64,000 nucleotides of DNA, from the NCBI RefSeq assembly GCF_038593855.1, contig NZ_CP151996.1:4278001-4342000 (forward strand), in the 5' to 3' direction. The notes below the pieces were generated by a model. It ran no database searches and was not told the DNA's origin. It worked only from the letters and a program-made list of their open reading frames with translations. The DNA is from Lysinibacillus sp. FSL M8-0337. GTDB taxonomy: Bacteria; Bacillota; Bacilli; Bacillales_A; Planococcaceae. The translations under genes and the position numbers were made by a program. This document shows, one piece after another, positions 1 to 64,000 of this stretch; within the stretch, counting starts at the first letter, position 1, and the number at the start of each line of letters is the position of its first letter.

Positions 1-255
1 ACTTCTTCCGTTGTTCATCCATAAATACGTGTTTCTAAATAAACACGATTGAATGCCATTTGAGCCACCATGCCACGCGGGCATAGGTGGCGCAAAGTTT
101 GGTGGAGCACTCATTGGCATTTGCCCAGAAGACGGTGGTCCAAAGTTTGGTGGTTGGCCCATATTTGGTGGTGGTCCAACTGGTGGAATACCTGGAACAT
201 TCCAACTTGGACCTCTGAAATTTTCCCCATAATTATTATTTGGATATAAATTCAA
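1..255 (-). CDS. Proline/glycine/asparagine-rich protein, N-terminal part (cut by window edge)
   Basis: The first 85 codons of a minus-strand gene run off the left edge. Translation begins at a TTG about 7 nt after a GGGGGGAG ribosome binding site; no ATG is better placed. The visible part is low complexity (repeats of PPNFGPP and PPNMGQPP), followed by a more ordered stretch CLFRNTYLWMNNG. Proteins of this style, a Pro/Gly/Asn-rich head and a short Tyr/Trp-rich tail, are common among Bacillales spore-surface proteins, but I cannot name a family. The function is unknown and the spore link is only a guess from composition. Confidence 0.6.
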   Translation of the reverse strand, partial: MNLYPNNNYGENFRGPSWNVPGIPPVGPPPNMGQPPNFGPPSSGQMPMSAPPNFAPPMPAWHGGSNGIQSCLFRNTYLWMNNGRS

Positions 256-338
256 TACAAACTCCCCCCTTTTACATACTTCACTATATGTAAGGGGGCG
301 AAAGTCGCTTGAGCAATTAGCCTACCATATAACGATGT

Positions 339-848
339 TTACGTTAAATACGATTGCATCACGCGCCAATCCGCTAACTTTTCGTCGAAGGATTTTATAT
401 TTTTCCCAGGGATTGGGCTAGTCGATGGCATCTTTTGATAGGCTCGTTCATCTAAAACCTCAACACCAATATGCTTTTTAAACACTTCAAAAGCTTTCCC
501 ACCATTAAAGAGCACAAGTTCTATATTGGGATACTGTTTAAAAAGCGTTTTAAAATCATTTGGTTTTTCATTGCGAATGGCGGCATCTAAGCTACCCTTG
601 CGTTCACACGATTCGATAGTATCCCAAAGACCAATCCCATTTTCCTTTAACAACTCTATTCGCATTTTATAATCTTCCGGTATTGTTCTCTTTACTATCT
701 GCCCAATAATAGCCCAAAAGTGATTGCGCGGATTGCCATAATATTGCTGTTTCTCTAATGATAGCTTTCCTGGCATTGAGCCAACAATAAGCACCTTTGT
801 TGAAGCATCAACAACAGGTGGCAGTACATTTTTCACTTCATTTGACAT
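339..848 (-). CDS. DNA-deoxyinosine glycosylase (uracil-DNA glycosylase superfamily)
   Basis: This 169-aa protein belongs to the UDG superfamily, closest to the hypoxanthine-DNA glycosylase group that removes deamination products such as hypoxanthine from DNA. Near the N-terminus it has the GSMPG motif followed by YYGNPRNHFW, where the Asn in NPRNHFW is the expected catalytic residue; the C-terminal active-site loop is the PSTSPIPG segment. Full family length. An in-frame GTG, ATG and a second ATG lie close together. I chose the second ATG (MSNEVKN), which is 8 nt from AAGGAG. It is a stand-alone gene, and nothing nearby is linked to DNA repair. Confidence 0.8.
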   Translation of the reverse strand: MSNEVKNVLPPVVDASTKVLIVGSMPGKLSLEKQQYYGNPRNHFWAIIGQIVKRTIPEDYKMRIELLKENGIGLWDTIESCERKGSLDAAIRNEKPNDFKTLFKQYPNIELVLFNGGKAFEVFKKHIGVEVLDERAYQKMPSTSPIPGKNIKSFDEKLADWRVMQSYLT

Positions 849-1003
849 AGCCATCACTCCTTGCTTTTATTGTTACACTAAGTTGTTACAAGGAAACTTA
901 GCCACTATAAAATAACTCGAACTCTTTATTTGGTGTATGCTATTCTATTCCCAAATACACTCTTTTTACAATATGGCAAACAAAAACTATCTAGAGGTGA
1001 AAT

Positions 1004-2596
1004 ATGAGAAGTTTATTCCAGTCTCTAACAGTTAAAATGATTTTTTTAATGTCGATTTTAATTTTAATGATATGCGGGCTCTTTATGTATCTATTACAAG
1101 AACATATACGAGATACAACAGAAAAGCAAATAGGCGTGGAAGCATTAAATATTGCCAAAACAATCGCTTCCATGGAGGAGATTATTACAGCATTCGAGCA
1201 AGAAAATCCAAGTGACATGATCCAACCTATCGTCGAACCTTTAAGAGAGGAGATAAATGCTGCATTTATCGTAGTTGGCAATGCACAAGGTGTCCGTTAT
1301 TCCCATCCAGAAAAAGATCGAATAGGACATTACATGGTCGGCGGGGACAATGATGCCGTATTACTAGATAAACAAGCCTATATTTCTAAAACGGTTGGTT
1401 CATTAGGAGAATCTATTCGAGGTAAAGCCCCTATTATGATAGACGACAACATTATTGGTGTTGTTTCTGTCGGGTTTTTAACCGTGCATATTGATACAAT
1501 CATCAAAGACCATCTTATGAAGTGGCTCAACTACACAATTACTATTCTCTTCATAGGTATACTTGGGGCAATTGCCATCTCTCTTTATATTAAAAAATTA
1601 TTATTTAATATGGAACCAATCCAAATTGCTAAATTATATCAACAAAACAAAGTGATTTTAGAAACGACGGAAGAAGGGATTATTGCTGTTGATCATTTAA
1701 ATCAAATTACCACTATTAATAAAAGTGCATACGCAATGCTAGATTCTACTCACAATCAATCAATTTCAGCGTGGATGGGAACTAAAATCGAGCAGATTTT
1801 CACACCTAAAATCGTTGCAGAACAACATATTCATAACTTAGAGCTAACACTAAATGAACATATTATCATCTTAAATAAAGCGCCTTTAGTGGAAAAGAAA
1901 AGGAAAATAGGTTCTTTATATACCTTTAGAAAAAAAGTAGACATCCAAAAAATTATTGATGAACTGAAACAAGTCAAACAGTATGCCAATATGCAACGCG
2001 CCTATACACATGAATTTGCGAATAAGCTTCATATTATTCTAGGTTTGCTGTTTTCTAAACATTATAATCAGGCAATTGAGTACATTAAAGAACAACGAAA
2101 TATTCATCTTAAACAGCAGGCTTTTCTAAAAAGTAATGGAACATCCCCTCTACTCTTAGCATTAATTCAAGGAAAACTGGCAGAAGCAACGGAACTGGGC
2201 ATTAAACTTGAGCTGAAGGAAATTCCCCCATCTATGAAATTATCTAAACTTCAGGAAGATGCTATTCTTACAGCACTTGGCAATGTTCTTCAAAACGCTA
2301 TTGAATCTTTAAAAAACTTGGCGTCCTCCGATAAAATAATTCAATTATCTATTAACGATTATAAAAATCATTATTTATTGGAGATTCAAGATAACGGCCC
2401 CGGTATTGACCACAAGTTGTACGATAAAATTTTTGCAAAAGGTTTTTCAACGAAGGAAGGCTTAGATCGAGGACATGGCTTAACAATCAGCAAAAAAGCT
2501 CTTGAAAAAATAAATGGAGATATTTTATTAGATGCTGGAGATTTATCAGGAGCGTGTTTTTTAATTATCGTTCCTAAAGGAGGTAAGCGCTTATGA
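1004..2596 (+). CDS. citS: Sensor histidine kinase, CitS/DcuS family
   Basis: A 530-aa membrane sensor kinase. An N-terminal transmembrane helix (about residues 10-30) is followed by an extracytoplasmic Cache/PAS-like sensor domain, a second helix (about 172-196), a cytoplasmic PAS region, a phospho-acceptor segment YTHEFANKLH (His near residue 345) and a C-terminal HATPase domain with DNGPGI and GHGLTI boxes. This layout is that of CitA/DcuS/CitS kinases, which sense external C4 or C6 carboxylates. It overlaps the response-regulator gene by 4 nt, and a CitM-type transporter follows, as in the Bacillus subtilis citS-citT-citM locus. Citrate as the signal is therefore inferred from context. 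RBS AGAGGTG. Confidence 0.87.
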   Translation: MRSLFQSLTVKMIFLMSILILMICGLFMYLLQEHIRDTTEKQIGVEALNIAKTIASMEEIITAFEQENPSDMIQPIVEPLREEINAAFIVVGNAQGVRYSHPEKDRIGHYMVGGDNDAVLLDKQAYISKTVGSLGESIRGKAPIMIDDNIIGVVSVGFLTVHIDTIIKDHLMKWLNYTITILFIGILGAIAISLYIKKLLFNMEPIQIAKLYQQNKVILETTEEGIIAVDHLNQITTINKSAYAMLDSTHNQSISAWMGTKIEQIFTPKIVAEQHIHNLELTLNEHIIILNKAPLVEKKRKIGSLYTFRKKVDIQKIIDELKQVKQYANMQRAYTHEFANKLHIILGLLFSKHYNQAIEYIKEQRNIHLKQQAFLKSNGTSPLLLALIQGKLAEATELGIKLELKEIPPSMKLSKLQEDAILTALGNVLQNAIESLKNLASSDKIIQLSINDYKNHYLLEIQDNGPGIDHKLYDKIFAKGFSTKEGLDRGHGLTISKKALEKINGDILLDAGDLSGACFLIIVPKGGKRL

Positions 2597-3303
2597 CTGC
2601 AGCCTGCACAAGTGTATGGATTATAGAAGATGACTTTAGAGTTGCAAACATTCATGCAGATTATGTTCATTCAATAGGTGGTTTTATCGTTACTGAAAAT
2701 TTACGGACTGGGCAAGAAACAATTGAAAAGCTCAAACAATCCACCAACTTGCCAGCGATTATTTTAACCGATTTGTATATTCCTGATGTTGAAGGGAGCT
2801 CTTTAGTACACCATATACGGCATCATTATCCTGCCATCAAAATAATCGTTATTTCTGCTGCAACAGAAAGAGATTTAATAAAAGAGATCATAGATTTAGG
2901 CATATTAGATTACTTAATTAAACCTTTTGAACAACAACGACTTCATCAAGCGTTTACAAAATATTTGCATGCATTCCATTTATTTCAACACACATCAAAC
3001 TTCACGCAAGTTGACCTTGATTCCATATTTTATCGTGAATCAACTGCTACAGAAGATACCTTTGTAAAAGGCATTGATTTACACACATTACAGGCGGTTA
3101 AAGAGGTCTTCGAAAAATTAACAACCAAGGAACTTACAGCCTCCCAACTGAGTGAAATAATCGGTTCTAGTCGTTCAACTGCCCGCCGCTATTTAGAATA
3201 CTTAGTTGGTGAACAGTTTTTGTACATCAAACCGATATACGGAACAATCGGTAGACCTGAAAGAAAATATATATACTATGGAACTTATGAACAAAATGAA
3301 TAG
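2593..3303 (+). CDS. citT: Response regulator, CitT/DcuR family
   Basis: A 236-aa two-component regulator partnered with the kinase just upstream (4-nt overlap, RBS AAGGAGG inside the kinase gene). The receiver domain has an acidic pair in IIEDD, a phospho-acceptor Asp in LTDLYIPD and the conserved Lys in YLIKPF. The C-terminal third is a helix-turn-helix (LTASQLSEIIGSSRSTARRYLEYL) typical of CitT/DcuR rather than OmpR or NarL effectors. In B. subtilis the homologue activates citM in response to citrate; the transporter gene starts 98 nt downstream here, so the same circuit is likely. Confidence 0.87.
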   Translation: MTAACTSVWIIEDDFRVANIHADYVHSIGGFIVTENLRTGQETIEKLKQSTNLPAIILTDLYIPDVEGSSLVHHIRHHYPAIKIIVISAATERDLIKEIIDLGILDYLIKPFEQQRLHQAFTKYLHAFHLFQHTSNFTQVDLDSIFYRESTATEDTFVKGIDLHTLQAVKEVFEKLTTKELTASQLSEIIGSSRSTARRYLEYLVGEQFLYIKPIYGTIGRPERKYIYYGTYEQNE

Positions 3304-3401
3304 TATGTATCTTATCTAACATATGACCATATTATTCCCTCCCTATTTACAGCATGCTACCTTTTAGTAGTCAGAATAATCAATTAAAGGGAGGGGTTTT
3401 T

Positions 3402-4724
3402 TTGAGCTTAAGTATCCTTGGTTTCATCACCATTATCGTTATTATTGCCTTATTAATAAGTGGGCGTGTCTCGCCGCTTGTTGCAATGGTTATTCCACCG
3501 ATAATCGCTACCTTTATCGCTGGCTTTCGTTTCGAGGAATTAGGGGAATTCTTTAGTTCCGGACTAAGCTCTGTGATGAACGTAGCGGTAATGTTTATCT
3601 TTGCTATTATCTTCTTTGGTATTATGCAGGACGTTGGATTATTTGAGCCATTGATCAACAAAATGATTGCGCTTACAAAAGGGCGTATTGTTGTCGTTGC
3701 TATTGTAACTGTACTAATTGCTGTTGTGGCTCAACTAGACGGGTCTGGTGCTTCTACATTTTTAATTACGATTCCAGCACTATTGCCTTTATATTTACGC
3801 TTGCGCATGAATCCATACTTATTACTTTTATTAATTGCTGGAGCTGCAGCAGTGGTGAACATGGTTCCTTGGGGAGGTCCATTAGGGCGGGTGGCTTCCG
3901 TGTTAGAGGTGGATATCACTGAACTATGGTATCCGTTAATACCCATTCAAATCATTGGTGTTCTATTAATGTTAGCTTTAGCCTTATACCTTGGCTTTAG
4001 AGAAAAGCACCGTATCTTAAAGCAATACGGCACACTTGATTTTACGCATGACGACCAACATATTACACAAGGTGTTGTGTCATCCGAAGTAGACCTATCT
4101 TTACGGCGACCAAAACTATTGTGGGTGAATGCAGTAATTGCTGTCATGGTAATCGGGGTTTTAGTCGCGGGTATTGTACCGGCAGCATTAGCCTTTTTAA
4201 TCGGGGTAGCCATTGCTCTGCCAATTAATTATCGTACACCTAAAGAACAGATGGAGCGCGTGCGGACACACGCTCCGAATGCGTTAACGATGGCGTCGAT
4301 TATTATTGCAGCAGGCTTATTTTTAGGCATACTAAATGGCACAGGCATGTTAAATGCTATTGCCAATAATGCCGTCAATATTTTACCGTCAGCACTATCA
4401 TCTTATTTGCATATTATTATCGGTATATTAGGTGTACCCTTTGATTTATTATTAAGTACGGATGCCTATTATTTCGCCTTGTTCCCTATAGTTGAACAGA
4501 TTGGTTTATCTTTTGGTATTGACTCTCTCTCCACTGCATATGCGATGATTATTGGTAATATTGTCGGTACGTTTGTTTCACCACTTGCCCCTGCTGTCTG
4601 GTTAGCTTTAGGCTTATCTGGTTTAGAGATGGGGAAACACTTAAAATACTCTTTCTTTTGGATGTGGGGGTTAAGCATTGTTTTACTAGGCATTGCAATC
4701 GCGATAGGGATTATTACCATATAA
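3402..4724 (+). CDS. citM: Citrate-metal:proton symporter, CitMHS family
   Basis: A 440-aa polytopic membrane protein, close to the usual length of CitM (about 430 aa). Roughly 11-12 hydrophobic helices are visible, with the CitMHS features QLDGSGASTFLITIPALLP (about residues 112-130) and NMVPWGGPLGR. The family imports citrate, often complexed with a divalent metal, in symport with protons. The start is a TTG 7 nt after AAAGGGAGGGG; a more distal ATG at 3354 would precede that RBS and is unlikely. It sits downstream of citST and ends at a strong terminator (4736-4770). Imported citrate could in principle also feed the citrate-based siderophore pathway, but that locus has its own citrate synthase. 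Confidence 0.87.
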   Translation: MSLSILGFITIIVIIALLISGRVSPLVAMVIPPIIATFIAGFRFEELGEFFSSGLSSVMNVAVMFIFAIIFFGIMQDVGLFEPLINKMIALTKGRIVVVAIVTVLIAVVAQLDGSGASTFLITIPALLPLYLRLRMNPYLLLLLIAGAAAVVNMVPWGGPLGRVASVLEVDITELWYPLIPIQIIGVLLMLALALYLGFREKHRILKQYGTLDFTHDDQHITQGVVSSEVDLSLRRPKLLWVNAVIAVMVIGVLVAGIVPAALAFLIGVAIALPINYRTPKEQMERVRTHAPNALTMASIIIAAGLFLGILNGTGMLNAIANNAVNILPSALSSYLHIIIGILGVPFDLLLSTDAYYFALFPIVEQIGLSFGIDSLSTAYAMIIGNIVGTFVSPLAPAVWLALGLSGLEMGKHLKYSFFWMWGLSIVLLGIAIAIGIITI

Positions 4725-4735
4725 ATTAGCAGTGA

Positions 4736-4770
4736 CCAGTTGTCGACTCGTGTATCGACAACTGGTTTTT
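4736..4770 (+). terminator. Rho-independent terminator after citM
   Basis: Perfect 11-bp stem CCAGTTGTCGA / TCGACAACTGG with an 8-nt loop, followed by TTTTT. It lies 12 nt after the citM stop and just before the stop of the convergent DUF2268 gene. Confidence 0.9.
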
Positions 4771-4772
4771 AG

Positions 4773-5564
4773 TTATAACGAAAATATAGAACCCATAAGT
4801 ATTGCTTCAGAATGTTTTTCATGTAATTTATTTGATGCATGCTTTTGTATATATGTTCGGACCATTTCATAACCAATACAGTAACCTATGTGTGAAGGAA
4901 GCTTCCCACCATATAAAAACTCAATATGATGATCTAAGCCCTTAACATTCATGTTAGGCAAAAAATATGTCTTCCATATAGCTAACATTTTGTCCGTAGA
5001 ATAATCTTTCAACCAAGGCGCTAACCATTTGGCACCGTATAATTCCTCCACTGCACATTCCGCTAAGCCCTCTATAATTAATGAATCTAATAGCGTTACT
5101 TCCTCTAGTGATTTGTTTAAGTACCATAGTCGACAAACATGATTATACTCATGTGCAAATAACGCCTGTAACTCTTGCTTTTCCAATTCTCCTATAAATA
5201 AAAACAGAGCATCTGGATACGCAACTCCATTTTTATTTGTGACGCTTTGCTCCTGTGTGAGAGGAAAAATATAGATAGGTATATCAGGTCCGCCCCATTT
5301 CTTCTTTAAATAGAACAATTCTTCTCGTACAATTTGCCATGCATTTTGGTCTTGTAGTTTTTTCATATCGATATTTTCATGTGCTCGAAACAGCCCTTGT
5401 TGCTGTAATTCAAATTGGATTTGTTGTGGCGTTCCACCTTTAAAATGGTCTAGTAATCTACTACAAAGAATTGAACATTGTAAATCTTCAAACGCTCTAC
5501 TATGCGTCAATTTTTGACTAGTTTTGAACTCATGTAGCCAATCATCTGTTGATATCACCGACAT
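4773..5564 (-). CDS. Putative Zn-dependent protease, DUF2268 family
   Basis: A 263-aa cytosolic-looking protein with the zincin motif HEYNH (about residues 138-142) and a downstream Glu-rich helix (IIEGLAECAVEEL) that would supply the third metal ligand. This spacing and the C-terminal LPSHIGYCIGYEMV segment match DUF2268, predicted Zn metalloproteases of unknown substrate found in Bacillales. No signal peptide or membrane helix is visible. It is monocistronic, convergent with citM and divergent from the next gene. Confidence 0.75.
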   Translation of the reverse strand: MSVISTDDWLHEFKTSQKLTHSRAFEDLQCSILCSRLLDHFKGGTPQQIQFELQQQGLFRAHENIDMKKLQDQNAWQIVREELFYLKKKWGGPDIPIYIFPLTQEQSVTNKNGVAYPDALFLFIGELEKQELQALFAHEYNHVCRLWYLNKSLEEVTLLDSLIIEGLAECAVEELYGAKWLAPWLKDYSTDKMLAIWKTYFLPNMNVKGLDHHIEFLYGGKLPSHIGYCIGYEMVRTYIQKHASNKLHEKHSEAILMGSIFSL

Positions 5565-5672
5565 TCACGCACCCCCTTGCGATAGCTTATGTTCCAATAG
5601 ACAATCGGCTAGTGATAAATGTATGCAACGGCATATATTAACTTGTAAAGACGTAGAAAGGAGGAGATTCTT

Positions 5673-5939
5673 GTGAATCCAACTGATTGTTATAATCTTT
5701 GCTGTAAATATCACGGTAAACGTGTAAGAATTACTGATACATCTGGCAATGTTCATGTTGGAGAAATAACGAAAGTGGATAGAAAACAGGTATGGATTCT
5801 ACCTGATAGACAATATAGAGGATATGGTTTAGGTTTTTGGGGTTGGGGCTTTAGACCAGGATTTGGCGCTGGACTTGGCATTGGTTTTGCATTTGGAGCA
5901 ATTGCCGGTATTGCGTTGGCACCTATATTATTTTTCTAA
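5673..5939 (+). CDS. Small protein: SH3/Sm-like N-terminus plus glycine-rich hydrophobic tail
   Basis: An 88-aa protein starting at GTG, 7 nt after AAGGAGG. Residues 1-48 (CCKYHGKRVRITDTSGNVHVGEI, then KVDRKQVWILPD) look like a small beta-barrel of the Sm/SH3 type. Residues 50-88 are Gly/Phe/Trp-rich and hydrophobic (GFWGWGF, GIGFAFGAIAGIAL) and could insert into a membrane or coat. Similar two-part small proteins occur in spore formers. No function is known to me. Confidence 0.65.
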   Translation: MNPTDCYNLCCKYHGKRVRITDTSGNVHVGEITKVDRKQVWILPDRQYRGYGLGFWGWGFRPGFGAGLGIGFAFGAIAGIALAPILFF

Positions 5940-5977
5940 TCTATAAATACCTAGAATATCCGCTTCTTATAGAGAAA

Positions 5978-6016
5978 AATAAGCCATTTCATTATTTTGA
6001 AATGGCTTATTTTTTA
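5978..6016. terminator. Bidirectional terminator
   Basis: Stem AATAAGCCATTTCA / TGAAATGGCTTATT flanked by A-rich and T-rich tracts. It serves the plus-strand small protein and the convergent deacetylase gene, whose stop codon it overlaps. Confidence 0.85.
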
Positions 6017-6751
6017 TTGAATTTTCTCTTGTTGCTGCTTTTTTTCAATTAATTCGGATACAGTTACAAATGTATAGCCCTGTTTTTTTAAAGTTGGTAT
6101 GATTTCTTCTAGAGCTTTAATCGTTTGTGTGCGGTTGCCGCCTCCATCATGAAACAAAATCACATCTCCCGGTTTTGTTCCACCTAACACCTTTTGGACG
6201 ATTTTATTTGTCCCTGGTTCTTTCCAATCCTGTGTATCTTGATGCCAAGACCACATGACTACCTTGTAACCGTTGTTTACCGCAGTATTGATCATCTTTT
6301 CAGTGTAATTGCCACCTACAGGACGGAATAAAACAGGAGAAAAGCCAGTAATACTATAAATCATCTGGTTTGTCTGCCTTAGTTCTTCCTGTAAATCAGG
6401 AATTGAAACTTTATACGGGTGAGAGTACGTATGATTGGCTAATTCATGCCCCTCTTTATAAGTTCGTGAAACAAGCTCTGGATACTTTTCTGCATTTTGA
6501 CCAATAATAAAAAATGTAGCCTTTGCTTCATACTTTGCTAAAGTATCTAGAATTTTTGCGGTGTATTTTGGATGTGGACCATCGTCAAAAGTTAAGGCAA
6601 CGATTTTATCCTTTGTATTTATATCCCAAACAACTTCACCAGTCTTCTCATATTCACTACGCCCTTTTTCTGCAGAGGTACGCATGTCTGTCAAACATAA
6701 CGACATGATTAATAAGCAAACCGTCAAAAACAATACATTTTTACGTATCAC
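6014..6751 (-). CDS. Secreted polysaccharide deacetylase (NodB domain)
   Basis: A 245-aa NodB-fold deacetylase. A signal peptide or anchor lies at residues 4-24 (NVLFLTVCLLIMSLCLTD). The catalytic motifs are all present: TFDDGP (base and metal Asp), HTYSHPY (metal His pair), RPVGGNY and a C-terminal LFHDGG. This family removes N-acetyl groups from peptidoglycan or chitin-like glycans at the cell surface; PdaA/PdaB-type members act in spore cortex or germination. I chose GTG (VIRKNV) as the start, 7 nt after GGGAGG; the ATG five codons earlier lies on top of that RBS. Substrate not determinable from sequence. Confidence 0.85.
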   Translation of the reverse strand: MIRKNVLFLTVCLLIMSLCLTDMRTSAEKGRSEYEKTGEVVWDINTKDKIVALTFDDGPHPKYTAKILDTLAKYEAKATFFIIGQNAEKYPELVSRTYKEGHELANHTYSHPYKVSIPDLQEELRQTNQMIYSITGFSPVLFRPVGGNYTEKMINTAVNNGYKVVMWSWHQDTQDWKEPGTNKIVQKVLGGTKPGDVILFHDGGGNRTQTIKALEEIIPTLKKQGYTFVTVSELIEKKQQQEKIQ

Positions 6752-7118
6752 AGTATCACCTCCCATGTTTCATTCGCATATTTCAGCTCATCTTACTATT
6801 TACGAAAGCCGCTAAATTATACTTTTGAGGTGCTACCTGTTTTTACTTAAACCCTTTAAAAAGATATGTTAAAAAACCAATTAGCAAACAGTATCTTCAT
6901 TGATTCACAGTTTTTTACTTAAATTTATTTCGATCATCTTTATTTTTAAATACTTTTCATTTACGCAACGTCAAATTATGAACGAAATGTGAAACCTTTC
7001 ATATAGCCCTTTATTTTTTTGAAAATCAGTGTAGAATAAAGGGCATAACTGATATATAACAATTATTCAAAACAACAAAACTGTTATACTACAAATTGAC
7101 AACAAAGGGGATTTTACA

Positions 7119-7196
7119 ATGTGGGTTATTAGCGTTAAAAAATATAAAACAAACAGCTATGCTTTCATATACAAAATAATCAGTGCCTGGCACTGA
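7119..7196 (+). CDS. Possible 25-aa small ORF or 5' remnant of a gene
   Basis: ATG follows AAAGGGG by 8 nt and encodes MWVISVKKYKTNSYAFIYKI and five more residues. The stop lies inside the palindrome CAGTGCCTGGCACTG at 7181-7195. The opening MWVISV resembles the start of a small Bacillales protein family, so this may be a gene whose 3' part was replaced by the palindromic element. Evidence is only the RBS and frame. Confidence 0.3.
   Translation: MWVISVKKYKTNSYAFIYKIISAWH
7181..7195. repeat. Short perfect palindrome CAGTGCCTGGCACTG
   Basis: A 15-bp palindrome whose core GTGCCTGG recurs in altered form at 18070-18080. It is compact and GC-rich in an AT-rich context, which suggests a dispersed repeat rather than chance. 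Only these two sites are visible in this window. Confidence 0.45.
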
Positions 7197-7219
7197 CACA
7201 ATTTATATATAGAGAAATT

Positions 7220-7330
7220 AAAATCCACGTAGCCTTTCTGCAAAAAATGCACGATACGTAAAACGCAACAAGCCTCGCAATAGTGAAGGCTGTGGCTTTT
7301 TTCGTGCACGCAGAAGCACAGTGGATTTTT
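7220..7330. repeat. MITE-like structured repeat, copy 1
   Basis: A 111-nt element with short terminal inverted repeats AAATCCAC / GTGGATTT and nested pairing (CTTTCTGC / GCAGAAG and a GTGCACG / TGCACGA core). Its interior shares the string GCCACAGCCTTCACTA (minus strand) with the element at 51910-52089, which has GCCACAACCCTCGCTA. Both are bounded by inverted repeats and lie between genes. No transposase gene is inside. I infer a non-autonomous palindromic element. Confidence 0.5.
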
Positions 7331-7410
7331 TTCGCTTTAGAATTTTAGTAGAAATATTGAACACCTTTTTATCTATTGCCATATGTATAGAGAGAAAAGG
7401 AGTGATGTTC

Positions 7411-7713
7411 ATGGTGACAATTGAACCTATTATGATTAAAGGTCATTTTTTCACTGCTGTGATTGTGCATTTACCAAAAACAACGTTATTAACTATTTCT
7501 AATGATACAGGCTACATCATGTGTGGTGCATTAGATGTCGGTCTTTTAAATAGTCGCTTATTAGATCGAAAAATTGTGGCAGGTCGAGCGGTTGGTGTGA
7601 AAACGATAGATGAGCTCTTAACCGCCCCTCTTGAATCTGTTACATTTGAAGCGGAGCAACTAGGTATATTTGCAGGAATGACTGGTGTAGAAGCATTGTT
7701 AAAAATGATTTAA
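7411..7713 (+). CDS. yunC: YunC family protein (DUF1805)
   Basis: A 100-aa protein matching YunC-type DUF1805 proteins in length and sequence (IMIKGHFFTAVIVHLPKTTLL, then YIMCGALDVGLLN and GRAVGVKTIDELL). The family has no established biochemical role; the B. subtilis gene lies in the purine-catabolism-associated yun region. The start is the second ATG of the pair ATGTTCATG, 8 nt after AAAGGAG. Earlier in-frame ATGs lie within the upstream repeat element and are unlikely. Confidence 0.8.
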   Translation: MVTIEPIMIKGHFFTAVIVHLPKTTLLTISNDTGYIMCGALDVGLLNSRLLDRKIVAGRAVGVKTIDELLTAPLESVTFEAEQLGIFAGMTGVEALLKMI

Positions 7714-7748
7714 CACACGCTACAAACCAGTCGGGAGGTGGAATTCAA

Positions 7749-8399
7749 ATGTATTACACACATGCCCAACCACAAGTACCCCATACATCGCGAATAATGA
7801 CCGTTACCGGAAATGGAAAAGTAGTCGCTAACGCTAGTTATGTCCAGCTTCAAATAGAGGTAACAACACAAGACGAAAGTGTACAACAAGCGCAACATCA
7901 AAATACTAGCTCTATGAATCGTGTTATTCATGCTCTCTTGGCGTTATCTATCCCGAGAGAAAACATTCAGACCGCCGCCTATACGATTACACCTATTTAT
8001 GATTATGTAGAAGGTAAACAAATGTTTAAAGGCTATGAAGTAGTAAATGCTATCACGGTAAAAATACCTGATACTAATCTAGTAGGAGCTGTTATTGATA
8101 CAGCTGTCGAAAATGGAGCAAATCGGATTTCCTCCATCCAATTTAAAATAGACCATGCGGATGAATACTATCAGCAAGCTCTCAGCTTAGCACTTCATAA
8201 TGCACAAATGAAGGCGAAAACAATCGCGCAAACGATGCACTTATCTGTACAGCCACAACCGATTGAAATCGTCGAAGAAAACGATCATGCCCCTGTGCTT
8301 TATAAATCAATGGCAATGGCTGATTCATCCATGACAACGCCCATTGAGCAAGGTCAACTAACGATTAGTGCAGCTGTTCGCGTTACATTTCAATACTAA
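7749..8399 (+). CDS. SIMPL domain protein (DUF541)
   Basis: A 216-aa protein with the SIMPL/DUF541 pattern: MTVTGNGKVVANASYVQLQIEV at the start, a central YTITPIYDY-EGKQMFKGYEVVNAI segment, then the ALHNAQMKAKTIAQTMHL helix and a final beta strand LTISAAVRVTFQY. The family is widespread and poorly characterised (oxidative-stress and signalling links were proposed for some members). There is no signal peptide here, unlike many DUF541 proteins. RBS GGGAGGTGG, 35 nt after yunC; the two may be cotranscribed. A terminator follows directly. Confidence 0.8.
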   Translation: MYYTHAQPQVPHTSRIMTVTGNGKVVANASYVQLQIEVTTQDESVQQAQHQNTSSMNRVIHALLALSIPRENIQTAAYTITPIYDYVEGKQMFKGYEVVNAITVKIPDTNLVGAVIDTAVENGANRISSIQFKIDHADEYYQQALSLALHNAQMKAKTIAQTMHLSVQPQPIEIVEENDHAPVLYKSMAMADSSMTTPIEQGQLTISAAVRVTFQY

Positions 8400-8404
8400 A
8401 AAAC

Positions 8405-8444
8405 AAAGCCAGACTCCATTCACTTTGATGAAGTCTGGCTTTTT
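8405..8444 (+). terminator. Terminator after the SIMPL gene
   Basis: Stem AAAGCCAGACT / AGTCTGGCTTT followed by a T-tract, 5 nt after the stop codon. Confidence 0.88.
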
Positions 8445-8550
8445 ACTTGTCTCGTTATGTGAGCTTCGAGCGAAAGTAATCACTCATGAACTGTAAACGA
8501 CCTTCATATATTTATTGAGGATAAAAAGTTGATGTTTAAAGGAGGATATG

Positions 8551-8805
8551 ATGCAAGCTGAAAACAAACGCCTACGAATAATTCAACATCTTGCTCACGA
8601 AATTATGGATGAGATGAACACTAGGAGAGAACCGATGGAGCTTGATACATTAATTCCTGTGATTGATAATTTATCGCGCGCCATTGGTGACTTAACGGAT
8701 GCATTTGGCAATTATTCATTGGATTATGTAGAGGAAAAAGTAAAAAATGCACATACCCTATTGTTCAAGAGAGACAAAATAGATATGTACCAATTACGAC
8801 ATTAG
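8551..8805 (+). CDS. Conserved small protein of unknown function
   Basis: An 84-aa acidic, largely helical protein (ENKRLRIIQHLAHEIMDEMN, then PVIDNLSRAIGDLTDAFGNYSLDYVEEKVKNAH). No family recognised. Two ATGs lie next to AAAGGAGG; the second has the better 5-nt spacing. Its last 25 codons are duplicated as a fragment at 10923-10998, so the gene was part of a segmental duplication. A terminator follows. Confidence 0.65.
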   Translation: MQAENKRLRIIQHLAHEIMDEMNTRREPMELDTLIPVIDNLSRAIGDLTDAFGNYSLDYVEEKVKNAHTLLFKRDKIDMYQLRH

Positions 8806-8822
8806 AAAACTTCCGCCATCGC

Positions 8823-8862
8823 AAAAAGTGTTAGATTGATCTCAATCAATCTAACACTTTTT
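8823..8862. terminator. Bidirectional terminator, copy 1
   Basis: Long stem AAAAAGTGTTAGATTGA / TCAATCTAACACTTTTT between the plus-strand small gene and the convergent DUF1540 gene. A second copy is at 11034-11073 and a left-arm fragment at about 51910. Confidence 0.88.
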
Positions 8863-8888
8863 CTCTTGTGCCCCGGCTTCTACCGTCC

Positions 8889-9047
8889 TTAATGCTCTTC
8901 AGGTGTAAATGTTTTGCAATCTGTTTCTTCACTATTGGATGCCTGCTGACCCTTTTGACTTACAACGTAAATAGCTTCTGCCGTACATTTATTTCCAGAG
9001 CCCCAATACGTGCAGTTATTGACTTCACATAAAATCTGTTGTGCCAT
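8889..9047 (-). CDS. DUF1540 cysteine-rich protein, copy 1
   Basis: A 52-aa protein. It has the DUF1540 pattern of four Cys: C-x4-C in LCEVNNCTYWG, then GNKCTAEAIYV and ETDCKTF. Small proteins of this family are frequent in spore-forming Firmicutes and probably bind a metal; function unknown. RBS GAGGAGG lies 9 nt before ATG. A near-identical copy is at 11099-11257. Confidence 0.82.
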   Translation of the reverse strand: MAQQILCEVNNCTYWGSGNKCTAEAIYVVSQKGQQASNSEETDCKTFTPEEH

Positions 9048-9151
9048 CGTATCACACCTCCTCTTTTGTTATCCTTAACAAAATTGGTGTATTCAATACT
9101 TCAGCTAAGAAATAAACCCAAAATTAACCTAAAGTAAAACTATCACTGTAT

Positions 9152-9766
9152 TTACAATGCTCTTTTTATAGCGACTAGTTTATTGGCTGCGTGACAATGT
9201 CTTATATTATTTTCGTGCCGATCTTCAAATTGATAGGAGCGATAAAATGCAATGGACCATTGCTCGTATAATTCTCTAATCTCCCCCTCTTGACATATGC
9301 CTTTAACAAACGGTGCTAAATCTTCTGGAATGTCAACTTCGTCTGTAAATACAGTAATAATATTGATGCCCTCTATTTTTGTATACTCTTGCATTAACTG
9401 AATAATACGATGCCAATCTTCGCGCGCTAAAAAATGAAATAGGCCATGTGAAATGATGCAATCATAAGTATCGCTAAACTGATATGTAGTAATATCTTGA
9501 ACGTCTGCCTGCAAATTATGTAATTGGTGCAACGCTTTGTATCTATTTATTTTAGCAATACCTGCCTCTGAAATATCAATGGCTTCTACCTTAAACCCCA
9601 GCTGTGCTAAATAGACGGCATGTCTACCATCGCCACATCCTATATCTAAAATGCGTGCATCCGCAGGTAATTTTTTTGCCCATTCAACTACTTCCTCACT
9701 AGGATTACCAAAGGCAAAATGCGTATCTGCTAAGTACTCGTTTTCCCAAAATGGTTGCTGCACCAT
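9152..9766 (-). CDS. SAM-dependent class I methyltransferase
   Basis: A 204-aa protein with the Rossmann methyltransferase motif I ILDIGCGDGRHAVYLA, followed by the acidic motif VEAIDIS and a motif II/III region (YDCIISHGLFHF). It resembles the TehB/UbiE-like small methyltransferases; the substrate cannot be read from sequence. RBS CAGAGGAG 6 nt before ATG. It lies 45 nt downstream of the VOC gene on the same strand, so the two may form an operon. This gene pair is missing from the second copy of the local duplication. Confidence 0.78.
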   Translation of the reverse strand: MVQQPFWENEYLADTHFAFGNPSEEVVEWAKKLPADARILDIGCGDGRHAVYLAQLGFKVEAIDISEAGIAKINRYKALHQLHNLQADVQDITTYQFSDTYDCIISHGLFHFLAREDWHRIIQLMQEYTKIEGINIITVFTDEVDIPEDLAPFVKGICQEGEIRELYEQWSIAFYRSYQFEDRHENNIRHCHAANKLVAIKRAL

Positions 9767-9811
9767 ATCAACTCCTCTGTAAACTAGTTAAATTTTTACG
9801 CACGCTATTTA

Positions 9812-10252
9812 TTATTTAATAATTAACATATCTGTTTCATCAAATTCCCACATATCGCCATACGCCACTTCCCAATAATAGCCGTTGGGATCTTGGAAAT
9901 AACCACTATACCCTCCCCAAAACACCGTTTCAGGCTCTTTCACAATGTTTGCTCCAGCTTTTTTTGCTAGTGAAAAGATATCATCGACTTCTTCTTTAGA
10001 TTTTCCATTATAGGCAAGCGTAAAGCCCGTAAAGTCGGTGCCTATTTTTGGTGGGTTTTCTTCATTTATATCCTTTGCTAATCGTTCTATAGGAAATAGA
10101 GAAATTTTTGTTCCTCCATTATTGAAAAAAATCACATCAGGATTTGTTTCATCTCCATAGACAACCACCTCAAAACCAAGCCCTTCACGATAAAATGCAA
10201 GCGACTCAACCATACTTTTTACACCCAATGTAATTAAATTTAAACGATTCAT
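9812..10252 (-). CDS. VOC/glyoxalase family protein
   Basis: A 146-aa vicinal-oxygen-chelate protein. The paired beta-alpha-beta modules are visible: LITLGVKSMVESLAFYREGLGF at the start and YSGYFQDPNGYYWEVAY at the end, the latter containing the usual metal-ligand Glu. Members bind or modify small molecules, including glyoxalase and drug-binding types; the specific role is unknown. Start chosen at ATG (MNRLNLIT) 8 nt after AAAGGGGG. Probably cotranscribed with the methyltransferase. Confidence 0.78.
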   Translation of the reverse strand: MNRLNLITLGVKSMVESLAFYREGLGFEVVVYGDETNPDVIFFNNGGTKISLFPIERLAKDINEENPPKIGTDFTGFTLAYNGKSKEEVDDIFSLAKKAGANIVKEPETVFWGGYSGYFQDPNGYYWEVAYGDMWEFDETDMLIIK

Positions 10253-10415
10253 GCAATAACCCCCTTTTCTCAATATCTATTACTTATTCTATTTTTTCTT
10301 TCAATTCCCTTTTATGCAAATCATTATCTATACCTTATGCTCCGTCTTGAAAGAAGAACAGCCTCACACAAAACGTTATGTAACTACATAAGATACATAA
10401 GATATTAGCAAATGG

Positions 10416-10832
10416 ATGGGAGGAAATCCGCTGTATTACAATCCTTATCCGTATTATGTTTATAACCATTATCCAAATTGGGGAATGTCTATCCTACCTA
10501 CACCCCATCATGTCCCTAGACAACTTGCCATGCCTACCCCGACAACAAGCCCTTATCCGCCTATTAATACCATAAAATTAAAGACATCAGCAAAAGGGAT
10601 GCAAACAATTATGCAACAAGTGCAATTACTGACAGAGAAAATTGAGGGCTCTGATCAATTTGCACATGATCTTAAAAACGCTGCACAGCTTTCCAATCAA
10701 GATGAAGTCCAAAAACTTATTTCTTCTGCTGGAATTACAACGAAGTTTGAAGCGAAATATACACCAGATAATATCCGCATCGTTTTGAAAGAAGGTGGGT
10801 GTTGTAGTTTAGCGTTAGTGCTATATTGGTGA
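10416..10832 (+). CDS. Tyr/Pro-rich small protein with conserved C-terminus
   Basis: A 138-aa protein. Residues 1-50 are rich in Tyr and Pro (LYYNPYPYYVYNHYP). Residues 55-138 form a helical region (AKGMQTIMQQVQLLTEKIE) followed by a conserved-looking tail TPDNIRIVLKEGGCC. I recall similar tails in Bacillales small proteins of unknown, possibly spore-related, function. The start is uncertain: the ATG at 10416 lacks a good RBS, while a strong GGGAGG inside the frame points to an in-frame CTG at 10431. The 5' end is duplicated as a fragment at about 11710-11745. Confidence 0.6.
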   Translation: MGGNPLYYNPYPYYVYNHYPNWGMSILPTPHHVPRQLAMPTPTTSPYPPINTIKLKTSAKGMQTIMQQVQLLTEKIEGSDQFAHDLKNAAQLSNQDEVQKLISSAGITTKFEAKYTPDNIRIVLKEGGCCSLALVLYW

Positions 10833-10922
10833 CGAAGAAAGGCTTGCTATTTTCATATCTATATATTCTTATAGAACCCGTAAACTATACTAGAGTAGTT
10901 GGTATCCCTCATTGGATGATAT

Positions 10923-10998
10923 ATGGAAAAAGGTAAAAAATACACATACCCTATTGTTCAAGAAAGACAAAATAGATATGACCAATTACGACATTTGA
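10923..10998 (+). pseudogene. 3' fragment of the 8551-8805 gene
   Basis: About 76 nt match the last 25 codons of the small gene at 8551-8805 (KVKNAHTLLFK-type coding, ending ATATGACCAATTACGACATT) with several changes and no start codon or upstream part. It is followed by the same terminator and DUF1540 gene order as copy 1, marking the left border of a duplicated block. Confidence 0.75.
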
Positions 10999-11033
10999 AA
11001 ACATCCTCCGTAGCATACATTAACGCAAAGCAA

Positions 11034-11073
11034 AAAAGTGTTAGATTGATTGTCGTCAATCTAACACTTTTTC
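11034..11073. terminator. Bidirectional terminator, copy 2
   Basis: Stem AAAAAGTGTTAGATTGA / TCAATCTAACACTTTTT with a short GTCG-type loop. It is homologous to 8823-8862 and keeps the same position relative to the DUF1540 gene. Confidence 0.82.
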
Positions 11074-11098
11074 TCTTGCGCTCCGGCTTCTACCGGCC

Positions 11099-11257
11099 TT
11101 AATGCTCTTCAGGTGTAAATGTTTTGCATCCTGTTTCTTCACTATTGGATGCCCGCTGACCTTTTTGACTAACAACGTAAATAGCCTCTGCAGTACATTT
11201 GTTTCCTGAACCCCAATACGTGCAGTTATTGACTTCACATAGAATCTGTTGTGCCAT
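11099..11257 (-). CDS. DUF1540 cysteine-rich protein, copy 2
   Basis: A 52-aa protein differing from copy 1 at only two residues: Q to R in QKGQxASN and D to G in ETxCKTF. All four Cys are kept. Promoter-proximal DNA and RBS are also conserved, so the copy is probably expressed. The DNA differs at several synonymous sites, which argues for an older duplication kept under selection. Confidence 0.8.
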   Translation of the reverse strand: MAQQILCEVNNCTYWGSGNKCTAEAIYVVSQKGQRASNSEETGCKTFTPEEH

Positions 11258-11566
11258 CGTATCACACCCCCCTCAAATCTAGTTAAAATTATTCTAAATA
11301 ATCAAAGGTAACATTTCAATAATCAAGCTAAAAATCAGGGTTATTTAACTACAATTTTCAAAATAATTCAAAATAAATATATTTACTGAATTATTAATTA
11401 TTATATAAAATTTATATTAATTTGCTGACATTTCAAATTATTTGATATTTACCGACTATTGATGAGTACATTATTTTTTTATCATAAGGCATACAAGTAT
11501 TCACTATATAGTTCCAACTAAAAAAGCACCCCCGCGTGGTCCTGCACCTCTAAAGTTAGAGTCAAG

Positions 11567-11826
11567 TATCTATTACTTATTCTATTTTTTCTTTAATCCC
11601 ATTTTATACGTAATCATTTTAAATAAGCTTCATGCCCTGTTTTGAAAGAACGAAAGCCTACAACACAAAACATTATCATACTACATAAGATACACTAAGA
11701 GATTAGCAAGTGGATGGGAGGAAATCCGCTGTATGACAATCCTTATCCGTATTGCTATTTTTTATACCTATGTACTCCTATAGAACTTGTAAACTATAGT
11801 TGATTATGCTAAAGTAATTGGTATTA
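11567..11826 (+). pseudogene. Remnant of the 10270-10925 block (gene 10416 with internal deletion)
   Basis: Positions 11567-11745 match the upstream region and first codons of the gene at 10416 (GGATGGGAGGAAATCCGCTG is conserved). The match then jumps to the region downstream of that gene (11748-11826 corresponds to 10844-10925). The whole coding interior is lost. This is the right part of the decayed tandem duplication. Confidence 0.7.
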
Positions 11827-11851
11827 CTAATTCTGAAAATTCATATATTTT

Positions 11852-11953
11852 TCTTATCAAGAGAGATGGAGGGATTGGCCCTATGAAGTCTCAGCAACCA
11901 GTCTAAGGCATGGTGCTAATTCCAATTGGCGAGATTCGCAAAAAGATGAGAAG
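11852..11953 (+). promoter_or_regulatory. SAM-I riboswitch (S-box)
   Basis: The conserved S-box blocks are present in order: CTTATCAAGAGAG, GGAGGGATTGGCCC, TGAAG, CAGCAACC, AAGGCATGGTGCTAATTCC and a closing GATGAGAAG that pairs with the 5' strand. These form the P1-P4 four-way junction that binds S-adenosylmethionine. A terminator hairpin (11970-12006) follows, so high SAM should stop transcription of the cyclase-family gene at 12046. Confidence 0.95.
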
Positions 11954-11969
11954 ATTGACTTCAGTTACA

Positions 11970-12006
11970 CGAGAGTCCTCTTCTACAAGTAGGGCTCTTT
12001 TTTTAT
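11970..12006 (+). terminator. Riboswitch expression-platform terminator
   Basis: Stem GAGAGTCCT / AGGGCTCTT followed by a run of seven or more T. It lies directly after the S-box and before the cyclase gene, as expected for SAM-dependent premature termination. Confidence 0.9.
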
Positions 12007-12045
12007 TTTTACACTACACATAGTAAGAGAAAGCGGGGAATAAAA

Positions 12046-12783
12046 ATGACAAATGAACTTTTACAAACATTGCAACTATTAAAATCAAAGCAATGGGTTG
12101 ACTTAACACATACTTTCGGACCTAACTCACCACATTTCTTTATGTTTGATGATGCGAAGTTTGAAACGTTGTTTTCTCATGATGATGGCTTCTTTGCACA
12201 ACAATTTACGTTTCCCGGGCAATATGGTACACATATTGATCCACCCATTCACTTTGTTTCAGATACACGCTACTTGGAAGAATTAGCATTAAAAGAACTT
12301 GTCCTTCCACTTATTGTTATTGATAAGTCCAAGGAAGCCGCATCGAACCACGATTTCACTTTAAGTGTACAAGATGTACTTAACTTCGAAGCGGAATATG
12401 GAAAGATTGAATCCGGAACATTTGTGGCACTGCGAACTGATTGGAGTAAACGCTGGCCGGATAAAGAATTATTTAGTAATAAAGACAAGGATGGTCACAA
12501 CCATATTCCTGGATGGGGATTAGAAGCATTAAAGTTTTTATTTACAGAGAGAAATATAAGCGCCATTGGTCATGAAACGTTTGATACGGATTCAGCGGCT
12601 GATTTTCGAAAAAATGGTACGTTAAATGGCGAATACTTCGTACTGGATCAGGATACATACCAAATTGAGCTAATGACAAACTTAGACAAACTACCACCAA
12701 AGGGTGCCGTCATTTTCAATATTGTGCCAAAGCCTGAAAAAGCATCTGGTTTCCCCGTACGCTCATTTGCTATTTTGCCTTAG
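12046..12783 (+). CDS. Cyclase-family metal-dependent hydrolase (kynurenine formamidase-like)
   Basis: A 245-aa protein of the cyclase superfamily, which includes kynurenine formamidase and isatin hydrolase. The metal-binding signature QYGTHIDPPIHF (about residues 64-75; family HxGTHxDxPxH) is intact apart from the first His, and a late HETFDTDSAADF segment supplies further ligands. The reaction is probably amide, lactam or lactone hydrolysis, substrate unknown. RBS AAGCGGGG. It is the only gene behind the SAM riboswitch and ends at its own terminator. SAM control suggests a role in sulphur or methionine-related metabolism; this is an inference. Confidence 0.83.
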   Translation: MTNELLQTLQLLKSKQWVDLTHTFGPNSPHFFMFDDAKFETLFSHDDGFFAQQFTFPGQYGTHIDPPIHFVSDTRYLEELALKELVLPLIVIDKSKEAASNHDFTLSVQDVLNFEAEYGKIESGTFVALRTDWSKRWPDKELFSNKDKDGHNHIPGWGLEALKFLFTERNISAIGHETFDTDSAADFRKNGTLNGEYFVLDQDTYQIELMTNLDKLPPKGAVIFNIVPKPEKASGFPVRSFAILP

Positions 12784-12788
12784 TTACA

Positions 12789-12814
12789 AAAAGGTCTGCT
12801 TCAAAGCAGACCTT
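12789..12814 (+). terminator. Terminator after the cyclase gene
   Basis: Stem AAGGTCTGC / GCAGACCTT, loop TTCAAA, T-rich tail. Confidence 0.85.
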
Positions 12815-12919
12815 CTTGTATGTAGATATCTACTACCCTCATTTCCTGTGGGGCTTTTTTCTCTCCATGTTTATCCCGCTAGAGTCGCCATGACCAATAG
12901 CAAAGATGACATTTCTTTT

Positions 12920-13693
12920 TTAAATCAACTGTAGTTTGCGCAAGGTGTAATCAATGCCGCCTTTATTCGATGCCATCGTGACCTCATCCGCAATATTTTT
13001 TAAGGCTACACTTCCATTGCCCATTGCAATACCATATCCAACTTGCTTTAGCATTTCCATATCATTCTCTCCATCCCCAAAAGCAATCGCCTCTTTTGGA
13101 TGTAAGTTAAAATAGCTAAGTACAGCTTCAACAGCAATTGCTTTTGATACATCCTCTTGTAAAACATTCGTAATCATAGGATGCCATCTTTCAAACTTCA
13201 AATTTGGAAATTGTGTTCTATACTTTTTCTCTACCTGTTCATTTACATATAAACACATTAAGTAAACTTGCTCATTTAAAATATTTTCATTGACGGGCGG
13301 ATATTGTCTTAAAGACAATGTCTCATTCATTGCCTTTAGTGTTTCACGGTGCTGTACATTATTCATCGATAATTGATCAGTGAAAAATGACAGGCTATTA
13401 TGATGGTCGTCTGCAAAAGCCTTAACACTTTGTACAATGTTTTGAGCGATGGGGCTGGCATAGATTATTTGGTCTCCGTGCCGAACATAAGCACCATTCG
13501 CCGTAATAAATGTATCAATCCCTAATTTATATAAATCCTGACACATAGACAGTGGTCTACCGGTTGCAGCAACTAACCGAATCCCTTTGTTTTTTAGTAT
13601 ATGTAAAGCATTCTTTGTACTACTTTCAATACAACCATCCTCATAATTGATCAAAGTACCATCTACATCAAAAAATACGATTTTACAGTCCAT
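12920..13693 (-). CDS. Cof-type HAD hydrolase
   Basis: A 257-aa HAD phosphatase of the Cof (IIB cap) type. Motif I is FFDVDGTLI, motif II AATGRPL, the motif III Lys precedes AVLSYF, and motif IV is AFGDGENDMEMLK followed by GYGIAMGNG. These enzymes dephosphorylate sugar phosphates, flavin precursors or PLP with broad specificity. I chose ATG (MDCKIVFF) as the start, 11 nt after AAAGGAG, because the HAD fold begins right there. Monocistronic. Confidence 0.85.
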   Translation of the reverse strand: MDCKIVFFDVDGTLINYEDGCIESSTKNALHILKNKGIRLVAATGRPLSMCQDLYKLGIDTFITANGAYVRHGDQIIYASPIAQNIVQSVKAFADDHHNSLSFFTDQLSMNNVQHRETLKAMNETLSLRQYPPVNENILNEQVYLMCLYVNEQVEKKYRTQFPNLKFERWHPMITNVLQEDVSKAIAVEAVLSYFNLHPKEAIAFGDGENDMEMLKQVGYGIAMGNGSVALKNIADEVTMASNKGGIDYTLRKLQLI

Positions 13694-14167
13694 ACATGTA
13701 TGCGCTCCTTTTAAATTAACTATCAATGATTACCATTATTTTACGCCAAAATAGGATAACCGTAACGTACGCATTCTTTTTTTATGTCCACAAAGTTACT
13801 TTATATTAAGCATAATATTGAATAGTAAAATTATCCTATATGTATTATAATAAACCTACTAAAAGATGAATAAAAAAATGCACACTAGGTATGTCTGACG
13901 TAATTTTAACAATGTAGGCGTAACTATTTAACTTTTACACATATACCACCGATAAATACTATTGCTAGTGTATTTAAACTAACATTCACTTTACATAAAA
14001 TTAAAACAATTTATTTGACACTACTTTAATAATGCTAAAGGATTATATCAATAAACATAGAATTGCTAAAATAGCCGAAAATTCATTAAATATATTGAAC
14101 GAGTGTTACCTCCATTTAAGTAGAACTAAAGAAATGTTAAAAACTCGACACAGAGGAGTTGATTCAT
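13694..14167. other. AT-rich intergenic region, no gene seen
   Basis: About 470 nt with stop codons in all frames and no ribosome binding site followed by a usable ORF. It presumably holds the divergent promoters of the HAD gene and the DUF2225 operon. I see no repeat or convincing RNA structure. Confidence 0.5.
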
Positions 14168-14863
14168 ATGGGTTTTAATATTTACTACTACGAAAGTAAT
14201 GTGGACTGCAAATTTTGCAAAAAGCAATATACAACATATAAAGTACGTCCGAATCGTTATAAAGTAGTCGAAGAACAAACGGATTTTATGCCCGTTTACG
14301 AAGGCTTAAATCCATTGCTGTATGAAGTTGCCGTATGCCCACATTGTGGATATGCCTACCATAAATCTATGACGAGAACTTACGGACCTTTCATGCTACT
14401 TATCGATGAACTGTATATTAAAGAACTACAAAAGCCTATGAACATCTGTCAAGAACGGACTATAGATGATGCTATCATAAGCTATAAATTAGCCTACCTC
14501 GTTGCCAAGGCTTCTATGGAAGAGGCACTATTAATGGCTAATATCGCACTGAAAATAGCCTGGCTTTACCGTCTAAAAAATGAAAGCGAATCTGAAATTC
14601 ACTATTTATATGCTGCAAGAGATTTTTACAGTAAATCTTTTGCATCCAATCAAGAAGGCAGCGAGCGAATTCAATATTTACATGCAGAATTAAGCCTTCG
14701 CCTCGGTGATATAGGGGAAGCGAAAAAAGGATTCTCTCGCTTGATTGCGGATCGCAGTGTTTCAAATAAATATCGAAAATTAGCACGCAATCGTTGGGAA
14801 AACTACAAATATGACGAACACCCTAACAATGACGTTGAAAATAAAGAAGAAATCATTAAATAA
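14168..14863 (+). CDS. DUF2225 family zinc-ribbon protein
   Basis: A 231-aa protein with paired CxxC motifs near the N-terminus (DCKFCKKQY and VCPHCGYAY, about residues 15-60), then a helical TPR-like region (EALLMANIALKIAWLYRLKNE). This is the DUF2225 layout, common in Firmicutes and without known function. ATG lies 10 nt after GAGGAG; an upstream in-frame TTG overlaps that RBS. The next gene starts 22 nt downstream, so they form a two-gene operon. Confidence 0.78.
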   Translation: MGFNIYYYESNVDCKFCKKQYTTYKVRPNRYKVVEEQTDFMPVYEGLNPLLYEVAVCPHCGYAYHKSMTRTYGPFMLLIDELYIKELQKPMNICQERTIDDAIISYKLAYLVAKASMEEALLMANIALKIAWLYRLKNESESEIHYLYAARDFYSKSFASNQEGSERIQYLHAELSLRLGDIGEAKKGFSRLIADRSVSNKYRKLARNRWENYKYDEHPNNDVENKEEIIK

Positions 14864-14885
14864 CTAGATAAGGGAGAGGAATAAA

Positions 14886-15239
14886 ATGCTACTTTTCGAA
14901 AAAAAAATAGACGCTCGAGAAGAGGATATTTTCTCGGAATTACATCATTTTTTACTACGGAAAAATAATCGTCAATTAACAAATGATGAAATTGTTGCAT
15001 TAACAGGTATTTCATCTGACTTACTTTATAAATGGGTAAAGACAGGAAAATTAAAAACATCTATCTTCCCTAATCTCGGTGCACCATGTGAACGTTGCGG
15101 TAAAATAACACAAGCTAAAATTTGTGTTAACTGTGCCTCAACTATCGTTAATACTTTAAAACAAGAAGAAAAAGACGAAGCATGGTTTAATAAAATTCAA
15201 CGCAACAATCCAAGAGCTAACGCTTACCATTACAAATAA
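14886..15239 (+). CDS. YvyF-like zinc-ribbon/HTH protein lacking the N-terminal ribbon
   Basis: A 117-aa protein. A winged-helix-like segment (NRQLTNDEIVALTGISSDLL) precedes a zinc ribbon FPNLGAPCERCGK and AKICVNC. This order and the FPNLG-x-PCE-CGK motif are those of YvyF, a regulator-like protein of the flagellar flgM operon in B. subtilis, but the N-terminal Cys ribbon of YvyF is absent and no flagellar gene is nearby. Strong RBS AAGGGAGAGGA. Likely a divergent paralogue; role unknown. Confidence 0.65.
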   Translation: MLLFEKKIDAREEDIFSELHHFLLRKNNRQLTNDEIVALTGISSDLLYKWVKTGKLKTSIFPNLGAPCERCGKITQAKICVNCASTIVNTLKQEEKDEAWFNKIQRNNPRANAYHYK

Positions 15240-15272
15240 ACTTGCATGCAACTGCTAAGCGCTTTTACAAAT

Positions 15273-15327
15273 AAAAAGAATCTACTCACTTTGCGGGTCA
15301 GCGGCCGCAGTGTCGTAGATTCTTTTT
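15273..15327. terminator. Bidirectional terminator
   Basis: Stem AAAAAGAATCTAC / GTAGATTCTTTTT with an inner GC-rich hairpin. It separates the YvyF-like gene from the convergent MerR-type gene. Confidence 0.85.
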
Positions 15328-15345
15328 AGGTAAGCATCCATTATG

Positions 15346-16179
15346 CTAGTTCGCCTTTTTTGTTATTTCCATCATAATTTTTGTTACATACTCTTCTTCT
15401 CGATTTTTAATCACCGCATCATAAATATATTCCTCATATACGTACTGCCCCAGCTCATAGCCTCTTTCATCCATAACCTTAAATAATCGTTCGTACGTTT
15501 GTCCAAGTTCTGTTGATAGCCCGAGATGATAGCCAATAATAAAGTCCCCTTCAATCGCCTTAAAATAAGGATGCCCTTCCTGCGGTTGTGGTTGCTCCAT
15601 ATACAAGTAACAATAATTATCATAGTTACCCGCTAAAACTTGCTCTCTTCTAGTAATGCCACCAATCGGATAACCTGTATCAAGCTGCGAGCGATCCAAT
15701 TCATCAATAAAATCCGAGACCGCCTTAACAAACTGTTCTTCAGTGGCATCTTCGATATTTTTACTTAAATACAATGTTTCCTCTGGAAAATGACCAATCG
15801 TAATACTATCAAAATCTGTATGCAAGGCTTCCTCTGTTGTTTCAATTTTCACTTCTATAATACTCTCTATCATTTCGAGCTCTTGGCGTTTCTTTGCTAC
15901 AAGCGCTTTTTGCTGATGCATTAACTCTAAAAAATTTTCAGGCGATTTATCTGCCATATACTTTTGGATATCTTTTAACGACATACCGACTGTCTTTAAT
16001 AATTCAATTACGCTAAAAAAATCATACTGGGCAATTGTATAATAACGATAATCTTTATGGTCTTTCATAATCGGTGATAAAAGATCGATTTGATCATAGT
16101 AAATCAGTGTTTGTTTATTAACCTTACACAGTTTGGCAAATTCACCAGTTGTAAAATATTTTACATTTTTATTAAGCAT
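15346..16179 (-). CDS. MerR-family multidrug regulator (BmrR-like)
   Basis: A 277-aa regulator. The N-terminal MerR helix-turn-helix is YFTTGEFAKLCKVNKQTLIYYDQIDLL, then a coiled-coil (residues 85-115) and a C-terminal GyrI-like effector domain (residues 125-275). BmrR-type members bind hydrophobic cations and activate efflux genes by twisting a promoter with an over-long spacer. Exactly such a promoter sits in the divergent intergenic space (16196-16226), driving the GNAT/MATE pair. RBS AAGGAAGGAAA. Confidence 0.87.
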   Translation of the reverse strand: MLNKNVKYFTTGEFAKLCKVNKQTLIYYDQIDLLSPIMKDHKDYRYYTIAQYDFFSVIELLKTVGMSLKDIQKYMADKSPENFLELMHQQKALVAKKRQELEMIESIIEVKIETTEEALHTDFDSITIGHFPEETLYLSKNIEDATEEQFVKAVSDFIDELDRSQLDTGYPIGGITRREQVLAGNYDNYCYLYMEQPQPQEGHPYFKAIEGDFIIGYHLGLSTELGQTYERLFKVMDERGYELGQYVYEEYIYDAVIKNREEEYVTKIMMEITKKAN

Positions 16180-16195
16180 TTTTAAGTTTCCTTCC

Positions 16196-16226
16196 TTGAC
16201 TATATAGTTACTATATACTTTAGATT
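16196..16226 (+). promoter_or_regulatory. MerR-type promoter/operator
   Basis: A TTGACT -35 box and a TAGATT -10 box are separated by 19 bp. The spacer carries the dyad ATATAGT-T-ACTATAT. A 19-bp spacer with a central dyad is the hallmark of MerR-family activated promoters. It points to the GNAT/MATE operon. Confidence 0.85.
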
Positions 16227-16264
16227 GTAGCTATCCACAATAAATTTAGAAAGGTTTTGACATT

Positions 16265-16732
16265 ATGTTCACGGAAATACGTGACATCACAGCTTTAAAC
16301 AAAGAAAACGTATTAGCATTACACATTGCTGCTAATCAGCAGGACTTTATTGAAACGACACAGCAATGCCTAGACGAGGCAGCATCTGACCGACGCTTTA
16401 TACCCGTTGGATTATATAGGGAGGATACCTTAGTCGGCTTCGCAATGTATGGTTTGTTTCCTCATGAGGATGGGTCACAACGAGTATGGCTTGACCGTTT
16501 TTTAATCGATGAACGTTATCAGCATAAAGGGCTCGGAAAATACTTTTTGCAACAGCTAATCGATTTTTTACAGGCAACATACAATTGCGAAAAAATATTT
16601 TTAAGTGTTTATGACAACAATAAAGTAGCCATTCATCTCTATCAACTATTTGGGTTCGTCTTTAATGGGGAACTCGATGAAAAGGGCGAAAAAGTAATGG
16701 TAAGAGAGGTACGTACTCATGACGACCATTAA
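16265..16732 (+). CDS. GNAT acetyltransferase
   Basis: A 155-aa GNAT-fold protein. The acetyl-CoA loop appears as DERYQHKGLGKYFLQQL and the C-terminal strand as IFLSVYDNNKVAIHLYQLFGF. Spermidine/spermine-type acetyltransferases (BltD-like) have this organisation, and in B. subtilis a BmrR-family activator controls a transporter-bltD pair. Polyamine or drug acetylation is therefore plausible. It overlaps the MATE gene by 14 nt and shares the MerR promoter. Confidence 0.82.
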   Translation: MFTEIRDITALNKENVLALHIAANQQDFIETTQQCLDEAASDRRFIPVGLYREDTLVGFAMYGLFPHEDGSQRVWLDRFLIDERYQHKGLGKYFLQQLIDFLQATYNCEKIFLSVYDNNKVAIHLYQLFGFVFNGELDEKGEKVMVREVRTHDDH

Positions 16733-18053
16733 TCCCATTGAAACAAGACCCTTAAGACCATTATTTCTTTCTTATTTGTTCCCAGCGATGATTGGTATGC
16801 TACTGATGTCAGTAAATATTTTAGTCGATGGTATTTTTGTCAGTCATGGCGTTGGCCCAACTGCTCTAGCAGGCGTCAATATTGCCGTTCCGATTTTCTC
16901 CATCTTATTATCCATATCTCTGTGGATTGGTATGGGCGGTGCAACATTGTACTCCATTTCACTTGGAGAAGGTAATAAAAAACGCGCACATCAACTTTTT
17001 ACACTTTCGTTTACAACGATGCTGGCGGTAGTTTTAACTTTAGTGCTACTACTTTTATTAAATTTAAAGGAAATTGCCTATATTTTTGGGGCAAGTGATG
17101 TGACTTATCCTTATGTCCAAGAATACTTGCATGTCATTTTGTTATTCGGTGTCTTTTACACAATCGAAAATTTATTAAGCATTTTCATTCGAAACGATGG
17201 AAACCCAAAGCTTGCCATGATGGGTTTAATCACAACATCTATTTTAAATATCCTTTTAAACTACGTATTTATTTTCGTACTCCATTATGGTGTAAAGGGT
17301 TGCGCGTTAGCAACAGCAATCTCTACTATCATCGGTATGTCGGTACTATGTCTCCATTTCTTCCGAAAGCAGTCTGAATTAAAATTTGTCTCTACTTTTT
17401 TCAACGTATCCGATTTGAAAAAAATATTCGCCATCGGTTTACCTAGCTTTATTGTAGAAGCTTCCATGGCGTTAATCGTGATTTTATATAATGTATCGTT
17501 TCTGCACTATTTAGGAGCAAACGGTGTGACAGCCTATGCAATGGTTAACTATATTCATACGGTATTATTAACTGTGTTCTTAGGCATTGGTATGGCACTC
17601 CAACCTCTAGTCAGTTACCACCACGGTGCCAGATTAAAAAAACGTTTACTCGAGCTTTTGAAGATTGGCTTAGCTACCGCTCTTATACTCGGTTTAAGCA
17701 TTGCCATTATTGCGATGCTATTTCCTTCTCAATTAATGGAACTGTTTGGGGATAGTAAAATTGAAATTCGCACAATGGCAACGCAAGGCTTTGTCCATTT
17801 TGCAATTGGCTACGTTTTCTTAGGTATGAATATGGTGCTTGCAGAATTTTTCCAATCCATTGAAAAAATTCGTCTTGCAACAACGATTATGTTACTACGC
17901 AGTATCATTCTATTTATTCCAGCACTCCTCTTGCTACCTAAATTATTCGGCGCGCAAGCAATTTGGTGGACTTTCCCGGTTGCTGAAGGCATTACAGCAT
18001 TGCTCATTCTCTTATTTATTAAAAGAAAGCCACGCGCGTTTTATTCAAACTAG
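16719..18053 (+). CDS. MATE-family multidrug efflux transporter
   Basis: A 444-aa membrane protein with about 12 helices in two related halves (LVDGIFVSHGVGPTALAGVNI in the first, an equivalent GANGVTAYAMVNYIHTVLL in the second). Matches the MATE family that exports cationic drugs by Na+ or H+ antiport. Translationally coupled to the GNAT gene upstream and presumably induced through the MerR-type regulator. Ends close to a terminator shared with the convergent gene. Confidence 0.88.
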   Translation: MTTINPIETRPLRPLFLSYLFPAMIGMLLMSVNILVDGIFVSHGVGPTALAGVNIAVPIFSILLSISLWIGMGGATLYSISLGEGNKKRAHQLFTLSFTTMLAVVLTLVLLLLLNLKEIAYIFGASDVTYPYVQEYLHVILLFGVFYTIENLLSIFIRNDGNPKLAMMGLITTSILNILLNYVFIFVLHYGVKGCALATAISTIIGMSVLCLHFFRKQSELKFVSTFFNVSDLKKIFAIGLPSFIVEASMALIVILYNVSFLHYLGANGVTAYAMVNYIHTVLLTVFLGIGMALQPLVSYHHGARLKKRLLELLKIGLATALILGLSIAIIAMLFPSQLMELFGDSKIEIRTMATQGFVHFAIGYVFLGMNMVLAEFFQSIEKIRLATTIMLLRSIILFIPALLLLPKLFGAQAIWWTFPVAEGITALLILLFIKRKPRAFYSN

Positions 18054-18082
18054 TGGGTAGATTGTTGGCGTGCCTGGTACCT

Positions 18083-18120
18083 AAAAAGGAAGCATGCGCA
18101 TAAAGCGATGCTTCCTTTTA
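18083..18120. terminator. Bidirectional terminator
   Basis: Stem AAAAGGAAGCAT / ATGCTTCCTTTT between the MATE gene and the convergent AI-2E family gene. Confidence 0.88.
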
Positions 18121-18122
18121 GT

Positions 18123-19166
18123 TTACTTATGTTCATTGATAGCTATAGATTGTTTGGTTTCCTCCTCTAAAGACGTTACACCTAAAATATCGAGCAGGAA
18201 CATAAACAATGGAATACCGATAATTAATCCCCATACCCCGAGGAATTGCTCAGAGAATAGGATGACGATAAATGTATAAAAAATAGGAAGATTTGTTTTG
18301 GCAGACATAAGCTTTGGATTTAAGAAATAAGCCTCAATCGCATGCAACACCACGACAATAATCAGAATGTAAGCAATGTACATCGGTCCACCTATGCTAT
18401 AAGCAATAATGCTAAGCGGGACTAATGAAATAATTACCCCTGCTACAGGAATTAAACCAAGAATAAAAAGCATTATTCCTAGTGCAATTAAGTGTGGGAA
18501 GCCCATGATAGAAAGAGCAATTACGGATAAAACACAGTTTACTGCAGCAATGATAAATTGCGCTTCAATTACTTTTCCAAAAGAACGAATAAATATTTTA
18601 GAGAAATATGTTAACTCGTCGTAAAGCGGACCAATTTTACTATCTTTAAATTTTGCAGTAAATTCAATAATTCGTTTCTTCTCCAAAAGGATGAACAAAC
18701 TTAAAATAAGTGCAATGAACACGTGCAAAATGACTTTCCCAATGTTCGTTAAATTTTTTAACGTAAGGTCAACACCTTGTTCTAAATATTTTCCGAGTTC
18801 AATTTTCTCAAATGTCGGAGCCAAATATCTCGCAACCTCATTATCGTTCGGATTGAGATTAAAAGCTGCAATCAAATCAAAAAGCTGTGTAATTTGTTGG
18901 GTCACAACCGGCAAATACTTATAGATAACTGCAATAATCGCTGCCACAAGTAAGAGGTAAAGGGAGACAATCATCGCTTTTTCATTAATGGGTGCGATTC
19001 GTTTAAACTCTTTTGTCGCCTTAGTAGAAAGCTCATTCATTAAGTAGGTTATAATGAATGTCAGAAGAATAAGGTTAATCATACTCCGCATTAAATAAAG
19101 TGCAACAGCGATCCCAGCTAGAATAACAAAACGTTTAAATCCATTACTTCGAAAAAAATTACTCAT
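18123..19166 (-). CDS. AI-2E family membrane transporter
   Basis: A 347-aa protein with about eight hydrophobic helices and the family features: an N-terminal helix pair, a long soluble loop (about 75-135), and a C-terminal ALGIMLFILGLIPVAGVIISL and LNPKLMSAKTNLPIFYTF. The family (YueF, PerM, TqsA) includes Na+/H+ antiporters and proposed autoinducer-2 exporters, so the name does not fix the substrate. Start at ATG (MSNFFRS), 8 nt after AAGGAG. Monocistronic. Confidence 0.83.
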   Translation of the reverse strand: MSNFFRSNGFKRFVILAGIAVALYLMRSMINLILLTFIITYLMNELSTKATKEFKRIAPINEKAMIVSLYLLLVAAIIAVIYKYLPVVTQQITQLFDLIAAFNLNPNDNEVARYLAPTFEKIELGKYLEQGVDLTLKNLTNIGKVILHVFIALILSLFILLEKKRIIEFTAKFKDSKIGPLYDELTYFSKIFIRSFGKVIEAQFIIAAVNCVLSVIALSIMGFPHLIALGIMLFILGLIPVAGVIISLVPLSIIAYSIGGPMYIAYILIIVVVLHAIEAYFLNPKLMSAKTNLPIFYTFIVILFSEQFLGVWGLIIGIPLFMFLLDILGVTSLEEETKQSIAINEHK

Positions 19167-19612
19167 GCATTCACTCCTTCTACAAAACGGCTTCGCTGCC
19201 TCTACTGCCAACTTACAGAACGCGAAATATATTAAGCAAGTAGAAAAAATTATTAGTTATCAATATTTATCATTTTCATGGTCCTTTGAGTTTAGGGGGA
19301 TAAAAACCTCTGTTTAGAAGCGTGTTTCCATTACTCTATTGAATAAAACCAGTTTGGTGTTCTCTTCATCAACAACCCTATTTCTAGAAGTTCAATCCAT
19401 TGTACATAGATTTTTTACACTTTTCGAATTAGAATGAAAGACAATACGATTAATGTGTATTGAAAGCTACATCAGCGTTATAGCCAAAATTTTAATAATT
19501 CTATTATACCCTTATAAACTATCATATCCAAAGCAACTTCTTTTGTTTTATGTTAATTTCAGTACGAAATTTCAGAAGTATCTCCAAATTAGAATAGGTA
19601 AGGAATGATTCG
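19167..19612. other. Intergenic region, no gene seen
   Basis: About 445 nt of AT-rich sequence between divergent genes. I found no ORF with an RBS, no strong hairpin and no recognisable operator. Confidence 0.45.
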
Positions 19613-20005
19613 ATGAAAATCTCAAGAAATCCAAAAGAAATTCACCCGCCTGTAGCTCCATATGTACACCAAATTGAAATAACTGGTCCAAACAGATGGC
19701 TCACATTTTCAGGTCAAATCGGAATGGCGTTAGACGGAACTGTGCCCGAAGATCCAATCATTCAATTGCAACTAGCGCTTAACAATATTAAAAAAAATCT
19801 TGAGTGTGCTGGCATGACTGTTGCTGATTTAACAAAGGTCGTATTTTATTTAGTTGGAGAATTTGACACAGCTCAAAGAAAGCACGTGATGCGTGACTTT
19901 TTTGGAGATCATTGTCCTTGTATGACAATGCTATATGTAGTAGCACTTGCTTCGCCAGTATTAAAAGTAGAAATTGATGCTTGGGCATGTCAGGAAATGA
20001 TATAA
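19613..20005 (+). CDS. RidA (YjgF/UK114) family protein
   Basis: A 130-aa RidA-fold protein (SGQIGMALDGTVPEDPIIQLQLAL, then MTVADLTKVVFYLV). Canonical RidA hydrolyses reactive enamine/imine intermediates of PLP enzymes and uses an Arg near position 105 in a NPxxR motif. That Arg is not evident here (CPCMTMLYVVALASPVLKVEID), so this is more likely a non-RidA subgroup (Rid3-7 type) of different activity. RBS GTAAGGA. Monocistronic with a downstream hairpin. Confidence 0.78.
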   Translation: MKISRNPKEIHPPVAPYVHQIEITGPNRWLTFSGQIGMALDGTVPEDPIIQLQLALNNIKKNLECAGMTVADLTKVVFYLVGEFDTAQRKHVMRDFFGDHCPCMTMLYVVALASPVLKVEIDAWACQEMI

Positions 20006-20044
20006 AAGGTGAAAGAGGATTTATCCATTTAAGAAACAGGAAAT

Positions 20045-20090
20045 GCTCGTGAATGGTTCGACTATTTTCTGTAGTAAGCCATTCACGAGC
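20045..20090. terminator. Hairpin after the Rid-family gene
   Basis: 12-bp stem GCTCGTGAATGG / CCATTCACGAGC with a 22-nt loop. It lies between two convergent genes. The T-tract is weak, so efficiency is uncertain. Confidence 0.65.
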
Positions 20091-20123
20091 TATATATCTT
20101 CCCGAAAAATTTCCTTATTCACT

Positions 20124-20732
20124 TTATTGAGGACGTTCTATGTCAAAAATATCGCCGATTTTTGCGTAACTCGCTCCAGCTAATCGGCTCACCGCCTTTA
20201 ACGCGCTAGCATCTATTCGTCCTTCCTGATAAATCACATCATCTAAATGGAATTGTACAATTTCGCCAATAAATAAATCGCCCGTCTGCTCTTCTTTATT
20301 CATTAAAGGAATACTTTGTACTAAGCGACATTCCATTCGGACTTTGGCCTCTTTAACACCCGGCACATTAATACGTTGACTGTCGATTACTGTAAAGTTA
20401 GCTCTTTCAATTTCACTCTCTGTTACCGGCAAAGAAGCAGCTGTTTCATTTACCTGGTTAACATTATCCTCATCTACAATATGCACAACAAATTGTTCTT
20501 GATACAAAATATGACGAGCGGTATCCTTTAAGCGCCCTGTTGCTCTTTGAATTGCTAGGGAAATCATCGGTGGATTCGATGACACGATATTAAAGTAACT
20601 AAACGGTGCGCCATTTATAATGCCCTGCTCGGACAAAGTCGTTACAAAAGCAACAGGTCTAGGAATAATGCTGCCAACTAATAATTTATAGTTTTCACGT
20701 TCTGTATTTTTCTTCGGATCAATTGAAATCAA
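20124..20732 (-). CDS. Flavin reductase-like FMN-binding protein
   Basis: A 202-aa protein of the flavin reductase-like (DIM6/NTAB) family: NYKLLVGSIIPRPVAFVTTLSEQG at the start, NGAPFSYFNIVSSNPPMISLAI, and a C-terminal LFIGEIVQFHLDD. These proteins bind FMN and reduce flavin or act as flavoredoxins. It begins with TTG after AAGGGGAGGG, 18 nt downstream of the dioxygenase gene, so they form one operon. Given the operator, a role in quinone or aromatic electrophile detoxification is likely. Confidence 0.82.
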   Translation of the reverse strand: MISIDPKKNTERENYKLLVGSIIPRPVAFVTTLSEQGIINGAPFSYFNIVSSNPPMISLAIQRATGRLKDTARHILYQEQFVVHIVDEDNVNQVNETAASLPVTESEIERANFTVIDSQRINVPGVKEAKVRMECRLVQSIPLMNKEEQTGDLFIGEIVQFHLDDVIYQEGRIDASALKAVSRLAGASYAKIGDIFDIERPQ

Positions 20733-20750
20733 ACAACTTGCCCTCCCCTT

Positions 20751-21692
20751 TTATTCATCTAATGAACGTACTTGAATCGGGATTAACGCGCTTTCTAACT
20801 GTTCTCGATGTTGTTCATATTGCAACGGTAACATTAATTGACTACCCATTGTCTCCAATGTTTCATCATGCGCGAATCCTGGTGGATCTGTCGCAATTTC
20901 AAATAAAATTTCACCTGCTTCACGGAAATAAATAGCGTTAAAATAGTTACGATCCTTTATTTCTGTCACATGTTGCCCATGATTCATCACATACTCTTGC
21001 CACGCTAAATGATCTGCATTATCCTTTGCTCTCCAAGCAATATGATGGACTGTACCGACCCCCATGTGACCACGTACGCCTGATACCGTTTTTAAGTCTA
21101 TAATATTTCCGATATCAGCGCTTGCTTTGAATCGAGCATAATCGCCTTCTGTTGCAATTTTTTCAAGCCCCATCACATCTCGTAATACCTTTTCTGTTTC
21201 TTGTGGATGGCTTGAATAAAGCGTTGCACCACCAAAACCTTTAATAGCAACTTCTGGTGTAACTTCACCAAATGTCCAATTATTTCGTTCACCTTCTGCA
21301 CGTGCGACTAATTCAATATGAAGCCCATGTGGATCATCGAATTGAACAACTTGCTCTCCAAAGCGTTCGGCTTTTTTAAATGGAACAGAAAATTTTGCAA
21401 GACGATGAATCCAGAAAGGTAGTGCTCCTTCTGGTACAACGTATGTTGTTACACCAACTTGACCGTCGCCGATACGCCCTTGATAAGCATTTGGCCAAGG
21501 AAAGAACGTAATAATTGTTCCTGGCTTCCCAGCATTGTTACCAAAATAAAGATGATACGTGCCTGGGTCATCAAAGTTGACTGTTTGTTTTACTAACCTT
21601 AAACCTAAAACCCCCGCATAAAAATCAATATTCTCTTGTGGATGCCCTACAATGGCTGTTATATGGTGAATTCCTTCTGTATGTTTGCTCAT
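20751..21692 (-). CDS. Ring-cleaving (extradiol) dioxygenase, MhqO/MhqA-like
   Basis: A 313-aa protein made of two tandem VOC modules (GIHHITAIVGHPQENIDFYAGVLGLRLV first; TVHHIAWRAKDNADHLAWQEYV second), with metal ligands His in GIHHI and VHHIAW and Glu in ILFEIATDPPGF. It matches the glyoxalase-type hydroquinone dioxygenases MhqA and MhqO of B. subtilis (about 312-316 aa), which open catechol or hydroquinone rings. First gene of an operon with the flavin reductase. An MhqR-like operator lies upstream at 21812-21827. Confidence 0.88.
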   Translation of the reverse strand: MSKHTEGIHHITAIVGHPQENIDFYAGVLGLRLVKQTVNFDDPGTYHLYFGNNAGKPGTIITFFPWPNAYQGRIGDGQVGVTTYVVPEGALPFWIHRLAKFSVPFKKAERFGEQVVQFDDPHGLHIELVARAEGERNNWTFGEVTPEVAIKGFGGATLYSSHPQETEKVLRDVMGLEKIATEGDYARFKASADIGNIIDLKTVSGVRGHMGVGTVHHIAWRAKDNADHLAWQEYVMNHGQHVTEIKDRNYFNAIYFREAGEILFEIATDPPGFAHDETLETMGSQLMLPLQYEQHREQLESALIPIQVRSLDE

Positions 21693-21796
21693 AGTAACAA
21701 CTTCCCTTCATAAATAAATATTCTCTTTGTATATGTTTTCTAACTACATGCTACTTCAAACTTCTAATAAAAGAATAATTTGCATATTCGATTTTT

Positions 21797-21827
21797 ATCT
21801 CGAATTAATATATCTTGAATTCGAGAT
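21797..21827 (-). promoter_or_regulatory. MhqR-like operator with an extra half site
   Basis: Positions 21812-21827 read ATCTTGAATTCGAGAT, one base from the palindrome ATCTCGAATTCGAGAT that I recall as the MhqR box. A separate half site ATCTCGAATT is at 21797-21806, so arms ATCTCGAATT and AATTCGAGAT also form a wider 10-bp inverted repeat. MhqR is a MarR-type repressor released by quinones. No mhqR gene is in this window. Confidence 0.82.
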
Positions 21828-21892
21828 GATTATAACACGTAAATTTTAATTTCGTCAATATATCATCAAATAATTGATTTTAAGCTTGGCAT

Positions 21893-21935
21893 AGTAAAAG
21901 CAGAGCTGCTATACATCAACAACTCTGCTTCTACT
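21893..21935 (-). terminator. Terminator after the cupin gene
   Basis: Stem AGTAGAAGCAGAG / CTCTGCTTTTACT on the minus strand, 20 nt after the cupin stop codon. Confidence 0.8.
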
Positions 21936-21955
21936 ATGAAAAATTATTATCGTGA

Positions 21956-22519
21956 TTAATTGTGTTGACCATAGCCTCCATGCGAAGCCATTGCATCCGC
22001 CTTTGTAGCATGGACAGTTCCTAATGGATGGTTAGGAGGAGCATAGATTGAAAACAGCTTTAATGGCACATTCCCTATATTGGTTAAATTATGCCAAGTT
22101 CCAGCAGGTATTACGATCGCGTAATCATCATGGACATTTTGTGTAAAGCTTAAATTTTCTTTACTCGACCCCATTTGTACAGTCCCATGCCCTTGTTCAA
22201 TATAGACAAACTGATCGACATGTGGATGCATTTCTAAACCTACATCCTCACCAATATTGAGGCTCATTAACGTAATTTGCAAATGGCTTCCTGTCCATAG
22301 AGCAGTACGGTACGTATTGTTCCGCTTCGTTGCCTCCTCCATATTTACAACAAAAGGCTGTTGCCCATAATCGGTACTCATTTGACTGTTATTTCCGTTG
22401 ACAGCTTGATATGGATAGGCACTATTCGGTAGTACTACTTCATATGGAGCAGGCCAGTGAACAGACTGATTTCCATAGCTATACATTGGTATATTGGCAT
22501 AATAAGGAGCATAGTACAT
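21956..22519 (-). CDS. Cupin-domain protein
   Basis: A 187-aa protein with a Tyr/Pro/Asn-rich head (residues 1-55) and a single cupin barrel. Cupin motif 1 is EMHPHVDQFVYIEQG-type (metal-binding His and Glu) and motif 2 is PAGTWHNLTNIG. Similar cupins are common in Bacillales; the Tyr-rich head recalls spore-coat proteins. It lies 114 nt after the last siderophore synthetase on the same strand, so read-through is possible, but it has its own RBS (GAGAGGA) and no obvious siderophore role. Confidence 0.75.
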   Translation of the reverse strand: MYYAPYYANIPMYSYGNQSVHWPAPYEVVLPNSAYPYQAVNGNNSQMSTDYGQQPFVVNMEEATKRNNTYRTALWTGSHLQITLMSLNIGEDVGLEMHPHVDQFVYIEQGHGTVQMGSSKENLSFTQNVHDDYAIVIPAGTWHNLTNIGNVPLKLFSIYAPPNHPLGTVHATKADAMASHGGYGQHN

Positions 22520-22633
22520 TTTCTCAATCCTCTCACAGATTCTAAAATTATTCTATGCAACTTATTGTCAGAATGTACCCAATCGTAGGAGAATATGCAA
22601 AATCCCAACCAATTTTGAGCAATATAATTCACA

Positions 22634-24457
22634 TTATAAATTCCAAAATGGATTATACCCTTGCCCTTTTCCAGAAGGCATCGCCCCTGGCACACCATCC
22701 GCCTCTAACAGCGGACGAATAATCAGTTTTACTGGCCATTGTTGTTGCTCAAATAAAACTTTCCATAACCTTACTTTATCTGCTGCTGGAATATCAACAA
22801 CTGTTACAGCCTTCATTAACGCCTGCTTCGTCGTATACCATAAAGTTCGCTCAGAAATAGAATATACTTGTGCAAGTGCCTCCATAATGGAAGCTAAATT
22901 TACTTGTGTCCCTAATGATTGGATATAAAAAATTAGCTTCTCCACACTTTCGTTATATAAACTGTTGGAATAACCTGGTCGAATATAATACTGTGGATCT
23001 TGAATATTATGGCGTTCTAAATAAGGCATATGAAGACGTACGGAGTCATGGTCTCTGAACAATAAACGATGGATTTGATTATTTTTTAATACCAGACAGC
23101 AATTTTGACCATGTATTTCAGGCAAAACCCCTACTTTGAATAATCGCATGGCAATTTCATAAAACATCGTTACCATTTCTGTATAAAAATCAATTACTTG
23201 CTGTTTTGTTAAAGGCTGGCCGAATAGTTCATCTAAATAATGATGACCTTTTAAATTTACGGCTAAAGATGACATAGGAATGATTTTATAGTTCTCATCT
23301 AATAGCTGCTTTGGATAAATGCGTATTTGCGCCGCTAGATGACGGGGATGGTCATCAAAAAGCCCCATTGTTTCAGGCATATACCCCCACCAATTTTGTT
23401 CTTCGCATAAAATAACCTTTTCCGTTAATATAGGGTCGCAAGAAATGGCTTGTCGTAGCAACTTTTCACCTGCTAGACCATTTAACAACTTAACAACAGG
23501 CAAATATCTCGATGCACCTAAAGAGAGTACACTTACTGGTAGTTTTAGCATCCTGCTTGACGGTTGATTAAAAGCTAAAGAACGGAAGGATGAAGTGGCA
23601 CACAAATCGCCTGCTTTTGCTGTTAATATAACCATCGTTCCATCAGCTAGCTCCTGCTGAAAATCTTTTAAAATAATGTTTTGTAACTGCCATGGATGCA
23701 CAGGCATCATCGTGTATTCACTTTGCCGTAAACCTCGTCGTTCAAATTCTTGCGTTATTTCATACTTTTGCTTGTCCTCAAGTAAATCAAAACATTGGAT
23801 AGGTGTTTGTTCATTACCTTTTACGATCACATCATGACGAATGGCGACCCAACGAAGCGAAATGGGTTGATCAAATTCCGCCATATATTGTTGATAATCT
23901 TGCGCTGAAAATCCTATCTTAGCCTTTGCAAGTGGATGAAATGGACGATCTCGAAACGAAGCAATCAGCTCTCCTTTGACATGCCATTGGTAGGCTGTTT
24001 GAGGAGCTGATGCATCATAATTATTCATTTGTTCTATACTCAATGTTAATTGCTCAACAGCTACTATTAGGCCCTTTAAGAAATCTGCCACTGCTGGATG
24101 CTGGTAGGCTTTGGCAGAGAGACTAGTCTGCAAAATGGATGTGGCAAGCTCTTCAATTGAAACGATTAACTGCCATTGCCCAGCCACTTGTCGATAAATA
24201 GGAGAATGACGCACCCATTGCTCACCCTGCTTAAAGCTTTTTTCAACAAGAAAGCAAAAGTTTCCTATATAGACCTCTACCTCATGTGATTGATAGTGTG
24301 CAAATAAAGCGCCTATTTCTTTCGTTACATCTTGTAGGGATTGCTTTGAATACGTATCCCCGTTAAAGAACTGTTCGACTAAAAATGCATCCATTAAGTC
24401 CTTCATAATAATTTGTGTAGCTCTGTCACTTGCTGATACACTTTGCTGTACAATCAT
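22634..24457 (-). CDS. NIS siderophore synthetase (IucA/IucC family), last in the operon (SbnC-like by position)
   Basis: A 607-aa NRPS-independent siderophore synthetase. Family landmarks are a substrate/ATP segment HPLAKAKIGF, MMPVHPWQLQN, the TSSFRSLAF loop, KLPVSVLSLGASRYLP and a C-terminal EIHGQNCCLVLKNNQIHRLLFRDHD, with a FhuF-like tail. These enzymes adenylate a carboxylate (citrate or 2-oxoglutarate) and join it to an amine or alcohol. It overlaps the decarboxylase gene by 4 nt (ATGA), RBS GAAGGAGG. By analogy to SbnC it would perform the last condensation, perhaps with 2-oxoglutarate; that is inference. Confidence 0.87.
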   Translation of the reverse strand: MIVQQSVSASDRATQIIMKDLMDAFLVEQFFNGDTYSKQSLQDVTKEIGALFAHYQSHEVEVYIGNFCFLVEKSFKQGEQWVRHSPIYRQVAGQWQLIVSIEELATSILQTSLSAKAYQHPAVADFLKGLIVAVEQLTLSIEQMNNYDASAPQTAYQWHVKGELIASFRDRPFHPLAKAKIGFSAQDYQQYMAEFDQPISLRWVAIRHDVIVKGNEQTPIQCFDLLEDKQKYEITQEFERRGLRQSEYTMMPVHPWQLQNIILKDFQQELADGTMVILTAKAGDLCATSSFRSLAFNQPSSRMLKLPVSVLSLGASRYLPVVKLLNGLAGEKLLRQAISCDPILTEKVILCEEQNWWGYMPETMGLFDDHPRHLAAQIRIYPKQLLDENYKIIPMSSLAVNLKGHHYLDELFGQPLTKQQVIDFYTEMVTMFYEIAMRLFKVGVLPEIHGQNCCLVLKNNQIHRLLFRDHDSVRLHMPYLERHNIQDPQYYIRPGYSNSLYNESVEKLIFYIQSLGTQVNLASIMEALAQVYSISERTLWYTTKQALMKAVTVVDIPAADKVRLWKVLFEQQQWPVKLIIRPLLEADGVPGAMPSGKGQGYNPFWNL

Positions 24458-25671
24458 TGGATATGTCCTCCTTCGATATAATAAAATGCTGGATGAGGAT
24501 GACCAAGAAAATCATGATGTGAAATTGTCCAACAATATGCACCTGATTTTTCAAAGATGACAATATCCCCTACACGAATGCAAGACATAAAAGCATCTGT
24601 ATGCAATCGATCCTTTGGCGTGCATAATTCCCCAACAAGATGGACCTTCTTATTGTGCAAGCTAGGTCGTTGGAATGGATACGTCCACGTCTCACTAGCA
24701 TAAAGCCGAAATGGTTGATTATGTCCCCATGAGGCTGGCAATCTATTATGATGTGTGCCACCTCTTACAACGGCAAAAAACTGTTGATGGGACTGTTTAA
24801 TATCTAGTATTTCTGTAGCATAAAAGCCATAATCAGCAACGAGAAATCTCCCAGGCTCAAAAAAGAGTTGGATGCCATTTAAATCTTGCAAAATATTACT
24901 AGCTTGTAATAAGGACGTAAATTGTTGCCAGTCAAAAGATGGTCCTTCATTTTCATTATAGGAAACACCAAATCCACCCCCAGCATTCAGTACTTGCACA
25001 TCTAATTGATACAAACGTTTCCATTCAAGTGCTTTTTGCACATAAAGTCGTACCATTTCTACATGTAATGCCGCATGCACATTATTGGATAATGAGTGAA
25101 AATGGAAACCTTTAATTTGTACAAGCTGTAATGGGTCTTGTCGTACAAGTGCAACCGCTTGTTGAATATCTGATTCGTCCAAGCCAAATGGACTGGCTGT
25201 ACCTCCCATCGTAATTTTTGTTTCAGGAAGTGCATTTGTACGTAAATTTATACGCAATAAAATATCGACTTTTTTATTTAATTTTTGTGCGAGCATTTGA
25301 ATACGTCGCAATTCTAATAAACTTTCGACATGAAGATATGTGACCTTTTGACGTATAGCCATCTCCAATTCAGCATCCTTTTTTCCAGGTCCGCCAAATA
25401 AGATTGGTACATCTTCGGACACTGCACGAACATTTTCTAATTCTCCGATGGAGGCGACTTCAAAGCCACGAACATATGGTAAAAGGGCTTTGATGATTCG
25501 TTGATCTGGATTTGCTTTAATCGCATAAAACAAAAATGTTTGCTTTGGCAAAGTTTGAAGCAATTTTTTTACATGTGCTTGAATACCATCTAGGTCGTAA
25601 ATATAAGCACAAACAGGCGCTGTTTTATTAGTATTTAATGATTGAATAACAGCTAGTAACGAATCACTCAT
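24454..25671 (-). CDS. PLP-dependent amino acid decarboxylase, SbnH-like
   Basis: A 405-aa fold-type III PLP enzyme of the Orn/DAP/Arg decarboxylase family. The PLP Lys is K52 in FYAIKANPD, the phosphate loop is NAGGGFGV, and PGRFLVADYGFYATEI and the C-terminal CWTISHHDFLGHPHPAFYYIE follow. SbnH decarboxylates the citryl-diaminopropionate intermediate of staphyloferrin B. AcsE plays the comparable part in achromobactin. Here the available diamine is diaminobutyrate, so the product might contain a 1,3-diaminopropane unit. RBS CAGGAGG; 8-nt overlap with the upstream aldolase gene. Confidence 0.87.
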   Translation of the reverse strand: MSDSLLAVIQSLNTNKTAPVCAYIYDLDGIQAHVKKLLQTLPKQTFLFYAIKANPDQRIIKALLPYVRGFEVASIGELENVRAVSEDVPILFGGPGKKDAELEMAIRQKVTYLHVESLLELRRIQMLAQKLNKKVDILLRINLRTNALPETKITMGGTASPFGLDESDIQQAVALVRQDPLQLVQIKGFHFHSLSNNVHAALHVEMVRLYVQKALEWKRLYQLDVQVLNAGGGFGVSYNENEGPSFDWQQFTSLLQASNILQDLNGIQLFFEPGRFLVADYGFYATEILDIKQSHQQFFAVVRGGTHHNRLPASWGHNQPFRLYASETWTYPFQRPSLHNKKVHLVGELCTPKDRLHTDAFMSCIRVGDIVIFEKSGAYCWTISHHDFLGHPHPAFYYIEGGHIQ

Positions 25672-26446
25672 ATAGACCTCCTGTTATATTTTGATAGTCC
25701 ATCTTCTTTTGTCGATATGCTCGAAACGCTGTATTTCGGTCATCCCCTAGCACAAAGATGCGGACACCTTTTTCAGCCCACCGTCGATGCTGATCCTTCT
25801 CTCTCGAAACAGTCGCATACGGTATATGACACGCTTTTACAATGTCATATAACGCTTCAATAGCATTCTGCACTTGGGGATGTTCAATTTGCCAAGGTAC
25901 GGCTAACGATTGCGATAAATCCGCCGCTCCTTCCAAAACAAACCCGACATGTGGTAGTGATATAATATCCTTACAATTGCGAATGCCTTCTATACTTTCA
26001 ATCATTGGAATAATCATAATTTCTTCATTGGCGGCAGCAATATACTCAGTTAAAGGTTCTTTGGCAAAAGCAGCAGGGCGGCCACTATTTAAACTCCGGT
26101 GCCCAATGGGATGATAATAACTATACTCAATAACCTGTTCGACTTGCTCTTTGCAACTTACATGTGGAATGACAATACCCTGTGCCCCACAATCCAATAC
26201 TTTTAATAGCGAAGTGCGTTCAATTTCTGCAATTCTTACAAGTGGGGTTATATCGAGTAGCTCTGCTGCACGAATCATATTTTCCAATATTTCCAAATCA
26301 ATCGTCGTATGCTCTAAATCAATAATGACAAAATCAAATTCAGCGTGACCAATTAATTCGATTACACTTGGATGAGGAATCGAAACAAATAAACCATACA
26401 CCGTTTGTTGACGTGTTATTTTATCCTTCAACTTATTTTTCTTCAT
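25664..26446 (-). CDS. HpcH/HpaI aldolase-fold citrate synthase, SbnG-like
   Basis: A 260-aa TIM-barrel protein of the HpcH/HpaI class II aldolase family (FVIIDLEHTTIDLEILENMIRAAE, HVSCKEQVEQVIEYSYYHPIGHRS, MIPMIESIEGI). In siderophore operons this family (SbnG) condenses oxaloacetate and acetyl-CoA to citrate and so bypasses the TCA enzyme under iron starvation. It starts inside the 3' end of the preceding synthetase gene and overlaps the decarboxylase gene. Its place between NIS synthetase and decarboxylase is the same as sbnG between sbnF and sbnH. Confidence 0.86.
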   Translation of the reverse strand: MKKNKLKDKITRQQTVYGLFVSIPHPSVIELIGHAEFDFVIIDLEHTTIDLEILENMIRAAELLDITPLVRIAEIERTSLLKVLDCGAQGIVIPHVSCKEQVEQVIEYSYYHPIGHRSLNSGRPAAFAKEPLTEYIAAANEEIMIIPMIESIEGIRNCKDIISLPHVGFVLEGAADLSQSLAVPWQIEHPQVQNAIEALYDIVKACHIPYATVSREKDQHRRWAEKGVRIFVLGDDRNTAFRAYRQKKMDYQNITGGLYE

Positions 26447-28226
26447 TTTTCAAAAACTCCAATGCCTGTAATAAAGGATTTTGAGCCTTTCTAAAATACA
26501 ATGTTTGATCTCCATAAATACGTCTTTTTGTCATTTCCTCGATTAAAGCATCAGCAGCAAATAAATCAAACGTTTGAAAACGTTCTTTATATTGAGGGTG
26601 TTGTTGTTGATAAGTTAAAATAACTTCCGTACATATGCGCCAGAAATCCTCTTCCCGCAATCCAAACTCCTCAAGCGTAAAACAAAGTTCAGTCATACAG
26701 ATAAAGAAGAAAGCATCAAAAGTATAATCTCTTACCTCCGAAGCTTTAGCCGTTTTTAAAAACGAATAACGATTAAATTGCCGATGTGTGGCAGGCTCTG
26801 GATTTAACTTTGGCTCCCATTCCGGATGAAGGAGCTCTGAAGAACAAAACCTCACGCCATCATGTAAGTCCTTAACAATAATTCGATGTGGAAAATTATT
26901 TTTTAAAACAAGAATAATATTTTGCGCATGAGACTCTAACGCAATTCCGTGGACATAGAGTAAATGAACAATTGGCGTTACAACCGTTTCGATTAAGGCT
27001 CGGCTCCATTTTTCTACCCCATATAATGCAATCGCCTGCTGAATAAACGCCTCGCCGTTTTTTTGCTTATGCATCAATGCATTTAAAGGCCAAGCTTGTT
27101 CATCTTCTTGCAAGTATTGCGCAATATTTTCTCGATGGATTACACCTAAAGTTCCATAAGCCACTGCATATTGCATAACAGATAATTTTTGATAGCGGAA
27201 AGAAACCCCGATGGTCTCTTTTAAAATTTCAAACTGGCAATTTTTCAAGTATTCATCACTTTTAATGACTCGATCTAGCCAAGCACTAATAATAGGCGCA
27301 TTTTGTGTCGTATGATGCGCTAAAATACGGCTAGTAGATGTATTTGTAATGCTAAGAGGTAATTTTAAATAACTCGCTTGTGCACTATGGCGATTGGATA
27401 ACGAGCGAATGGATTGCTGTGCTCGATATGAGCTATCCGATTTCCCTAATATAATAATCGTCTTATCAGCTATTTGTGGGTAAAATACTGTCGCTATAAT
27501 ATGTTCGAATTGCCACGGATGAACGGGGAGAAAAACATAAGCTTGTTCATCTTCCTCTATTTGCGCTCGTAATTGTTGTTTAAAATGCGCTAACTCCTCT
27601 GGCTGTAAATGATGCTGATACATCTCATTGATTGCAGTTGGTTCTAATACGGCAATATCTACAAAATGCCGACGAACAGCAAGCCAAGTCAACGCGATAT
27701 CCTGATTAAATTCAGGACCATACAAATGATTATCTGCCAAAGTAAAACCTACTCGGGATTTATAGCTTGGATGATACGGATGACCATCAATCATATGGCT
27801 TTCCAATGCCTCATAGTGCAAATCTTCCACTGGTATTGACGGTGGCTGACTGCTCTTTGCCTGACTATCCTTCACAAAGGTCTCCAATAATTCCTGAACA
27901 AATGTCTTCGTATGCTGACCGTCCAATGTCTGCTGAACGACTTCTTCCAGAAAAGTATAGATACTGACACTGGCATCTCCGTCTCTTTTAATGGAATATG
28001 GTTTTACTTTCACTCGACCGAATGACCATTTTTCCACTACTTCACATGTATAAAGGATCGTCTCTCCTTGAACGTTTAGTCCTTGGAAGGTATACTCTTT
28101 TCCATTTTTCGTTACTGGAATAATTTCCTCAAAAAGCAATGCCTCTAACGTTTGGCACTTCAATCGCTCCTGTACTGCCTTATAGGATGCTTCACTTACT
28201 GGCATGAAAGCTGTCATCAATTTCAT
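26433..28226 (-). CDS. NIS siderophore synthetase (IucA/IucC family), SbnF-like by position
   Basis: A synthetase of about 597 aa with the family motifs HPYHPSYKSRVGF, FLPVHPWQFEHI, AQQSIRSLSNRHS, KLPLSITNTSTSR, ESHAQNIILVLKNN and a DLHDG metal-binding segment. It would couple a carboxylate to an amine in the siderophore chain. The start is uncertain. I take ATG (MKLMTAF), 10 nt after AAGGGG, giving a 35-nt overlap with the preceding gene; a longer frame reaches 28292. The 3' end overlaps the aldolase gene by 14 nt. Confidence 0.85.
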   Translation of the reverse strand: MKLMTAFMPVSEASYKAVQERLKCQTLEALLFEEIIPVTKNGKEYTFQGLNVQGETILYTCEVVEKWSFGRVKVKPYSIKRDGDASVSIYTFLEEVVQQTLDGQHTKTFVQELLETFVKDSQAKSSQPPSIPVEDLHYEALESHMIDGHPYHPSYKSRVGFTLADNHLYGPEFNQDIALTWLAVRRHFVDIAVLEPTAINEMYQHHLQPEELAHFKQQLRAQIEEDEQAYVFLPVHPWQFEHIIATVFYPQIADKTIIILGKSDSSYRAQQSIRSLSNRHSAQASYLKLPLSITNTSTSRILAHHTTQNAPIISAWLDRVIKSDEYLKNCQFEILKETIGVSFRYQKLSVMQYAVAYGTLGVIHRENIAQYLQEDEQAWPLNALMHKQKNGEAFIQQAIALYGVEKWSRALIETVVTPIVHLLYVHGIALESHAQNIILVLKNNFPHRIIVKDLHDGVRFCSSELLHPEWEPKLNPEPATHRQFNRYSFLKTAKASEVRDYTFDAFFFICMTELCFTLEEFGLREEDFWRICTEVILTYQQQHPQYKERFQTFDLFAADALIEEMTKRRIYGDQTLYFRKAQNPLLQALEFLKNEEK

Positions 28227-29895
28227 ACATTTCATTCCCCTTATACATAGCATTTTTAACTGCAACATATTCTGGTGTTTCACTTTTGCCAATTAAACAG
28301 CTATACAAATTTTTCTTAGCATAAAATACAGATGTCGTTAACAGATGGGCTACTAGCTCATTCTGTGTTTGTTCCCATTCTTCAAGTAGCATTTCTCGTA
28401 CAATTTGCCAAAAATGGGCTTCACTTAACTGAAAATCTCTAGCAAGCGCATGTATAAATGACCCTAGATGATTTACCATGAAATAATACTTTGTCCTTGA
28501 CCACGCCTGTTTTTTTTCATAAAACAAAGGTCCTTGTGCTTGTCTCTGTGTATCTACTTTTTCTTGTTCGATACTTACGCCTTCTAAATCCCGTATCCAA
28601 AAAATATGTGGTTTCCCTTCCCGAAGCGTTATAAGCGTATTTTGTAAATGGGCTTCAAAGTGAATGCCCTTTTTATCAGCGAGTCTAACAATGGGCAATA
28701 AAGAAATCGTTATATATTGTCGAAACCATTGCTCCACATTCTGCCCTTTCAACCATTCATAAAGTCGACAAGGCTTCCCTTGAATGGGCGCTTCTACTAA
28801 ACTAGCAACAACATAAGTTGATTTTTCATCTAGCACCATTGGTCGATACGCCATCGTAAATAAAGCTGTTAAGGCTTCCTCTTCAAAACGGCACGTGCAG
28901 ACACCTGTCTCATAAAGAACCTTTGTAGATTGCTCTTCTATAAAACAATCATGTGCTGACAAATAATGCGCCGCATCTAATGTTCTTGTCATTTGCTCTT
29001 GGCTATTAATCCTAAGCATATTGGTAATTTGAATTGACAGAGACAGCTTCAAATTACATTTAAATTGCGGAATATAGACTGTTCGAACAGATGATGTAGG
29101 ATAACAAATAGGACCACTACTTCCTAAAAATCTAATTTTTTGTTGTCTTTCATATTCTTGCACTGCCTCTAGCGTTTGCACATAAGCATATTGCCAAGGA
29201 TGCATCGGCAATATGCGATAATTATCATCATCAAATTCTAATTGCTGGCGAACATCGTATTCAAACTTTTGCAAAAATTCATGCGCTGCACTTTCAGTGA
29301 CCCACGTTTCTTGAAAGATATCATATCGAACAGCAATATAACAAAGCGGAAAGGAAGTACGTAATTCAGGGCAATAGGTTGCTACTTCCCGTGATGTAAA
29401 GCCAACAGTATTTTTGGGATATGGATGAAAAGGATGACCATATATAAGTGATTGTTCGGAAGATAAGTAGTCATTTATAAAGTTGCTTGTTGCATGTTTC
29501 AAAAATACAGCCATGTTGCGATAACTATTTTCCACTCTAACTATAAAATCTTGTACATGGTCATATGTGATGGCTTTATTGTGTTGCAAGTATTCCTGAA
29601 CAATTAATGAAGCTAGGAAGGTAAAGCTTAAAGCTTGGCCATTTTGCAAGGAAAAATACGCATATTCATGCTCACCATTTGGCGAATAAAAAGTAAACTT
29701 GCCAATAATCGTTTCATGACTTGCTTGAAAATGTAGAGAAAATGTATGATCCTGTCTATTAACCTTCAGTAGCTTTCTTTGATTCTCACAGCATTCTCGC
29801 AAATAACAATTTAACAACACCTTACAACTATAAATAGCTGCTTGCTTTTCATGATGACTTTGCAAAGCACTTTCTTTAATGAACACCAATGTCAA
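28192..29895 (-). CDS. NIS siderophore synthetase (IucA/IucC family), SbnE-like by position
   Basis: A 567-aa synthetase with HPFHPYPKNTVGFTSRE, ILPMHPWQYAYV, PTSSVRTVYIP, LKLSLSIQITNMLRI, EAHLQNTLITLREG and RDLEGVSI. In staphyloferrin B, SbnE performs the first condensation (citrate with the diamino acid) and is encoded just after the exporter, as here. The start is probably TTG at 29895 or a nearby TTG/GTG, weakly preceded by GAAAGAGAG; no ATG is available. Overlaps the exporter gene by 20 nt. Confidence 0.85.
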   Translation of the reverse strand: MTLVFIKESALQSHHEKQAAIYSCKVLLNCYLRECCENQRKLLKVNRQDHTFSLHFQASHETIIGKFTFYSPNGEHEYAYFSLQNGQALSFTFLASLIVQEYLQHNKAITYDHVQDFIVRVENSYRNMAVFLKHATSNFINDYLSSEQSLIYGHPFHPYPKNTVGFTSREVATYCPELRTSFPLCYIAVRYDIFQETWVTESAAHEFLQKFEYDVRQQLEFDDDNYRILPMHPWQYAYVQTLEAVQEYERQQKIRFLGSSGPICYPTSSVRTVYIPQFKCNLKLSLSIQITNMLRINSQEQMTRTLDAAHYLSAHDCFIEEQSTKVLYETGVCTCRFEEEALTALFTMAYRPMVLDEKSTYVVASLVEAPIQGKPCRLYEWLKGQNVEQWFRQYITISLLPIVRLADKKGIHFEAHLQNTLITLREGKPHIFWIRDLEGVSIEQEKVDTQRQAQGPLFYEKKQAWSRTKYYFMVNHLGSFIHALARDFQLSEAHFWQIVREMLLEEWEQTQNELVAHLLTTSVFYAKKNLYSCLIGKSETPEYVAVKNAMYKGNEMYEIDDSFHASK

Positions 29896-31288
29896 CTCTC
29901 TTTCTTGTTATATATAATACAAAAGGAACAGTAACCAACATGATGCTCCCTAAAATCACACATTCCTCTTTAATTGCCATCCATTTTGCGTCTGCTACGG
30001 AAAGGCCTGCATTTATTAACATGCTCCATCTGAAGTCATAATAAATCGTTAATAGCATGACTGCAAACGACGAAGAAAACCGTTCAATCGTACTCGCTAA
30101 AGCTGAGCCTTCGTGTAACTCCTCTTGCGAAAGTGTATGAAGACCAATTGTTGTGACAGTCATATTCGAAAGACCTCCGCCTATCCCCCTGCCAATCATC
30201 AACAAAATCAATACGAATATGGATACAGACTTTGGTAAAAGGGAAAAGGAGATAATAGATATGGCGACAATCACGATGCCGACTACTATAAAATTTTTGG
30301 ATTTCCCTTTATCCATCCAATGTCCTCCCAACCACATAAACAAACTTGTAAAAATGGCCGTAGGAATGAACATCGCACCTACTGCTGAAGATGGGAGTTG
30401 ATATACTTCCTGAAATAGTAGTGGTAATACAAAAACTGCCCCAAGCATCACGACATCTTGTATTGCAGCAATTAGCACCGTGATGGCGAAGATTGTTTTG
30501 CGTTGTAATAACTTATAATTTAATAGCGGCTCGATTTTCTTATTTTCTAACTGAATAAATCGCATCAATAAAAGCAAACCACCCACTAGCATTATGACTA
30601 ATAGCCAAGTAGGAAGAACCTGCTTTAGAAGCAGTTGAATGCTGACACTTAGCAGTAAAATACTTAGTACCATGTAAATAATGCCGAACAAATCCATCTC
30701 TTTTTTGCGCATAGCTTGATATGAATCAATTTGAGTAGCACATAAACACAACGATACAATTGCAAAAGGAACATTCAGCCAAAATAGATATTGTAATTGA
30801 CCAAATTGAATAATAAGCCCTCCAACAGTTGGACCAATAATGGACGCAACTGTTAGCTGTATTCCCCAAATCCCCGCCACTCGTCCATGTACTTCTTTCT
30901 CGTAAACATCAAACAATAAACTGAGGGATAGTGGAATCATGATGCCACCTGCAATGCCATGAAGACTGCGGACAATCAACACCACTTGAACATATTGATC
31001 GAATAGTCCACCTATAATAGAAGAAAGTCCGTATATTGCAACACCAGCAATATACGCCCTTTTTCTGCCTAAGCGGTCTACGACTAATGGTGTGAGAGGC
31101 ATAGTAATGGTCATTGATAATAGATATGCCAAAATGACCCAACCTGCCGAACTTGCACTAATGCCATATAGCTGCATAAAGCTCGGTAATAAAATATTAA
31201 AGGAACTATTTGTAAGTACGAGTGAAAAGGCAGCGATAAAAACGGCAAGTAAGGCTGAATGTTTCTTCATAGCTTGAATGTTTAACAT
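29876..31288 (-). CDS. MFS siderophore exporter, SbnD-like (DHA2 family)
   Basis: A 470-aa transporter with about 14 predicted helices. MFS motif A is VVDRLGRKRAYIAG; the antiporter motif region is WGIQLTVASIIGPTVGGLI. DHA2-type drug:H+ antiporters next to NIS synthetases usually export the finished siderophore (SbnD in staphyloferrin B, YhcA in achromobactin loci). It overlaps both neighbours by a few nt, so it belongs to the same transcript. Confidence 0.86.
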   Translation of the reverse strand: MLNIQAMKKHSALLAVFIAAFSLVLTNSSFNILLPSFMQLYGISASSAGWVILAYLLSMTITMPLTPLVVDRLGRKRAYIAGVAIYGLSSIIGGLFDQYVQVVLIVRSLHGIAGGIMIPLSLSLLFDVYEKEVHGRVAGIWGIQLTVASIIGPTVGGLIIQFGQLQYLFWLNVPFAIVSLCLCATQIDSYQAMRKKEMDLFGIIYMVLSILLLSVSIQLLLKQVLPTWLLVIMLVGGLLLLMRFIQLENKKIEPLLNYKLLQRKTIFAITVLIAAIQDVVMLGAVFVLPLLFQEVYQLPSSAVGAMFIPTAIFTSLFMWLGGHWMDKGKSKNFIVVGIVIVAISIISFSLLPKSVSIFVLILLMIGRGIGGGLSNMTVTTIGLHTLSQEELHEGSALASTIERFSSSFAVMLLTIYYDFRWSMLINAGLSVADAKWMAIKEECVILGSIMLVTVPFVLYITRKRVDIGVH

Positions 31289-32637
31289 AATGCATACAGC
31301 TCAACCGCTTGTTGTACAGATTCAGCAAAAATATCTAATACTTTTTCTGTTTCAGTTTTATTTATGATAAGAGGTGGTAAAAATCTTAGTACTGCCCCCT
31401 TACGTCCACCTACTTCAATAATTAATCCATTTTCAAAGCATTTTTTTTGAATCATAGCGGCTAATTCGCCATCTGGAGGATAGTGTCCAAGACGATCGAA
31501 CGGCTTATTAGGATTAACAATTTCTACACCTATCATTAATCCTCTGCCACGAACATCACCAATCTCACTGTATAGTCGTCGCAATTGATGCAACCCTTCA
31601 AAAAATTGGGCACTTCTTTCTTCAACATTTTGCAATACACTCTGTTCGCGCACATATTTTAATGTTGCTAATCCTGTTGCCATTGCTAATTGGTTTCCTC
31701 GGAACGTGCCTGTATGCGCACCTGCCTGCCATTGATCTAAAGCTTCCTGATAAATGACGACAGACATTGGTAAGCTACCACCAATCGCTTTTGAGCATAT
31801 AATCACATCAGGAATAATGCCTGCATGCTCAAATGAAAACATCTTTCCAGTCCTCCCTATCCCTGCTTGTACTTCGTCAATAATTAACGGGATATTTCGT
31901 TCTGCAGTTATTTTTCGCAATTGCTGTAGCCATATTACATCCGCTGGAACAACACCTCCCTCTCCTTGTACCGTTTCTACAATTACACAGCATGGATTAG
32001 CTACACCACTTTCACAATCGTCCAATAAATGCTCGATATATTGTGCACTAATCGTTGCAGTCATACCATTTCCCACACCAAATGGGCATCTAAATTCATA
32101 AGGGAATGGTAGAAAATGTACATCTGGCAGTAAGCTTTGCAAATGCTGTTTTTTAGATAGATTACCGCTCATGGACATTGTCGCTTGTGTGGAGCCATGA
32201 TATCCCCCTTGAAAAGCTAAAATAGATTTGCCTTTTGTAGCATGTTTCACTAATTTAATAGCTGCTTCGACCGCATCTGCTCCAGTCGGGCCACAAAATT
32301 GCATTTTTGCGGTATGCTTCATTTCCTCTGGCAATACAGAGAAGATTTCTTTCATAAATTCTATTTTTAACGGTGTTGCTAAATCCAATGTATGAAGTGG
32401 TATTTGTTGATCCAATACTTCCCTGATAGCTGCTATGATGACATCATGATTATGCCCTAAGGCCAATGTACCCGCTCCAGCTAAACAATCATAATACTGT
32501 TTGCCTTCTACATCTGTCACAACCACACCTTGCGCTTTTTGTAAAATAAATGGGAAATGTCGCGAATATGCTCTTGCATTGGATTCACGCTCCTTTTGAA
32601 ACATCAAATATTCTTCTTGAACATTCTCTGTTGCCAT
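31282..32637 (-). CDS. Diaminobutyrate-2-oxoglutarate aminotransferase
   Basis: A 451-aa class III aminotransferase. The PLP Lys is K283 in CSKAIGGSLP, the PLP-pyridine Asp lies in IDEVQAGIGRTG (254-265), and CGPTGADAVEAAIKL is typical of DABA aminotransferases (EctB, RhbA, AcsF). It makes 2,4-diaminobutyrate from aspartate semialdehyde and glutamate. Staphyloferrin B loci use SbnA/SbnB to make 2,3-diaminopropionate instead; neither is present here. This marks the pathway as a different product, closer to achromobactin in building blocks. Confidence 0.88.
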   Translation of the reverse strand: MATENVQEEYLMFQKERESNARAYSRHFPFILQKAQGVVVTDVEGKQYYDCLAGAGTLALGHNHDVIIAAIREVLDQQIPLHTLDLATPLKIEFMKEIFSVLPEEMKHTAKMQFCGPTGADAVEAAIKLVKHATKGKSILAFQGGYHGSTQATMSMSGNLSKKQHLQSLLPDVHFLPFPYEFRCPFGVGNGMTATISAQYIEHLLDDCESGVANPCCVIVETVQGEGGVVPADVIWLQQLRKITAERNIPLIIDEVQAGIGRTGKMFSFEHAGIIPDVIICSKAIGGSLPMSVVIYQEALDQWQAGAHTGTFRGNQLAMATGLATLKYVREQSVLQNVEERSAQFFEGLHQLRRLYSEIGDVRGRGLMIGVEIVNPNKPFDRLGHYPPDGELAAMIQKKCFENGLIIEVGGRKGAVLRFLPPLIINKTETEKVLDIFAESVQQAVELYALC

Positions 32638-32644
32638 GTTGTCA

Positions 32645-33646
32645 CTACTCCTTTTCTATATCTAATAGATAGGTTAAATATGATTCAGCTGCATTTTTCG
32701 TGCTTTTTGTAAAATAATTCGAGGGGTCCACCAAATCTGGCAAGGCATTTACTTCTAAAATGACGCCATTTGTTTGATCTAACGGTTTATCAATATGTAA
32801 ACATCGAATGTCGATGCCTGCCACGTCAATTTGCAATGCTTTGGCTGCACGAATCGCCATCTCAATATTTTCAGGACAAATATCTGCTGTGCGATCTGTT
32901 ATAACATCATAAAAGTCCGTTACTAACATATTGTCATCCACAAATAACTCTACTTGTTGACCCTTTACTAAAACATCATCAAGCGTAAGCCCCTTCCGAT
33001 GTAATATATTTTGCAAGTCTATTGATTCTTCTTCGATTGCTTGATCATTTTCAGGCTCAAGCGTGTTTTTTTTCAATTGCTTATCATTTAAATCCTCTAG
33101 CAATTGACGAATAGTCGAATAGCCGTCACCTTCTATAAAAGCTGATCGGTATTCTAAAACACCAATCATCTCACCATCTATTACTAACACGCGATAATCA
33201 TGTCCAACTACATATCTTTGAAGCATAATCTTTTGACTATATTGTTTAGCAACTATCACTGCTTGCTCTAATTGCTCTAGCGTCTTAATGCCAATGGTTA
33301 CACCTAAACTACATTTAGCATTAATAGGTTTCACTACAACCGTTTTATTCTTTGTTAAAAATTGAATAGCTGGGTCTCCAACTTCCTCTACAATAAGCGT
33401 ATCGGTAATAGGTAGTTTATTCCTTGCTAATAATTTGTTTGTCGCTTCCTTATTTTGTGCTAACAATCCACTTATCAACAACAACTGATGAGACCTTGAT
33501 TTATTGATAATAACTGTTTTGTCTTTATAAGATAGTTCTAAAAAATCCTCACAATCTGCAAGTAATGGTGTACAAACTATGCCCATTTCCTGTGCTTTCT
33601 TTATAATGATTTGATTTTGTAAATTGCTTATTTGCTGTTGTGTCAA
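32645..33646 (-). CDS. ATP-grasp ligase-like protein, first gene of the siderophore operon
   Basis: A 333-aa ATP-grasp protein. The nucleotide part is TVVVKPINAKCSLGVTIGI, followed by YVVGHDYRVLVIDGEMIGVLEYRSAFIEGDGYSTIRQLL and a metal-binding end AGIDIRCL and VILEVNALPDLVDP. The pattern resembles cyanophycin synthetase, GshF and RimK-like amino acid ligases. Neither sbn nor acs clusters contain such a gene. It could add an amino acid to the siderophore or protect an intermediate; this is speculative. The start is TTG, 6 nt after GGGAGGAG. A Fur box lies 27 nt upstream. Confidence 0.82.
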   Translation of the reverse strand: MTQQQISNLQNQIIIKKAQEMGIVCTPLLADCEDFLELSYKDKTVIINKSRSHQLLLISGLLAQNKEATNKLLARNKLPITDTLIVEEVGDPAIQFLTKNKTVVVKPINAKCSLGVTIGIKTLEQLEQAVIVAKQYSQKIMLQRYVVGHDYRVLVIDGEMIGVLEYRSAFIEGDGYSTIRQLLEDLNDKQLKKNTLEPENDQAIEEESIDLQNILHRKGLTLDDVLVKGQQVELFVDDNMLVTDFYDVITDRTADICPENIEMAIRAAKALQIDVAGIDIRCLHIDKPLDQTNGVILEVNALPDLVDPSNYFTKSTKNAAESYLTYLLDIEKE

Positions 33647-33672
33647 ACCTACTCCTCCCACGAAAAATAATT

Positions 33673-33691
33673 GAGAACGATTATCATTATC
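33673..33691 (-). promoter_or_regulatory. Fur box of the siderophore biosynthesis operon
   Basis: Minus-strand GATAATGATAATCGTTCTC matches the 19-bp consensus GATAATGATAATCATTATC at 17 positions. A TATAAT (33693-33698 on the minus strand) abuts it, so bound Fur-Fe would block the promoter. The -35 element is not clear. Confidence 0.9.
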
Positions 33692-33948
33692 AATTATATA
33701 ATAACAATGTACGCTTCAATTTACAAGTTAATGTTAAAAAATAATCCACAATTTAGGAGGAAAAAGAAACACTTACTACTAATGCGTGGTTTAAATTCAA
33801 GCAATGTGGGGATTTCAACGCTTACTTCCTATAATTAATGCACGGGCACAAGGTGGCATGGCATTTTCTTGTGCCTTAGCATCAATTATCGACTTTTAAA
33901 GAAAGGAAAGTTTCATTCACTCTACAATAGAGATGAAAACCATTTATT
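33692..33948. other. Intergenic region between uptake and biosynthesis operons
   Basis: About 255 nt without a gene. It includes a hairpin GGCACAAG / CTTGTGCC at 33845-33875 in a short GC-rich island. That hairpin lacks a T-tract on either strand, so a terminator role is uncertain. It may be a gene relic. Confidence 0.4.
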
Positions 33949-34725
33949 TTACGTTGGCATTTTGGGGCATGATATACAATAATCATGTTCTTCTTCAGAG
34001 GTTAAATAATAATAACAGCAAGTTTTACGTAGTCTAATAGGCTTGTCGGTGCCTCTAGTCATAACTTTTGGCGTATTATATCGCGTAAACGGATTTTTAC
34101 GTTCGCCAAAAATTTCACCTGGAGCTTCCGTCATAATGTATTGATAGTCTTCTTCTAAAAAGGCGATTTCCCTTTCACTTGCCCCTTGGCGAAATTGCGT
34201 TTCATAAAACCAGTGCACATACATAGCCGCATGCTCCCATAAAACCGCCTTTGAAACTTTAGCAGTAGTCGACAGCGCCTTCCATACCTTTGTCATATTA
34301 TCAGCAAATAACGATTGGAGGATTTGGTCTCTCCATTCCGCTCTGCTTATTGGTAGAATTACTTGTGCATCTACCAGCGCTATTTTCGGGAGCCATAAAT
34401 CTTCCTGATAGCTTGACTCCACACGAACATTGTCAATCGACATATTTATCCCCTTTTGGAGCATTGACATGGCAAATAGAGGTGTCGCCATTGTTAATAC
34501 GCTATAGCGCTTTCCAAATAAAGAAGCTGTTATTATTAAAGAAGTAGAATTAAAAATAGGCGAAATGGTTTGTAGATATTGACGGCACTGCTCTCCACAC
34601 AGCAAATCCTTGGATGAGATTGAATAGGGCGAAGCGGGCAAATTTGTCTCCGTGAAACGATAGTTCTCTGTCAGAATAGCAATATCTGTCGGCGTTAGTC
34701 GGTTATCATTCGGTACATGTAACAT
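33949..34725 (-). CDS. FhuF-like ferric-siderophore reductase
   Basis: A 258-aa protein ending in a Cys-rich tail: RKTCCYYYLTSEEEHDY followed by CISCP. Paired CC plus CxxC near the C-terminus bind a [2Fe-2S] cluster in FhuF-type ferric reductases, which release iron from imported hydroxamate or carboxylate siderophores. The N-terminal two thirds match the FhuF/iron-transporter domain in length. It starts 15 nt after the ATPase gene and closes the uptake operon. RBS CAGGAGG. Confidence 0.82.
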   Translation of the reverse strand: MLHVPNDNRLTPTDIAILTENYRFTETNLPASPYSISSKDLLCGEQCRQYLQTISPIFNSTSLIITASLFGKRYSVLTMATPLFAMSMLQKGINMSIDNVRVESSYQEDLWLPKIALVDAQVILPISRAEWRDQILQSLFADNMTKVWKALSTTAKVSKAVLWEHAAMYVHWFYETQFRQGASEREIAFLEEDYQYIMTEAPGEIFGERKNPFTRYNTPKVMTRGTDKPIRLRKTCCYYYLTSEEEHDYCISCPKMPT

Positions 34726-34740
34726 AAAAGTTCCTCCTGC

Positions 34741-35547
34741 TTAAGCTCTAAGACAGCACTTGATGCCCTTTCCATGCGGTACACATAACGGTGTGCCAAA
34801 AAGAGGATCGTTCATAATTGTGCAACCCATGCCAAATACATCCTTTACTAAATCAATTGTTATAATCTCATCTGGTCTTCCTTGTGCATAAATTTTTTTA
34901 TCGCGCACAGCCACGATATGATGCGCATAACGACAGGCTAAATTTAAGTCATGCAAAACCATAACAACTGTACGATTTTCTTTGCTATTTAAATCGAACA
35001 ATAAATCTAAAATTTCTACTTGGTGTGCCATATCTAAATAAGTTGTTGGCTCATCCAATAAAATCAAGTCTGTCTTTTGTGCCAATGTCATCGCAATCCA
35101 TGCCCTCTGGCGTTGACCTCCAGATAATGCATTAACAGGGCTATTGGCAAATGGTGTCATCTGCGTTGCTTCCAATGCTTGATTGACAATCTGCTCATCT
35201 TCTTTAGACCATTGCTTAATCCAGCTTTGATGCGGGTACCTACCTTGTTTAATCAACTGTAAAACCGTTAAACCTTCAGGCGCTATTGGTCCTTGTGGCA
35301 ATATCGCTAATCGTTTTGCAACTGCTTTTGTCGATAAATCTCGTATTTTTTCACCGTCTAATAATACATGTCCATCTTTCGGTTTTATAAGGCGTGCAAA
35401 TGTCCGTAATAATGTCGACTTGCCACAGCCATTTGCACCAACTAAAACCGTAATTTTCCCCTCTGGTACTTGTAAATGTAAATCCTCAAGTATATTGGCA
35501 TTCCCATAGGTAACTGTTAATGCATTCGCCTCTAGTACATTATTCAA
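34741..35547 (-). CDS. Siderophore ABC transporter ATP-binding protein (FecE/FepC-like)
   Basis: A 268-aa ATPase. Walker A is GANGCGKST, the Q-loop LPQGPI, the signature LSGGQRQRAW, Walker B LILLDEP, and the switch His lies in MVLHDLN. It energises import of the ferric siderophore with the two FecCD-type permeases upstream. The C-terminal CTIMNDPLFGTPLCVPHGKG is usual for this subfamily. Part of the Fur-controlled uptake operon, 86 nt after the second permease gene. Confidence 0.9.
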   Translation of the reverse strand: MNNVLEANALTVTYGNANILEDLHLQVPEGKITVLVGANGCGKSTLLRTFARLIKPKDGHVLLDGEKIRDLSTKAVAKRLAILPQGPIAPEGLTVLQLIKQGRYPHQSWIKQWSKEDEQIVNQALEATQMTPFANSPVNALSGGQRQRAWIAMTLAQKTDLILLDEPTTYLDMAHQVEILDLLFDLNSKENRTVVMVLHDLNLACRYAHHIVAVRDKKIYAQGRPDEIITIDLVKDVFGMGCTIMNDPLFGTPLCVPHGKGIKCCLRA

Positions 35548-35633
35548 AATCGTTACACCTCTTTCTCATATTGTACTGCTACATAAGAATCTATATAAAA
35601 ATGTTCCTTATGTATCGTTCATTTCTAAACGTA

Positions 35634-36674
35634 TTATGAATGTTGATTTCTTGTACGGAACAGTAAATAAATAAAAAATGGCGCACCAATTGCAGCAGTA
35701 AATACACCTGCTGGTAAATCTTTTGGCAAAAATAGTGTACGACCAACAATGTCTGCAAAAATTACGATAATGGCTCCGACCATTGCAGAAATCGGAATAA
35801 GTGCGGCAAATGAACGGCCCACCAGCATTCTACTAATATGAGGTGCTACTAATCCGACGAATGCTATTCCTCCTACAAAGGCAACGGCAGTGCCAGCTAA
35901 CATAACACTAATCAACAAGAACAATAATCGGTAAACTTGTACCCGTACCCCTACACCTACTGCAACATCATCACCTAATTCTTTTACACTGATGACTCTT
36001 GCCATGACAAAAGTGAAGATACTTAAAACAATCACCCACGGTAGTAATAAGTAAACATCCTGCATATTTGCCCCATACAAACTACCTGTAAGCCATATAT
36101 AAGCTCTTGTTGTGCGTACTTCTTCACCCATGACAATCAGCATTGTCACTATCCCTTTCGTAAGTGCCGAAATCCCAATACCGATTAACACCATTCGTAT
36201 AGGCGTGACACCCTTATTCCAAGACAACAGATAGATAATAGCCGATACTACTCCCGCTCCTATAATGGCCGCTAATGGTAAGTAGTGTATGCTCACCGTT
36301 GCATATGTAAGAAATAACATTGCACCTACTGATGCACCACTTGTTACACCAATAATATCCGGTGCAGCTAAAGGATTTCGAATAATGCCCTGTAATATTA
36401 ACCCTGATACAGCAAGCGCCATACCAACTAGCACGGCAAGCAATACTCTAGGGAGTCGTAACGTTTGGATTGTAAATAAATATTCACCTGTACCGTAGCC
36501 AAACAATTCCTTTAGTACAGTCACTGGATGTATAAAATCACTCCCTACCGAAAGCGCAAGCAAAATCATGCCACAAAGCAATATACAAAGAACAATAGTA
36601 ACCATTGCTACTTTTTTTGATAGTTGAAAAGATATTTTATTTGATTTCGTTCTTACCGTTATATAATTATGCAT
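35634..36674 (-). CDS. FecCD-family siderophore permease (second)
   Basis: A 346-aa permease with about 9-10 helices and the family strings LRLPRVLLAVLVGMALAVSGLILQGIIRNPLAAPDIIGVTSGA and AFVGLVAPHISRMLVG, the latter holding the ATPase-coupling loop. With the adjacent paralogue it forms the membrane channel of a ferric-siderophore importer. It overlaps the first permease gene by 8 nt, with RBS GGGGGTTAG inside it. Confidence 0.9.
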   Translation of the reverse strand: MHNYITVRTKSNKISFQLSKKVAMVTIVLCILLCGMILLALSVGSDFIHPVTVLKELFGYGTGEYLFTIQTLRLPRVLLAVLVGMALAVSGLILQGIIRNPLAAPDIIGVTSGASVGAMLFLTYATVSIHYLPLAAIIGAGVVSAIIYLLSWNKGVTPIRMVLIGIGISALTKGIVTMLIVMGEEVRTTRAYIWLTGSLYGANMQDVYLLLPWVIVLSIFTFVMARVISVKELGDDVAVGVGVRVQVYRLLFLLISVMLAGTAVAFVGGIAFVGLVAPHISRMLVGRSFAALIPISAMVGAIIVIFADIVGRTLFLPKDLPAGVFTAAIGAPFFIYLLFRTRNQHS

Positions 36675-37683
36675 TTTTCGCTAACCCCCTTCGTGCTATA
36701 TAAATGAAGAAGGGTGCACCAATAAATGCTGTCATAACACCGATGGGCATTTCTAACGGCATAATCACAAAGCGAGCTGCAATATCTGCCAACAGTAGCA
36801 ATGTTGAACCAATAACTGCACTAAACGGAATTATCCAGCGATAATCTGTACCTACTAAGCCCATCGCCATATGAGGCACGATTAAGCCGATAAAGCCAAT
36901 GGAGCCAGCAACTGCGACTGATCCCCCAGCAAGCAAGATAACAATAATACCCATAACAACCTTTGTTAAAATCGTGCGTTGCCCTAAGCCTTTCGCAATA
37001 TCATCTCCTGACTGCAAAATATTGATGGAACGCCCCATTAAAAAGGCCACACTACTACCTATTACAATGAATGGTAATACAGGTAGTAACATATTCAAAT
37101 CTCTCCCTGAAACAGAACCCGCAAGCCAAAAAAGCACACTTTGTATACCCTGCTCATCAATCACCAACAATCCCTGTGTAAACGAGACAAACAATGCCGA
37201 AATAGCAGCACCTGCTAGCACAATTTTGATTGGCGTTAAGCCGTCTCTTCCTAAAGACCCTAAGAAAAAAACAAGAACACCCGCAACACCAGCTCCTAAA
37301 AAAGCAACCCACATATAATGGATTAACGAGTCCATAGAAAAAAATGTAATTGCACAAACAATAAAAAATAATGCGCCTGCGTTAACACCTAAAATATCTG
37401 GTGCGGCTAAAGGATTTCTCGTCAAAGCACGCATTAAAGCCCCTGCTATTGCAAGACTTGCTCCGACTACGGTAGCAACAACAGCTCTAGTGAAACGAGA
37501 TGTTCGAATGATTACATGCTCCGCATTTAATGCATCATAGTTGAAAAAAGCATCATACACTAATCGAAATGGTATTGATGTTTGACCAAGAGCTACACTT
37601 AACATAAATGCCATTATCAGCAACACACAACAAATAATAAAAACACTTTTTTTCATTGAGGCACTGGTAAGCAAATTTTGCAT
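36667..37683 (-). CDS. FecCD-family siderophore permease (first)
   Basis: A 338-aa permease: VIIRTSRFTRAVVATVVGASLAIAGALMRALTRNPLAAPDILG and FIGLIVPHMAMGLVG are the family signatures. About nine helices are visible. Pairs with the product of the next gene. Located 173 nt downstream of the receptor gene; a hairpin in that gap (37778-37800) may lower permease expression relative to the receptor. Confidence 0.9.
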   Translation of the reverse strand: MQNLLTSASMKKSVFIICCVLLIMAFMLSVALGQTSIPFRLVYDAFFNYDALNAEHVIIRTSRFTRAVVATVVGASLAIAGALMRALTRNPLAAPDILGVNAGALFFIVCAITFFSMDSLIHYMWVAFLGAGVAGVLVFFLGSLGRDGLTPIKIVLAGAAISALFVSFTQGLLVIDEQGIQSVLFWLAGSVSGRDLNMLLPVLPFIVIGSSVAFLMGRSINILQSGDDIAKGLGQRTILTKVVMGIIVILLAGGSVAVAGSIGFIGLIVPHMAMGLVGTDYRWIIPFSAVIGSTLLLLADIAARFVIMPLEMPIGVMTAFIGAPFFIYIARRGLAKNA

Positions 37684-37777
37684 TGAACTCCTACTTTCTT
37701 AACCTTATTTATGTCTTCTTCTAGCCACCTCTTGCATCTTCCCATATACAATAGATGAAGCATTGTTTAGAAATGAA

Positions 37778-37800
37778 GGGGCTCATCACTTTAGAGCCCC
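37778..37800 (-). terminator. Intra-operon hairpin (attenuating terminator or mRNA stabiliser)
   Basis: Stem GGGGCTC / GAGCCCC with flanking pairing, 57 nt after the receptor gene and 95 nt before the first permease gene. The T-rich tail is short, so partial read-through is likely. Confidence 0.6.
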
Positions 37801-37856
37801 CTTTGATACAAAGAATTGAAATCCTTGCAATACTTTAATCGACTATATCTGCTTTC

Positions 37857-38879
37857 TTACTTTTCTAGCTCAAATCTGTTATAAATATCATCCAACATAA
37901 TATTTGCACTTAAAATACCACCTGCAAAATTCCAGTACACCTCTTCCACACGATATACTTGGTCATTTTTAACCGCTTCAAGCTCTTTCCATAATGGATG
38001 GCTTGTCCATTCTTCTAATGTTTTTTTCGTTGCTTCATCCTCGATATAAAACATATAAATGACATCCGCATCCATTTGTGGAATGCTTTCTTTATCTGTA
38101 AACCTTAAAACGATAGGTAGCGGATTTTCCGTTATATTTTTTGGTCCTTTAAAGCCAAGCTCTGTTAAAATTTCACCTGCATAACCGGCTGGATAAACAC
38201 GTGCGTGGTCAGCTCTAAAATTGACAACCGAAGCACTAATTGGCCATTTATCCCCTAGCTTATCTTTAATTTTTGTTTGGAAATCAGCTACACGACTTTC
38301 CCATGCTCCAAGTAGTTCTTTTGCTTTATCTTCTTTACCAGTCGACTCTCCGATTAAATTGATTGTCCCTTTAAAATCAAATACATCTTGGTGCACAACT
38401 GTCGGTGCGATTTGTGATAATTGTTCATAAATTTCCTCATGACGATTTTTCGAAGCAATAATTAAATCCGGCTGAAGTTTTGCAATTTCCTCTAAGTTAG
38501 GCTGTGTTTCTTCCCCTAAAAGAGGAATACCTTCTAAGTCCTTTTGTAAATACTCATAATATGGTGTATCTGCCCAAGATTCTACAACTCCTACAGGTTT
38601 GATGCCCATCGCTACAGCAACATCCGTAGCACCTTGATAAAGCGTAACGATTTTCGTAGGTGTCCCTTCGATTGTTGTTGTACCTAAGGAATGTGTCACT
38701 TCTCGACTGCTATTTTCAGTACTATTATTGTCAGTACTACTTTCTTGCGTTGTATTATTGTCATCCGCATTCGAAGCATCTTCAGATTCCTTATTTCCAC
38801 ATCCGACTAACACCAATGCAAATAACAACACTAAAAACATGACCATCTTTCTAAAGCTTATAAATTTAATAGAGTTCAC
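37857..38879 (-). CDS. Siderophore-binding lipoprotein (FecB/FhuD-like)
   Basis: A 340-aa extracellular solute-binding lipoprotein. The signal peptide ends in the lipobox FALVLVGC, so the mature protein is lipid-anchored at Cys. A disordered Asn/Asp/Ser linker follows, then a class III binding fold with the two lobes TKIVTLYQGATDVAVAMGIKPVGV and LQPDLIIASKNRHEEIYEQL. It captures the ferric siderophore for the FecCD permeases. The start is GTG (VNSIKF) 7 nt after GGAGG. Preceded by a perfect Fur box and a good promoter. Confidence 0.9.
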   Translation of the reverse strand: MNSIKFISFRKMVMFLVLLFALVLVGCGNKESEDASNADDNNTTQESSTDNNSTENSSREVTHSLGTTTIEGTPTKIVTLYQGATDVAVAMGIKPVGVVESWADTPYYEYLQKDLEGIPLLGEETQPNLEEIAKLQPDLIIASKNRHEEIYEQLSQIAPTVVHQDVFDFKGTINLIGESTGKEDKAKELLGAWESRVADFQTKIKDKLGDKWPISASVVNFRADHARVYPAGYAGEILTELGFKGPKNITENPLPIVLRFTDKESIPQMDADVIYMFYIEDEATKKTLEEWTSHPLWKELEAVKNDQVYRVEEVYWNFAGGILSANIMLDDIYNRFELEK

Positions 38880-38912
38880 TATAATTTCCTCCAATCAAAT
38901 AATTAAACGACC

Positions 38913-38960
38913 GATAATGATAATCATTATCATTATAAATTTGTAAAGCATGAATTTCAA
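38913..38960 (-). promoter_or_regulatory. Fur-controlled promoter of the uptake operon
   Basis: On the minus strand a TTGAAA -35 (38955-38960) and a perfect TATAAT -10 (38932-38937) are 17 bp apart. Directly downstream, 38913-38931 reads GATAATGATAATCATTATC, identical to the 19-bp Fur consensus. Iron-loaded Fur should cover the transcription start. Confidence 0.95.
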
Positions 38961-39043
38961 TATATTTTTTAGAATATTTAGGATGTTTATTTTTTCCTTT
39001 AGTATGTATTATTGAAAAACCGTAATGAAAAAAAGGCAGAAAA

Positions 39044-39091
39044 ATAAGTAGCCGAAGAAAAACAGACATGTTTCTCTCCAGCTACTTTTAT
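39044..39091 (-). terminator. Terminator after the small membrane protein gene
   Basis: Minus-strand stem ATAAAAGTAGC / GCTACTTAT followed by TTTTT, 24 nt after the stop of the gene at 39115. Confidence 0.75.
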
Positions 39092-39114
39092 TGTCCTTTT
39101 CCTATACATCATTG

Positions 39115-39312
39115 CTATGTTGCAAAAAGCTGCACACAATAGATAACCCCATAAATAGGAAGTGCGATAGATAAAAGAAAATACATCACCATTTCACCTT
39201 TAGTAAGCTTTCGTTTCCACTTCGTTAATTTAAGTTGTCGTCGGTAAATAAAACTAGAAAGTAAGATTATTAAAAAAGTGATATCTTTTATATTCTCTAT
39301 AAAGAGATGCAT
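39115..39312 (-). CDS. Small two-helix membrane protein
   Basis: A 65-aa protein with two hydrophobic segments (DITFLIILLSSFIY and MVMYFLLSIALPIYGVIYCVQLF) separated by a Lys/Arg-rich loop QLKLTKWKRKLTKGE, which should face the cytoplasm. Good RBS GAAGGGAGAAG. No family recognised. It lies between the iron island and the RiPP locus with its own terminator, so its link to either is unclear; a small immunity protein is one possibility. Confidence 0.55.
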   Translation of the reverse strand: MHLFIENIKDITFLIILLSSFIYRRQLKLTKWKRKLTKGEMVMYFLLSIALPIYGVIYCVQLFAT

Positions 39313-39399
39313 CTCTTCTTCTCCCTTCGTTTTACAAAAGGCTCTCTATTTTATTTAATGACTACATAGCTAAAAAAAGAATCATCTATAATTTTAGAT

Positions 39400-39434
39400 A
39401 AAAAAAGAGCATTGGGAATTTTATTATCCAATGC
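39400..39434 (-). terminator. Terminator of the RiPP minus-strand operon
   Basis: Minus-strand stem GCATTGG / CCAATGC followed by a TCTTTTTTT tract, 18 nt after the HprK-like gene. Confidence 0.82.
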
Positions 39435-39451
39435 TTTATATATTTAACCTA

Positions 39452-40345
39452 TTAACTTAAGCATTTATCCTCAATGCTTCGTAAAATTTGAGCGCTCACA
39501 TTAAGGTCGCGAATATTCAATCTCATAGAGGTAGTATTTAAGTTCTTAAAGATCTTTAATACTGTTTTAAAAGGGTTATCAGCTAAACAAGCCTGATTAC
39601 TAATTAACTCAAAAAAATCATATGGCTTATCTATTAATTGCGTATGCTTGTCTACAAAAAATATTGAATCAATTTTACTGACATTATCATAATACTTCCA
39701 ACCAGGAACATCGCTAATATGAATTAACTCTGTCGTTAAACCTGTTTCCTCGATATGAAACGTTGGCATTTCACTAGGAATTTTTTCAACTATCTGTTTA
39801 AACTTATCTTCATAATACTCTTTTGTTGTATTTCTAAGGCCTATCGGTTTTTTAAAAGGCAGAATCTCTCCTGTTTCATTATCAATAACTAATAAATCAT
39901 CACTAATTAAACTGTGACCATATTCCAATAATTCCATTATTAATGTCGTCTTACCAGAGCGACTAGGGCCAAAAATGGCAATTGTTTTATTATTAACCCT
40001 AATTGCACAACCATGAAAAAATGAATACTTATTTCTAAAGAAGGGTACTGTAATAGGCGGGAGAAATGTAGCCTCTTCAACCCACTTTTCAAGTGAATTT
40101 TCATCTGGTCCGTGAAGAATGACTAGTTTATCATTTGATAACATATCACTGACCATAATGTTATAAGAGGAACGATTCTCAATTTTAATATAATAAGCAA
40201 TTGATGTTGTCGTATCATTATTTACGTACTCTCTATAAATATATGCTAATTGTTTCAATAAATACGAATCATTACTCTCTATATTTATTACATCACCGAA
40301 AAAGTTAAAATTAATCTTTAAACGCTCCAACATCAATCGACTCAC
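39452..40345 (-). CDS. HprK-like kinase of the RiPP locus
   Basis: A 297-aa protein related to HPr kinase/phosphorylase. The P-loop is GPSRSGKTT (126-134), preceded by FFHGCAIRV and followed by SLISDDLLVID (146-155), where the Asp pair would bind Mg. There is no separate N-terminal HprK domain like that of true HprK. Similar kinases in paeninodin-type lasso-peptide clusters phosphorylate the precursor's C-terminal Ser. Here the likely substrate is one of the adjacent precursor peptides. GTG start overlaps the PqqD-like stop codon (GTGA), indicating translational coupling. Confidence 0.82.
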   Translation of the reverse strand: MSRLMLERLKINFNFFGDVINIESNDSYLLKQLAYIYREYVNNDTTTSIAYYIKIENRSSYNIMVSDMLSNDKLVILHGPDENSLEKWVEEATFLPPITVPFFRNKYSFFHGCAIRVNNKTIAIFGPSRSGKTTLIMELLEYGHSLISDDLLVIDNETGEILPFKKPIGLRNTTKEYYEDKFKQIVEKIPSEMPTFHIEETGLTTELIHISDVPGWKYYDNVSKIDSIFFVDKHTQLIDKPYDFFELISNQACLADNPFKTVLKIFKNLNTTSMRLNIRDLNVSAQILRSIEDKCLS

Positions 40346-40590
40346 GCATCACTTTCTAACATATTTTCAAAGTCCTTAATTGTTACCTCAACTTGCTGTT
40401 CAAACTCACTTAAATCGCCTTCAGGAATAGAGTATTCTTTCATTAGCTTATTTTTTATGTCTGCAAGTGATGTTCCGTTAATATGCATTTTAATGATTGA
40501 TGATGCCGTTTCATTTAAAAATACTGGATCTTTCCCATCAATATCTACTACCGCTGTATTGCCAGTTTCAATATACTCATAGTTTTTCAT
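40342..40590 (-). CDS. PqqD-like RiPP recognition element (RRE) protein
   Basis: An 82-aa stand-alone PqqD-fold protein (TAVVDIDGKDPVFLNETASSIIKMHINGTSL, then IKNKLMKEYSIPEGDLSEFEQQVEV). Such proteins bind the leader peptide of a RiPP precursor and present it to modifying enzymes. The precursor leaders here have W-x2-P-K-x3-L, resembling the Y-x2-P-x-L motif read by PqqD-like B1 proteins in lasso systems. RBS GAGGGATT. It lies between the precursor array and the kinase. Confidence 0.85.
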   Translation of the reverse strand: MKNYEYIETGNTAVVDIDGKDPVFLNETASSIIKMHINGTSLADIKNKLMKEYSIPEGDLSEFEQQVEVTIKDFENMLESDA

Positions 40591-40616
40591 CTTAATCCCT
40601 CACTTTTTTGATATTA

Positions 40617-40696
40617 GGCTGTGTTAAACGTATGTATTTAGGTTGGTTGAATACTTATTCTCCAGACTAAAATCATCAATAACCTTTAACACAGCC
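40617..40696 (-). promoter_or_regulatory. 12-bp inverted repeat between precursors and PqqD-like gene
   Basis: GGCTGTGTTAAA and TTTAACACAGCC are perfectly complementary and enclose 56 nt. There is no T-tract. The structure could protect the 3' end of the precursor mRNA or reduce read-through into the enzyme genes, giving more peptide than enzyme. Confidence 0.65.
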
Positions 40697-40710
40697 ACTT
40701 CTTAATAACA

Positions 40711-40842
40711 TTAATTTCTTGTAAGCTCCCCATGGTGACCACTACTATTGCTTGCGTATAGAGAAGATTCAATTGACGACATCCTATTATCAAACTTTTT
40801 GACTGATAAAGCCTTTATTTTAGGACAAATCCATTTCTTCAT
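40711..40842 (-). CDS. RiPP precursor peptide, divergent copy (43 aa)
   Basis: Last gene of the precursor array. It begins MKKWICPKIKALSVKKFDN and ends LYASNSSGHHGELTRN. Compared with the other five it has Cys at position 6 in place of Ser, a two-residue insertion (NS) after LYAS and His for Arg in SGHxGEL. W4, P7, K8, A11, L12, KFDN, SIES, LYAS and the end SGHxGELTRN are conserved. The RBS GAGGTGA is close to those of the other copies. Conserved N- and C-termini with a variable middle fit a leader-core precursor. Confidence 0.88.
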   Translation of the reverse strand: MKKWICPKIKALSVKKFDNRMSSIESSLYASNSSGHHGELTRN

Positions 40843-40877
40843 CTGATCACCTCTTCAAATCAGCTAAATTATAAAAA

Positions 40878-41003
40878 TTAGTTACGTGTCAGTTCCCCAC
40901 GGTGTCCACTGCTTGCGTATAATGCTGATTCGATTGATAAAATTTTATTATCGAATTTTGTGATTTGTAATGCGTCCATTTTTGGGCTAATCCATTTTTT
41001 CAT
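40878..41003 (-). CDS. RiPP precursor peptide, 41 aa (copy 5 in transcription order)
   Basis: Encodes the common 41-aa peptide: MKKWISPKMDALQITKFDN, then KILSIESALYASSGHRGELTRN in two parts. The DNA differs from its sister copies only at silent sites (for example GAACTG for GAGCTT near the end). Preceded by AAGGAGGTGGAG. The core contains Ser26, Ser31, Ser32 and Thr39 as possible dehydration sites and no Cys. Starts exactly 158 nt after the previous copy. Confidence 0.9.
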   Translation of the reverse strand: MKKWISPKMDALQITKFDNKILSIESALYASSGHRGELTRN

Positions 41004-41035
41004 CTGTCTCCACCTCCTTGTATTTTTGCGAACTA

Positions 41036-41161
41036 TTAGTTACGTGTAAGCTCCCCACGGTGTCCACTGCTTGCGTATAATGCTGATTCGATTGATAAAA
41101 TTTTATTATCAAACTTTGTGATTTGTAATGCGTCCATTTTTGGGCTAATCCATTTTTTCAT
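41036..41161 (-). CDS. RiPP precursor peptide, 41 aa (copy 4)
   Basis: Same 41-aa product as copies 1, 2, 3 and 5, with W4-I-S-P-K-M near the start and SGHRGELTRN at the end. It uses AAGTTTGATAAT for KFDN where copies 2, 3 and 5 use AAATTCGATAAT. RBS AAGGAGGTGAAC, 8-9 nt before ATG. 158 nt from each neighbour. Confidence 0.9.
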   Translation of the reverse strand: MKKWISPKMDALQITKFDNKILSIESALYASSGHRGELTRN

Positions 41162-41193
41162 CTATGTTCACCTCCTTATCATTTTGCGAGCTA

Positions 41194-41319
41194 TTAGTTA
41201 CGTGTAAGCTCTCCACGGTGACCACTGCTTGCGTATAATGCTGATTCGATTGATAAAATTTTATTATCGAATTTCGTGATTTGTAATGCGTCCATTTTTG
41301 GGCTAATCCATTTTTTCAT
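41194..41319 (-). CDS. RiPP precursor peptide, 41 aa (copy 3)
   Basis: Same 41-aa product. Silent differences include GGTCACCGTGGAGAG near the core. RBS AAGGAGGTGAAG. The repeated intergenic spacer (about 32 nt) carries only the RBS and no promoter or terminator, so the copies are read as one polycistronic unit. Confidence 0.9.
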   Translation of the reverse strand: MKKWISPKMDALQITKFDNKILSIESALYASSGHRGELTRN

Positions 41320-41351
41320 CTGTCTTCACCTCCTTATATTTTTGCTGGCTA

Positions 41352-41477
41352 TTAGTTACGTGTAAGCTCTCCACGGTGTCCACTGCTTGCATATAGTGCT
41401 GATTCGATTGATAAAATTTTATTATCGAATTTCGTAATTTGTAGTGCGTCCATTTTTGGGCTAATCCATTTTTTCAT
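41352..41477 (-). CDS. RiPP precursor peptide, 41 aa (copy 2)
   Basis: Same 41-aa product. Silent differences include CTACAA for LQ and CTATATGCA for LYA. RBS AAGGAGGTGAAG. The concentration of changes at third or silent first positions, with no amino acid change in five copies, points to selection on the peptide. Confidence 0.9.
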   Translation of the reverse strand: MKKWISPKMDALQITKFDNKILSIESALYASSGHRGELTRN

Positions 41478-41509
41478 CTGCCTTCACCTCCTTATAATTT
41501 TGCGGGCTA

Positions 41510-41635
41510 TTAGTTACGTGTAAGCTCCCCACGATGTCCACTGCTTGCGTATAATGCTGATTCGATTGATAAAATTTTATTATCAAACTTTGTAATTTGT
41601 AATGCGTCCATTTTTGGGCTAATCCATTTTTTCAT
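41510..41635 (-). CDS. RiPP precursor peptide, 41 aa (copy 1, promoter-proximal)
   Basis: First of the six tandem precursor genes, 35 nt after the S41 protease gene. Same 41-aa product; uses GGACATCGTGGGGAG near the core. RBS AAGGAGGTGAAC. Leader features: W-I-S-P-K-M-D-A-L (possible PqqD-like recognition) and KFDNK, a loose match to the FNLD box read by class I LanB enzymes. No GG or other classical cleavage site is obvious. Confidence 0.9.
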   Translation of the reverse strand: MKKWISPKMDALQITKFDNKILSIESALYASSGHRGELTRN

Positions 41636-41670
41636 CTATGTTCACCTCCTTTAATTGTTCTCATTGATAA

Positions 41671-42414
41671 CTAAAGCATCATTATTTCAGGGGGCTTGTA
41701 GCTGCGGGTGTTAGCCATGCTTTTAATGGCATAGTAATAATTGAAATCAAAAGGAATATCGATATTAAAATCAGTTTCTATTTTCGATATAGGTATAAGA
41801 ACTTTTTTATTGGGCGCGGTAATTTGTTTATAGATATACTCTTTTCCATAAGTCTTACTACCAATAATTGTGGTATTTTTGTCATCCTTGAATTTATCCG
41901 CAAATAACTCTGCAGAGCTACATGTTGAATTTGAGACGAGTATATAGATATGAGCAATTGAATATTTCTTACATGTGTGAACAAACCAATTATAGTAATT
42001 AATCATCTTCTGCAATTCCCCGCCGAAATTAACTCTTAAATCGACCACTATATTTTTCTTAAAGATTTGTTCATCTAATTTTGGAATGACATCAAAACTA
42101 ATACATTGTAAAAACAAGTGATTATTACTAGTAAAATTTTCGTACACAATCTGGCTCCAATCGAAGTCTTCTAAAGTTAAAATCCACTGACTACCATTAT
42201 CAAACTCCACTATGTTTTCCCCAATTGCCCAATTACTACTAACATCTGGTGCTTTACCGTTAGCTTTTACAATCGTATTGGATTGGATCTCTTTCGGTAA
42301 TGGCGGATAAATATCTATTATGGATATTTTAGAATCACTTTTTTGGATTATAATTCCGAATTTTTCGAAAATTTTTTCCAAAGTTTCTTCCTCTATCGTG
42401 ATTACTTTAGACAT
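41671..42414 (-). CDS. S41-family serine protease (candidate leader peptidase)
   Basis: A 247-aa protein with the C-terminal-processing-peptidase catalytic core. The likely nucleophile is S166 in STCSSAELF and the general base K191 in GSKTYGK. The 25-residue spacing is that of CtpA-type enzymes. KKNIVVDLRVNFGG (about 119-132) is the preceding conserved strand. There is no signal peptide and no clear PDZ domain, so it probably acts in the cytoplasm. Its place directly before the precursor array makes it a candidate protease for precursor maturation. Start ATG (MSKVIT) 10 nt after AAGGAG; 8-nt overlap with the exporter gene. Confidence 0.8.
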   Translation of the reverse strand: MSKVITIEEETLEKIFEKFGIIIQKSDSKISIIDIYPPLPKEIQSNTIVKANGKAPDVSSNWAIGENIVEFDNGSQWILTLEDFDWSQIVYENFTSNNHLFLQCISFDVIPKLDEQIFKKNIVVDLRVNFGGELQKMINYYNWFVHTCKKYSIAHIYILVSNSTCSSAELFADKFKDDKNTTIIGSKTYGKEYIYKQITAPNKKVLIPISKIETDFNIDIPFDFNYYYAIKSMANTRSYKPPEIMML

Positions 42415-43999
42415 ATGCCACAGACTCCTTATCGACATAACTTGTAAAATCGTATTTTATATCAAATTTGTCGTAGATATCCTCGGGTGTGTTGTGCGAA
42501 ACAACAATGATTGTTTTATCTTTTATATTTAACAGCTCATCCCAAAATATTTGACTATTAAAACTATCAAGATTAGAAGTAGGTTCATCAAAAATTAAAG
42601 TCGATTTATCTGACATTAATCCTCTTAAAATAAGCAATCTTCTCTTTTCACCACTAGAGAGTTTTGTTACGTCTTCACTTAAAAGTTTCTCTTCTGACAA
42701 GAACTTCTTCATATAATTAAGTTCTTCTTCACTATACTCATCTCTCAATAAAATATTAAATATAGGTGAACCATCAAAAAGATTGTTGTCCGTCATGACG
42801 TACATAATATCTTTAAATGGATTACTATCAACCTTAAGACTATTGTTGTCATAACAAATTTCCCCAGTATGGTTGCTCTTTAATAATCCCAGTATGGATT
42901 CTAAAAATATAGATTTGCCTAAACCACTTTGCCCTGTAATAATATGTGTGTTGTTTTTTTGGAAAGTTACATCATTATAGTTGAAAACCGTATTATCAAA
43001 TTTAAAGGATAATTTTTTAGTAGTAATTGCGTTATTATAGCTAATCGCTGTTTCAAGATTATCTGTTTCTACACAGATAATGGAGTTAATATCTTCTCTT
43101 AGTTTTTTCGTGCTGTTTATATTATTTATACTCCTTGATAGCGATAAAATCGGCATACTTAATTGCTCTACTAAACCTAAAAGGGTAATCGTAACACCAG
43201 GAGTAATATGACCTTTAATAATTAATAAAACCGATATCGCTAGAATTAAGAAATGAGAAGAATATGATAGCAAGGAATACATCGTATTTAATGTAATTCT
43301 ATAATTCTCCGTTTTTAACCCCGCATCTCTTTCTTTATTAATTTCATTTCTAGACCTATTTCGAAAAAGGGCATCAGCATTTAAAATTCTTACGTACTTT
43401 AGATTATCTAATAGATTTTTAAAAAAGCTGAGGTTATCCCCTTTTTGGTTTAAAAAGCTTTTTTCAAGATTCGCCAGTTTATCTTTGAATAATTTAGTTA
43501 CCAATAAAGGCAAAAACATAAAAGCAATTACAACCAAGCCAATATAGATATTAATAATAAGTAAAGACGTTGTAACGAAAACGATCCTTAGCGTTAAGTA
43601 AATAGCATCAAAAGAACTTCTATAATATTGATACTCTAAACTATCCACAACATTCGTTAACGCATTTAAGTTACTTTCATTTTTCACCTTTATATTTGAA
43701 AAGTCTCTTGTCTTTAATACGTTGTTAATAATTGAATTTTTAAGTTTTGCAAAAGTGTTTCTAATTAAATGATTTTCGTACTTCCATTCTAAAAAGTAAA
43801 ATAGCACCTCTATTAAAATTAAAACCCCGAAAATCAAAATATACGTAGAGACTTTATCTAAATTTTGATCAAGTGCTCCTTGAAATAAATCTCCTTTAAT
43901 AAATTGGATAATTGTCCCCATTAATGTTGAAACAATTAAAATAGAAATCAAAAGGAAAGTATTTCTATTTTTTATTCCAAAAATAATAGATTTTTTCAA
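42407..43999 (-). CDS. ABC exporter of the RiPP locus (fused membrane and ATPase domains)
   Basis: A 530-aa half-transporter. Six hydrophobic helices lie in residues 10-290, then an ATPase with Walker A TGQSGLGKS, signature LSSGEKRRL, Walker B STLIFDEPTSNLDS and switch His in VVSHNTPED. No C39 peptidase domain is present, so leader removal must be done by another protein, for which the adjacent S41 protease is the candidate. It works presumably as a homodimer exporting the mature peptide. Start at the second TTG (LKKSII), 9 nt after AGGAGGG. Confidence 0.86.
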   Translation of the reverse strand: MKKSIIFGIKNRNTFLLISILIVSTLMGTIIQFIKGDLFQGALDQNLDKVSTYILIFGVLILIEVLFYFLEWKYENHLIRNTFAKLKNSIINNVLKTRDFSNIKVKNESNLNALTNVVDSLEYQYYRSSFDAIYLTLRIVFVTTSLLIINIYIGLVVIAFMFLPLLVTKLFKDKLANLEKSFLNQKGDNLSFFKNLLDNLKYVRILNADALFRNRSRNEINKERDAGLKTENYRITLNTMYSLLSYSSHFLILAISVLLIIKGHITPGVTITLLGLVEQLSMPILSLSRSINNINSTKKLREDINSIICVETDNLETAISYNNAITTKKLSFKFDNTVFNYNDVTFQKNNTHIITGQSGLGKSIFLESILGLLKSNHTGEICYDNNSLKVDSNPFKDIMYVMTDNNLFDGSPIFNILLRDEYSEEELNYMKKFLSEEKLLSEDVTKLSSGEKRRLLILRGLMSDKSTLIFDEPTSNLDSFNSQIFWDELLNIKDKTIIVVSHNTPEDIYDKFDIKYDFTSYVDKESVAYV

Positions 44000-44024
44000 C
44001 CCCAAGTCCCTCCTAGCCTACTCA

Positions 44025-44075
44025 TTAAAAAATAAATAGAGTAATTACGTAGAAAATATCAATCCATCCACCCAT
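44025..44075 (-). CDS. 16-aa hydrophobic peptide, candidate pheromone
   Basis: ATG lies 9 nt after a strong AGGGAGG and encodes MGGWIDIFYVITLFIF. It is a hydrophobic peptide with a single charged residue (Asp6). It sits 25 nt before the exporter start and is divergent from an Rgg/MutR-type regulator gene. Short hydrophobic peptides (SHPs) encoded next to rgg genes are known pheromones in streptococci, often with an Asp or Glu before a hydrophobic octapeptide. This ORF lacks their usual basic N-terminus. It may instead be a leader ORF for the exporter gene. Confidence 0.5.
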   Translation of the reverse strand: MGGWIDIFYVITLFIF

Positions 44076-44172
44076 TTTACAAAACCTCCCTTCAACTTAA
44101 ACTGTATTCTCAAATCGAATAAACGCTGTTGTTTATATGTCTGATAATAGAGAAATAAATTGATTGAATGGT

Positions 44173-44198
44173 AAAATGTATACAAATATATACATTTT
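44173..44198. promoter_or_regulatory. 10-bp inverted repeat, likely operator
   Basis: AAAATGTATA and TATACATTTT form a perfect inverted repeat around CAAATA, ending directly before the AGGAGG of the Rgg-type gene (ATG at 44212). Its position between divergent operons suggests a binding site for that regulator or autoregulation; it could also be an RNA hairpin masking the RBS. Confidence 0.65.
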
Positions 44199-44211
44199 AG
44201 GAGGTTTTACT

Positions 44212-45084
44212 ATGTTTGGTCCTACAATTGAAATGATAAGAGAAGGTAAAAAGATTAAAATAAAGGATCTTTGTGATGGCATAGTGACCCGAGCTGCTTA
44301 TCATCGTTTTGCCAGCGGTCAAACGGATACTAGTATCCATAATCTATCCTTATTTATGGATAGATTGCATATTTCTCCTAATGAGTTTTTCTTAATTCAT
44401 AGCAACTATGCGAGTGATAAAGTAGTTTGCTTTTTAAAAGAATTATCTAGAGCATATAGGGTGCAGGATATTCAAGAATTGCGCTCTTTAAGGAAGAAAC
44501 TAGAGGCAGATTTTACTGGTTTAAAACATGAACATATGACCGATCTTCTGAATTTCAGGATTTGTAGGTTGTTGGGGCAAGATATTGATGGCAAAAAAAG
44601 CAGTTTATTTAAGTATTTAATCAGCACTGAATTTTGGACTCATTATGAATTAGTACTATTTACAAATAGTATGTATGTTTTTTCATTAGAATTAATCGAT
44701 GCTATTCTTATACGTTGTATTCAAAGGTTTAATAAATACAGTCAGACTCGACCTTATGGAAATGAAGGCTTTCGACTTGTAGTCAATGCATTAATTTTAG
44801 CCTTTGAACAAAAAGATTCATTTTACACTACTAAATGGATTGATTTATTAAACACCATACAACTAAATGATAGTGATTTCTTTGAAAAAGCACTGTTCAA
44901 AATATTTAAAGGGTTTTATAACATCACAATACACAAAGATCAAAATTCCATTTCAGAAGTAATAAAAACAATTGAGTTTGTTGGGCATATAGAAGCCCGC
45001 GAACATGAAGTTATGTTTAATCGAATGCTGGATTTCATACTTGAGCATAGCGGATTAGAGAAAGTCCATTCTTCAAAAACATAA
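44212..45084 (+). CDS. Rgg/GadR/MutR-family transcriptional regulator
   Basis: A 290-aa regulator. Residues 1-62 form an XRE-type helix-turn-helix (IEMIREGKKIKIKDLCDGIVTRAAYHRF), and the rest is an all-helical TPR-like domain with the Rgg-typical FWTHYELVLFTNSMYVFSLELIDAI. Rgg/MutR proteins bind short intracellular peptides and control bacteriocin or lantibiotic loci. I chose ATG (MFGPTIEM) right after AGGAGG; a longer TTG-initiated frame from 44164 would read through the inverted repeat. It is divergent from the exporter-precursor operon and 46 nt ahead of lanB. Confidence 0.85.
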   Translation: MFGPTIEMIREGKKIKIKDLCDGIVTRAAYHRFASGQTDTSIHNLSLFMDRLHISPNEFFLIHSNYASDKVVCFLKELSRAYRVQDIQELRSLRKKLEADFTGLKHEHMTDLLNFRICRLLGQDIDGKKSSLFKYLISTEFWTHYELVLFTNSMYVFSLELIDAILIRCIQRFNKYSQTRPYGNEGFRLVVNALILAFEQKDSFYTTKWIDLLNTIQLNDSDFFEKALFKIFKGFYNITIHKDQNSISEVIKTIEFVGHIEAREHEVMFNRMLDFILEHSGLEKVHSSKT

Positions 45085-45130
45085 CTCAATTGATTACCTC
45101 TCTTAATTAAATAATTTTGAGGTGAATCAC

Positions 45131-48100
45131 ATGTATGAAATGATGCCCTATATCAATGTAAGAACAGCAAATCACTCAACTAATGAGGAAAATCAAGATC
45201 GTTGGTTTGATAAAAAACTTTTTACTAGTTCCCGTAGCTTATATCATCAATTGCAAAGGAACGAGAATTTTAACAAAGCCACACTAGCTAAAAGAAAATA
45301 TTTAAATAGATCTAGATATAGAGCAACACCCTTCGGCTTATTTTCATCTGTCTACTTCAATACTATAGATGAAGTAAATCATTCAACAAATCAAATGATT
45401 ATTCATCATGACTTTAAAGTATATACAAGTATTGATTCGGAATGGATTAGTAAATTTATTTCAACCTTAAAAAATGAAAATTTAGCAAGCTTACAGGTTA
45501 CGTGGAATTCGAATGTGGTCTACCAAAATTCGAATTTTTTATACAATAACTGGACATTAGATGATAAAAAGAAGTTTAATACAAATAAAATTCAATTAAA
45601 TACTCTATTAGAAGCGATTCAAGTCCATGCAAAAAAAGCTGTTACTATTGAAGAGTTAGCCAAAAAACTAGAAGAACAAAATGGTGTTCTTTTACCATTT
45701 AAAATTGTATTAAATGTAGTGAAACAATTGGTCCACGGTGGCTATTTGATTACGGATTTAGACAATTTAGCATTTATTCAAGACTTCGAACTTCTAATTC
45801 GCTATGTTGAAGAGAAAAATTATTCTTTCCCAAAAGATGCGATCAAGCAAATAAGAACTTTGATAAAAAATCAAAATAATTCTATAAGCAAGTTCAATAT
45901 AGATACTGTAAACAAGTTGGAAAAACTATTAGCTTCAATTCATAATTGTGAATATTACCTTCGCTTTGATAGTGAAACTAACGTTATTAATCTTGATTTA
46001 GATAAAGGTCTTATAGAAAAAACACTCTTACCTTTCGTTAATTTCCTATCGACTTATGCAATACGGGTACCTGTAAGTGATAGATATCAAGCTGATATCC
46101 TTTTTTTTAAAGAAAAGTACGGAAATTCAAAAGTAAAGTTTTTAGATTTTTACAAAAACTATCAATTGATTCGAGAGAAAAATTGTTCGCTAGAACGCAA
46201 AACGTCAGATTTAGAGAAAAAAATAAAAATGCAATTATTAGCACTAACATCTACGGCAGCAAACAGACATTTAAAAGAAATCGACATAGCAAATTTGCAT
46301 TTTGAAGACCTAAAAATAGAAAGCGAAATTTCTCCAGCAATACAAAGTTGTTTTTATTTAGAGAGTAATAATGGACAACTCAACTTTTCGCTAACCCCGT
46401 ATGCTGGAAATGCGGGACTTGGACGTTTAGAAGGACGATTTTCATATATAAATCCAGCATATTTTACAACAATGAAAAATATTGAAAGAAGAAAAATTGC
46501 AGAAGCTAATACAGAGGTCATTACCGTTAAATATATGCCTAAAAATCAACACTACTATAATATTATGAATGATTGCTATGAAGGCAATTTAAATCTTCAA
46601 TATGGAACTGCTGAAAATCATCAATCCGTTCCATTAGAGCACCTCTTTATTAGCATACAAGATAATAAATTAACACTTTCTGCATTATTAGATGACGGTA
46701 CTGAAAAAATTGTAAAGTTTGAACAATATAATGTATCTAATATTGAACATTTTTCCCCACATATTTTAAATGACTTACTATTTTGGAGTAGCAATTACTA
46801 TGCAAATATTATGTCGCTTCTATTCGATATTCAAAAAATACGAAAAGACTTTATTCATTTTCCAAAGGTTCTTTTTAAAGACATTGAATTAATCCCTCAA
46901 TCTTGGCTAATTAAAAATTATATGGGAGATATACGCTCACAAGATCAATTTTTCAGCAAGTTTACCGAAATGAAAACGATTTATGAAATACCGGATTCAC
47001 TTTTTGTTAGATGTAATGACCTAAGAATATTAATCGATACTAATCGTAAAGAGGATTTAGATATTTTATGGGATATTTATAAAACGGATAATTCTTTTAC
47101 TATTTACCTTGAAGAAAATTCATTGAACTTAGCTAACTTCATTACGCTTGACTCAGAAGGCAACCATTATATGTCTGAGTTTGTTTTTAACTTTGTAGCA
47201 CAAAAGATTAAGCCGAAGAAACTTGTCCAACTACCTTTGTTTCAAACAAAGGAAGAATTAAATTTAGAAAGAAAAGTTAACTGGCAACATTTTAATATTT
47301 ATTTACCGCACGAACTCCAAGACGACTTTTTAGGCACTTATTTAAATGAGCTTATTAAAGAGCTAAAATCCAACGGTGCAATTACTAAGTCTTTTTACAT
47401 TCGTTATTTTGATGATAGACATCATATAAGATTAAGAATTTCTCCTACTTCTCACTTTAATGGAATAGATGAATATCTAGCAAAAGGCATTATAGCTGGG
47501 GATATCATTGATTATAGTATAGGAAAGTATGACCCAGAATACGAAAGATATGGAGGATTGACTACCATGTCGGAGGCAGAGGATTTTTTCTGTGCTGATA
47601 GTTCTCTTATTCTTAGTTTATTAGCTTCCTGTTTAGGTAACGAAAAAATAGATAAAGTGGATCACGCTATCTATCTTGTGTTTAAACTACTATCTCTTCA
47701 TACCAAAGATCTACATCAACAGTTCCGTATTATGGATGATGGTTATTCAAATAAGGACTTTTCAAAAGATTTCCGTGAAAACAGACATAAATATTTGGCA
47801 TTTAGTGATATTGCTGCATCTTCAAATACTGATTTAACTGCACATCATTTTGCTTTCAACAAAGAACAACTGACCGACTGGGAGCTACAATTGTCTAACT
47901 ATTTTAAAAAATTAATAAATGAAAACCGTTTTGATTTTAATATTATTCGAAGTTTAATACATATGACATGTATCAGACTGTTTGGTATTAAATCAGAAGA
48001 GGAAGAATTAGTTGGAAATATGGTTTGGAGAGTTTTAAAACAACAAATTGCTATAAAGAAGAAAGCCACTAACGCTACCCTTATTTTAAACTCAAACTAA
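45131..48100 (+). CDS. LanB-type (class I) lantibiotic dehydratase, full length
   Basis: A 989-aa protein covering both LanB parts. The glutamylation domain begins with RSRYRATPFGLFSSVYF (about residue 60). The elimination domain (SpaB_C, from about residue 710) has FYIRYFDDRHHIRLRI (about 755) and RSLIHMTCIRLFG (about 943), keeping the Arg and His residues that NisB uses for glutamate elimination. LanB enzymes glutamylate Ser/Thr with Glu-tRNA and then form dehydroalanine or dehydrobutyrine. There is no LanC in the locus and no Cys in the core, so the product would stay dehydrated or be modified otherwise. RBS GAGGTG; ATG at 45131 preferred over GTG at 45122. Confidence 0.9.
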   Translation: MYEMMPYINVRTANHSTNEENQDRWFDKKLFTSSRSLYHQLQRNENFNKATLAKRKYLNRSRYRATPFGLFSSVYFNTIDEVNHSTNQMIIHHDFKVYTSIDSEWISKFISTLKNENLASLQVTWNSNVVYQNSNFLYNNWTLDDKKKFNTNKIQLNTLLEAIQVHAKKAVTIEELAKKLEEQNGVLLPFKIVLNVVKQLVHGGYLITDLDNLAFIQDFELLIRYVEEKNYSFPKDAIKQIRTLIKNQNNSISKFNIDTVNKLEKLLASIHNCEYYLRFDSETNVINLDLDKGLIEKTLLPFVNFLSTYAIRVPVSDRYQADILFFKEKYGNSKVKFLDFYKNYQLIREKNCSLERKTSDLEKKIKMQLLALTSTAANRHLKEIDIANLHFEDLKIESEISPAIQSCFYLESNNGQLNFSLTPYAGNAGLGRLEGRFSYINPAYFTTMKNIERRKIAEANTEVITVKYMPKNQHYYNIMNDCYEGNLNLQYGTAENHQSVPLEHLFISIQDNKLTLSALLDDGTEKIVKFEQYNVSNIEHFSPHILNDLLFWSSNYYANIMSLLFDIQKIRKDFIHFPKVLFKDIELIPQSWLIKNYMGDIRSQDQFFSKFTEMKTIYEIPDSLFVRCNDLRILIDTNRKEDLDILWDIYKTDNSFTIYLEENSLNLANFITLDSEGNHYMSEFVFNFVAQKIKPKKLVQLPLFQTKEELNLERKVNWQHFNIYLPHELQDDFLGTYLNELIKELKSNGAITKSFYIRYFDDRHHIRLRISPTSHFNGIDEYLAKGIIAGDIIDYSIGKYDPEYERYGGLTTMSEAEDFFCADSSLILSLLASCLGNEKIDKVDHAIYLVFKLLSLHTKDLHQQFRIMDDGYSNKDFSKDFRENRHKYLAFSDIAASSNTDLTAHHFAFNKEQLTDWELQLSNYFKKLINENRFDFNIIRSLIHMTCIRLFGIKSEEEELVGNMVWRVLKQQIAIKKKATNATLILNSN

Positions 48101-48225
48101 AACAAGCATCATTCTACAATTTATATTTCCATGGAAATAATTTTCTCTTTTGTTTGCATGATATAAACGTTTTATTCAAAGAAGAGGAACATGCCATCTT
48201 CATTTTTGAGACTGGGGGGATAAAA

Positions 48226-49701
48226 ATGGAAGAGCTTGCTTTAAAATTAAACAATGTTCAAATTAGTTTTGGGGACAAGGAAATTTTTGATACTAAGGAA
48301 TTAACCGTTTATCAAAATGATCGCATTGGTATTGTAGGGAAAAATGGTCAAGGCAAAACGACTTTATTGAATATAATTGCAGGTACCATTACACCTGATA
48401 ATGGAAAGATTGAACGATTTGTCGATTTCAATTATTTTCAACAAATCGGTGAGCTAAAGGAAGAAACGAATGCTGACTATCTAGATTCCCAATTACTTAG
48501 CCGCTTGAACGTTCCTACTAACAGCGTTGAAACACTTAGTGGTGGAGAACAATCCAAATTTCGTTTAGTTCAGTTACTATCTCAATATAAAATGGGTCTG
48601 CTGTTAGACGAACCGACAACGCACGTAGATAAAAATGGGATCGACATAATGATCGAAGAATTAAATTATTACTACGGTACTTTAATATTTGTCAGCCATG
48701 ATCGCTATTTTATTAATGCAATCGCCACTAAAATATGGGAAATAGATAATGGGAAAATCAAAGAATTTAACGGCAATTACGATCAATATCTGGAACAGAA
48801 ACAACAAGAGAAGTTGGAGTTACAAAGAAAATATCAAAAGGTCACAAAAGAAAAAGAACGATTACAAGAAGCCGTAGAAGTGAAAAAGAGTCAGGCAAAG
48901 AAAATTTCTATTGTTAGCGAAAAAAACAAACAACGAAATATTAAACCGAATCGCTTAGCTTCTACCAAACAAAAAGACACGGTTCAAAAGAGTATGTTGA
49001 AAACCGTGAAATCAATAGAGAAAAGAATGGATATGTTGGAGGAGGTTCATATTGAAAAAGAACCTAAACCAATTTCTTTTCCAATAGTGAAAGAACTTGA
49101 AATAAATAATCGTTTTCCGATAATGGGACATAATATCACCGTTACTGCTGGAGACAATATCCTTCTTGCAGAACAGGATTTCCAATTCCCACTTGGCAAG
49201 AAGATAGCTATAGTAGGAGACAATGGCGTAGGTAAATCAACTTTCTTACACTATATAATGAATAATCAAGATGGTATCACGCTTTCCTCAAAAATTGTAT
49301 TTTGCACTTACAAGCAAATGGATTATAAAATGAGTGGGGACATAAGTATATTAGAGTATCTTATGAAGATGAGTGAGTATAAAGAAAGTTTTATTCGGGC
49401 GATTCTCAGTAACCTTGGCTTTGAAGAAGCCACTATTAGAAAACCTTTACATGCGTTAAGTGGTGGAGAAGTAACTCGAATTTCTTTGGCAGCCCTTTTT
49501 GCCAAACCTTCTAATGTCCTTATTTTAGATGAACCAACAAATTTTATAGACTTAGCTACTATTGAAGCATTGGAAAAATTTTTACTAGGCTATAAAGGAA
49601 CAGTGCTCTTTACTACTCATGATCAGCTTATTGTGGAAAGAGTAGCTGACCAAATTTGGGAAATTAAAGATAAAACGTTACAGCTTATCAAGGAAAAATA
49701 A
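48226..49701 (+). CDS. ABC-F family ATPase (ribosome-protection type)
   Basis: A 491-aa protein with two ABC ATPase domains and no membrane helices. Domain 1 has GKNGQGKTT, ETLSGGEQSKF and LLLDEPTTHVD. Domain 2 has GDNGVGKST, HALSGGEVTRI and LILDEPTNFID. Between them lies a charged coiled-coil linker (about 200-285) that in antibiotic-resistance ABC-Fs reaches the ribosomal exit-site region. Sequence style and length recall Vga/Lsa/Msr-type proteins. It follows lanB by 125 nt on the same strand, so it may give self-resistance. I chose ATG (MEELAL) after GGGGGGATAAAA; a longer TTG frame from 48154 lacks an RBS. Confidence 0.87.
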   Translation: MEELALKLNNVQISFGDKEIFDTKELTVYQNDRIGIVGKNGQGKTTLLNIIAGTITPDNGKIERFVDFNYFQQIGELKEETNADYLDSQLLSRLNVPTNSVETLSGGEQSKFRLVQLLSQYKMGLLLDEPTTHVDKNGIDIMIEELNYYYGTLIFVSHDRYFINAIATKIWEIDNGKIKEFNGNYDQYLEQKQQEKLELQRKYQKVTKEKERLQEAVEVKKSQAKKISIVSEKNKQRNIKPNRLASTKQKDTVQKSMLKTVKSIEKRMDMLEEVHIEKEPKPISFPIVKELEINNRFPIMGHNITVTAGDNILLAEQDFQFPLGKKIAIVGDNGVGKSTFLHYIMNNQDGITLSSKIVFCTYKQMDYKMSGDISILEYLMKMSEYKESFIRAILSNLGFEEATIRKPLHALSGGEVTRISLAALFAKPSNVLILDEPTNFIDLATIEALEKFLLGYKGTVLFTTHDQLIVERVADQIWEIKDKTLQLIKEK

Positions 49702-49718
49702 AATGGGCATCTAATGCA

Positions 49719-49752
49719 TTAAAACCACCCGCGATGAGACGGGTGGTTTTAA
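49719..49752. terminator. Bidirectional terminator ending the RiPP locus
   Basis: 13-bp perfect stem TTAAAACCACCCG / CGGGTGGTTTTAA, 18 nt after the ABC-F stop codon. Confidence 0.9.
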
Positions 49753-49793
49753 GCTTGAGTCAAAGACGGAAGTGAAATCATAAGTTCTTTAAA

Positions 49794-50297
49794 TTAGAAA
49801 TATAACACCATCAATTCCTCGTCATAATAGTGCCCATTAAATTGAAGAGCTTTGCGTTCTAAGCCGTAAACCTCAAAGCCTAATGACTTATATAACTTTT
49901 GGGCTGAACTATTATCAGAAACAACTGTTAAGTTTATTTGCTCCAAACCTTCACAACATTTCGCCCTCTTTATTAGTTTGCTCATCAGTAATTTCCCTAA
50001 TCCACGCCCTCTTCCTTCAGGTGCAACATACATGCCAAAAACATTCCCTTTATGACTCGTTTTCGGACTGTCTTCACGCACAAAAGTTACGATGCCAACC
50101 AACGAACCGTTATTATGAAAAGCACCGAGCACAAACTTATCGGTTGTTGCTTCTATTCGCTCTGCAACAGTTTGTAATGAAACGTTTACTTCACGCTCAT
50201 ATGTGGAACCAAATGCTTCCGGATTATTTTTTAATGCACTTAAACGCACTTCTTGATATACTTGTGCATCTGATTTACTTAAAATACGAATCTCCAT
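49794..50297 (-). CDS. GNAT acetyltransferase
   Basis: A 167-aa N-acetyltransferase: VFGMYVAPEGRGRGLGKLLMSKLIKRA holds the acetyl-CoA pyrophosphate loop, and INLTVVSDNSSAQKLYKSLGFEVYGLERKAL is the C-terminal half. The substrate is unknown. It lies 33 nt downstream of hisS on the same strand with its own RBS (AAGGGGAT), so it is probably cotranscribed and shares the histidine attenuator. Confidence 0.82.
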   Translation of the reverse strand: MEIRILSKSDAQVYQEVRLSALKNNPEAFGSTYEREVNVSLQTVAERIEATTDKFVLGAFHNNGSLVGIVTFVREDSPKTSHKGNVFGMYVAPEGRGRGLGKLLMSKLIKRAKCCEGLEQINLTVVSDNSSAQKLYKSLGFEVYGLERKALQFNGHYYDEELMVLYF

Positions 50298-50330
50298 AAT
50301 CTATCCCCTTACCGTTCGTTATCGTTCCAT

Positions 50331-51605
50331 TCATACATTGAAAATAAAAGTTTTAGTAGCGGTCTCCCCTGTCTGCATATTTTTTAGCATATAGTGATTT
50401 TGCGTTACTTCCTCTAGCCCCAACACAATAACAAAAGGAATGTTTTCACGATTTGCTTTATCCATCGCTTTTCTTAATTTTTTACCACTAAGCTCTACTT
50501 CAACGCGATAGTCTTTCCGCAATGCTTTTGCTAATACAAGAGACTCTACTGTTGTATTAATAGGAATGATATAAATATCAATTAATGTCTCCTGCTTTTT
50601 TTGTTCATCTAACATCATAGCTGTAAAAATAACATCTAACCCGAATGAAATACCGACCGTAGCGAACTTTTCTGTTCCCCCTAATAGCCCGCCAATCGCA
50701 TTATCATAACGACCCCCGCTTCCTATACTGGATGTTATGCGACCATCCCGTACGAACATTTCATAAATTGTACCCGTATAAATTTCTAGCCCACGCGCAA
50801 GCAAAGGATTAAATAGACAATTTTCTGTAATGCCAAGCTTATTTAAATAGTGTTCTAATTCTTCCATTTCGGCTACACCTTCTTGAATCAGAGGCTCATC
50901 ATATTGGCCGAAATAAGCAAGTGTATTTTTTCTATCGTCTTGTAAAAAATATGCGATTCGCTTTACAACAGCAAGTTGCAAACCTACCTCTGTTAACTCT
51001 GCTAAAACTGCATCATGACCTACTTTTTCAATTTTATCGAGTATTAAAATTACCCGACTTTGCACATCAGCATCTACACCAAAAACACCAAGTAAGCCAA
51101 CTAATAGCTTACGATTGTTATATTGAATGACAACATCTTGCTCTAACTTTTCAAAAGCATCTAATGCCATCATCATCAATTCGGCCTCAGCTGCTTGTGA
51201 ATCAACCCCAACAATATCTACATCACATTGTGTAAACTCGCGGAATCTCCCCGCTTTAATCGGGCCATCTCGAAACACTTTGCCAATTTCATAACGTTTA
51301 AATGGCATCGGTAATGTAGGGTTCATTGCAATGACCTTTGCGAATGGAATCGTTAAATCATAACGTAATGCTAGTTCACGTTCTCCTCGATCCGATAGCA
51401 CATACATCTCTTGTAGAATTTCAGCACCTCCTGCGTATTTTGATGCCATTAAGCTTGTATAGTTTAAAATCGGTGTTTCAAGTGGTTTACACCCATATGT
51501 GATAAAAGTATCTTCTAACGTACGCCGAATTTTACGACGAATACGTTCTTGCTCTGGTAAATAGTCTTGGGTTCCTCTAACATTTTGATAATCCATTTTC
51601 TTCAT
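50331..51605 (-). CDS. hisS: Histidyl-tRNA synthetase
   Basis: A 424-aa class II aminoacyl-tRNA synthetase. Motif 1 region FITYGCKPLETPIL, motif 2 FKRYEIGKVFRDGPIKAGRFREFTQCDVDIVG, the histidine loop RGLEIYTGTIYEMF and motif 3 SIGSGGRYDNAIGGLLG are present, followed by a complete C-terminal anticodon-binding domain. This separates it from the regulatory paralogue HisZ. The second of two close ATGs is chosen, 8 nt from AAAGGAG. Expression is controlled by a His-rich leader peptide and attenuator just upstream, not by a T-box. It may be a second HisRS of the genome. Confidence 0.9.
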   Translation of the reverse strand: MKKMDYQNVRGTQDYLPEQERIRRKIRRTLEDTFITYGCKPLETPILNYTSLMASKYAGGAEILQEMYVLSDRGERELALRYDLTIPFAKVIAMNPTLPMPFKRYEIGKVFRDGPIKAGRFREFTQCDVDIVGVDSQAAEAELMMMALDAFEKLEQDVVIQYNNRKLLVGLLGVFGVDADVQSRVILILDKIEKVGHDAVLAELTEVGLQLAVVKRIAYFLQDDRKNTLAYFGQYDEPLIQEGVAEMEELEHYLNKLGITENCLFNPLLARGLEIYTGTIYEMFVRDGRITSSIGSGGRYDNAIGGLLGGTEKFATVGISFGLDVIFTAMMLDEQKKQETLIDIYIIPINTTVESLVLAKALRKDYRVEVELSGKKLRKAMDKANRENIPFVIVLGLEEVTQNHYMLKNMQTGETATKTFIFNV

Positions 51606-51631
51606 CTTCATTGCTCCTTTTTTTAGAAAAT

Positions 51632-51677
51632 AAAAAAACCGTACTAACATAAGCTCCAACTTCGGCTTAGTTATACG
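51632..51677 (-). terminator. Attenuator terminator upstream of hisS
   Basis: On the minus strand CGTATAACTAAGC pairs with GCTTATGTTAGTACG (two small bulges) around a CGAAGTTGGA loop and is followed by seven T. It lies between the His leader peptide and hisS. Confidence 0.82.
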
Positions 51678-51734
51678 ATTTCATGAGAAATAGTCTTCCT
51701 ATTCATTATTAAAAAATTAATAAAGATAGCAAGA

Positions 51735-51788
51735 CTAGTGGATATGATGATGTTGAGTTGCTGAAATTAGACGTTGTAAAACCGACAT
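51735..51788 (-). CDS. Histidine leader peptide (17 aa)
   Basis: ATG follows GGAGGAG by 5-7 nt and encodes MSVLQRLISATQHHHIH. Four of the last five residues are His. A consensus promoter lies just upstream and a terminator hairpin downstream, before hisS. This is the arrangement of classic translation-coupled attenuation: ribosome stalling at His codons when charged tRNA-His is scarce would favour read-through. Confidence 0.9.
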   Translation of the reverse strand: MSVLQRLISATQHHHIH

Positions 51789-51815
51789 ATAATCTCCTCC
51801 ATTCAATTATTCGTA

Positions 51816-51844
51816 ACTTTAAACTAAATGAATAATTTTGTCAA
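51816..51844 (-). promoter_or_regulatory. Promoter of the His leader-hisS unit
   Basis: Minus-strand TTGACA (51839-51844), 17-bp spacer, TAAAGT (51816-51821). The predicted start would be about 20 nt before the leader ATG. Confidence 0.82.
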
Positions 51845-51909
51845 TTCATTATTTTCTAATAAAAGGAATACCTAATGGAGATAGCACCCAAGAAGTGGCT
51901 GAGACAAAA

Positions 51910-52089
51910 GAGAAAAAGTGTTAGATTGACTCACTAGTTGTTGGTAGCGAAGGCGGTGACTCCTGCTCAGAACAGCACACAATGTAAGACGCGGGCATTC
52001 CGCGCGTTAGCGAGGGTTGTGGCTTACTGTGCTGAGCGGAAAGCACCGCCGTAGCGGACAACAACGGCATAGCAAGATTAATTACACTT
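51910..52089. repeat. MITE-like structured repeat, copy 2
   Basis: A roughly 180-nt GC-rich element in AT-rich surroundings. Its two halves are imperfect inverted repeats: GTTGTTGGTAGCGAAGGCGG pairs with CCGCCGTAGCGGACAACAAC, and TGCTCAGAACAGCAC with GTGCTGAGC. The interior shares GCCACA-CC-TC-CTA with the 7220-7330 element. Its left flank carries AGTGTTAGATTGA, the arm of the terminators at 8823 and 11034. No coding potential is convincing here. Confidence 0.6.
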
Positions 52090-52205
52090 CTAATTTTTTT
52101 TGCAAAAGCAAGAATAGCTAAGTTCTCCATATAGCAAAAAATCATGAACACCTTTCGTCTATTTCTTAAATTTTTTTAGTTATGTCCCAGCCCCTAGTTA
52201 AAACT

Positions 52206-52727
52206 TTATAGTAGCTTTTGATACAGTTCAAAATTCTCTAAACCATATTCACTATAACCTAAATCAACTGTATCAATATACGCAAAATCATATTTTCTAT
52301 AGAGGCTGATAGCAGGTTGATTTTTTTCATATACATCCAAGCGAATTGCCTTTATATTCATGGCTTTACTATGCTCAATAATAAAATCCATTATTTTTTT
52401 GCCAATGCCCTTTTTTAGATAAGCCGGATGTACGGCAAAAGTATGTATAACCAAGATGTCTTCAGCATCTAAATGTATTTTCCAATCCACTTTCGAATAA
52501 GCCATTTCCTGTTCACGTCTTAAAATAACCGTCCCTGCAATATGATTTCCATCTTTCATCACATATAAATTACCTTCCTGTATGCCCTTAATTGCCGTTT
52601 CTTTTATAGGATATATTCCTTTTTTCCATCCAGGATAATTAATATGGGCATCAAGGTAGTCGTTTAACTCATTATATAAAGACTCTATTTCTTCTATATG
52701 ACAATTCGTTCCCTTTTCTATCTTCAT
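52206..52727 (-). CDS. GNAT acetyltransferase
   Basis: A 173-aa acetyltransferase: ILVIHTFAVHPAYLKKGIGKKIMDFIIEHSKAMNIKAIRLDVYEKNQPAISLYRKYDF has the R/Q-x-x-G-x-G/A loop and the usual C-terminal helix. Closest in style to broad YjcF/PaiA-like GNATs; substrate unknown. RBS GAAGGAATG. Monocistronic, divergent from the DUF421 gene. Confidence 0.8.
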   Translation of the reverse strand: MKIEKGTNCHIEEIESLYNELNDYLDAHINYPGWKKGIYPIKETAIKGIQEGNLYVMKDGNHIAGTVILRREQEMAYSKVDWKIHLDAEDILVIHTFAVHPAYLKKGIGKKIMDFIIEHSKAMNIKAIRLDVYEKNQPAISLYRKYDFAYIDTVDLGYSEYGLENFELYQKLL

Positions 52728-52918
52728 CGTTTCATTCCTTTGCTAGTTAGTTAATTATTAAACTTCATTATAGATTAATCTAAATTGGGTCACAATGATC
52801 ATCCTACCACGGGTTGTGAAAGGACAGCGAAATGGAGGTTGAAATTTCTTTTAGAATGGGTAAAGGATACTACAAGCGGCGAGGAATGAAATTGAAAATC
52901 AACAGAGGAGTAGATGTC

Positions 52919-53626
52919 ATGACATATATGAATATTGGATTAAAGTTATTTTTCGGGTTAATTGCTTTATTACTTGTGACACGTTTGTTGGGCAAAAAAG
53001 AAATATCACAGCTTACCCCCTTTGACTTTGTATATTCCATTGTTCTTGGCGGTATATTGGAAGAAAGCATCTATGATAACAAAATTTCAGCTCTTCATGT
53101 ATGGTTCGCGGTTGCCGTTTGGGGAATGCTACTGTTCATCATCGAAAATCTATCGAAACGTTCCAATAAATTTAGAGTTCTTCTAAAGGGCGAAACATCA
53201 ATTTTAATTAGAAATGGTGAATTTAATCTAAAAGAACTCGAAGCGAATCACCTAGAAATGGAGCAATTACGGATTATGCTACGACAGCAAGGTGTCTTCT
53301 CTCTTCGGGAAGTTTGTGATTTATACTTAGAGCCTGGTGGTACAGTTAGCTTAAAAAAATATGCTGAATTTGATACTGTTACACCAGCTATGCTCAATGT
53401 AAAAACGAAAAATGACACGATTAACTTCCTATTTGTGGATGAAGGAGAAATTAACGAAGAAATATTAAAGTATACTGGCAAATCCAAAGAATGGTTATAT
53501 GATGAACTGCGCAAGGAAGGCTTCCCTACAATTCAGGATATCTTGTATGCGGAATGGTCACAGACAGATGGATTTTTTATCAAAACCTATACGAACAACA
53601 AAGATGGTATCCGCAAAGGAAATTAA
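52919..53626 (+). CDS. DUF421 membrane protein (YetF-like)
   Basis: A 235-aa protein. Three N-terminal transmembrane helices (MNIGLKLFFGLIALLLVTRLLGKKEISQLTPFDFVYSIVLG and ALHVWFAVAVWGMLLFII) precede a soluble domain with the family motifs LLKGETSILIRNGEFNLKEL and LRQQGVFSLREV. YetF proteins assemble in the membrane of spore formers; function uncertain. The true start is ATG (MTYMNIG) 8 nt after GAGGAG; the upstream in-frame extension is basic and unlikely to be translated. Confidence 0.83.
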   Translation: MTYMNIGLKLFFGLIALLLVTRLLGKKEISQLTPFDFVYSIVLGGILEESIYDNKISALHVWFAVAVWGMLLFIIENLSKRSNKFRVLLKGETSILIRNGEFNLKELEANHLEMEQLRIMLRQQGVFSLREVCDLYLEPGGTVSLKKYAEFDTVTPAMLNVKTKNDTINFLFVDEGEINEEILKYTGKSKEWLYDELRKEGFPTIQDILYAEWSQTDGFFIKTYTNNKDGIRKGN

Positions 53627-53735
53627 AATCGTAGACTATGGCTTTTATCAAAGGGAAACTAGGTTTGTTATTTGGAAGATTTAAAGGTAATATATATTGA
53701 ATAAATTTAACTGTATGGAAGTATAGAGGGAAACT

Positions 53736-55178
53736 ATGAGAAAAAAAGTTATTGTGTCATTAATGTTAATGACATTCCTTTCTGCTGTAGAAGGAACCAT
53801 TATTAGTACAGCCATCCCCCGTATTACAAGTGATTTGTCAGGTGTTGAACTTGTGAGTTGGGTATATGCCATTTATATGCTTGCCACCGCTGTTTCGACC
53901 CCAATTTACGGGAAACTAGCAGATTTATTTGGTCGTAAAAAAGTATTACTTATTGGCGCTGCCATTTTTTTAATCGGTTCGGCGCTTTGTGGTGTTGTGA
54001 CCTCAATGGAACAGCTTATCATCTTTCGTGCCCTTCAAGGTCTAGGAGCTGGCGCTATTATGCCTATTACAATGACAATTATTGGTGACCTATATAGCGA
54101 AGTGAAAGACCGTGCAAAAGCGCAAGGATGGATTAGTGCCGTTTGGGGTGTCTCAGGTGTTATCGGACCATTAGTTGGCGGTTTTTTAGTTGACTCTCTT
54201 TCTTGGCGCTACATCTTTTTCTTAAACGTTCCTTTTGGCATTATCGCTTGCTTAATGATTGTCATTTATTACAAAGAATCTATTAGACCTGCCAAACATC
54301 ATATTGACTATCTTGGTGCAACGGTGTTCTCATTAAGTGCAATCGCTCTACTTTATGCATTATTAACAGGGAGTAGCCAAAACAACTGGGGAGACATGTC
54401 CATTATAAGTCTCTTAATCTTTGCCGTTGTTTCATTTATTATTTTCTTATTGATAGAGAAAAAATCGCCGGAACCATTAATTCCGTTAGCCTTATTCTCT
54501 AACCGTACATTATCAACTATCAATCTATTAACCCTTATCTCTGGTGCTATGCTTATAAGCATTACCATGTATCTCCCTATTTGGAGCCAAGGAGTCTTAG
54601 GGAAAAACGCAACAGATGCCGGGCTTATTTTAATGCCCCTACCTGTTATGTGGACAGTTGGTACATTATTCTCTAGTAAACTAGTAGGTCGCTTCAATAC
54701 GAAACAAATCATTCTACTTGGGGTTAGCGTGCTATCCGTTGCCGCCTTCTCATTATTTACATTATCGACAGAGTCACCCGCTTTCCTTATTTATGTTGGG
54801 GTTGGATTATTTGGATTAGGAATGGGGCTTGTGACGCCGATTTACATGGTAACGATTCAAACAGCGGTTTCAAATCAAACGCGCGGAACAGCCATTGGTT
54901 TAAATACATTTATCAATACATTTAGCCAAACGTTAGGAGCTGCAGTTTTCGGGGCGCTGTTCAACACGATGATCCATGCACAAGGTATTCAAAACCTAGA
55001 TCTTGTATCTTCTGGCGGTCATACTGGAACGACTGCAAACACAGTAACCAATTCACAAGAGGCATTGGCTTCCAGTGTACATTTTATTTATATGGGTACT
55101 TTTATACTAGCACTCATAACGTTATTAATTGTTTGGTTCTTTTTAAAACCAGCCACACAACTAGTGAGCGATAAATAA
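53736..55178 (+). CDS. MFS multidrug exporter (DHA2/EmrB-QacA type)
   Basis: A 480-aa transporter with 14 predicted helices. MFS motif A is GKLADLFGRKKVLLIG and the antiporter motif C is SGVIGPLVGGFLVD. DHA2 members export drugs, bile-type compounds or peptides by proton antiport. RBS GAGGGAAAC. Stand-alone, 110 nt after the DUF421 gene, ended by a terminator at 55198. No local regulator gene is visible. Confidence 0.87.
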   Translation: MRKKVIVSLMLMTFLSAVEGTIISTAIPRITSDLSGVELVSWVYAIYMLATAVSTPIYGKLADLFGRKKVLLIGAAIFLIGSALCGVVTSMEQLIIFRALQGLGAGAIMPITMTIIGDLYSEVKDRAKAQGWISAVWGVSGVIGPLVGGFLVDSLSWRYIFFLNVPFGIIACLMIVIYYKESIRPAKHHIDYLGATVFSLSAIALLYALLTGSSQNNWGDMSIISLLIFAVVSFIIFLLIEKKSPEPLIPLALFSNRTLSTINLLTLISGAMLISITMYLPIWSQGVLGKNATDAGLILMPLPVMWTVGTLFSSKLVGRFNTKQIILLGVSVLSVAAFSLFTLSTESPAFLIYVGVGLFGLGMGLVTPIYMVTIQTAVSNQTRGTAIGLNTFINTFSQTLGAAVFGALFNTMIHAQGIQNLDLVSSGGHTGTTANTVTNSQEALASSVHFIYMGTFILALITLLIVWFFLKPATQLVSDK

Positions 55179-55197
55179 ACTATGAAGAGCTAGCAAA

Positions 55198-55232
55198 CCC
55201 AGAAAATTTTACGAATTGTAAAGTTTTCTGGG
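55198..55232. terminator. Bidirectional terminator
   Basis: Stem CCCAGAAAATTTTAC / GTAAAGTTTTCTGGG with a 5-nt loop between the MFS gene and a convergent small gene. Confidence 0.85.
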
Positions 55233-55252
55233 CTTATTTACTATAAGCATTC

Positions 55253-55621
55253 CTATAATTGAGAACGAAGAAAGTGAAATTTTCGCATCGCCACATTTTG
55301 TTTATTGTCTAATTGCGCATTAATTTTTGTGAAATTAACTGAACGTAAGTTGCTTCTAGGATTAGATTGAAGCATTTCTTCTGCTGAGTAGTTATACGGA
55401 TTTGCTGGCTCCTTCACACCATAAAATGGATTATAAGGATTAGCAGTAAATGAAGTAAGCGAGGCTGCTTTAGTATAAGTTTCTGATTTTTGCGCATTGT
55501 GCTTTTTTGCGATTGCATCCACATCAGACTTTTGTTGTTCTGTTAATTGGATTTTGGGATTGGATAATACAGATTGTGCATAATTAGCAGCAGTTGCACG
55601 ATTGTTAGATATTATATACAA
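55253..55621 (-). CDS. Small protein of unknown function, paralogue of the next gene
   Basis: A 122-aa soluble protein beginning at TTG, 8 nt after GAAAGGAA. Residues 11-45 (NYAQSVLSNPKIQLTEQQKSD) align with residues of the neighbouring protein, showing common origin. The remainder is Asn/Pro/Tyr-rich (FTANPYNPFYGVKEPANPYNY) with a basic C-terminus. No family known to me. The two genes are 28 nt apart and on one transcript. Confidence 0.6.
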   Translation of the reverse strand: MYIISNNRATAANYAQSVLSNPKIQLTEQQKSDVDAIAKKHNAQKSETYTKAASLTSFTANPYNPFYGVKEPANPYNYSAEEMLQSNPRSNLRSVNFTKINAQLDNKQNVAMRKFHFLRSQL

Positions 55622-55649
55622 AAAATCATTCCTTTCGGATGTAGTAAGT

Positions 55650-56081
55650 TTAAAATTTGTTTCTTATTTGATTTAAATTGTTATAAAAACTGTAGAGATT
55701 AGCATTATTACTAGACATACTTTTAGGGTAATAAAAGTTACTAAGAAAATTTGACGCATTAAATGCACTAGCATTGAACCCATTTGTTAAAGTTGCGAAA
55801 GGGTTAGAGGAAGTTCCTAAATTAGTGTAGATACCTGACATTAATAAATCGCTAAAGCCCACACTATTCATACCCGCCGCACCAATTAATTTCCACATCT
55901 GATTATTTTGCATAGCTTGAGTATTTGATTTAGCAGCTTCCTTTGTAAATTGTTGTGTTGTCTCATTTAGAACCTCTTGAAAGGTCTTTTGTTGTTGTGC
56001 AGACAAATTTAATTTTGGATTGCTTACGACATTCGCTAAATAACTTTGAATAGGTAAATAACTATTAGTATAGATGGACAT
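55650..56081 (-). CDS. Small Asn/Ser-rich protein of unknown function
   Basis: A 143-aa protein starting at ATG (MSIYTNSYLP) 5 nt after CGAGGTGA. SYLANVVSNPKLNLSAQQQ parallels YAQSVLSNPKIQLTEQQ in the downstream paralogue. The second half is Asn, Ser, Phe and Ala-rich without charge (NGFNASAFNASNFLSNFYYP), which suggests a surface or structural role. No signal peptide. Located between an AgrC-like kinase gene and the paralogue; a link with that signalling system is possible but unproven. Confidence 0.6.
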   Translation of the reverse strand: MSIYTNSYLPIQSYLANVVSNPKLNLSAQQQKTFQEVLNETTQQFTKEAAKSNTQAMQNNQMWKLIGAAGMNSVGFSDLLMSGIYTNLGTSSNPFATLTNGFNASAFNASNFLSNFYYPKSMSSNNANLYSFYNNLNQIRNKF

Positions 56082-56181
56082 ATAATCACCTCGAATTAAA
56101 ATCTTACTTTTCATTTCGACGCAACTTATATGAAATGTTTCATTATGTCATGAAAAACGTTTTTTATGTCATGAACGAAAA

Positions 56182-56210
56182 ATACTCTCGATGCTATGCA
56201 TCGAGAGTAT
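56182..56210. terminator. Terminator after the AgrC-like gene
   Basis: Perfect stem ATACTCTCGATGC / GCATCGAGAGTAT with a 3-nt loop, 7 nt after the kinase stop codon. Confidence 0.8.
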
Positions 56211-56216
56211 ACAAGA

Positions 56217-57569
56217 TTATGATTGCGCTTGAAATTGGAGCAAGATATGTAATTCAAACACTTCATGATTTGTGTTGATTTGAATAGCCCCGTTATATTT
56301 ATTGGCAATGTCTTGTATAATTTGAAGTCCAAGTCCAGTTCCGCAACCTTGTTCATTCACAAAAGCTGCGATGGGATTTGTCATCATTAAGATATACGCA
56401 CATTTATGCTGTGTCGATTGAATACTTATCGAAGCATTAGGTAGATTCTTGGTAGCAGTCAGCGCATTATCAATTGCATTATGCAGGATAATACAAAAAT
56501 CATATACATCGCAATGTACATAGCTAGGATAGGAGAATGTTGACTCAATAACAACACTTTGTGCATGCGCTTTTTTTATTTTTTCTTGAATTAATATGTC
56601 TACAATCGCATGTCCTGTAATAGAAGAGGTCACTTTTGAATCCATTTGCTGTTGCATGCTGTTTAAATACATGCTAGCTTCTGTTAATTGTTTCGTTTCA
56701 ATAAGCCTCTCAACCGTGGCAGAGTGATTTTTCACATCATGCTTTAACCGTTGCATGTCTTTGTATAGATTATCAATACTTTGAAGATGCGCTTGTAGCT
56801 GATGCGTTTGATTGACAAGCATTAGCTGCTTTTGCTGCTGTACACGCTGTAAATCAAGTTTTTGCACTAAAATAAGCACGCCAAACATCGCTGCGATGAT
56901 GATGCAATTATGAATCCCCCAATATTTTAAAAACGAATCTATAACGCCTAGACCAATCTGTTCGTCAATGACTTGGTGATATTGATTCATCATAAAATAG
57001 CTCGACATCCCAATAAGGGGCGGTAAAATTAGTAGTAAAATTTCCCGATTTGCAAACGTTCGTGGATGCATGCGTATATATTTTTCGTAAAAATGGATGA
57101 CACACCATAAGCCAATTGTATATAAAGCAAGTAACAAGAACATCAACCAAATAGAATAGCCGAGGTAACCGATTGTTACATCAACCAGATGAGGAATAAT
57201 CCATTTTTCTACTAGATAAAACGATAGGTCACTAATTGGCCGATATAAAATAATAACAATTGTTGGCGCCATCCAACGTATTGAAAAATAAGTAATGACT
57301 ATAAAAAACTTTAAATAGCTAGAAATATTTTTTATTGGTAGTAATAGTAAAAAGGCTGTTAATGACGCAAATAAATAGACACCAAAATTTGATATATCAC
57401 CTATCAACCATTCTAGTACTATAACCGCAATAAAATAGCCCATTGCTATAATTAATAAATACGAATGCTGAATAAAAATACGACAAAAACGATAGAAAAA
57501 ATAAGCTGTACAAACTTGCATTAACCAATTAAAAATTGTGTTCGTTATGTCAAAGCTATCATTACTCAT
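56217..57569 (-). CDS. AgrC-like sensor kinase (GHKL ATPase)
   Basis: A 450-aa kinase with six to seven membrane helices in residues 1-235, a coiled-coil (240-265), a phospho-acceptor His in MQRLKHDVKNHSATVERL (HPK10-like HDxxN motif) and a GHKL ATPase (ILHNAIDNALTA and CGTGLGLQII). AgrC/ComD/VirS-type sensors detect peptide pheromones, and the HDxKN motif is their signature. No agrB or agrD is visible nearby. It overlaps the response-regulator gene by 4 nt and lies downstream of it. Confidence 0.85.
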   Translation of the reverse strand: MSNDSFDITNTIFNWLMQVCTAYFFYRFCRIFIQHSYLLIIAMGYFIAVIVLEWLIGDISNFGVYLFASLTAFLLLLPIKNISSYLKFFIVITYFSIRWMAPTIVIILYRPISDLSFYLVEKWIIPHLVDVTIGYLGYSIWLMFLLLALYTIGLWCVIHFYEKYIRMHPRTFANREILLLILPPLIGMSSYFMMNQYHQVIDEQIGLGVIDSFLKYWGIHNCIIIAAMFGVLILVQKLDLQRVQQQKQLMLVNQTHQLQAHLQSIDNLYKDMQRLKHDVKNHSATVERLIETKQLTEASMYLNSMQQQMDSKVTSSITGHAIVDILIQEKIKKAHAQSVVIESTFSYPSYVHCDVYDFCIILHNAIDNALTATKNLPNASISIQSTQHKCAYILMMTNPIAAFVNEQGCGTGLGLQIIQDIANKYNGAIQINTNHEVFELHILLQFQAQS

Positions 57570-58279
57570 GTATGTAGGTATCCTTTATGCTGGATGTAAT
57601 GCATATAAGCTTGAAGGAATTGTGTATATTTCTTTTGCGAAAGTGTTAATATCGTTCCATTATCTAGTATGATTTGTTGCTTAGTATAGCTGGCAATATA
57701 GTTGAGGTTGACTAAATAAGAGCGATTGATTCGGTAAAAGCTGTTGCCGAGATTTTCTTCGTACTGTTTAAGTCGCCCTATAAATGTGTATAAGCCGTTT
57801 TCTATATGTACTGTTAGTTTACGACCCAAAACTTCAATGTAATGAATTTCGTGGTAAAAAACTTTGTGCAGGTCAAAGCCAGATTTAATAACAAGATAAG
57901 GCGCGTCAATCGACTGACTAGAACGATTTTTAAGCGCTGTATGTAATACCTCATACAATTTTTTCGTATCAAAAGGTTTTAATAAATAATGAAATGCTTG
58001 CACGTCAAATGCCTGGAAAACATACTGTTCGAAGGCTGTTACAAAAATAATCGGATTTACATGTTGGCGTGCTCTTAATTTTTCAGCTACGGCTATACCT
58101 TTTATATCGGGCATTTCAATATCTAAAAATAATACATCAAAAGAGCCGTCTTGCTTTAGTAAGTCATATCCATTTTGAAATTGCTTAATTTGTACGTTAG
58201 GGTAACGCACTTTAATTTTAGATGCAATCGCGTTCGTTATAGCTTTCTCGTCATCGCATATCCAAATATTCAAAAGCAT
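57566..58279 (-). CDS. LytTR response regulator (AgrA/LytR-like)
   Basis: A 237-aa regulator. The receiver has ICDDE, the phospho-acceptor Asp in VLFLDIEMPD and Lys in YLLKPFD. A C-terminal LytTR DNA-binding domain follows (IHYIEVLGRKLTVHIENGLYTFIGRLKQ and SFYRINRSYLVNLNYI). Partner of the AgrC-like kinase. The start is uncertain among GTG, ATG and TTG, all close to AGAGAGG; ATG is given. Confidence 0.84.
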   Translation of the reverse strand: MLLNIWICDDEKAITNAIASKIKVRYPNVQIKQFQNGYDLLKQDGSFDVLFLDIEMPDIKGIAVAEKLRARQHVNPIIFVTAFEQYVFQAFDVQAFHYLLKPFDTKKLYEVLHTALKNRSSQSIDAPYLVIKSGFDLHKVFYHEIHYIEVLGRKLTVHIENGLYTFIGRLKQYEENLGNSFYRINRSYLVNLNYIASYTKQQIILDNGTILTLSQKKYTQFLQAYMHYIQHKGYLHT

Positions 58280-58440
58280 CACCTCTCTTGTGTCGAAAGT
58301 CTATCATTAAAATAGAGAAAGTCAAATGAAGATTGCACAGCAAAAGGATGTATCCACTTACAAAACCCCTACTAAAAAATTGAATTTATATAAGTGTGAT
58401 GTCTTGGAGATATATCTACAAAGAAGAGGATAATGCCAAT

Positions 58441-58496
58441 AAAAAACTACACATGACACGGCGGCATGTGCCCTAACCGTCTATGTGTAGTTTTTT
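58441..58496. terminator. Strong hairpin with T-tract
   Basis: AAAACTACACAT pairs with ATGTGTAGTTTT, with an inner CGG-rich stem and seven T following on the plus strand. It lies upstream of the LytTR gene and downstream of the operon that enters from the right, between the two. Confidence 0.75.
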
Positions 58497-58581
58497 TAAT
58501 ATTTTCCAATCGTTCTGTTGTAGCTACCTTGATTTCTTCACCTAGTCATACTTTCGCTGAATGTTATTTCCTGAGTTTCAC

Positions 58582-58638
58582 AATCAAAAAACACAAGTAA
58601 AGTAGGAAGTAGACCCCATTTTGACTTGTGTTTTGATT
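58582..58638 (-). terminator. Terminator of the right-hand operon
   Basis: AATCAAAACACAAGT pairs with ACTTGTGTTTTTTGATT on the minus strand. It is located 78 nt after the stop of the CDP-alcohol transferase gene and is the probable end of that operon. Confidence 0.65.
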
Positions 58639-58716
58639 TAGAGCACTCACATTTGGAAAAAGTGTGCTTTTTCTATCTTTCAGACATAATATGAATTAAT
58701 CTTACTGAATTCTTGC

Positions 58717-59322
58717 TTAGATAATGTAAAACAAATAATATAAAATTTCTATAAACAGACATGTTAAGAATATATAGAAGACCGGTCCACTGTTCGATTT
58801 TTTAATTCGAAGACTAGAACTTATATGTAATACCGGCACAATAATAGCATAAAAATATAAAAGAATATTATGATTAATAAATGAAACGATTATATATACA
58901 ACCGCTAATATCAGAGGTGAATAAAATACAGGTAGCCCATAAAAATATCCCTTATCAGTTAGACCTACACAATTGTAATATGCTAATCGTAAGAAACAAC
59001 TAATTACAATGATCGCCAATAAAATCGCCGATAAAATTGTTTCACCTGTGTAATAATAGATGAATATCCCAGGTGCTATCCCACTATGAACTAAATCTGC
59101 AAGTGAATCAAATTGACCGCCTATTTCCGATATAAGTCTATCTTGTTTTTTTCTAAAGCGCCTAGCCACTATCCCATCAAATATATCACAAGTAATTGCT
59201 AGTAGCATCATTAATATCGAAAGTTCCCAATCATTTAACACTGTAAATATGATACTAAATAACCCAGCCAGTAGACCAAGAGTAGTAACTATATTAGCCT
59301 TATCAAATAACAATTTTATCAT
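58717..59322 (-). CDS. CDP-alcohol phosphatidyltransferase (PssA-like)
   Basis: A 201-aa membrane enzyme with about six helices and the CDP-alcohol signature D-x2-D-G-x2-A-R-x8-G-x3-D-x3-D, seen as DIFDGIVARRF and GGQFDSLADLV. CFLRLAYYN and YFYGLPVFYSP resemble phosphatidylserine synthase PssA. It transfers a phospho-alcohol group from a CDP carrier. Its position after a nucleotidyltransferase fusion suggests it acts on an unusual CDP-linked head group or its lipid acceptor. Last gene of the operon, 11 nt after the fusion gene. Confidence 0.85.
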   Translation of the reverse strand: MIKLLFDKANIVTTLGLLAGLFSIIFTVLNDWELSILMMLLAITCDIFDGIVARRFRKKQDRLISEIGGQFDSLADLVHSGIAPGIFIYYYTGETILSAILLAIIVISCFLRLAYYNCVGLTDKGYFYGLPVFYSPLILAVVYIIVSFINHNILLYFYAIIVPVLHISSSLRIKKSNSGPVFYIFLTCLFIEILYYLFYII

Positions 59323-59333
59323 TCTGTAACTCC

Positions 59334-61166
59334 TTAAACTGTTGTTAAAACTTGTTCATCTTGGAGCACTTTTTTTAAGGAATTAACAAGGATTTCATTG
59401 TCCTTTTGATTCCTTGAACTGACTCTAAAGAAATATATTGCATCCATTATTGATTTTCCTGAACATTCTTTAATATAAATATTATGATTTATCAATAATT
59501 TTGCAGCAAGGTCATTAGCAGTAATTTGTTTATTTTTGATTTTACACAATACAAAATTAGAATCTGTATCAAATACTTTCAACTCTTGGATATCTTTAAG
59601 TGAATCCACTAATTCATCTGTTTCTTTACGAACTATTTGACAGCTCTCAAAATAGAATTTTTTATACTGTGGTAAATTCATTAAAAATTCCTCGGCAAAG
59701 CTATTAATATTCCATATAGGCATTTTTTTTCTGATATTATTCAATAGTTCTTCATTTGATGAAGCTGCAAACCCTAGTCTTAAACCACCAATACCAAAAG
59801 TTTTACTCATACTTTTTAATATTAAAATTCTTGGATAGTTATTTAAATCATTTAATAATGTCTTAGATTCACTCTCATTAGAAAAATCAATAAAAGACTC
59901 GTCTACTATAATTATTGTTCCCTGTGCTTCTGTTTCACTATAAACTTTTAATATATCTTGTTTTGATATACTCTTTCCTGTAGGATTATCAGGTGTAATT
60001 AAAACTAGCGCTTGTATATTTTTTTCCTTTGCTATATCAATAATTTTATGTACATCCGGTTTAAATTCTTTTTCTTCAAGTAATTTATACGAACATATAT
60101 TCCCTTCTTTGAATGCATTAGAATACTCATTAAAAGATGGATCTAGTAAAAGTACGTTACCTGAAAAAAGCTGCGGTAGTATCTTTATTAATTCCGAAAC
60201 ACCATTAGCCATGAGCAGATACTCAGCGTTTACGCCTAAAAATAAGGATAAATATTTTTCTATGGTCTTTGAATTAGAAGGATAATTTAATAATAAATCA
60301 TCGAATCTACTCTTCATTTTTTCCTTTAATTCTTCAGGAGGAAAATGGAAATTATATATTAATGCTGCATCTTTTATTGGATATCTCCAATATCCTCCAT
60401 GTTGCTGTTTAAGTATCTGGTGCTGTTTTGACATATTTGCAAATTGATATTCTCCAATACCTAAATCATATGCATTATCAATTTCAAACCAACATGTTGC
60501 AGGTACTTCGCACGCTAAGAGATTCAAATTATTTTTAGCATCTTTAACAAATATATCTTCATAGTAACTATTGATATTACCATTCTGAATTTCATTTTCT
60601 AATTGTTCTACTAAATATCCGTTAAATTCTTCGGAAAATTTATAAATATTAACCGTCTTATAGGGTTTTTCGATAGTTGAGCATGTTTTATTCTTTGTGG
60701 AATGAAACTGGACGATTTTATTTTCTAAATCCTTTTCAATATAAGTTCCTTCCAATAAATTAGTTAATGGAGAAACTAATATATAATTTTTACTGTTTTC
60801 TAACTGTACCAGATGATTCATTAACTCTTTTGTAAAGAAAATGTCCCCTTCAATTAAAGTAACTGATGAATTCAATTCATGGCGTGCTAACCACAGAGAG
60901 TAAATATTATTGGTTTTATCCCAGATATCATTTGTTATATATTTAATTTTAATTTTTTCTCTATATTTCTCTAACTCTTGCATTATTTTATATCCCTTAT
61001 AGCCGATTATTATAACTACTTCATCATAGTGATAATCAATCAAATTATTAATAGTATTCTCAATTATACTAATTTTATTAACTTTTAATAACGGTTTAGG
61101 AATTTCTTCAGATAATGTTCCAAGTCGGCTTCCTCTTCCAGCGCATAACATAATTGCTTTTTTCAT
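59334..61166 (-). CDS. Bifunctional nucleotidyltransferase - class I/II aminotransferase
   Basis: A 610-aa fusion. Residues 1-235 are a LicC/MobA-like sugar-nucleotide-type cytidylyltransferase (MLCAGRGSRLGTLSEEIPKPLLKV, Mg-binding Asp in LIEGDIFF, ETPAT-like EVPATCWFEIDNAYDL). Residues 255-605 are a HisC/CobD-like PLP aminotransferase (TPDNPTGKSISKQDIL, VDESFIDF, PLP Lys near 455 in SMSKTFGIGGLRLGF). PntC-type fusions of this form activate 2-aminoethylphosphonate as CDP-AEP and are found with CDP-alcohol transferases. No PEP mutase gene is within the window, so a phosphonate is only one option; a CDP-activated amino alcohol is another. Confidence 0.85.
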   Translation of the reverse strand: MKKAIMLCAGRGSRLGTLSEEIPKPLLKVNKISIIENTINNLIDYHYDEVVIIIGYKGYKIMQELEKYREKIKIKYITNDIWDKTNNIYSLWLARHELNSSVTLIEGDIFFTKELMNHLVQLENSKNYILVSPLTNLLEGTYIEKDLENKIVQFHSTKNKTCSTIEKPYKTVNIYKFSEEFNGYLVEQLENEIQNGNINSYYEDIFVKDAKNNLNLLACEVPATCWFEIDNAYDLGIGEYQFANMSKQHQILKQQHGGYWRYPIKDAALIYNFHFPPEELKEKMKSRFDDLLLNYPSNSKTIEKYLSLFLGVNAEYLLMANGVSELIKILPQLFSGNVLLLDPSFNEYSNAFKEGNICSYKLLEEKEFKPDVHKIIDIAKEKNIQALVLITPDNPTGKSISKQDILKVYSETEAQGTIIIVDESFIDFSNESESKTLLNDLNNYPRILILKSMSKTFGIGGLRLGFAASSNEELLNNIRKKMPIWNINSFAEEFLMNLPQYKKFYFESCQIVRKETDELVDSLKDIQELKVFDTDSNFVLCKIKNKQITANDLAAKLLINHNIYIKECSGKSIMDAIYFFRVSSRNQKDNEILVNSLKKVLQDEQVLTTV

Positions 61167-61208
61167 AATTTCCCTCTTTCTACATTAAAAGTTATTGAAC
61201 CACTTATT

Positions 61209-62468
61209 CTAATCTACTAAACATTCAATCCTTGGGCCTACCTCATGCTGATAAACCCATACTCCATCTATTCTCCCTTTATAATTCAACTCTCCCCCAT
61301 TCTCTGAGCTTGTTCTCAAACCAGATCCCAAACCGAAGGTGAAGAAATTATCTAAATATTCACCATTAGTAAGGATAGGGTTACAATTGTGATTAGTAAT
61401 AATACTCCCATTTTCTTTAGCAAACGGAATAGCTCGACCAAAATTATCTATTATTTCAATAATATTACTTTTATAACCTGTAGCATTTATTACAATTTGG
61501 CTTGAATTAATAATATTATTATCCAGTTTCTCAACAGATTTCAGACAAATATTCGGATAGATATTATTCAAAACTTCTCTTCCAAGGGAAAAAGAATCAT
61601 ATCGAAGCCCTGAATATCTATTTATCCTCCCACTCAATTTACAAATATCCTCTGTTAAATCAACAGGGTAATGATCACTTGTTGCTTCATCTAAACTGTT
61701 ATAAAACAATTTAATAGGAGACCGATGAATCAGTGTAATGTTAGATTTTTCTGGATTTAACAAAGAAAAATGATTTTTAAACCGATAGAGGCAAGAAAAT
61801 GCACTATGTGAAGAACCAATAATAGAAATCTCTATTGGTTCTGTTCTATCTGCAATTAGTTCATGAATTTTTTCATCTTCTTTCCCTTGTAAAAACTCAT
61901 TTGAATTGCATACAATTTTACCGTCAGGAAACTTATAATTTTTAAAAAGTGAAGTTTGTATTCCACCAATATTAAAAAAGATGTTTTTAGCAAGAATTTT
62001 TTTAGGAGCCCCTGGCGATAACAAATTTTGATAAGTTACCTCGAATTTATTATCTGTTCTTAACTTTATTTCTGTAACTTGGGAAGAAAGACATAATTCA
62101 CTATTGGAATTATTAATAATCTTATTGCTAATAAATCTCCCTATATCAGAAAGAAAATCACCTACTAATGGCAAAGGGGGAGCAGTTAATTCATATTCTT
62201 TTAGTTTAGAATATGAACTTTTTTTATTTATAAACTTAAATAAATCACTATCGCAATTTTTGAAAATTTCAAAAAACACACTTCCTATTGAGTTAGCGGT
62301 TATTTTATACTCACCTAAAGCTCCTAACCCTACATTTAAACTTTTATCAATTGCAATAACACCTTTATTTAATAAAGAATCTAATTTATTTTCCTCTTCT
62401 AAATAGACTAACGGAGAAATATTTGCAGGTCCTGTTCCACAGATTGCTAGATGATATTCTGGTATCAT
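61209..62468 (-). CDS. FAD/NAD(P)-binding oxidoreductase, N-hydroxylase-like fold
   Basis: A 419-aa flavoprotein. The FAD-binding motif is CGTGPANISPLVYL (residues 9-22), the NAD(P)-binding segment EISIIGSSHSAFSCLYRF (about 218-235) and the ATGY motif VINATGYKSN (about 333-342). The three together recall the SidA/IucD/FMO class B monooxygenases, which hydroxylate amines; other members only bind FAD. A role in oxidising an amino group of the product is possible. It abuts the ATP-grasp gene without spacer. Confidence 0.75.
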   Translation of the reverse strand: MIPEYHLAICGTGPANISPLVYLEEENKLDSLLNKGVIAIDKSLNVGLGALGEYKITANSIGSVFFEIFKNCDSDLFKFINKKSSYSKLKEYELTAPPLPLVGDFLSDIGRFISNKIINNSNSELCLSSQVTEIKLRTDNKFEVTYQNLLSPGAPKKILAKNIFFNIGGIQTSLFKNYKFPDGKIVCNSNEFLQGKEDEKIHELIADRTEPIEISIIGSSHSAFSCLYRFKNHFSLLNPEKSNITLIHRSPIKLFYNSLDEATSDHYPVDLTEDICKLSGRINRYSGLRYDSFSLGREVLNNIYPNICLKSVEKLDNNIINSSQIVINATGYKSNIIEIIDNFGRAIPFAKENGSIITNHNCNPILTNGEYLDNFFTFGLGSGLRTSSENGGELNYKGRIDGVWVYQHEVGPRIECLVD

Positions 62469-63680
62469 TTATTTACCCTCCACTATTTCAATGCTTGAGT
62501 TAAAATAATCGATTATTTCTTCCAAATGCTTCTCTACTTCAATTGTGTTCTGTCCAGTAACAATGGCGTCAAAAAGTCTATCCATTGCTGAAGAAGCATT
62601 TTCAAGGATTTGGTTATTTTTATAATGCAAATTGTAATCTACAACCCAATTAAGTTTTGGAAGATTTTTAATATTTTTCACTACACCTTGTCTAGGGGGT
62701 ATTAAAACCCATCCTCCCATTTTCGTGTTGGTGTGTTTACATCTATTTTCACTTCCACATAGAATTCTAAAATATTCACTAATAATGTCATAATGACAAA
62801 CTTTTTTAATCGTAGGATAAATTTTAGCTCCACCAATTCTGCAAGCTATTTCATTTACCAAAATACTACCGTTAACGTCTACAAAAATTTCTGCATGGAA
62901 AATACATGTTTCGTTTTCACCCAAGGTTTGTAGACTTTTCAGTACAATTTCATTTATAGATTCTCTATAAATATCTTTTTCATCTACTAAAGTACTTACT
63001 AGGGGTTTATTTTCTTTAAATCCTAAACAAGAAGTTAGATATTTTGATACAAAAGTTGAAATTAGCTGATGTTGATGATATATACCATCAACATGATATA
63101 ATTCGCCTTCGATTAATGATTCCACTAAAAAATTAGAACCTAAATTAGATAAAAAATCATTAGATTTCTCTAAAAATCGGTTTAATTCTGATTCATTGGT
63201 TATAACAGTAACACCTCTTGATCCTGCATCTCTTCGTGGCTTAATTACAATTTTATAATCATTTTCATCTGCAAACTGCATAATATCAGTTATGCCATAA
63301 ACCGGTTTATAATTAGCAACTGGGACTTTTGATTGTATTAATTTATTTTTCATTGCTACCTTATCACGAAATTCCCAAGTTTGAATTTCATTTAAACCTT
63401 TTACTCCAATAAAGCTTCTAAGCTTTCCAGCTCTTAGTACATCCTTTTCTGAAAGAGCAACAATTTCATCAATTTGTATATGCTTACTCAATTCAATAAC
63501 ATCCAAAATAATTTTTTCATTATTATCATAATCATTATAAAAATTCAGTTCTTTATAATAAGATACATTTTTATATAATTGATAATTAGAAAACACATAA
63601 AGGTTACAATCATCATTAACCCATTTATAATATGTTATATGCTCTAATGGGAATCTATTTAATATTACGATATTCCTCAA
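62469..63680 (-). CDS. ATP-grasp ligase
   Basis: A 403-aa ATP-grasp enzyme of the carbamoyl-phosphate-synthase-like group used for peptide or amide ligation. The nucleotide-binding segment is YKIVIKPRRDAGSRGVTVI (about 146-163), followed by FLVESLIEGELYHVDGIYHQ, and the metal-binding end IFVDVNGSILVNEIACRIGGAKIYP. Such enzymes join a carboxylate to an amine in many small-molecule pathways (for example BacD-type dipeptide ligases). TTG start overlaps the stop of the preceding partial gene (TTTTGA). RBS AGAGGGTG. Confidence 0.82.
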   Translation of the reverse strand: MRNIVILNRFPLEHITYYKWVNDDCNLYVFSNYQLYKNVSYYKELNFYNDYDNNEKIILDVIELSKHIQIDEIVALSEKDVLRAGKLRSFIGVKGLNEIQTWEFRDKVAMKNKLIQSKVPVANYKPVYGITDIMQFADENDYKIVIKPRRDAGSRGVTVITNESELNRFLEKSNDFLSNLGSNFLVESLIEGELYHVDGIYHQHQLISTFVSKYLTSCLGFKENKPLVSTLVDEKDIYRESINEIVLKSLQTLGENETCIFHAEIFVDVNGSILVNEIACRIGGAKIYPTIKKVCHYDIISEYFRILCGSENRCKHTNTKMGGWVLIPPRQGVVKNIKNLPKLNWVVDYNLHYKNNQILENASSAMDRLFDAIVTGQNTIEVEKHLEEIIDYFNSSIEIVEGK

Positions 63681-64000
63681 AATTCACACCCTCTTATATC
63701 CAATTCAGAGAAAAACTGTTCTATATTTTCTTCGTTTGTCTTGACGGAATTTGCAATTGATATTGCATGCACAACTCTATCCTTATTTGAGATATTTATC
63801 TCAAATTTTTCATCCAAATTTTTATAAAACTTATATTCAATAATTGATGGATAATTGTTTATTTCTAGTTTTTTATAATCAGTAACTACCCCATCTTTTT
63901 TGGCTACTTTAAAACGAATTGAAGCAAATAAATCTGTAGAAGGAAGATATATTTCTCTTTTATAACCTAGTAATGATAATAAATATTCTTCAACAATATC
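63677..64000 (-). CDS. C-terminal part of a second ATP-grasp-type protein (cut by window edge)
   Basis: The last 107 codons of a minus-strand gene. Visible are YLLSLLGYKREIYLPSTDLF, ASIRFKVAKK, and a terminal RVVHAISIANSVKTNEENIEQFF. The VHAI-x-ANS-xxTNEEN ending resembles the C-terminal subdomain of ATP-grasp carboxylate-amine ligases (the usual R-x-G-H-x-I-A-x-G-x-T-x-EEA). The catalytic part is outside the window. Coupled to the next ATP-grasp gene by stop/start overlap. Confidence 0.55.
   Translation of the reverse strand, partial: DIVEEYLLSLLGYKREIYLPSTDLFASIRFKVAKKDGVVTDYKKLEINNYPSIIEYKFYKNLDEKFEINISNKDRVVHAISIANSVKTNEENIEQFFSELDIRGCEF

Follow-up and report, generated by a model that had tools for sequence, protein, structure and literature searches.

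Class I lanthipeptide clusters of the nisin type combine a full-length LanB dehydratase carrying the NisB catalytic residues, an ABC exporter, and a small precursor with a Ser/Thr-bearing C-terminal part. The locus described here shares these features, but it has no LanC and no core Cys, and it contains a stand-alone PqqD-like protein, a kinase, and an S41 protease. Clusters for phosphorylated lasso peptides (paeninodin/ThcoK) encode an HprK-like kinase with a His-Lys-Asp-Asp motif, a precursor with an MKK-W/Y-x-x-P leader, a PqqD-type protein, and an ABC exporter. Our locus has counterparts of the kinase, leader, and exporter and a candidate for the PqqD-type protein; however, it has no lasso cyclase or B2 protein, its precursors have no terminal Ser, and LanB and the S41 protease are found instead. 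In the streptococcal RaS-RiPPs (Rgg/SHP), as here, an Rgg regulator adjoins both a divergently oriented short-peptide ORF and a RiPP operon, whereas precursor and enzymes differ here and no radical SAM domain occurs in the proteins scanned. In thiopeptides and goadsporin-like RiPPs, LanB-derived Dha and Dhb residues are mostly not turned into lanthionine, as we propose for this locus, yet here LanB is unsplit, the core has no Cys, and the proteins scanned contain no YcaO domain.

The window is a stretch of 64,000 nucleotides from a Lysinibacillus genome (G000). We consider the island at positions 39452-49701 to be, with a probability of roughly 0.57, one rare hybrid RiPP cluster that would make a dehydrated, non-lanthionine, and possibly phosphorylated peptide, with an ABC-F protein as producer protection.

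Gene content and precursor peptides

Every gene that an earlier, sequence-only reading had assigned to this region was found where it had been placed: six precursor genes, a PqqD-like protein, an HprK-like kinase, a small S41 protease, an ABC exporter, an Rgg regulator, a full-length LanB, and an Msr-like ABC-F protein. Scores above the curated Pfam or NCBIfam cut-offs were obtained for S41, for both LanB domains, for the C-terminal domain of Rgg, and with the ribosomal-protection model of ABC-F.

There are six small precursor genes, as had been claimed; they lie on the minus strand. Copies 1 to 5 (41510..41635, 41352..41477, 41194..41319, 41036..41161, and 40878..41003) form a 158-bp tandem array encoding one identical 41-residue peptide, each behind a AAGGAGGTG-like site. 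Copy 6 (40711..40842) encodes a divergent peptide of 43 residues and is preceded, on direct reading, by GAGGTG. The peptides had been called Cys-free, which holds for the C-terminal part of all 12 precursors from the window and from a second species (G020) but not for the leader of copy 6, where a Cys is present. The constant tail SGHxGELTRN is likewise correct for the window and becomes [SG]GHxGELTRN once G020 copies 4 and 5 are counted, S32 being Gly in two copies of that genome. Across the six precursor pairs of the two genomes there are 35 synonymous and 4 non-synonymous changes, and the five window copies differ by no non-synonymous change. Between the two genomes, the precursors are thus under strong purifying selection.

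Scanning 84,980 species and, separately, viral contigs revealed no precursor relative. A profile search of 398 genomes of the phylum returned the six copies of the host genome and one weak match (G728, E 0.0037, profile positions 20-41), judged a chance match because it overlaps a long ORF resembling a glycine-cleavage protein. Neither of the two precursors scanned from the window matched a Pfam or NCBIfam family model, lasso-precursor families included.

Lasso-like features of the leader and the kinase

The kinase gene (39452..40345, minus strand) overlaps the stop codon of the PqqD-like gene. In an alignment with lasso kinases, H111, K132, D149, and D150 match the conserved His, the Lys of Walker A, and the Asp-Asp pair, so that by our mapping the His-Lys-Asp-Asp motif given in the available part of PMC9266682 is kept. 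The protein scores 27.8 bits against Pfam HprK, below the cut-off of 33.3, and two kinases from lasso clusters also fall short at 29.1 and 30.0 bits; against NCBIfam HprK_rel_A it reaches E 4.9e-10, with 39 bits vs a cut-off of 200. In hhalign it matched three lasso kinases with 97% probability (E 1.9e-11, similarity over ~81 columns). Judged by these alignments, its nearest relatives are the lasso-peptide kinases. No lasso kinase match was present in the host genome at E<=1e-25, and a kinase scan of viral contigs gave no relative. An HprK search of 151 genomes gave nine weak matches outside G000 and G020, and three of the eight neighborhoods inspected (G045 left out) were lasso clusters.

The product of 40342..40590 (minus strand), a putative RiPP recognition element (RRE), is less securely placed. 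It scores 21.9 bits against Pfam PqqD (E 2.3e-4, cut-off 23.4), compared with 67 bits for a true lasso B1 protein, which reaches 118.5 in its own model, and it has no NCBIfam match. The best PDB match is the lasso RRE TfuB1 (E 0.04), and hhalign against three lasso B1 proteins gave a probability of 2.8% (E 0.016). Identification as PqqD is weak. The W/Y-x-x-P leader box is present in 12/12 precursors, and its W-x-x-P form matches the W/Y/LxxP/L/I sequence given for several RRE groups in the accessible text of PMC12710340.

Combining HprK and PqqD had earlier been taken as a hint of lasso systems. Kinase and leader turned out closer to lasso systems than supposed. Against a profile of 18 lasso precursors, drawn from lasso-kinase loci with near duplicates removed, the six window genes rank first among 1219 window ORFs, at E values of only 0.24-0.41 with the seventh ORF at 0.54. 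A paeninodin-family precursor (L069/L236) ends RGELTFS vs RGELTRN in the window, and were the leader to end at T15-K16, E25 would become residue 9 of the core, a usual place for the ring acid of lasso peptides. The hint did not carry over to the precursor end. All 30 lasso-kinase loci fetched have a precursor with a terminal Ser (ORFs pre-filtered by a [WYF]xxP leader, with four stray ORFs, in loci L244, L246, L247, and L253, set aside by eye). This known target of lasso kinases is missing from all 12 of our precursors, each of which ends in Asn. Paeninodin precursor model NF033524 matches the precursors of L067, a lasso cluster by family models, and of L069, whereas both window precursors that were scanned gave no match. 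The claim that no lasso cyclase is present was borne out at the locus: queried with the L067 proteins, the orthologous locus L016 yielded no relative of the cyclase, B1, or B2 (E<=0.01), and an Asn_synthase or transglutaminase domain occurs in none of the nine window proteins scanned with Pfam. Decay of such a cluster is countered by selection on the genes. A lasso-peptide cluster, intact or decayed, is very improbable.

A LanB dehydratase without a cyclase

LanB (45122..48100, plus strand) is complete, as had been claimed, with glutamylation and elimination domains above cut-off and catalytic residues kept. It lies on the strand opposite the precursor operon and forms a unit of its own. Among 16 NisB positions inspected, the 11 of interest are all identical (R83, R87, T89, D121, D299, R464, R784, R786, E823, R826, and H961), and three that differ (298, 468, and 469) are their neighbors. 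Ala mutants of NisB at R786, R826, and H961 glutamylate without elimination, according to the available portion of PMC4979651. The window LanB is predicted to be active.

The reported absence of LanC is supported. No LanC-like match was found in the host genome at E<=0.001, in a search whose control matched in 1/14 genomes, and none in the orthologous locus L016. A scan of 84,980 species with one pattern gave 366 LanB relatives; LanC, sought with two queries taken from two of the best 80 loci and later shown to be LANC_like, is present in 75 of these 80. Of the five others (L161, L183, L184, L204, and L214), all except L183 are cut loci. This frequent pairing speaks for an ordinary class I cluster with its cyclase encoded elsewhere in the genome, but the lack of a LanC-like match in the host genome at that threshold and the Cys-free C-terminal part make that reading the least probable of those considered, with hardly any weight left to it.

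LanB could instead add glutamate or another aminoacyl-tRNA residue without net dehydration, as small LanB-type ligases do. The LanB fold is known in this PEARL-type role, and no cyclase follows here. The window protein, however, keeps an elimination domain with R772, R809, and H947, whereas the small LanBs treated in the consulted part of PMC4979651 have no such domain. We regard an adduct of this kind as improbable.

Neither kinase, PqqD, nor S41 occurs near LanB in the fetched flanks of the same 80 loci, nor did S41, HprK, or PqqD appear in 13 further regions (13 of 21 other genomes matched). LanB was found in 55 plasmid records, each at <60% identity.

Distribution and evidence for one cluster

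G020 contains the whole locus, including six precursor copies, and the proteins of the larger genes are 95-99% identical; dN/dS for the other island genes between the two genomes is 0.06-0.16. Since the locus is kept in G020 under purifying selection, it is not a chance assembly. The precursor motif was thus found together with LanB and the HprK-like gene in G000 and G020, the co-occurrence that had been proposed as a check. The full set was found in these two genomes only (2/261 family genomes in the S41 search), so that a family means here two close relatives.

At the same site in the sister genome G017, Rgg and ABC-F are kept, while the precursor operon and LanB are absent except for a 52-nt remnant of the LanB 3' end, corresponding to 48049..48100. 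The joint absence of LanB and operon with retention of Rgg and ABC-F speaks for a single pathway in which ABC-F would give immunity. Between G017 and G020, dS is 0.034 for ABC-F and 0.173 for Rgg; recombination may have brought ABC-F together with the LanB tail in G017, which weakens a simple co-loss story. A 59-bp stretch lies at the left junction in G017. In two congeners (G023 and G029), the entire island is absent from the site.

Two neighboring units could also produce this picture, with precursor, PqqD-like protein, kinase, S41, and exporter making a peptide without LanB, and Rgg, LanB, and ABC-F being the leftover of another cluster. The separate strand of LanB, the missing pairing in all 80 LanB loci examined (the best 80 of 366 relatives), and the G017 mosaic, which leaves room for independent events, favor this explanation. 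Yet the ORF list for 36-54 kb offers, by eye, no alternative precursor-like ORF for LanB, the biosynthetic genes of both units are missing in G017 while Rgg and ABC-F remain, and all genes are jointly missing at the G023/G029 site. We consider two units unlikely, though the most serious competitor to a single cluster. The earlier interpretation thus holds in part. Its idea that these genes form one RiPP pathway is strengthened by the joint absence in G017, by the lack of kinase, PqqD, and S41 at the 80 LanB loci, and by the lack of a published description; no paper describing a RiPP class with this combination was found in the sampled portion of open-licence PubMed Central, in agreement with the earlier claim.

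The ABC-F protein and its possible role in immunity

The ABC-F gene (48226..49701, plus strand) probably starts at 48226, as Rgg probably does at 44212. Its product, of the ribosomal-protection type and a candidate for immunity, scores 492.7 bits against NF000355 (cut-off 380) and 637.1 against the Msr subfamily model, below the cut-off of 680; the best solved relative is 5zlu, named a macrolide efflux protein. ABC-F is mentioned nowhere in PMC7136475. A general antibiotic-resistance gene unrelated to the peptide is a possible though disfavored alternative to the immunity step only: relatives at E<=1e-90 are common (70/261 family genomes), and the G017 copy may have come by recombination. However, the island protein is 97-98% identical across its three carriers and at most 46% identical to those of the 67 other matched genomes, and by these values it is a separate lineage; it is also absent at the G023/G029 site and stands beside Rgg in G017 without production genes.

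Putative processing, export, and regulation

The small S41 peptidase (41671..42414, minus strand) keeps its Ser/Lys pair, and its start overlaps the exporter stop. It has no PDZ match in Pfam and no signal peptide by eye, and is probably cytoplasmic; no relatives were found on plasmids. The ABC exporter (42407..44005, minus strand) has membrane and ATPase domains and no peptidase domain in Pfam. In NCBIfam, the model for the streptosactin exporter GggC comes second, at 107 bits vs a cut-off of 750.

Rgg (44212..45084, plus strand) was assigned by its C-terminal domain model. Rgg/SHP groups are defined in PMC13361665, as far as its available text goes. An Rgg/SHP unit has a gene for a short peptide that runs divergently from rgg, the SHP beginning with Asp/Glu. 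The window offers a 16-residue ORF, MGGWIDIFYVITLFIF (44025..44075, minus strand), divergent to rgg behind GGGAGG. It contains DIFYVITLFIF, is identical as a peptide in G020, and is a candidate SHP/LCP-like pheromone. A comparable ORF on either strand arose in 45/5000 shuffles of the intergenic stretch, a chance of ~0.9%. The strings FNLD and FDLD do not occur in PMC9993889.

A proposed pathway

The chemistry of every step, the target, and what ABC-F does are inferred from the genes described above. Rgg, probably with a short peptide signal, would switch on the divergent operon. The stand-alone PqqD-like RRE would bind the precursor leader (MKKW-x-x-P-K...) and hand the peptide to the enzymes. 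LanB would then use glutamyl-tRNA for glutamylation and subsequent elimination at Ser/Thr of the Cys-free C-terminal part (S23, S26, S31, T39, and neighbors), and the resulting Dha/Dhb residues would stay without thioethers, LanC being absent. The HprK-like kinase would phosphorylate Ser/Thr in the same precursor, the S41 protease would remove the leader, the ABC exporter would secrete the peptide, and ABC-F would shield the producer's ribosomes. The product is perhaps directed at the ribosome.

If this is true, glutamyl-tRNA-dependent dehydration and HprK-type phosphorylation, which are normally apart, would be joined on one short, heavily duplicated precursor, and LanB chemistry with dehydroamino acids and not thioethers as its end point could be put to the test. 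G017 would be a natural comparison, with production genes absent and the presumed immunity gene present, pointing to a ribosomal target. More tentatively, and with the odds against it, we suggest a new RiPP class in which LanB dehydration and a lasso-type kinase act on one Cys-free, RRE-guided precursor to give a linear or non-thioether, dehydrated phosphopeptide that hits the ribosome, ABC-F immunity persisting in ‘cheaters’ such as G017.

Computed MH+ values are 1447.704 for YASSGHRGELTRN and 1213.603 for SSGHRGELTRN. For the latter, successive steps of -18.011 give 1195.593, 1177.582, and 1159.572, and addition of 79.966 gives 1293.570.

Gene content, layout and selection

The best reading of the island (39452-49701) is that of a rare hybrid RiPP pathway, in which dehydration by the LanB would be combined with lasso-style recognition and phosphorylation of the precursor, both chemistry and target being predicted. 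The source genome is a single contig of 4.56 Mb (window G000:C1:4278001-4342000). The minus strand carries the ABC exporter, the S41 peptidase, six precursor genes, the PqqD-like protein and the HprK-like kinase, and the plus strand the Rgg regulator, the LanB (992 aa) and the ABC-F protein; all genes named in the sequence-only reading are present. The exporter/S41 and PqqD/kinase pairs overlap, and precursor copies 1-5 form a tandem array with a 158-bp period (copy spacing 158, 158, 158, 158 and 161). The G+C content of the island is 31.2%, compared with 37.7% and 36.4% in the flanks. An accessory HisRS gene (50331-51611, minus strand; Pfam tRNA-synt_His) adjoins the island, with matches in 15 of 32 genus genomes at E<=1e-60 and an 80% DNA match on a Lysinibacillus plasmid.

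The island is a real gene set under selection. Another species of the genus (genome G020) carries the complete locus in the same gene order with six precursor copies. Across the six precursor pairs of the two genomes there are 35 synonymous and 4 non-synonymous changes (dN/dS 0.023); comparison of the five window copies with each other, summed over ten pairs, gives 58 synonymous changes and no non-synonymous one. Because these differences are almost all synonymous, the copies are constrained to one peptide, leader included. The remaining island genes have dN/dS values of 0.06-0.16 between the two genomes.

Precursors and the lasso-like components

The KFDN motif of the precursors is presumably similar to the FNLD box found in class I leaders. 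Scored against a profile built from 18 lasso precursors, the six genes took ranks 1-6 among 1219 window ORFs, with weak E values (0.24-0.41; 0.54 for the seventh), and the curated paeninodin model did not match the two window precursors scanned. The leader MKKW-x-x-P-K matches the W/Y/LxxP/L/I recognition sequence that PMC12710340 describes as common to several RRE groups. The window precursors end in Asn, and therefore lack the known site of kinase action, a C-terminal Ser. Of 398 class genomes, 38 gave a match to a lasso kinase, and all 30 loci fetched contained a lasso-like precursor with terminal Ser. With neither cyclase nor B2 at the locus and no terminal Ser, the island is not a member of the lasso peptides; the absence of a cyclase agrees with the earlier reading.

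A paeninodin-family lasso precursor (L069 7388-7519, the same locus as L236) ends in PRGELTFS, and its RGELTFS is close to the RGELTRN of the window precursors. The common RGELT may be chance; a shared tail signal near the C-terminus is also possible. In three lasso clusters (L068, L249, L250) one kinase is accompanied by several tandem precursors, an arrangement resembling the six-copy array.

Both the HprK-like kinase and the PqqD-like protein score under their curated family cut-offs. The kinases of two lasso clusters likewise fall under the Pfam HprK cut-off, so the low score is no mark against the island kinase. It aligned with three lasso kinases by hhalign (97%, E 1.9e-11, 81 columns), and in our mapping H111, K132, D149 and D150 fall on the His-Lys-Asp-Asp motif of lasso kinases reported in PMC9266682. 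A lasso PqqD, unlike the island protein, lies far above the PqqD cut-off, and sequence support for the PqqD-like assignment is weak. Alignment of the S41 peptidase to solved C-terminal proteases covered the catalytic region, and we take S174 and K199 (255-aa frame) to be the catalytic Ser and Lys at the usual 25-residue spacing.

The LanB and the missing LanC

The LanB is identical to the nisin dehydratase NisB at 11 of 11 positions of interest (R83, R87, T89, D121, D299, R464, R784, R786, E823, R826 and H961); the choice and roles of those other than R786, R826 and H961 are our assumption. Sixteen positions were printed in the comparison, and the three that differ are all neighbours of these. 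In NisB, R786A, R826A and H961A gave glutamylation without elimination, according to PMC4979651. R14 of the LanB is invariant across eight aligned LanBs. No LanC-like gene was matched in the source genome, in a search whose control registered in 1 of 14 genomes. Lacking LanC and core Cys, the island is not a class I lanthipeptide locus, and the earlier exclusion of ordinary lanthipeptides, together with its LanB without LanC, holds. In the full-length Paenibacillus tyrfis locus L183, which has a LanB, two LanC queries gave no match within 10 kb, and it is possibly another LanC-free LanB cluster.

Distribution

With S41 as query, the locus was recovered from 2 of 261 family genomes; two further weak matches both lie inside longer ORFs. 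The LanB search matched 22 of 398 class genomes, counting the source genome and not G020, and the best foreign match reached 124 bits at 25% identity. When 84,980 species were scanned with a pattern based on a LanB alignment, 366 relatives were obtained, of which the best 80 were kept. HprK, PqqD or S41 was found in the fetched flanks of 0 of these 80 loci, with the orthologous island locus (L016) as positive control, and LanC in 75 of them; the count covers only LanBs that carry the pattern used, and misses loci truncated at contig ends. Precursor scans of the 84,980 species and of viral contigs returned no relative. No description of this gene combination was found in the literature listings and text passages covered.

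Empty sites and a partial locus

In 5 of 32 genus genomes (G000, G020, G017, G023 and G029) the top-scoring counterparts of the genes on either side of the island are adjacent. They are ~590 bp apart in G023 and G029, and no island protein matched between them; the accessory HisRS aligned at the empty site of G023 and not at that of G029. In G017, contig C71 spans the site, which keeps the Rgg (94% identical) and the ABC-F protein (97% identical) and is missing the precursor operon and LanB. Between the two kept genes, 52 nt from the 3' end of LanB persist, including the stop codon. The site therefore held a LanB at an earlier time, either in an ancestor or in a donor. The ABC-F gene is much nearer to that of G020 (dS 0.034) than is rgg (dS 0.173), which hints at recombination. 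At the left junction of this locus (L132), ~59 bp could not be placed. In either case, the absence of production genes on either side of a kept Rgg, with ABC-F retained, is as would be expected if LanB and the operon made one product against which ABC-F protects; the case comes from a single genome, and there may be other reasons for it.

Regulation and candidate immunity

A 16-aa ORF (44025-44075, minus strand; MGGWIDIFYVITLFIF) that has a strong ribosome site lies between the exporter and rgg, divergent to rgg. The same peptide is present in G020, and a comparable ORF arose in 45 of 5000 shuffles. According to PMC13361665, group I and group II SHPs are encoded divergently from rgg and contain Asp or Glu. 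The ORF is a candidate pheromone of an Rgg system outside streptococci. The ABC-F protein scored above the ribosomal-protection cut-off and below the Msr cut-off, and among proteins of solved structure it is nearest to that of 5zlu, which is named a macrolide efflux protein.
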